NCBI GenBank assembly: GCA_015523575.1
Contig: WAJZ01000126.1
Coordinates: 1-20,186 of the forward strand
Direction of reading: 5' to 3'
DNA: 20,186 bases
DNA from: Candidatus Hestiella acidicharens
GTDB lineage: Archaea > Thermoproteota > Thermoprotei_A > Sulfolobales > Acidilobaceae
This document shows positions 1 through 20,186 of the stretch, piece after piece (within the stretch, counting starts at the first letter, position 1; each line of letters opens with the position of its first letter). The translations under genes were made by a program, and so were the position numbers. Under the pieces are notes generated by a model that did not search any database, was not told where the DNA came from, and saw only the letters and a program-made list of their open reading frames with translations.

Positions 1-144
1 GCCTTCTTCAGTCCCTGGTAGCTTTCGTGAAATTGTCGCTAACTGGTTGAATTCAGGTGTGAGAACTTTCAGCCTATCGCGCATCTCATCCAACATTTGC
101 TTAAAATTATCTACCTTGCTATCTCCACGAAAGTCCTGAGCCAT
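1..144 (-). CDS. Hypothetical protein, 5' part only (runs off the window)
   Basis: An ATG at 144 opens a frame that stays open for 48 codons to the window edge. It starts one base after the stop codon of the winged-helix gene at 146-904, so the two are almost certainly co-transcribed. The visible N-terminus begins MAQDFRGDSK and is polar and helix-prone, with no signal peptide or recognisable motif. Because the upstream gene resembles the AbiEi antitoxin of type IV systems, a nucleotidyltransferase toxin of the AbiEii kind would be the expected partner. The visible residues do not yet show such a domain, so this is inference from context only. Confidence 0.55.
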   Translation of the reverse strand, partial: MAQDFRGDSKVDNFKQMLDEMRDRLKVLTPEFNQLATISRKLPGTEEG

Positions 145-145
145 G

Positions 146-904
146 CTATATTCCCCTCCTCTCGGCTATATCGTTTGCATATACTAACTCTGCATACTCT
201 CCCAACCTCTTCTCAAGTAGCTCTAGGTCTGCTAGGCGTAGGTAATTGAACCTTGTCGACACTAACTTTCCACTGCTCAGGCGGAAAAACGCTAGGAACG
301 TTGCCAACCTCCTGAGGCCGTTAAGTGTTGTCCTCCTAGCTATATTATCAAGATCTAGCCTGTCTAAGTTATAGAGAATGTATTGCTCTGCTGGGTAAGC
401 AGGGTCATATGAGAGGAGATCCGCAAGGCTCTGCTCAGCGAAGCCTTTAGAGGCTCCTAGATCCCAGTCGTACCTCCACCTTCTACCCCTCATATTTTTA
501 TATACAACACTATAGTTCTTGGGTGGTTCAATCCTACCCTTTAAGGCATTATCAACTACAACTAGTACCTTCTCCGGAAACCCGAGCCATTCAATACTAG
601 GGGGCTCAGCTATATAGTAGTATACCTCCGGCACCATACGGGTCCAATACTCATACACGTTTTCAGGGATGAAGCCTAAGGCATACTCGGCGAGGGCCTT
701 ACCTACATCACAAAGCCTCCAGCTACCGCGCGTCCCCTCTACCACCAAGCCCTCCCTTGCCAGCTCCCTGAGGAACCTATATACTAAACCGGAGTTCAGC
801 TCAAATACCTTAACTAGACGGCCAACGGGTACCGGAAGATCCAGCTTCCATGCCTTAGCCAGTTGAAGTAACACAACATGCCTAAGCCTAGACATACTTA
901 ACAA
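146..904 (-). CDS. Winged-helix regulator, AbiEi-like antitoxin candidate
   Basis: This 252-residue protein has an N-terminal winged helix-turn-helix (about residues 5-75; the helix pair around FELNSGLVYRFLRELAREG is typical of a recognition helix). The C-terminal domain of about 170 residues contains the segments FPEKVLVVVDN and LDLDNIARR. That arrangement resembles the AbiEi family, where a wHTH domain is followed by an antitoxin domain that represses the operon and neutralises an AbiEii nucleotidyltransferase. The first codon is TTG at 904; an in-frame ATG at 895 is equally possible. The next gene follows after a single base, as in AbiE operons. The assignment rests on domain layout and context rather than a diagnostic residue, so a plain transcriptional regulator remains possible. 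Confidence 0.55.
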   Translation of the reverse strand: MLSMSRLRHVVLLQLAKAWKLDLPVPVGRLVKVFELNSGLVYRFLRELAREGLVVEGTRGSWRLCDVGKALAEYALGFIPENVYEYWTRMVPEVYYYIAEPPSIEWLGFPEKVLVVVDNALKGRIEPPKNYSVVYKNMRGRRWRYDWDLGASKGFAEQSLADLLSYDPAYPAEQYILYNLDRLDLDNIARRTTLNGLRRLATFLAFFRLSSGKLVSTRFNYLRLADLELLEKRLGEYAELVYANDIAERRGI

Positions 905-999
905 TGCCTACCCCGGTATAAGTCTAATAAGCAACCTAATAAAATTTAGGCAGTAATTGCCTACAATTCATTAAGCTCATGCAAAAAGACTTCTGCCCC

Positions 1000-1240
1000 T
1001 TATAATATAGCTACAGATGCATCTATGATCAAGCCCCTTCCAGGCGACTTTATTCCTCTCTCTCAATGGAAAGCTTGCTCAGTTCCTCATCTCAGTTCTT
1101 CAAGCCCTTGTGTATTCTTTGTGCAGACCTTACTAAATCCTCTTTTAAGGTTACAACAACCTCCTAGTCCTCCTCAAGGTCTAGAGAGTCAAGAGGCTTC
1201 GATATGCCCTGCTCATATCTGACCCGTATAACCTTAAGAC
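1000..1240 (-). pseudogene. Decayed VapBC module: AF2212-like antitoxin with two stops plus a VapC N-terminal stub
   Basis: The minus strand from about 1238 to 1050 reads like an AF2212-type VapB antitoxin (IRVRYEQGISKPLDSLDLEE, then EVVVTLKEDL, ending in DEELSKLSIEREE). This closely parallels the intact antitoxins at 7532-7720 and 11381-11578. It is broken by an in-frame TAG (1164-1166) just before the EVVV segment and by a TGA (1092-1094). Downstream, a TTG at 1032 begins LIIDASVAIL, the first strand of a PIN nuclease with its catalytic Asp, but it stops at 1000. Both genes are therefore dead. I infer a former toxin-antitoxin pair. An AT-rich TATA-like run at about 1255-1272 sits where its promoter would be. 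Confidence 0.6.
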
Positions 1241-1661
1241 AGCACACTCAGCTCATATATCTATATATATTCTACGTTAAAAGGTCACAAGATTTTATGA
1301 CCTAAAGAAGGCGTCCCATGTGTCGCGCTACAATATATAAATAGGAAATGTCCGGGATACTATCAATATCAACTATATGGCATTTAAGTGGCAATCTTTG
1401 AAGCCTATTGCTACACGCTCAAATCCCAGCAAGTCCAATACACCCATAATTGTTAGGCTTTTTATTTCCATTTCCGATAAGTTTTTATAGTTGAAAAAGT
1501 GCCTCCATATATGGTGATTCTGGAGATAATGCAGTGCCTATCCAATTCTCTAGCCGGAGAGCAACAACATGAACCCTTAAAGAAACTAGCAAGGGAAGGT
1601 TCTGTGGTAAATGTTGCTAGGAAGCCAAGGTTTCTCATGCGTCTCTTTACATGTGGGAGGA
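1241..1661. other. Intergenic stretch with an inverted repeat and two TATA-like boxes
   Basis: No convincing gene. An inverted repeat, AGGTCA at 1282-1287 and TGACCT at 1298-1303, separated by 10 bases, could be an operator or terminator. A plus-strand TATA-like run AATATATAAATA lies at 1332-1343 with no obvious gene after it. A second, TTTTTATAG, lies at about 1482-1490 and is the best promoter candidate for the nucleotidyltransferase operon. A 64-codon open frame from a GTG at 1499 follows this box but has no recognisable similarity. It may be a remnant or a long leader. Confidence 0.35.
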
Positions 1662-2357
1662 ATGAGAATAGTGACACAAGGCTTTCAAGGTGAGAGAAAA
1701 AGACGAAAGGATGTAGTTACCTTGGGAGAGGGTTTAGTTTTTGATAGAAGTAGAGGGGAAATATCCCTTTCTAAACCTCAACTTCTACCGGAGGATACCG
1801 TAGCACTTAAGTTTGCAAAGGTTCTAGAAGACTCCAATATAGATTATGTGCTGGTCGCTGGCTATACTGCAATACTCTTCGGTAGGGGTAGGAGGAGTGA
1901 TGACATTGACTTCATAATAGGAAATATTAAAGAGGATGACTTCATGAGGCTCTGTGAGACAGCTCACAGAGCAGGATTCTTGCTAATGCAGGGAGACATT
2001 TTGTTAGAGGAATCTATTAGGAAGGTCTATCGTGAGTATCTTGCACGAGGGTATAGTGTCAGATTCATGTATAAAGACTTAATATTGCCTAACGTCGAGG
2101 TAAAATTTGCTAGAACAAATCCTCACAGCTATGCTTTAATTCATAGCATAACTGTTTTAATAAACAATGAATATATGATTAGAATCTCGCCACTAGAGCT
2201 CCAAATAGCCTACAAGCTATACTTGGGCTCCGATAAAGATGTAGGCGACGCCGTATTTCTTTACACATTATTTAAAGAAGCTATAAGCCACGATGAGCTT
2301 GACGCGTGGTGTGAAATGCTAAGAGTGGATTGTAGTGTTTTGGAGGTAGATAAGTGA
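1662..2357 (+). CDS. Nucleotidyltransferase-fold protein (MNT/AbiEii-like, toxin-type)
   Basis: The core reads YVLVAGYTAILFGRGRR followed by SDDIDFII. This is the pol-beta nucleotidyltransferase signature: a glycine-containing helix turn, then Asp-x-Asp metal ligands on the next strand. The C-terminal half (about 100 residues, including the segment SPLELQIAYKLYLGSDKDVGD) is the all-helical extension seen in AbiEii/DUF-type archaeal nucleotidyltransferases. In characterised relatives the enzyme transfers nucleotides to tRNA or a partner protein. The substrate here is unknown. The start is uncertain: ATG 1662, GTG 1671 and TTG 1722 are all in frame, and homology of this type usually begins near the TTG. 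Its stop overlaps the next gene (GTGATG), indicating translational coupling to the 80-residue protein, a likely antitoxin or cofactor. Confidence 0.7.
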   Translation: MRIVTQGFQGERKRRKDVVTLGEGLVFDRSRGEISLSKPQLLPEDTVALKFAKVLEDSNIDYVLVAGYTAILFGRGRRSDDIDFIIGNIKEDDFMRLCETAHRAGFLLMQGDILLEESIRKVYREYLARGYSVRFMYKDLILPNVEVKFARTNPHSYALIHSITVLINNEYMIRISPLELQIAYKLYLGSDKDVGDAVFLYTLFKEAISHDELDAWCEMLRVDCSVLEVDK

Positions 2358-2596
2358 TGGCCTCAGACGCATTGATAAGGGATCTTGAAGAGGAGAGGCG
2401 CAGAAACAAGTTAGATACTATACGCCATGCCAGATGGGAGGCTGAGATGGTGAAGAAGCTTGGTTCTAAATGGTTCGAGGTGCGTGACAAGTGGCTCATG
2501 GAAGCATTTGAAGCTGATAGAAAGATGTGGCAGAACTCAAAGGTAAGAGAGGCCTTAATAAGAGCGATACTAGCTAGAGACAGAGAGATACAGTAG
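2354..2596 (+). CDS. Small all-helical protein coupled to the nucleotidyltransferase, putative antitoxin/partner
   Basis: This is an 80-residue, highly charged, alpha-helical protein (starts GTG 2354 or ATG 2357; segments LIRDLEEERRRNKLD and KWFEVRDKWLMEAFEADR). It has no membrane segment and no recognisable enzymatic motif. The start overlaps the stop of the nucleotidyltransferase gene by four bases, the classic arrangement of a two-gene toxin-antitoxin operon. The long amphipathic helices suggest a protein-protein interaction role. I do not recognise the family. HEPN toxins carry an R-x4-6-H motif, and no such motif is clear here, so an antitoxin-like or structural partner role is favoured by context only. 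Confidence 0.6.
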   Translation: MMASDALIRDLEEERRRNKLDTIRHARWEAEMVKKLGSKWFEVRDKWLMEAFEADRKMWQNSKVREALIRAILARDREIQ

Positions 2597-2953
2597 TGAG
2601 CTATCCTGCCTACGGAGCTTCTCCGGTTCCACCTGCCTTTATAATTAGTAGCTTTGTGTGGGAGTTCAGGGCTGGCTCGCATAGCAACCTAACCTCATGC
2701 CTTAATGATAGGCATGGACCAATGTTGTTTTTCTTATCCCTTCCCCAACGAGACGCCATCAAAACAATCTTTGGATCCAAATAAACTTAACCATCCACAA
2801 GCCTCCCCTTGCATATCACCGCTTTGAAAAGCAAGATTTTTACAAGCAAGAATTTATAAAAGCATAAAAGGTGATTAAGGATGACTTCGAGCAACAACTT
2901 AAAGCCTTTGTGCCCTCTTTTCAAAGAATAGCTCACGATTGAGGTTGTTTACA
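2597..2953. other. Gene-poor stretch with a hairpin and an orphan promoter/mini-ORF
   Basis: A perfect 7-base-pair hairpin (CATGCCT 2696-2702, AGGCATG 2710-2716, 7-base loop) could end the upstream operon. Both strands are open between about 2612 and 2784; the minus reading (MASRWGRDKKNN onwards) looks slightly protein-like but is unrecognised. A good TATA box (AATTTATAAA, 2851-2860) precedes an ATG at 2881 that encodes only 16 codons before TAG at 2929-2931. This may be a truncated gene start or a leader. Confidence 0.4.
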
Positions 2954-3970
2954 TTATATTACCTTTACCTCTTGTATTCCAAGGTCAGGGCCCACCACCA
3001 TAAGGTAGCCATTAGATATTGGTATCCAGCTTAGTTCATCGCTCATAGGCTCGGAGGCTATTAGTATTGCTTTTTCTCCATGCGCAAGCTTCGTCATTAT
3101 CAGTTGAGACGTTTCTTTTGATAGCCTTTTCAACTCGAAACCTTCTCCAGGTCTCTCCAAATAATATAGCGTGTAGTATTCGGTTTGTTCCTTGGCACAC
3201 CTTAAAGCATAGAGCATATCTTTATCGCTAGCTATGAAATTTAGAGAGGAGAAGTTAATATCATTTTTGATGATCTTTTCCGCGGCACTTCTGACACCCT
3301 CCACTGGATTTCCTAGGTCCTCAGCTTCCTGAACCACTATGTGAAAGAATACTTCAGAATCCGTAACCGTTCTGATTATCCGCTACTTTTGAAACTTTTG
3401 AAATAATCGTAGCGGATGACCTTCCAGCCTCCCACCTTCATTAGCTGGCTTTCGGGGGGAACGGAAACTCCCCACATCTTTGGCTGGCTTTCGGGCTTAT
3501 GAAACCCCACATCTTCAGAGCCATCCTATAATCATGATTATCTGTGGAAAGTATTAAATATTTCGTTTGTTGCTATCTATGAAACACTCCCCGAAATCCT
3601 GATAATCTTTGCGGACTAGCTCTAGTAATGCTTGCTTATCATATATTGTACCGTTGTGAGCGAAGACCCAGTTCCTATACTGCCATGGATGGGTGTTTTT
3701 CTTTATAGCACTCCCAACGCTCGCAAGCCTGACGTGAGAAACAATTATCCTGCCACAAACACTTTTTCGGATTACCTTTTCAGCGTTATCCGAGGAATAT
3801 AATGGTAGAGGTTCTTTGTAGATATGCCAACCAACATCATTAAGATATGCGACGCCCCAACCACTAGGATTTTTATGTGAGAGCTCTACAAAACTACCTA
3901 CAGGAGACTCAAAGAAGCTAAAAGAAACGTTTACAAGCTTATTAGCATATAAACCAAATAACCGACACAC
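2954..3970 (-). pseudogene. Class II glutamine amidotransferase (YafJ/COG0121-like), split by a transposon-derived element
   Basis: The gene starts at GTG 3968-3970. The protein opens MCRLFG, so Cys2 is the N-terminal nucleophile after Met removal, as in class II (Ntn) glutamine amidotransferases. Family motifs follow: NPSGWGV (34-40), SHVRLAS (78-84), THPW (93-96) and FAHNG (103-107). The frame runs cleanly to codon 128, is interrupted by the element at 3365-3586, and resumes with TDSEVFFH, the family's next conserved block. It then runs to TAA at 2954. Excising exactly 3365-3586 restores one uninterrupted frame of 264 residues, the normal family size (GAG joined to ACG). As it stands, the first fragment reads a few codons into the element and stops. 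The insertion appears to be the only lesion, so inactivation looks recent. Confidence 0.85.
3365..3586 (-). mobile_element. IS200/IS605-derived MITE, copy 1 (inside the amidotransferase gene)
   Basis: This is a 222-base element whose orientation, judged from the tnpB-like residues, is minus. Left end (right side here): TGTTTCAT-type hairpin arm at 3560-3586, imperfect in this copy. Interior: a minus-strand reading with HDYRMALKMW, followed by PKASQ, resembles the extreme C-terminus of TnpB. Right end: hairpin ATCCGCTAC (3378-3386), 22-base loop, GTAGCGGAT (3409-3417), then the boundary at 3365. This copy is longer than the others because a segment of about 39 bases (3444-3482) is tandemly repeated at 3483-3519 with divergence. 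The host gene is restored on excision with no target duplication, as known for IS200/IS605 single-strand transposition. The bases 5' of the left end (minus strand) are GGGGAG. Confidence 0.8.
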
Positions 3971-3976
3971 ATAAAT

Positions 3977-4002
3977 CTACCTCCATCAATAATCTTATAA
4001 AT
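3977..4002 (-). promoter_or_regulatory. TATA box and Shine-Dalgarno of the amidotransferase gene
   Basis: On the minus strand ATTTATAAG (3994-4002) lies about 28 bases before the start. GGAGGTAG (3977-3984) lies six bases before the GTG at 3970, and this fixes the GTG (rather than an out-of-frame ATG three bases away) as the start. Confidence 0.6.
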
Positions 4003-4087
4003 GCTGAACTGTATTAAGTTCATCCTTTTACTTCCTTAAACAACCATTGTATCTGAATACATCATAAATGATTTTGGCTCATCATCT

Positions 4088-4134
4088 TAATGCAGTAATA
4101 GTATGGAGGCTACCCTAGAAAGTAATGCAGTAAT
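4088..4134. repeat. 12-base direct repeat between the amidotransferase and mobB
   Basis: TAATGCAGTAAT occurs at 4088-4099 and again at 4123-4134, with a start-to-start distance of 35 bases. It lies downstream of mobB and upstream of the amidotransferase promoter. The function is unknown. It could be a regulator site or chance in AT-rich DNA. Confidence 0.4.
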
Positions 4135-4171
4135 TACATTATTAAGCATACTTTGTAATTATTTAATCTGA

Positions 4172-4654
4172 CTATGAGAATGCAATTGCGCACTTCTTAG
4201 TAAATATTAGGTCTAAGAGCCTTTCTAGAGCTTCGTCTAGGCTCCGAGTCGATTGGCTCTCTGGTTCGATCTCAACAACGCCACTACCGCCTACATAGGC
4301 TGTGCAACCTCCATGCCTCACTATATTATCTATATGCTCCCTAAAGCCCTCAACTACTACTACATCGAAATCCCTCAGCATCATTATTGCTTCCCAAAAC
4401 CCTATCCTTTCCTTCTCGACAACCATATATTCTCGGGGTCCTATTGCGACCACTTTTTCAGCGCCTGCCCCAAGGTAACGCCCGGTATCCTTAACGCGAT
4501 AGTCAACGCCGTGATGTACATGCTTAACAACGCCAACATGGAAACCCTTGCTCACTAAGGCGGCAACTAGGCGTTCCCCTAGAAGCGTCTTACCGACATC
4601 CTTTCCTTCTCCAACAATTAAGATGAGTTCCATACCTTTCTCCCTAGAGCTCAT
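4172..4654 (-). CDS. mobB: MobB-like molybdopterin-guanine dinucleotide biosynthesis GTPase
   Basis: This 160-residue P-loop protein has the Walker A sequence GEGKDVGKT at residues 15-23. The MobB hallmark KHVHHG follows at 44-49, with downstream DTGRYLGAGAEKV corresponding to the Asp-Thr-x-Arg segment of the family. MobB binds GTP and assists MobA in attaching GMP to molybdopterin for molybdenum or tungsten enzymes. Here it would serve tungsten/molybdenum oxidoreductases typical of hyperthermophiles. The length matches the family (about 160-175). The start is ATG 4654: a minus-strand TATA box centred near 4683 puts transcription initiation almost on it, so the mRNA is probably leaderless. 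An internal ATG at residue 8 is an alternative. The gene is divergent from the serine hydrolase at 4833. No mobA is in view. Confidence 0.85.
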   Translation of the reverse strand: MSSREKGMELILIVGEGKDVGKTLLGERLVAALVSKGFHVGVVKHVHHGVDYRVKDTGRYLGAGAEKVVAIGPREYMVVEKERIGFWEAIMMLRDFDVVVVEGFREHIDNIVRHGGCTAYVGGSGVVEIEPESQSTRSLDEALERLLDLIFTKKCAIAFS

Positions 4655-4677
4655 ACAAGCCAGGAGATAGGGCCTAG

Positions 4678-4688
4678 TTTTTATAAAA
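4678..4688 (-). promoter_or_regulatory. TATA box of mobB
   Basis: The minus-strand sequence GTTTTATAAAAAC is centred about 29 bases before the ATG at 4654, which predicts a leaderless transcript. Confidence 0.6.
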
Positions 4689-4803
4689 CTACTGCTTTAG
4701 CCTCTCCATTTAGGCAGCTTATTGCTATTCCTATTAGATTCTCATTAATAAAAGACTCTTAAAAGGAAGCAACCTCTAAACCTAAAAAACTAAAATATCT
4801 ATA

Positions 4804-4814
4804 TCTATAAAAAA
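4804..4814 (+). promoter_or_regulatory. TATA box of the serine hydrolase gene
   Basis: TCTATAAAAAA lies about 24 bases before the TTG at 4833, with AAAGGGG between. The spacing fits a very short leader and supports the TTG start. Confidence 0.55.
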
Positions 4815-4832
4815 TTAAAGGGGTTTGTAGCC

Positions 4833-6254
4833 TTGCATAATGAAATATTGCATAATTATATCACCACTAGAATGTCACAACTCTTTGTTCCAAGCCTAAC
4901 ATTAGCTATCATGAAAGAAGGAAAAATTATAAGAGAGGAAGCCTATGGATTTAGAGACTTAGAAAACAGCCTCAAAGCCACTCCCGATACTATATATGAG
5001 ATAGCTTCGATAACAAAAGTTTTTACAGCCACTGCAATAATGCAACTTGTTGAAAAGGGAAAAATTAGTCTTGATGATCCGGCTGAAAAGTATTTACCAA
5101 TAGAACTCAGAGTTAAGGGAGAACCAGTTAGAATATGGCATCTTCTTAGCCATACAAGCGGAATACCGGCATTAGGCTACGCAGAAGCTCAAATATCGAG
5201 CTATATGGGGCAGAGCCCTGACTGGCTTCCGTATTCTGAACCTATTCATGTGCTAAGATGGCTAGAAGAGGGTTCGAGAAAGTGGGCAATCGCTACTCCT
5301 GGAGAGAGGTTCTTTTATTTAAATGAGGGATTTGTAGCCCTAGGTTTCATAATAGAAAAAGTTAGCGGAATTAGCTATTTTGATTATATAAAGAAAAACA
5401 TTATAGAGCCTCTAAAGCTTGAAAGGACAAAACCCTCTTACTATGATACTATTGATAACCCTCTTCTTGCTAAGCCATACGACAATACAAGAAAGCCTCC
5501 GAAGCTTTCTAGAATTCCCGGAACTATTTATGCTGATGGAGGAATATATAGCAGCTCTCCTGATTTAGCAAGGTTTATGCAGGCCCTCGCTAGAGGCGGA
5601 AACCTAGAGGGGAAACAGATCCTAGGTCAGAAATATGTTAGGGAGATGGAAAAACCCAGGACAAAACTACCATTTCAGCTCTTTGGAAATGACTCCTATG
5701 GACTAGGCCTTATAATATATGATAGTGTGTTTGATGAAAAGGTCATAGGTCATAGTGGCTCCGTTCTTGCTTATACAGGATATGCTGGATACATATCAAG
5801 TAGACTATTATCCATAGGTGTTTTATCAAATGCTAACGCCATGCCACGAGATATAGCCCTGAACGCTTTGGCCTTAGAGCTAAATAAGGATCCCTATGAG
5901 CTTCCCTTTAATAAAGCTGAGAAGCTCTACTCAATCCTAGAAGGGATCTACTACGGATATAAGGGAACGCTCAAGGTAGAGGTAGATAGAAAAGGTGACT
6001 ACCTTATCATCAACCCCAAAGATCCCTCTGAAGAAAGTATCATCCTAGAACCAGACTTTGACATAAAGCAGATAAACCTAGGGGATCAAATGACGCTGCT
6101 CTTCAAGTCAAGAATGAATGGAGGATTTATAAACATAGAATTTAAGATTGATCAGCTGAAAGATGTCATTGAACTTATCTACGAGAGGAATAGATTTGTC
6201 AAAGTGGCATCGCTAGACATTTCAAGGCCTTCGCTAAGTACAATAAGGTTCTAA
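4833..6254 (+). CDS. Serine hydrolase, beta-lactamase/CubicO family (MEROPS S12-like, Pab87-type)
   Basis: This 473-residue protein has the three active-site motifs of class C beta-lactamase-fold enzymes. These are SxxK as SITK (Ser59 nucleophile, Lys62), YxN as YLN (162-164), and HSGS (307-310) in place of the KTG box. The supporting segments HLLSHTSGIP (103-112) and YADGGIYSSSPDLARF (233-248) are also typical. Residues after about 365 form a separate beta-rich domain (GIYYGYKGTLKVEV onwards), comparable to the lipocalin-like C-terminal domain of Pyrococcus abyssi Pab87, a CubicO peptidase. No signal peptide is visible, so it is probably cytoplasmic. The substrate is not determinable: peptidase (D-amino-acid peptides) and esterase are both known in the family. 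The start is TTG 4833, supported by the TATA spacing. The gene stands alone, divergent from mobB. Confidence 0.88.
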   Translation: MHNEILHNYITTRMSQLFVPSLTLAIMKEGKIIREEAYGFRDLENSLKATPDTIYEIASITKVFTATAIMQLVEKGKISLDDPAEKYLPIELRVKGEPVRIWHLLSHTSGIPALGYAEAQISSYMGQSPDWLPYSEPIHVLRWLEEGSRKWAIATPGERFFYLNEGFVALGFIIEKVSGISYFDYIKKNIIEPLKLERTKPSYYDTIDNPLLAKPYDNTRKPPKLSRIPGTIYADGGIYSSSPDLARFMQALARGGNLEGKQILGQKYVREMEKPRTKLPFQLFGNDSYGLGLIIYDSVFDEKVIGHSGSVLAYTGYAGYISSRLLSIGVLSNANAMPRDIALNALALELNKDPYELPFNKAEKLYSILEGIYYGYKGTLKVEVDRKGDYLIINPKDPSEESIILEPDFDIKQINLGDQMTLLFKSRMNGGFINIEFKIDQLKDVIELIYERNRFVKVASLDISRPSLSTIRF

Positions 6255-6568
6255 ATCAGTTTCCTGTCCTAGGCCATTATAGATTTCGCTAAGATGAGTT
6301 AGCTACATGATTCATCGCGACTATAATTAGCTCAACGTTATATCATAAAGGTCCTTCAGGGTAAATGGTACACGCCCCTCCTAGTTAGTTGTAACTTGTG
6401 TAAAGCCCGTAAATTCCGTTATGGCTAACCATAACTGTATCAGAGATAGCTTCATGGATGTAGCAAGACGATATGCGAGGGAATATCTCCATGAACCCCT
6501 TATATAATACCTTTTGACCAATTCTTGATAAAGTCCTTTAGGCTGCTCTTGGAACACTATTGCTATCT
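6255..6568. other. Intergenic stretch with one small hairpin
   Basis: Between the converging serine hydrolase and methyltransferase genes I find no gene. A 7-base-pair hairpin (GTTATGG 6418-6424, CCATAAC 6429-6435, 4-base loop) could serve as a bidirectional terminator. A TATA-like CTTATATAATA at about 6498-6508 (plus) has no gene behind it. Confidence 0.4.
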
Positions 6569-7120
6569 TTACATCCTTCCTCTTTCTCTAAGATAATTTA
6601 TTCCTTTAATGATGCACAGAGGATTCAAGGCAAACGCTTTCACCTCCTTAATATAAGCATAATATTCATTGCCAAATTTCATGAAACAATCTGGTTCCTC
6701 TATGAACATTACAAAAAATAGTGTACCAACGACAGCCCATCCTGAAGCTATTATTGTTATAGGTGAGGCTGTTATTAGGGCTAACGCAATAGAAACTAAC
6801 ATTAGACCCAAGTGCTGAGGGTGTCTCATGCATGAATAAATTCCAACCTTAACAAGCTTATCTGGCCAGAAACTCTTTCTATTAGGGTCTTTATGTCCAT
6901 AATGCCTCAAAGTTCTACCCGCCACCCCAAGAATCAGAAATGCCCAAAATAAAAGAACTAAACCTATTACTCTAAGGACGGCTACGCCCTCCCCTCCAGG
7001 CCTAGCTACATCTCCAAAAAATACATAAGTTGAACCTAACGTGATAGCCCATAAAATGGGCCAATAAATAAACTTCCAAAGCCCTTCTTTTAGGGGCCTT
7101 CCTTTAATAACTCCTTCCAA
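6569..7120 (-). CDS. Isoprenylcysteine carboxyl methyltransferase-like / phospholipid methyltransferase-like membrane protein
   Basis: This 183-residue integral membrane protein has hydrophobic segments at about residues 15-35, 48-71 and 103-139. It shows the ICMT/PEMT signature: GIYSCMRHPQHLGL (about 92-105), where Arg-His-Pro contacts S-adenosylmethionine, and EEPDCFMKFGNEYYAY (about 140-155), which carries the conserved Glu-Glu and the Tyr region. The length is normal for the prokaryotic family. Such enzymes methylate a membrane-associated acceptor (lipid or isoprenoid-thiol). The acceptor here is unknown. The start is TTG 7120, supported by a TATA box and a GGTGG ribosome site upstream. 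It is a single gene convergent with the serine hydrolase. Confidence 0.8.
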   Translation of the reverse strand: MEGVIKGRPLKEGLWKFIYWPILWAITLGSTYVFFGDVARPGGEGVAVLRVIGLVLLFWAFLILGVAGRTLRHYGHKDPNRKSFWPDKLVKVGIYSCMRHPQHLGLMLVSIALALITASPITIIASGWAVVGTLFFVMFIEEPDCFMKFGNEYYAYIKEVKAFALNPLCIIKGINYLRERGRM

Positions 7121-7126
7121 AAGCGT

Positions 7127-7161
7127 CCACCTGATCTTTTATGCTCTGTTTCCTATAAAAA
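7127..7161 (-). promoter_or_regulatory. TATA box and ribosome site of the methyltransferase gene
   Basis: On the minus strand TTTTTATAGGA (7151-7161) is followed by AGGTGG (7127-7132), which lies six to seven bases before the TTG at 7120. This decides the start in the absence of an ATG. Confidence 0.55.
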
Positions 7162-7226
7162 CATCAACACCTAATTAATGATATAAGCATATTAAAGCCA
7201 AGACGAGAGAAAGGATCTTGAGTTGT

Positions 7227-7535
7227 CTAAGGGGAAAACATTTCATTATATATGGACTGAAACCTTTTTAGCTCATCTAGTAGTTCATGTATCCATTCAA
7301 GAGGCTCCCTGAACGCCTCTACCCCCTTCTCTATAAAGAACCTCCTGAATTCGTGGTAGCTGGCTATACCGTACCTGCGCCTAGCGTATGCCCTGAACGC
7401 TACATGGAGCAACCCATTATAAACAATCACAGAGGTAACTGGCTCCTATAAAAGGTCAATAACCCTTCTGGCTCTTGGAGTAAGCTCTGTCTCGTAAAGG
7501 ACGTTGTAGAATATGTTTGTATCGACGAATATCAA
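7227..7535 (-). pseudogene. Broken VapC toxin (PIN domain) with amber stop and lost catalytic Glu
   Basis: The frame starts at TTG 7535 inside the last codons of the antitoxin gene. It reads LIFVDTNIFYNVLYETELTP, the first PIN strand with its catalytic Asp. An in-frame TAG at 7446-7448 interrupts it (LL, stop, EPVTS). The same frame then continues SVIVYNGLLHVAFRAYARRRYG to a stop at 7227. In PIN toxins the YN-E-LL position holds the second acidic residue. Here it is Gly (GGG, one base from GAG). The frame also ends after about 102 codons, before the C-terminal Asp-rich part, so the gene is truncated as well. It is a member of the VapBC pair with 7532-7720. Known VapCs are RNases acting on tRNA or rRNA; this one cannot be active. 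Confidence 0.8.
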
Positions 7536-7720
7536 GAACTGTATACCTCCTCCTCGTAGGCCTCCAGCTCCCTAGCTGAAGCCCTGCCCAACACTCCTAC
7601 AAACTTGTCTATGTTAGGCCTCCTCTTTATGATAATAACCTCTTCACCATCCTTAAGATCTACGTTCTCTAACGGCTTTAACACACCCTTCTCATACCTA
7701 GCCCTAACTGCGAAGGACAA
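7532..7720 (-). CDS. VapB-type antitoxin, AF2212/DUF104-like
   Basis: This 62-residue protein has the family pattern SFAVRARYEKGVLKPLENVD followed by LKDGEEVIIIKRR. That is a short beta-strand-rich N-terminus of the AF2212-like antitoxins, with a helical tail (SARELEAYEEEVYSS) that would wrap the PIN toxin. It is intact. The start is TTG 7720, preceded by GGGGGTATAGGA on the minus strand. The stop overlaps the start of the PIN toxin gene by three bases, as is usual for vapBC. The downstream toxin is dead, so this antitoxin is an orphan. It is strongly similar to the antitoxin at 11381-11578 (shared motif ARYE-x-GVLKPLE). Confidence 0.85.
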   Translation of the reverse strand: MSFAVRARYEKGVLKPLENVDLKDGEEVIIIKRRPNIDKFVGVLGRASARELEAYEEEVYSS

Positions 7721-7852
7721 TCCTATACCCCCAAAGCTAAATTACCTGTTCACCACTATTATTTATCATAGTCTCTGTGGAGGGATAACTTAAATAAGAA
7801 ACTAGAGTCACCGAGCACATGAGTTAGTTGAAGAGTGGGTGTTTGCTCAAGG

Positions 7853-8019
7853 CTATGGATTGAGCTTGAGTTTAGGCGTGAAGTAGTCTATAGCTCTAAT
7901 GCCTAGCTTCCTCAAGCTCTAATGCCTAGCTTCCTCAGCCATGTAAGGACCTCACCGAACTTTAAGCGTAGGAAGAGGTATGGTCTTACTTCAGCTAGTA
8001 TTGCTACACTGAAATCCAC
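7853..8019 (-). pseudogene. C-terminal coding remnant disrupted by a 23-base tandem duplication
   Basis: A GTG at 8019, just downstream of the tRNA-Arg fragment, begins DFSVAILAEVRPYLFLRL and continues to WLRKLGIRA. There the exact 23-base duplication (7892-7914 and 7915-7937) throws the frame into TGA. If one repeat is removed, the frame continues AIDYFTPKLKLNP and stops at 7853. This reads as the tail of a real protein whose 5' part is missing, replaced by the tRNA fragment. I do not recognise the family. The truncation exactly beside the attachment-like sequence suggests it was cut by recombination there. Confidence 0.5.
7892..7937. repeat. Perfect 23-base tandem duplication
   Basis: Bases 7892-7914 are repeated exactly at 7915-7937. 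Twenty-three is not a multiple of three, so it frameshifts the remnant at 7853-8019. Being perfect, it is probably recent, caused by replication slippage. Confidence 0.85.
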
Positions 8020-8026
8020 TTATAAC

Positions 8027-8072
8027 AAGTCAGCCTGGATTTGAACCCGGGACCGCCGGCTTAGAAGGCCGA
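8027..8072 (-). pseudogene. 3'-half fragment of tRNA-Arg(UCU), copy 1
   Basis: The minus strand reads TCGGC, the loop CTTCTAA (anticodon UCU), then GCCGG: a fully paired anticodon stem. A variable region and the T arm CCGGG-TTCAAAT-CCAGG (one mismatch) follow. There is no D arm or 5' acceptor strand, and AT-rich DNA (TTTTATATGGTT) lies immediately upstream. The 3' acceptor strand (CTGACTT) is diverged and no CCA is encoded. This is typical of a tRNA 3' end carried as an attachment sequence by an integrating element. It is the most decayed of the three copies. Confidence 0.75.
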
Positions 8073-8333
8073 AACCATATAAAATGGTGTATCCAATCCT
8101 AATTTAAATAGAGACAAAGAGTAAGAATGTTGAGGGAGCTGAAAAAGCTTAAGTTTTGGGTTGGATACATAATTATACCTCCTAATTGGATTGAGCGTAT
8201 AGTGTAAGTGCTATATTTAGATTGTCAGGTGCCTGGGAGGTTACACGCTTCTGTCAAGAATATCTCTGTTTTTCGTTTAGTGATTCCCGATTGTTTCAGA
8301 AGTATATGCTAAGGTTTTTTCTCACATAGTATC
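8073..8333. other. Stretch with TATA box and a 26-codon ORF, no recognised gene
   Basis: ACCAT-ATAAA-ATGGT (8074-8088) is a small inverted repeat beside the tRNA fragment. A plus-strand TATA box (ATTTAAATA, 8102-8110) precedes an ATG at 8127 that encodes MLRELKKLKFWVGYIIIPPN and six more residues, stopping at 8205-8207. Reading on in a neighbouring frame gives further protein-like sequence (FRLSGAWEVTRFCQEYL), so this may be the start of a decayed gene. I do not recognise it. Confidence 0.3.
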
Positions 8334-8954
8334 TCATCCTGCCACGTTGACTCGTGCTCTTGACTTCACTCGCTTAAGTAGTTTTGGCACATTCCTTCTG
8401 GGCAGCAGGTATGTCCAGGGCGCTATTCTTTGACCGCCGAGTTTTTTTATTAGCCCTCCAACGTGGTAGGTTCTGCCCTTAATGGTTACCCTCTTTCCCT
8501 CAAGTAGCACTCTTAGCCTCTCACGGACACACTTATCCCTCGGTGGCTCCACCTTAACTATGATAGGCTTGTCAAGGCTCAGTATCTGTTTCGCATAGAG
8601 TATTCCCTTATAGAGTACTGCCTCCCATACGTAGGGGCCCTCTTCCTCTATGGCTCGTTCTATGGCTCGTGGAATTTTAGTAACTACTTTAGCATCTCTG
8701 AGGGCTTTTGTTAGTATTTCCGGCCTTAATGCTACCTTGTTCCTCACCAAGTAGACATGCATGGAGGCAGTTAATCTATAGTCGAGTAGATGTTTGGACG
8801 TAATGTAGAGGGCCAGATAAACCTTCTCATGCTCACCAAGATTCCCTGCCCAATCAGGCAAGCTGACACATATAATGCAATCACGGCTAGTTTCGTTAAT
8901 ACATAACGTCCAACCTCTAAGGGCAGACACAAAGGCACCAAGGTCAACCCTCAT
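8334..8954 (-). CDS. Uncharacterised protein paired with the nucleotidyltransferase
   Basis: This 206-residue soluble protein starts at ATG 8954 and overlaps the stop of the nucleotidyltransferase gene by four bases (ATGA). The central helical part (ALRDAKVVTKIPRAIERAIE) is followed by a basic C-terminus (GGLIKKLGGQRIAPWTYLLP, then RRNVPKLLKRVKSRARVNVAG) suited to nucleic-acid binding. The N-terminal segment WTLCINETSRDCIICVSL could be a beta hairpin. I do not recognise a family, and no catalytic motif is evident. The tight overlap with a toxin-type nucleotidyltransferase and the location between tRNA fragments suggest a two-gene defence or toxin-antitoxin cassette. Which partner would be the toxin is unknown. 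Confidence 0.65.
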   Translation of the reverse strand: MRVDLGAFVSALRGWTLCINETSRDCIICVSLPDWAGNLGEHEKVYLALYITSKHLLDYRLTASMHVYLVRNKVALRPEILTKALRDAKVVTKIPRAIERAIEEEGPYVWEAVLYKGILYAKQILSLDKPIIVKVEPPRDKCVRERLRVLLEGKRVTIKGRTYHVGGLIKKLGGQRIAPWTYLLPRRNVPKLLKRVKSRARVNVAG

Positions 8955-9562
8955 TTAGTATCACCCTCTCTCTTTGCCAGAAACATTTCATTAATGAAGG
9001 CCTCTACCCGCCTCCTCGCAACCATGTACCTTGAAGGCTCTACATCACTGGCGATGCTCCTAAGAAGATTACGTATGGTCTGAGTATTAACTACAATACC
9101 CATTACCTTAATGGTAGGAGCTAAGTGCTCAATAGATGAGTCTAGGGCTTTAGCTACTAGTGCTGCATGCCCCTCAAGCACTCTCAGCCCTTCAACCATT
9201 ACCACATGTCTAAGTAAAGTTCTGGGAACGAAGAAGTCATGAATAGGGTATACAATTTCTACGGGTTTGCCTGCCTCTATGTAGAAGCCGCCCGACTCCG
9301 ACCTCCCAACACTAAGACCGAGGGCCAGCATTCTCTCCTCAACCCTCTCATCAAACACAACCATAGGCTCGTCTACATATATGTCAACATCTTTAGTTTC
9401 GTCCAAGTATGTAGGTGGAAGCCAGCCCTGAACTATCAATGCGTAGGTATCAACAATCACTGGTTCATAACCCAGGTGCTCAAGCTCCAAAAAGATGCTT
9501 CTAATGGTTCTCTCCAAACCACTCACACTCTCATCCCACATAATATTTTCTGCCACCCGCAT
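8951..9562 (-). CDS. Nucleotidyltransferase-fold protein in a two-gene cassette
   Basis: This protein of about 203 residues has the segment VIVDTYALIVQGWLPPTYLD followed by ETKDVDIYVDEP. The second is the Asp-x-Asp strand of nucleotidyltransferases; the usual GGS turn is replaced by the VQGW segment, so activity is not guaranteed. A helical C-terminus (LLRSIASDVEPSRYMVARRR) follows. The open frame extends upstream to an ATG at 9703, but that extension enters remnant DNA. I prefer ATG 9562 (MRVAENIMWDES), or ATG 9541 with GGGTGG upstream. It is coupled by a four-base overlap to the gene at 8334-8954. It differs from the nucleotidyltransferase at 1662-2357 and is not a recent duplicate of it. 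Confidence 0.65.
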   Translation of the reverse strand: MRVAENIMWDESVSGLERTIRSIFLELEHLGYEPVIVDTYALIVQGWLPPTYLDETKDVDIYVDEPMVVFDERVEERMLALGLSVGRSESGGFYIEAGKPVEIVYPIHDFFVPRTLLRHVVMVEGLRVLEGHAALVAKALDSSIEHLAPTIKVMGIVVNTQTIRNLLRSIASDVEPSRYMVARRRVEAFINEMFLAKREGDTK

Positions 9563-9711
9563 ATAACAGTTATGCCTTCTCTCCACCCAAAAGGTTGTAA
9601 TCCCGTAAATGTAGATGGAGACCAACAAGACACTACCAGCTAATAAAGGACGACATCCTAAGATATAGTATTTTGCCTTCGGAGTCTCTGAATCACCATC
9701 CATTTCCCGTC

Positions 9712-9822
9712 CTAGGTCGTCATAGGTCTCTCTAGGATGGGTTGTGCCTCATCCCCATGATTCATTGTGGCTGCAAGCCACTCCACGCGGGGGTTATGGG
9801 CACCCTTCGGGGCTGATGGAAT
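9712..9822 (-). pseudogene. Possible tnpB 3'-end remnant abutting MITE copy 2
   Basis: The minus strand from 9822 reads IPSAPKGAHNPRVEWLAATM then NHGDEAQPILERPMTT and a TAG at 9712-9714. It is GC-rich compared with its surroundings. Pro/Gly-rich tails ending in MN-x-GDEA-like strings are common at the C-termini of archaeal TnpB proteins, so this may be the 3' end of a second IS200/IS605-family element. Its 5' side is replaced by MITE copy 2. No catalytic residues remain and the assignment is tentative. Confidence 0.3.
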
Positions 9823-10007
9823 AACCGTTTTAGTATCCGCTACTTTTGAAACTTTTGAAATAATCGTAGCGGATAACCTTTCAGCCTCTCATCTTCATTG
9901 GCTGGCTTTCGGGGGAAGTAGAACTCCCAACATCTTCAGAGCTACCCTATAATCATGACCATCTTTGGAAAATATTAAATGTTTCATTTATTGCTATCTA
10001 TGAAACA
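9823..10007 (-). mobile_element. IS200/IS605-derived MITE, copy 2 (intergenic)
   Basis: This is a 185-base element with the same ends as copy 1 (AACCG at 9823, GAAACA at 10007). The left-end hairpin is perfect here: TGTTTCAT (9980-9987) pairs with ATGAAACA (10000-10007). The right-end hairpin is ATCCGCTAC (9835-9843), a 22-base loop identical to that of copy 1, and GTAGCGGAT (9866-9874). The interior minus reading HDYRVALKMLGVLLPP again resembles a TnpB C-terminus, here degraded. The bases 5' of the left end on the minus strand are AGGGGC. It lies between the possible tnpB remnant and tRNA fragment 2. Confidence 0.8.
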
Positions 10008-10206
10008 GCCCCTACATCTGTGGGTCAACACCAAAAACAAGATAATCCGCACAGACCCATAAAAACCTTTATTCCAGAAACTGCTGACTACCCTAACATT
10101 ATTTTGTTATATTTCAAGCTGTGCCCAATTCCAACAGTTTTTAATCCCACCTGACAGTAAACCTATCGGACAGAGACAACCAATGACTTATATATGGAGT
10201 TTTGTA
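10008..10206. other. Non-coding stretch between MITE copy 2 and tRNA fragment 2
   Basis: No gene is visible. Short complementary strings TGGGTC and GACCCA (about 10019-10060) could form a long-range hairpin. A plus-strand TATA-like CTTATATATGG (about 10188-10198) points into the antisense of the tRNA fragment and may be fortuitous. Confidence 0.3.
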
Positions 10207-10256
10207 TGGTGGCCCGCCAGGATTTGGACCCGCGACAACCGGGCTTAGAAGGCCAG
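10207..10256 (-). pseudogene. 3'-half fragment of tRNA-Arg(UCU), copy 2
   Basis: The minus strand reads CTGGC, loop CTTCTAA (UCU anticodon), GCCCG (one mismatch in the stem), the variable region, T arm GCGGG-TCCAAAT-CCTGG, a shortened acceptor strand and an encoded CCA (10207-10209). The T loop has one substitution (TCC for TTC). There is no 5' half; the upstream bases are AT-rich (TATTTAAG). The flank after CCA (TACAAAAC) matches the flank after the intact tRNA-Arg at 12159, so the duplicated sequence extends past the gene. Confidence 0.75.
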
Positions 10257-10403
10257 CACTTAAATACTTCATCCCATAGCTCTCCATTGCTTTGGGGCAA
10301 CTTCTAATCTATTTTATATTCTATTATCCTATAGGGTAATACATGGGACACGTTATCTTAAGCTGTAAGGCTATAAGGACTTAAGGGTTGTTATGTATTA
10401 GTA

Positions 10404-10661
10404 GTGGTTGAGGGAGGGATGTTGTCTCGTGAGGTAGTTGTTAAGGTTAAGGTACCTTCTCATTATGTTGGAGACGTTGAGAAGGATGTCAGGCTAGCCT
10501 ATGCTGTTGACTTATTCCTTAGAGGTGTTGTTAGTGTTGAGCGTGCAGCCGAGCTAGCTGGGATGAGCCTATATGACTTCCTTGTAGAGCTTCGTAAGAG
10601 GGGGATACAAGCCTACCCTTATAGTGATGAAGAGCTCCAAGAGGAGCTAGGGATTGAGTAA
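10404..10661 (+). CDS. UPF0175-family antitoxin (VapB-like)
   Basis: This protein of up to 85 residues has the UPF0175 pattern: a polar N-terminus (VVVKVKVPSHYVGDVEKDVR) and then a helix-turn-helix segment (LFLRGVVSVERAAELAGMSL, YDFLVELRKRGI) ending in a conserved Tyr-Pro-Tyr near the C-terminus. Members act as antitoxins and autoregulators for DUF3368 PIN toxins, exactly the gene that follows with an overlap of eight bases. The start may be GTG 10404, ATG 10419 or TTG 10422. The GAGGGAGGG run (10410-10418) is a strong ribosome site for a start at or after 10422, so the mature protein is probably 79 residues. The frame is intact although the toxin is not. Confidence 0.85.
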   Translation: MVEGGMLSREVVVKVKVPSHYVGDVEKDVRLAYAVDLFLRGVVSVERAAELAGMSLYDFLVELRKRGIQAYPYSDEELQEELGIE

Positions 10662-11163
10662 TAAGGCGAACCACTGCCTAGTACTAGATTCCAGCGCCAT
10701 AATAGCACTTGCAGAGGTAAATATGGCAGACATTATAGAAGCATTTGGTATGGAGATAATTGTACCTCATGAAGCCTACTAGGAGGTCGTAGTTAAGGGT
10801 TATGGTAGACCTGGCTCAAGGGAGCTAGAGGGTCTTGTAAGCCAAGACAAAATAAAAGTTTTGTCGCCACGGGATAGGACACTGGTAGAGGCCCTTCACG
10901 ATCCTTTAGGTATGGGTGAGTCGGAGGCAATAGCATTAGCAGTTGAGCATAACTGTACAGTTATCATAGACTATAGAATTGTAAGGCTTAAAGCGAAATC
11001 CATGAGACTGAAAGTTATAGGTACGATAGGCCTCTTGCGACTAGCCTATGACAAAGGCCTTCTCAATAAAAGCAAACTAGCTCAAGCACTAAGGGAGCTA
11101 AAAGAACATGGGTTCAAAGTATCTGATGAGATAATAAACGGAGTCCTAAAGAGGCTAAAGTAG
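10654..11163 (+). pseudogene. DUF3368 PIN-domain toxin (VapC-like) with one in-frame amber stop
   Basis: From TTG 10654 the frame reads NHCLVLDSSAIIALAEVNMA (first catalytic Asp in LDSS), then IIVPHEAY. It is stopped by TAG at 10780-10782 (codon 43) and continues without further lesion EVVVKGYGRPGSRELEGL, GMGESEAIALAVEHNC, VIGTIGLLRLAYDKGLL and FKVSDEIINGVLKRL to 11163. These blocks occur in the order and spacing of DUF3368 toxins, and 170 codons is the normal length. The usual LDD motif before the conserved Arg is IDY here, a possible further loss. Family members usually have Glu or a similar residue where the TAG lies. A single base change therefore separates this from a full-length frame. 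It is partnered with the antitoxin at 10404-10661. Confidence 0.85.
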
Positions 11164-11175
11164 GCTTAACAAAAA

Positions 11176-11226
11176 TGGCGGGCCCGCCGGGATTTGAACC
11201 CACGACAACCGGGCTTAGAAGGCCAG
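11176..11226 (-). pseudogene. 3'-half fragment of tRNA-Arg(UCU), copy 3
   Basis: The minus strand has CTGGC, loop CTTCTAA (UCU), GCCCG, variable region, T arm GTGGG-TTCAAAT-CCCGG, acceptor strand CGGGCCC, discriminator G and encoded CCA (11176-11178). Its last 22 bases are identical to the 3' end of the intact tRNA-Arg(GCG) at 12159-12236. There is no D arm or 5' acceptor strand; TTTATATAG precedes the anticodon stem directly. It lies about 970 bases from fragment 2 and about 980 bases from the intact tRNA. Confidence 0.78.
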
Positions 11227-11380
11227 AACTATATAAAGAAGGTTATGTTTCCTCATGGGTTAAATGTAACATATCCGTATGCATGATAATTAATTTTGTT
11301 CCGTAAGGATGATAATGGGTGCAACATCCAAAAGTAAAAGCTTAGAGGCCTAAACTCTCTTATTATTATGGGGAATTAGG

Positions 11381-11578
11381 TTGTCTAAAGCCATCAAAGC
11401 TAGATATGAGAGAGGCGTCCTGAAGCCTCTAGAACCGTTGGAGCTTAGGGAAGGAGAAGAGGTGAGGATAAAGATAGAGAGGAGCCTTAGGGAGAAGCTG
11501 AGGGACCTCATCGGAGTGCTTGGTAAGTCTAGCGAGGAGGAACTCAAGAGATACTTGGAGGAGGCCTGGCGGCAGTGA
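11381..11578 (+). CDS. VapB-type antitoxin, AF2212/DUF104-like
   Basis: This 65-residue protein has the pattern IKARYERGVLKPLEPLEL, REGEEVRIKIERS and a helical tail ending in ELKRYLEEAWRQ. It is the intact antitoxin of the vapBC pair with 11575-12017; start and stop overlap as GTGA. The start is TTG 11381, six bases after GGGGAATTAGG. It is a clear relative of the antitoxin at 7532-7720 but not a recent copy: the helical tails differ. AF2212-like proteins bind their operon and neutralise the PIN RNase. The toxin is frameshifted, so this gene is probably an orphan under decay or is kept as an anti-addiction factor. Confidence 0.87.
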   Translation: MSKAIKARYERGVLKPLEPLELREGEEVRIKIERSLREKLRDLIGVLGKSSEEELKRYLEEAWRQ

Positions 11579-12017
11579 TTCTCATAGACACAAACGTGCT
11601 CTATCACATACTCCATAAAACGCCCCGAACAGAGGAAGCGCTAACCTTGTTAGAGAAGAACCCCAGAGACTATGCAGTGGACACTATGTACACAACGAGA
11701 TAATCTATACCTCAACACTACACTACCTAGAGTACAAACATGGAGTGAAAGGAACATACTCGGCCAGGAAATGGATAAAGAAACATGGATATCCCCAAGA
11801 GGTAATACATGCAATTAGAGAACTGACCAGAAGGCTAAACATAAAGCTGATATCTAGCACATATGCCGAGAAAGATCTTTACAAGGCACTAATCGAATAC
11901 AGAATCCTACCGAGCGATGCAATAATAGCGCTTATCTGCAAGCACTATGGTATAGACACTATTCTAACTTTTGATGAGGATCTCAAGAAGGTGTCATGGC
12001 TAAAAGTAATCCCCTAG
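11575..12017 (+). pseudogene. VapC toxin (PIN domain) with a single one-base frameshift
   Basis: From GTG 11575 the frame reads ILIDTNVLYHILHKTPRTEE and DYAVDTM. It then loses one base at 11688-11691 (ATG TAC instead of an expected ATG GTA CAC) and hits TAA. In the next frame the protein continues HNEIIYTSTLHYLEYKHG, then LPSDAIIALICKHYGIDTIL and TFDEDLKKV to 12017. All four PIN acidic positions are present across the two frames (Asp in IDTN, Glu in HNE, Asp in PSDA, Asp in TFDED). The damage is therefore a single deletion in an otherwise complete gene of about 148 codons. It could also be a sequencing error or a frameshifted gene, but the neighbouring toxins are broken too. Confidence 0.85.
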
Positions 12018-12158
12018 AACGTAAATAAATCTAGGAACGTCATCTGTTGCATTATATAAGTATGATTATCAGATTTGTAAGAGCTTCAGCGCAGTTTCGC
12101 AGTTCCAGAAACAACATGTTCTACACTTAGATTAATGATAATTTAGATAGGTTTTGTA

Positions 12159-12236
12159 TGGCGGGCCCGCCGGGATTTGAACCCGGGACCTCTGGCTCCG
12201 CAGGCCAGCGCTCTATCCTAGCTGAGCTACGGGCCC
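12159..12236 (-). tRNA. tRNA-Arg (anticodon GCG), CCA encoded
   Basis: Complete cloverleaf on the minus strand. Acceptor GGGCCCG (from 12236) pairs with CGGGCCC (12163-12169). D stem GCTC/GAGC. Anticodon stem CTGGC/GCCAG with loop CTGCGGA, anticodon GCG at 12199-12201. T arm CCGGG-TTCAAAT-CCCGG. Discriminator G, followed by an encoded CCA (12159-12161). No intron. It decodes CGC/CGU arginine codons. Its 3' end is shared with the fragments at 10207 and 11176, so it probably marks the edge of the accessory island, though those fragments carry a UCU anticodon loop. Confidence 0.95.
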
Positions 12237-12380
12237 CCTTTTACCAAGTCTATTCTCTAGAATAATATTTTGTTTAAATACTGCCTCGAAGCAAAGAAAA
12301 TGGCTAGGATATTTAAATAGACTTTTATATCTATTCCCATCAAATTGATATGCTAAGTATTAAGATGCTCATTCGTTTCG

Positions 12381-12700
12381 TTACCTCATCTTACCGATAA
12401 GCTCCTCTAGTTCATCCTCTTTGATATTCTCAGAGTATTTTCCAAGCATTTCTACTAATACTATTTTCAACCTTGTGTGGACAGCTCTTTTTATGGCTAG
12501 TTTTGCAAGAATAGTTTAGGTTTTGTTAAGATCATCCTTTGCAGTTGCTTTATTATTTGATGTTATTTCACTAATAAATTCCCCCAAATCCTTTAGGAAA
12601 GACCTCAAAGTCCCTTTAACTCTGCTAGCTAAAGACCTCACTATTCTCCAGCAGAGCCCTCAACAATTTCAAAGCATTAGCTGAAGCTTTATTTGCTTAA
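12381..12700 (-). pseudogene. Decayed gene for a helical protein
   Basis: The minus strand reads ANKASANALKLLRALLENSE, shifts frame, then LASRVKGTLRSFLKDLGEFI and SEITSNNKATAKDDLNKT, TAA (12516-12518), then ILAKLAIKRAVHTRLKIVL and VEMLGKYSENIKEDELEEL, ending at TAA 12381-12383. Composition and heptad-like spacing point to a coiled or helical-bundle protein. At least one frameshift and one stop make it a pseudogene. I do not recognise the family. It is divergent from the nuclease gene at 12727 and may once have belonged to the same accessory block. Confidence 0.5.
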
Positions 12701-12726
12701 TAAACGCCTGTTCTAGATGAGCTACA

Positions 12727-13275
12727 ATGAGCTATCTGGAAGTTCGGGGAGAAGGACTACCTGTTATTGTGTGGGAGCCTCGAAGCGATCCTGATTTTGT
12801 GAAAGGCGTTGTTAACCTTCTCGCTTCTAGCTATAAGAAATACTTCTATGAGAGGCCTTCACTTGAGCTCGTCATGAGCTGGGAGATGTCAATTCCAGAG
12901 ATCTTTAGTGTCTTTGACGAATATCCTGTAATACTTGAATACCAAGTTTTAGGAGGGCCTGAGAGGACTGACTTCATCGTTGTTGACCATAATAAGGCTT
13001 TAATCATTGAATCTAAGGTTTGGAGAGGAAAGGCTAGAAGGCGTAACTTCTTTGTTCAGGTTGACGATAATTTAAGGATTGACCCCTGTTATCAGCTTAA
13101 TAATTATCTGGCTAAGTTCAAGAATCTTCACAGCGCCCTCCACACTGCTAATACTCATAGAATACCCAGAGCTGAGATTACTGATAGAAAACCGCAAAAA
13201 GCACACACTATTATAGAATGGAGTTCACTATTACTTAAAGTACCTCAACAACGGAGCGTCTCAGAGGGATTCTAA
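12727..13275 (+). CDS. PD-(D/E)XK nuclease domain, similar to the N-terminus of DUF2075 helicases; probably truncated
   Basis: This 182-residue protein contains a restriction-endonuclease-fold core: PVILEYQVLGG (Glu71), RTDFIVVD (Asp82) and ALIIESKVWRG (Glu95-x-Lys97), in the usual E...D...ExK spacing. The downstream segment DPCYQLNNYLAKF corresponds to the conserved SYQ helix of the family. In bacteria and archaea this domain forms the N-terminus of large DUF2075-type superfamily I helicases. Here the similarity ends near residue 135, the last residues (HTIIEWSSLLLKVPQQ onwards) look unrelated, and no helicase follows. It may be a decayed remnant or a minimal nuclease. Role in DNA defence is inference. 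The start is ATG 12727. Confidence 0.6.
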   Translation: MSYLEVRGEGLPVIVWEPRSDPDFVKGVVNLLASSYKKYFYERPSLELVMSWEMSIPEIFSVFDEYPVILEYQVLGGPERTDFIVVDHNKALIIESKVWRGKARRRNFFVQVDDNLRIDPCYQLNNYLAKFKNLHSALHTANTHRIPRAEITDRKPQKAHTIIEWSSLLLKVPQQRSVSEGF

Positions 13276-13340
13276 AAGCCCTTGCTAACGTTTAAACTCA
13301 GATTCTCATAGATTTATGTTTAAATTATATTAACCTAACC

Positions 13341-13402
13341 TTTTATATCTAGAGAAGCATTAATAATCTATAGTTAAATGAGATTGTAGGGATATAGGGG
13401 AG
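13341..13402 (+). promoter_or_regulatory. Promoter and ribosome site of the ABC exporter operon
   Basis: TTTTATATC (13341-13349) is the TATA box. AGGGGAG (13396-13402) lies six bases before the TTG at 13409. Together they identify 13409 as the translation start of the ATPase, well upstream of the longest uninterrupted frame. Confidence 0.6.
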
Positions 13403-13408
13403 ACTTAC

Positions 13409-14352
13409 TTGGATGAATGTGCTATAAGGGTTGAGGGATTGAAAAAACTTACCCGAGCGGTACTATCGCTGTCAAGGGGATTTCTTTCTGTGTGAAAAAG
13501 GGTGAGATATTTGGCTTCCTTGGCCCAAATGGGGCCGGGAAGACTACGACTGTGAGAATGCTTGTCGGGCTTGCAGAGATTACAAGCGGTAAGGTTGAGA
13601 TATGTAAATATGATGTGTCAAAGAATCGTAAACACGTTCAGAGACTTATTGGCGTTGTTCCCGATATATCTAATCTTTACTCGGAGCTAACATGTTACCA
13701 GAATCTTCTTTTCTCAGCAAAAATGTATGGTGTTAAAGGTAGTATTGCCCGTAAGAATGCAGAAGAAATTTTGAGCTTCTTCGGCCTAGAGAGGTATAGA
13801 GATATGAAGTTTAAGGCTCTTTCAAAGGGATTAAAGAGAAGACTAACAATAGCAGCTGCGCTTGTGCATAACCCTAGGGTCTTATTCCTTGATGAGCCTA
13901 CCTCTGGGCTTGATATCATTAGTAGAAGGCTTTTGTGGGATGAGCTAATAGAGTTGAATAAGAGAGGTATAACAATCTTTCTTACGACGCATAACATCTA
14001 TGAAGCCTTTAACATTTCTCATAGAGTAGCTGTTATAAATAAGGGAAAGATAGTAGTTGTTGGCACACCTCAAGAGCTGGGTAGAAAGTTTAGTGTTAAA
14101 GAAGTAATTGAGATAGGCTTCTACCCCTATAATCCTGAACCCCGGGATCTACTACGCTCGATAAAAGGCGCACTTGATGTCAGGAGGAGTAATGGTTACT
14201 TGGAATTAATTATAGATAATGAGGTAGATGCACTAGAGGGCGTAGTATCTTATGCAAAACATAAAGGGCTGGGAATATCTTTACTTAGGCTAAAAGAGGC
14301 TGATGCTGAAGAAGTCTTCTTAAAGATAATAGGTGAAAGAATTGATAGATGA
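13409..14352 (+). CDS. ABC-2 exporter ATPase subunit (DrrA/CcmA-like), with an apparent -1 frameshift in an A-run
   Basis: The downstream frame contains Walker A GPNGAGKTT, signature LSKGLKRRL (LSGGQ variant), Walker B VLFLDEP and the switch His in TTHN, in the order and spacing of ABC-2 ATPases. It powers the membrane protein encoded next. The N-terminus lies in another frame: from TTG 13409, which has a good ribosome site, codons read DECAIRVEGLKK. At the run of six A (13442-13447) a -1 shift continues TYPSGTIAVKGISFCVKKGE, the standard family N-terminus. The full protein would be 314 residues, typical length. Seven A would make it in frame. The cause may be a sequencing error, slippage-mediated expression, or a mutation. 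Internal starts such as GTG 13492 would lack the first strand of the fold, including the A-loop Tyr. Confidence 0.88.
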
Positions 14353-15073
14353 ACTGGAGAAGGCAATGTATATTGCCCTTAAAGATCTGCAGGAATACTA
14401 CATGAAGCCTGGCTCAATAAGTTGGGGGATACTCTTTCCCTTTGTCTTCGCATTAGCTTTTATGTTTAGGCATGGTGGCTTAACGACATGGCTTGTACCG
14501 GGCATGATCTCCCTTGCTTTGTTTTTTGGAGCCACATCAATGTCAGGCATGTCGATAGTTTTCGAGAGAAGGATAGGATCTTTTGAGAGGCTTTTGTTAT
14601 TTCCTGCTAGCTATATTGGAATAGCTCTAGGCAAATCTCTGAGTAGCTTCTTTTTAGGCTTAGTGTCAGCCGTTCCAATATTCTTACTAGCATACTTTAT
14701 CCTTCACGTAATACCGGCGCATGCTATTCTCCTAGTATTGGCTATCATATTAGCTAGCTTTGCTTCGTCAAGTTTTGGTGTACTCTTATCCTTTATCATA
14801 AAGGAACCAGAGCAGGTAATGGTTATCTTAAACTTAGTAAGATTCCCAATGATGTTCTTATCAGACGTAATAATACCTGTATCACTTATGCCTCATTATC
14901 TATTATCGATTGTGCTTATTCAGCCACTAACCTATATGACAGAGGCTATTCGCTATGCATCTATAGGTTCATGCGACATAGTTTCACCACTAGCTGCCTA
15001 TGTTGTATCATTTCTGATAGGACTAGCGTTTCTCTTGTTAGCTGCCTATGCTATAAAGAGGAGCAGAACTTAA
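14333..15073 (+). CDS. ABC-2 type transporter permease
   Basis: This 246-residue polytopic membrane protein has about six hydrophobic segments (roughly 31-45, 53-77, 95-124, 129-155, 162-201 in part, 220-241). This is the ABC-2 (DrrB/NodJ) layout. The segment VILNLVRFPMMFLSDVIIPV followed by LIQPLTYMTEAIRY matches the conserved ABC-2 signature region before the last helix. The gene starts at GTG 14333, 20 bases inside the ATPase gene, so the two are translationally coupled. The pair would export a small molecule, lipid or peptide; the substrate cannot be deduced. There is no sign of damage, which argues that the upstream ATPase is still expressed. Confidence 0.88.
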   Translation: MKELIDELEKAMYIALKDLQEYYMKPGSISWGILFPFVFALAFMFRHGGLTTWLVPGMISLALFFGATSMSGMSIVFERRIGSFERLLLFPASYIGIALGKSLSSFFLGLVSAVPIFLLAYFILHVIPAHAILLVLAIILASFASSSFGVLLSFIIKEPEQVMVILNLVRFPMMFLSDVIIPVSLMPHYLLSIVLIQPLTYMTEAIRYASIGSCDIVSPLAAYVVSFLIGLAFLLLAAYAIKRSRT

Positions 15074-15208
15074 ACTATAAATATTAGGCCAAGTGGTGTT
15101 GCAAGGTTAACTCATGTTATGATGTAATTCATAGAGTTGATAAGCAACTATAGCAATCATAAAATATAAGCGATTCTCAAAGGAAGATTTGACAAAGTTT
15201 GTAGACCT

Positions 15209-15967
15209 TTACTGCTTGATAAGTACAAACCATACTAGGCTGAAGGGTTTAGGCTCCTTACATGTCGTAATACTGACTATGTATATGTTGTTACATGGAT
15301 TTAGCGTAAACCCTGTCAGGTTAGAGTTATATGTGTCGAAGTATACTATACCAAGCTCGACCCTACACGTCTCATTCCTATACTTAATCAAGTAGTTAAA
15401 CACTGGGCCTGCTGTGCTCGTAACGGTTGTGTTCCTCGGTGGTAGGAGCTTAACCTCTATATTATCAACGCTAATCCGCTTTGGTGCAAAATAGAAGCCG
15501 AGCTTGTTGTTAGTGTTATAGAGCCTGAAGACTACGTAGCGGTATAGCTCTTTGCCTATGCGAATAGTCGTTTCGTTCACGATAGTTGTGTTCAACAGGA
15601 GCATTTTAGTAGAGAGGTTTTTGTATTGTGTAGAGAGAAAGATCTCGTAGGTCTCGTTATACTTTAATGCGTTCAGATAGATGTCCTTAGCATCTTCTAA
15701 TATTTTCTCTAACTCCTTAATGGCAAGTCTGTAGAGAGAACTATTGAGCATAACATTCGTAACAACACATACACATTTTTTGTACTGACCAGAGCTAGTG
15801 TCTTGAGTATGTTGAGCACGTGTAGTACTGTTACTATTTGTTTTAATGTTTGCTTCATGTTTGTACGGTAATATTGAAATTAGAATGGGAATAGAAATCA
15901 CTATAACTATAATAGAAACGGCTATGGAAAGCATGAGAGATCTGTTACTAAAAGACACACTTTTCAC
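15209..15967 (-). CDS. Membrane-anchored extracellular protein, unknown function
   Basis: This protein of about 252 residues has a single N-terminal hydrophobic anchor (about residues 11-34, LMLSIAVSIIVIVISIPILI). The exterior domain is rich in N-glycosylation sequons (for example NSS, NET, NLS, NTT, NLT) and in Asn/Thr/Tyr, as is typical of archaeal surface proteins. A helical segment (LAIKELEKILEDAKDIYLNA) follows the anchor, then a beta-rich domain. I do not recognise a family. It starts at GTG 15967 (or TTG 15970) and overlaps the stop of the upstream decayed gene (GTGA), so both once formed an operon. The frame is intact although its operon partner is ruined. Confidence 0.65.
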   Translation of the reverse strand: MKSVSFSNRSLMLSIAVSIIVIVISIPILISILPYKHEANIKTNSNSTTRAQHTQDTSSGQYKKCVCVVTNVMLNSSLYRLAIKELEKILEDAKDIYLNALKYNETYEIFLSTQYKNLSTKMLLLNTTIVNETTIRIGKELYRYVVFRLYNTNNKLGFYFAPKRISVDNIEVKLLPPRNTTVTSTAGPVFNYLIKYRNETCRVELGIVYFDTYNSNLTGFTLNPCNNIYIVSITTCKEPKPFSLVWFVLIKQ

Positions 15968-16973
15968 CAAATCTTTTCATCATAAATGTAACGCTTACCT
16001 CCAACCTCGTATCCTATATATGCTTTCCTTGGCTGAATTAGTTTTGTTTGTAGATCGTTCCATATCTTATCCGACACATTACAATAACCATTACCATTTC
16101 TTGCTTCATAACCGTAGGCATGTGACCACGTTATTGAAGCCCACGGTTCTATCAGCAAATTGGCTACTTCTATCTTGAAAACATTACCATCTCCCAACAT
16201 AAGAAGTTCACTTTCATTGATAGTATAAGCCTCTAGTATACCACCTACTGGCGTATCAACATTACTGTCATCTTCTAGCAAGAATATATTATATAGCGTT
16301 GCGATACTCCAATCAATAAAATATAGGTAAACGTTATTCTTACCATTACTTTAAGGTATGAACCTTATCCCAACCTCGTAAACACTATTAGGTTTAGGCC
16401 TAAATATCTCATCGTTTATCTTGAAGAGTGGGCAGGAGCAACCACACTTATTGGGTAATTGTGGATGTGATTCTTTTCCAGTCTTTCTATCACAACTACC
16501 TGCTGGTATATGACAACCGTTCTGGTTATCCGCTACAATTATTTTAAAAGTTCCAAAAGTAGCGGATGACCTTTCAGCGTCCCACCTTCATTAGCTGGCT
16601 TTCGGGGGAAAGAGAACTCCCCCACATCTTCAGAGCTACCCCATAATCATGACTATCTTTGGAAAATATTAAATGCTTCATTTATTGCTATCTATGAAAC
16701 AGCCCATTCTTGATGATAACCTAGTGATGTCTGATAGAACCTTTTTTGGAGGAGAGTGAGGCCCAGGTGGTAAATAGACAATCGAGATCATCTGACAACT
16801 TTGGAGGCGTTCTAATGGTAATAAATCCTCCATAGACCTTCTGACCTACTTCTTTTGGGCCAGATTTTGTATCACATATTGCCAAGGTTTATCAGTACAT
16901 ACTGATTAGAACACCTCTTTTCTATTTAGGGAATGGAAAAACTAAACGAGTTTATTTCCGTTAAAGACACCAT
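15964..16973 (-). pseudogene. Decayed gene (probably a surface/secreted protein) interrupted by MITE copy 3
   Basis: The 3' part reads YLYFIDWSIATLYNIFLLED, then VANLLIEPWASITWSHAYGY, and KAYIGYEVGGKRYIYDEKIW to TGA at 15964. Going upstream, an in-frame TAA (16351-16353) is preceded by CGCSCPLFKINDEIFRPKPN and HIPAGSCDRKTG. The element at 16515-16701 then intervenes. Beyond it the same frame resumes VIIKNG, TAG (16721-16723), and YGGFITIRTPPKLSDDLDCL, TTWASLSS. Excising exactly the element joins GGG-CGT-CAT in frame. A possible 5' end is ATG 16973 (MVSLTEINSFSFSIP), separated by a stop and a frameshift. Five lesions mean long inactivity. I do not recognise the family. Confidence 0.65.
16515..16701 (-). 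mobile_element. IS200/IS605-derived MITE, copy 3 (inside the decayed gene), loop inverted
   Basis: This is a 187-base element with ends AACCG (16515) and GAAACA (16701). The minus-strand interior reads HDYGVALKMWGSSLSPESQL then MKVGR and a stop, the best-preserved TnpB-like C-terminus of the three. The right-end hairpin stem is ATCCGCTAC (16528-16536) and GTAGCGGAT (16559-16567). Its 22-base loop (16537-16558) matches the reverse complement of the loops in copies 1 and 2 at 19 of 22 positions but does not match them directly. The bases 5' of the left end on the minus strand are ATGGGC. Precise excision restores the host frame without duplication. Confidence 0.8.
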
Positions 16974-16976
16974 CTC

Positions 16977-17197
16977 TTAATAAGAGGTTTTATATAATTG
17001 AGAAACTTCTTCAATGTAGAGTTGCCCTTTCTCGACTAGGACCTTCACGTAATGATATGCATTATCGTGCTTTCTAGCTCCGCTATAACGCCACGGGGAA
17101 TTTGGGCTTCAGGGAACAAGCTATCTATCGAGGTTCTCAGTAGCTCCAATTTTGCCAGGAGCATAAGAAGAGCAATCCTAGCACTAGGAAGAATTTC
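16977..17197 (-). pseudogene. PIN-domain toxin remnant (DUF3368-like)
   Basis: The minus strand reads ARIALLMLLAKLELLRTSID, SLFPEAQIPRGVIAELE. After a one-base deletion in an A-run near 17071 it continues KHDNAYHYVKVLVEKGQLYI, EEVSQLYKTSY, and stops at TAA 16977-16979. The sequence IPRGVIAELE followed by a helix and a short strand is the pattern seen in the N-terminal half of DUF3368/PIN toxins (compare IIVPHEAY in the toxin at 10654). The first Asp strand and the whole C-terminal half are missing. No antitoxin is visible nearby. It is a fragment of an old toxin gene. Confidence 0.45.
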
Positions 17198-17267
17198 TTT
17201 TTACTTGTTTATTTAGTACTCAAAGATTTAAGTGTAAATTACATAGTCGCATAAGGTTGAACAAGAA

Positions 17268-20121
<2,854 letters not shown>

Positions 20122-20136
20122 ACTAACTTTTTCTGG

Positions 20137-20186
20137 GTGTTTTATGAGGGATTCAGTTTCTACTCCGAATTGGCTTATCCTATAAT
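20137..20186 (+). CDS. Possible start of a further gene (partial)
   Basis: After the beta subunit a GTG at 20137 opens a frame reading VFYEGFSFYSELAYPI that remains open to the window edge. A competing ATG at 20143 stops within 14 codons. Evidence is too short for a product. T-rich DNA at 20127-20133 could be the terminator of the oxidoreductase operon. Confidence 0.2.
   Translation, partial: MFYEGFSFYSELAYPI

Follow-up and report, generated by a model that had tools for sequence, protein, structure and literature searches.

The window analysed here, a stretch of 20,186 nt from Candidatus Hestiella acidicharens (contig WAJZ01000126.1, GCA_015523575.1), holds an array that we interpret, with a probability of roughly 0.7, as non-autonomous toxin-antitoxin (TA) cassettes inserted via recombination in tRNA 3' halves. 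Such units lie in a prevailing orientation, genomes differ from one another with boundaries at both ends of the half, and one relative carries an empty site. The common unit consists of a tRNA 3' half that runs antisense to the operon, a TATA box, a leader with three spaced repeats, an antitoxin gene and a toxin gene, and is typically 0.8-1.05 kb long. On entry, the tRNA 3' half of the unit would recombine with the corresponding part of a tRNA gene or of a fragment already in place, keeping the tRNA whole and leaving a fragment at the far end, so that units would stack behind the tRNA. The features of the array are listed in Table 1.

Table 1. The tRNA-Arg gene, tRNA 3' halves, genes and leaders of the window
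Feature	Position	Strand	Evidence and remarks
Nucleotidyltransferase-like pair	8334..9703	-	DUF2204-like, 0.0056, below cut-off; partner without Pfam match
F1, decayed tRNA-Arg(UCU)-type 3' half	about 8027..8080	-	Anticodon and T arms kept; acceptor end and CCA gone
F2, tRNA-Arg(UCU)-type 3' half	10207..10256	-	Anticodon arm to encoded CCA; bounds UPF0175/DUF3368 cassette
TATA-like box and leader, UPF0175 cassette	10260..10403	+	Class III-like repeats by eye: ATCCCA 10271, TGGGGC 10293, TGGGAC 10344
UPF0175 antitoxin gene (PF03683)	10404..10661	+	Pfam 4.9e-16
DUF3368 (PIN-like) toxin gene, in-frame stop	10666..11163	+	PF11848 1.1e-9 on open part
F3, tRNA-Arg(UCU)-type 3' half	11176..11226	-	Anticodon arm to encoded CCA; bounds AF2212/PIN cassette
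TATA-like box, AF2212 operon	11230..11237	+	Abuts anticodon end of F3; read from sequence
Leader, AF2212 cassette	11238..11380	+	Degenerate class II repeats by eye: GTTATG 11242, TGTAAC 11265, TGCAAC 11320
AF2212-like antitoxin gene (PF01954)	11381..11578	+	Pfam 7.4e-23
PIN-domain toxin gene, frameshifted	11581..12017	+	Open 3' part 11745-12017, with PF01850 4.3e-8 there
Intact tRNA-Arg(GCG)	12159..12236	-	ARAGORN and Rfam, 69.9 bits; host attachment site, 5' end of array

The initial annotation of the window had described three same-strand tRNA-Arg 3' halves together with an intact tRNA-Arg(GCG), and all four are indeed found on the minus strand; its further description of the halves as running from the anticodon arm through the T arm, two of them with an encoded CCA, is borne out, F2 and F3 being the two. 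At E<=1, Rfam reported the intact tRNA alone in the window and none of the halves, which scored 4.0e-7 (F1), 1.1e-4 (F2) and 6.7e-8 (F3) with a fragment profile that had itself been made in part from such fragments. The flank TACAAAAC after the CCA is common to F2 and the intact tRNA, as had been claimed; the sharing is real but short, and because the post-CCA flanks of fragments and tRNAs show a weak general resemblance, we give it little weight. A conserved post-CCA motif was considered and rejected, since what is seen is a weak C/A bias, similar at intact tRNAs. In correction of the initial annotation, both toxin genes of the window are broken in the assembly, the DUF3368 gene by an in-frame stop and the PIN gene by a frameshift; the DUF3368 gene is unbroken in the congener G002 (ORF 8819-9325). 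When leaders were assigned by script to classes that had been set after the leaders had been seen, that of the AF2212 cassette fell in class II (4/18 mismatches) and that of the UPF0175 cassette in class I (5/18 mismatches), not class III.

Comparison of syntenic loci, which had been suggested both as a check and as a possible refutation, speaks in favour of the proposal: G002 lacks exactly one cassette, the AF2212/PIN unit, the breakpoint falling within the tRNA 3' half. In G002 the DUF3368 unit comes immediately after tRNA-Arg(GCG), and the sequence flanking that tRNA is the one found after F3 in the window, save for a 9-nt indel further out; this confines the exchange to about 27 identical bases in the tRNA 3' half, anywhere along which the crossover point may fall. 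Locus L119 of G002 may represent a second allele with the same CCA flank, and an apparent inversion on G002 contig C72 may reflect a chimeric contig. The UPF0175/DUF3368 cassette recurs in another archaeon (locus L291; 78% over 996 nt), the homology starting at F2 and running from tRNA half to tRNA half; the anchor there is tRNA-Arg(CCG), and in the window GCG. At two tRNA-Arg loci, moreover, the sequences of Aeropyrum-type genomes part at the 3' end of the tRNA and have different arrays behind it. The serial accretion at tRNA-Arg that the initial annotation envisaged is therefore supported for the AF2212/PIN and UPF0175/DUF3368 units, as breaks across many loci also collect at fragment ends, and not for the stretch that holds the nucleotidyltransferase pair and a MITE, which we rejected as a cassette because its genes run in the opposite direction, the acceptor end of F1 is lost, and synteny with G002 has its breakpoints at F1 (8021) and 72 bp past F2 (10328).

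The pattern is common among related MAGs and in two complete genomes of the Aeropyrum type, where the fragment profile found 140 distinct fragments (four of them within 25 nt of a contig end, which may be cut tRNAs), and a reversed-sequence control of 162 loci (1.62 Mb) gave no profile matches at >=10 bits. The genome-wide search scored 150 of 1205 first-look candidates in G016 and 150 of 1153 in G040. A same-strand tRNA occurs within 15 kb of 80 fragments, and in 71 of these it lies upstream only. Spacing between neighbouring sites was 0.8-1.05 kb in 27 of 43 cases; the other 16, at 1.1-2.6 kb, count against the proposal. Neighbouring units are not duplicates and belong to different TA families and subtypes (AF2212 subtypes being single-linkage clusters at 65% identity, and TA-family proportions being biased by the gathering of loci mostly via AF2212). 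PF01850 was matched by 45 of the 60 proteins scanned (59 of 70 distinct second genes and one nucleotidyltransferase), and judged by domain content and gene order the units would class as type II TA systems (VapBC-like), an antitoxin of one family followed by a PIN-type toxin in one operon.

The anticodon of the fragment was that of the nearest upstream tRNA in 35/62 cases (permuted mean 12.0, maximum 21), and in 35/53 under a stricter reading with 17 unreadable (permuted 13.3, maximum 22), anticodons being read by pattern and the loose reading being wrong for some, F3 included. The rule is not simple, in that an antisense fragment was undetectable at 57 of 109 AF2212 genes in one count (125 matches less 11 not fetched and 5 with a short upstream region) and at 34 of 71 in another (78 loci less 7 with a short upstream region). 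At 10 of the 109 genes the upstream tRNA match lies in the sense direction, several of these being Thr and Val loci, so that the operon there points away from the tRNA and its unit has another plan. Chimeric fragments also occur, such as L134 with a Thr anticodon and an Arg acceptor, and a single conservative crossover at a whole tRNA does not simply account for them.

Across these genomes, breaks in synteny are concentrated at the two ends of the half of about 50 nt. HSP ends fell at most 10 nt from a tRNA half in 171 of 802 instances, compared with a mean of 11.6 (maximum 21) in 50 placements, ends from related pairs not being independent; with each pair taken once and 73 contig-edge ends dropped, 91/401 were at tRNA halves, and the 310/401 elsewhere count against the proposal. 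Leader-side ends lie at -2 to +5 from the CCA in 29/50 cases, and flank-side ends at -57 to -44, which is the anticodon end, in 31/41. A conserved T-arm hairpin as the structural site was rejected, since the stem changes as fast as the loop (0.235 vs 0.219 changes per site; ungapped test, 99 fragments); pairing survives in 16 of the 25 pairs altered on both sides and is broken by 142 of the 183 one-sided changes.

All three halves had been assigned to tRNA-Arg(UCU), which stands for F1, as its anticodon-to-variable part is identical at 22/22 positions to a tRNA of another genus that we read as an intron-bearing tRNA-Arg(UCU) (labelled Phe by ARAGORN); against the tRNA-Arg(UCU) gene of congeners the same part of F1 matches at 16/22. 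F2 and F3 match both of these tRNAs at only 18/22 and are assigned no UCU source, so that a foreign UCU half was rejected as the source of all three and holds for F1 only. Nor does the host GCG tRNA match, agreeing with F1, F2 and F3 at 17, 15 and 15 of 22 positions. The proposed search for an intact tRNA-Arg(UCU) succeeded in four congeners and found none among the tRNAs of the 76%-complete window-genome assembly.

The enzyme responsible would be a site-specific tyrosine recombinase acting in trans, whether of a family adjacent to tRNAs or the host Xer; the cassette may pass through a circle, and the TA genes would act as retention or defence modules. Units listed hold small TA-type genes and no integrase of their own, and neither direct recombination nor a cassette circle was seen. 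Tyrosine integrases of 407-467 aa adjoin intact tRNAs in five genomes; they were not found in G040, G010, G011 or G017 and are therefore kept as candidates only. Two of these genomes, G040 and G017, have arrays and are 99% complete, and each has a single Phage_integrase match, Xer-like by score and away from the arrays, which counts against the proposal. A weak integrase match in the window genome (G000:C34) shares its contig with a repressor-like gene and, by reading alone, looks like contamination. Viral or plasmid carriers of the cassettes were also sought and none was found, AF2212 having no match in the plasmids or viral contigs searched and the tRNA-adjacent integrase none in the phages or viral contigs searched.

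The arrays might instead be by-products of unequal exchange through general homologous or microhomology recombination between tRNA repeats of about 50 bp, with no site-specific enzyme. G040 and G017 have no second integrase, the switch may fall anywhere in the shared stretch, and fragments are at times identical within one array (L172, L180, L086), as unequal exchange would give; we nevertheless consider this unlikely, because neighbours differ in TA family and subtype and because a defined site is indicated by both the isoacceptor match and the repeated unit geometry. The anticodon part of F3, moreover, differs from the host tRNA, from which it follows that F3 arrived with its cassette or with an older array. 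It seems improbable that the tRNA half is kept by selection for a regulatory role in the TA operon, whether as upstream promoter element, as insulator or as antisense source, with its movement being secondary, given that many fragments are decayed with the T-stem not kept, that about half of the AF2212 genes have no fragment and that exchange boundaries lie at both ends of the half. This would, however, suit the position of the anticodon end, 154-172 nt from the antitoxin start in 44/55 scored cases and abutting the TATA box in the leader consensus, a layout shared with the AF2212 operon of the window.

VapC-type PIN toxins cut tRNA near the anticodon loop, and the fragments start near there, as might be expected if an RNA-based route had turned toxin-cut 3' halves into DNA that became linked to TA operons; the DNA past the CCA was exchanged too, however, and the empty site is an ordinary DNA junction, leaving such a route with very little probability. 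Hardly credible at all is that the halves are split, trans-spliced tRNA-Arg(UCU) genes. They start in the anticodon arm with TATA-like boxes alongside, but those boxes suit the TA operons, F1 has no acceptor end, and about 140 similar halves of several isoacceptors occupy related loci; split or permuted tRNA genes were rejected on the strength of the intact tRNA-Arg(UCU) in four congeners.

The proposed insertion of TA cassettes by recombination in tRNA 3' halves has several known parallels. Integron cassettes are short, often carry TA genes and a promoter of their own, and form same-orientation rows bounded by a recombination site. The TA cassettes of chromosomal (super)integrons are likewise short same-orientation units exchanged discretely at such a site; unlike integrons, the arrays described here have tRNA 3' halves as sites, a tRNA gene as anchor, no adjoining integrase and no conserved site hairpin. 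The term integron-like, applied to the window earlier, fits the behaviour of the array and not its parts, as the arrays looked at have no integron integrase (IntI) beside them and no conserved folded attC-like site. In SSV/pNOB8-type archaeal elements the tRNA 3' half is the attachment site, and these and pTN3 resemble the arrays in that respect and in being flanked by a whole tRNA on one side and a fragment on the other; unlike the array units, such elements encode their integrase. CIMEs are att-flanked, lack a recombinase and are mobilised by one acting in trans or by accretion; the arrays resemble them in their bounded, recombinase-free units and would share tandem accretion with them, the bounds seen at both ends of the tRNA half being of the CIME kind. 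They differ from CIMEs in that they are archaeal, lie at tRNA genes and consist of recurring TA units of about 1 kb that have a leader in common.

Excerpts of the literature report that pTN3 Int recombines tRNA genes (PMC5495485) and that arrays arise through re-use of one site (PMC6563490). Thermococcaceae tRNA-integrating elements carry an integrase and span about 9-23 kb (PMC9897764, in part), whereas the array units are of about 1 kb, with two genes and no integrase. The VapBC-type TA loci of Sulfolobus are also many and horizontally moved; they are flanked by degenerate IS copies, and the excerpts of PMC3718332 describe no rows bounded by tRNA halves. Nor did we find a description of such rows elsewhere in the literature searched, which included parts of PMC4158269, PMC9897764, PMC5495485 and PMC6563490.

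Leader repeat classes (GTTTCC, GTTGCA and GTCCCA) comprise three covarying repeats and follow the target isoacceptor in part, and not the antitoxin subtype. We tentatively entertain, as something short of an even bet, that Desulfurococcales/Acidilobaceae have a dedicated, tRNA-anchored counterpart of integrons, in which exchange takes place at the tRNA 3' half, the leader with its repeats serves a trans-acting recombinase as accessory site, and the row is made self-retaining by its interchangeable cargo of TA operons. If the cassette interpretation is true, gene-cassette behaviour would exist without an integron in heat-loving archaea, complete genomes included, and many of the TA loci and stray tRNA halves of array-bearing archaea would have a concrete source.

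The array in the window, which is the whole of one contig of a 1.06-Mb draft genome (76% complete), consists of an intact tRNA-Arg(GCG) and, in the 3' direction from it, the tRNA-Arg(UCU)-type 3' halves F3, F2 and F1. These same-strand halves, described in the initial annotation, are real, as are the two encoded CCA ends. Between these tRNA features lie an AF2212/PIN and a UPF0175/DUF3368 antitoxin-toxin pair, both read toward the tRNA, and, facing the other way, a nucleotidyltransferase-like pair. The PIN gene of the AF2212 cassette and the DUF3368 gene are both broken in this assembly, and the latter is intact in the congener G002. The nucleotidyltransferase/MITE stretch had also been counted as a cassette, a status that we withdraw: with its gene pair reversed and F1 lacking an acceptor end, F1 plus this stretch is not a standard unit. 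The leader of F1 has a different repeat, GTATCC (by eye), and part of it recurs in two other loci (L206, L314), so that F1 may be what is left of a cassette after loss of its genes. One more AF2212-like antitoxin gene was seen on the minus strand (7532-7720 and 7227-7430); F1 precedes it in the sense direction by about 325 nt, which inverts the array plan.

Coordinates of the tRNA features of the window and of tyrosine recombinase genes in other loci
Feature	Locus	Position	Strand	Called by
Intact tRNA-Arg(GCG)	window	12159-12236	minus	ARAGORN, Rfam
F3, tRNA-Arg(UCU)-type 3' half, ends in encoded CCA	window	11176-11226	minus	
F2, tRNA-Arg(UCU)-type 3' half, ends in encoded CCA	window	10207-10256	minus	
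F1, tRNA-Arg(UCU)-type 3' half, acceptor end lost	window	about 8027-8080	minus	
Tyrosine recombinase gene	L316	1108-2633		
Tyrosine recombinase gene	L317	2748-4316		
Tyrosine recombinase gene	L318	1517-3046		
Tyrosine recombinase gene	L319	1058-2631		
Tyrosine recombinase gene	L320	2016-3515		

The gain or loss of a single cassette in a relative, which the initial annotation had proposed as a check, is found in G002, where contig C117 aligns with the window at 93-98%. There the tRNA-Arg(GCG) directly follows the UPF0175/DUF3368 pair, with no AF2212/PIN unit between them. On its 5' side the flank is that of the window tRNA, and on its 3' side that of F3 in the window, apart from a single 9-nt indel at the gene end. 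The AF2212/PIN pair is therefore a presence/absence unit of about 983 bp, with both junctions inside one stretch of ~27 identical bases in the tRNA 3' half (T arm to CCA). In the DUF3368 cassette of G002, F2 and the beginning of the leader are gone, and homology runs from window position 10328 on. That unit was found again in a Desulfurococcales MAG (L291; 78% over 996 nt), where the homology starts at one tRNA half and stops at the next, behind a tRNA-Arg(CCG) host with a CCG-type fragment. On a second contig of G002 (L119, C72), a region with homology to window ~15741 is linked at the right end (7400-7937) to an AF2212 gene, an Arg(UCG)-type fragment and the DUF3368 gene end, with the same CCA flank; this could reflect a further allele of the array site, an inversion or chimeric assembly of the contig. 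G002 also has a resolvase-like and transposase-like gene pair (IS607-like by reading; L085 4125-6060) that is missing from the window near 7270. The congeners G003 and G004, which have no AF2212 matches, lose synteny exactly at the tRNA-Arg(GCG) 3' end (L121 9882 against L122).

Among 143 deduplicated loci, the ends of homologous segments (at least 500 nt, 78-99.5%) fell within 10 nt of a tRNA half in 171 of 802 cases, compared with a mean of 11.6 and a maximum of 21 in 50 trials of uniform placement; with each pair counted once, 91 of 401 ends lie at tRNA halves and 310 elsewhere. DNA shared on the leader side ends at the CCA (29/50 within -2 to +5) and DNA shared on the flank side at the anticodon end (31/41 between -57 and -44), an overlap by the ~50-nt tRNA half that exchange at that site predicts. 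Of 268 segments of 600-6000 nt, nine run from tRNA half to tRNA half in the query; for five of these the same is true of the subject. Two complete genomes carry arrays, G016 (1,669,696 bp) and G040 (1,595,994 bp). At tRNA-Arg(CCG) and tRNA-Arg(TCG) their alignment (76% and 95%) ends no more than 5 bases from the 3' end of the tRNA, and different arrays follow. Behind tRNA-Arg(CCG) there are five fragments in G016 and four in G040; a genome-wide search that scored part of the first-look candidates recovers these and adds more behind tRNA-Arg(TCG), including one at position 108 of G016 that would be the array crossing the start of a circular record.

AF2212 genes (125 in total) occur in 17 of 30 family genomes. 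An antisense tRNA 3' half (score of at least 40) lies upstream of 52 of the 109 with enough upstream sequence, and of none in the best of 10 block shuffles. In 44 of 55 scored antisense cases, 154-172 nt separate the anticodon end from the antitoxin start. In the 78 named loci the arrangement holds for 37 of 71 testable genes. About half of the AF2212 genes have no detectable fragment, and ten of the 109 have a sense-direction match instead, a misfit to the simple plan. Several of the latter are at Thr and Val tRNAs, with the operon reading away from the intact tRNA. At five tRNA-Thr(TGT)-type and Val-type loci (L211, G011:C80; L212, G020:C1; L213, G045:C21; L226, G046:C41; L227, G040:C1) the start of the AF2212 gene comes immediately after the intact tRNA, the gene points away from that tRNA, and a fragment follows farther along, an orientation opposite to that of the Arg arrays. 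A profile search of 162 loci (1.62 Mb) returned 140 distinct fragments (at least 15 bits, outside ARAGORN tRNAs), of which 4 may be cut tRNAs, and no match in the reversed control; none of the fragments is accompanied within 130 nt by a full 5' acceptor partner. For 80 fragments a same-strand tRNA lies within 15 kb, upstream only in 71, downstream only in 7 and on both sides in 2. Neighboring sites in 23 array loci are 0.8-1.05 kb apart in 27 of 43 cases and 1.1-2.6 kb in the other 16, some of which contain two toxin-antitoxin pairs. Besides AF2212/PIN, the cargo includes UPF0175/DUF3368, DUF433 with DUF5615, DUF2283 with DUF4258, a MazE-like gene paired with one that is PIN-like by reading, and further families; in these other families the distance from fragment to first gene is about 155-250 nt. 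Recurrent T-loop variants (e.g., TCTCTAAT, CTGGAAAT, TCCATGAAT; fragments of L180, L172, L170 and L173) recur across different cassettes and genomes, as though passed down along cassette lineages.

The leader between fragment and antitoxin carries a TATA box, a repeat, its reverse complement ~22 bp on, and that complement once more ~50 bp further. Three classes, set up after inspection of the leaders, have GTTTCC (I), GTTGCA (II) or GTCCCA (III); when up to 3 mismatches in the 18 bases are allowed, 85 of the 124 distinct leaders fall into a class (shuffles, 0.5). In the window, the F3 leader is class II with 4 mismatches and that of F2 is class III-like by eye, with no class III assignment by script. 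Class I goes mostly with UCG fragments (20/39), class II with CCG/GCG fragments (17/36) and class III with both CCG and UCG fragments (8 and 7 of 21). Each of the three classes is found with members of one single-linkage AF2212 cluster (24 members), so leader and antitoxin are not bound to each other. An example with three spaced repeats is L138 7115-7278; the repeat sequence covaries between cassette classes. The repeats may be operators or recombinase accessory sites.

Compared over the anticodon stem through the variable region, F1 is identical (22/22) to a tRNA of another genus (G018, G005), read as an intron-bearing tRNA-Arg(UCU) and labeled Phe by ARAGORN, and matches the congeners' UCU gene at only 16/22; F2 and F3 match both at 18/22. 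No half matches the host GCG tRNA there (F1 17/22, F2 15/22, F3 15/22), so the anticodon part came with the cassettes or an older array, and a foreign source is indicated for F1 alone.

This anatomy fits recombination within the tRNA 3' half, which would keep the tRNA intact and leave a fragment at the far end; repeated entry would stack units behind the tRNA. A fragment and its closest upstream tRNA have the same anticodon in 35 of 62 cases (permuted mean 12.0, maximum 21), or 35 of 53 on a stricter reading with 17 unread (permuted 13.3, maximum 22), as expected if tRNA-half identity aids exchange or the local half was duplicated. The T-stem of the fragments is not conserved, and chimeric fragments, such as one with a Thr anticodon and Arg acceptor behind tRNA-Arg(CCG) (L134), imply that exchange took place at an older fragment or that two or more events were involved. 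We infer a recombining enzyme for the cassettes; general recombination may make the exchange instead. Genes for a tyrosine recombinase family of 407-467 aa lie directly 3' of, and co-directional with, intact tRNAs (Val in three, Thr, Gly) in five genomes, all PF00589 matches (three rescanned). G016 has a second, equally scoring 3' half ~38 kb further on, at 580,699, as expected for an integrated element. A PF00589 scan of array-bearing genomes gave one Xer-like match each and no other in G040, G010 and G017, and none in G011. An enzyme supplied in trans by a passing element and Xer itself are both candidates; there is published precedent in the Int of pTN3, which recombines tRNA genes (PMC5495485). 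A contig of the window's own assembly (L321, C34) encodes a phage-repressor-like and an unusual integrase-like protein, and by reading looks like bacterial contamination.

Published work describes how elements accrete at a single site (PMC6563490), how integration leaves tRNA fragments behind (PMC9897764) and that Sulfolobus has many vapBC pairs (PMC3718332). A search mostly without subscription journals found no description of rows of ~1-kb toxin-antitoxin cassettes that share a leader and have tRNA halves as their boundaries. The proposed "integron-like array" stands as to behavior, which is that of a cassette array, but not as to two tested integron features, which the array fails. We file it under tRNA-targeted integrative elements, of a form that works like an integron cassette array.
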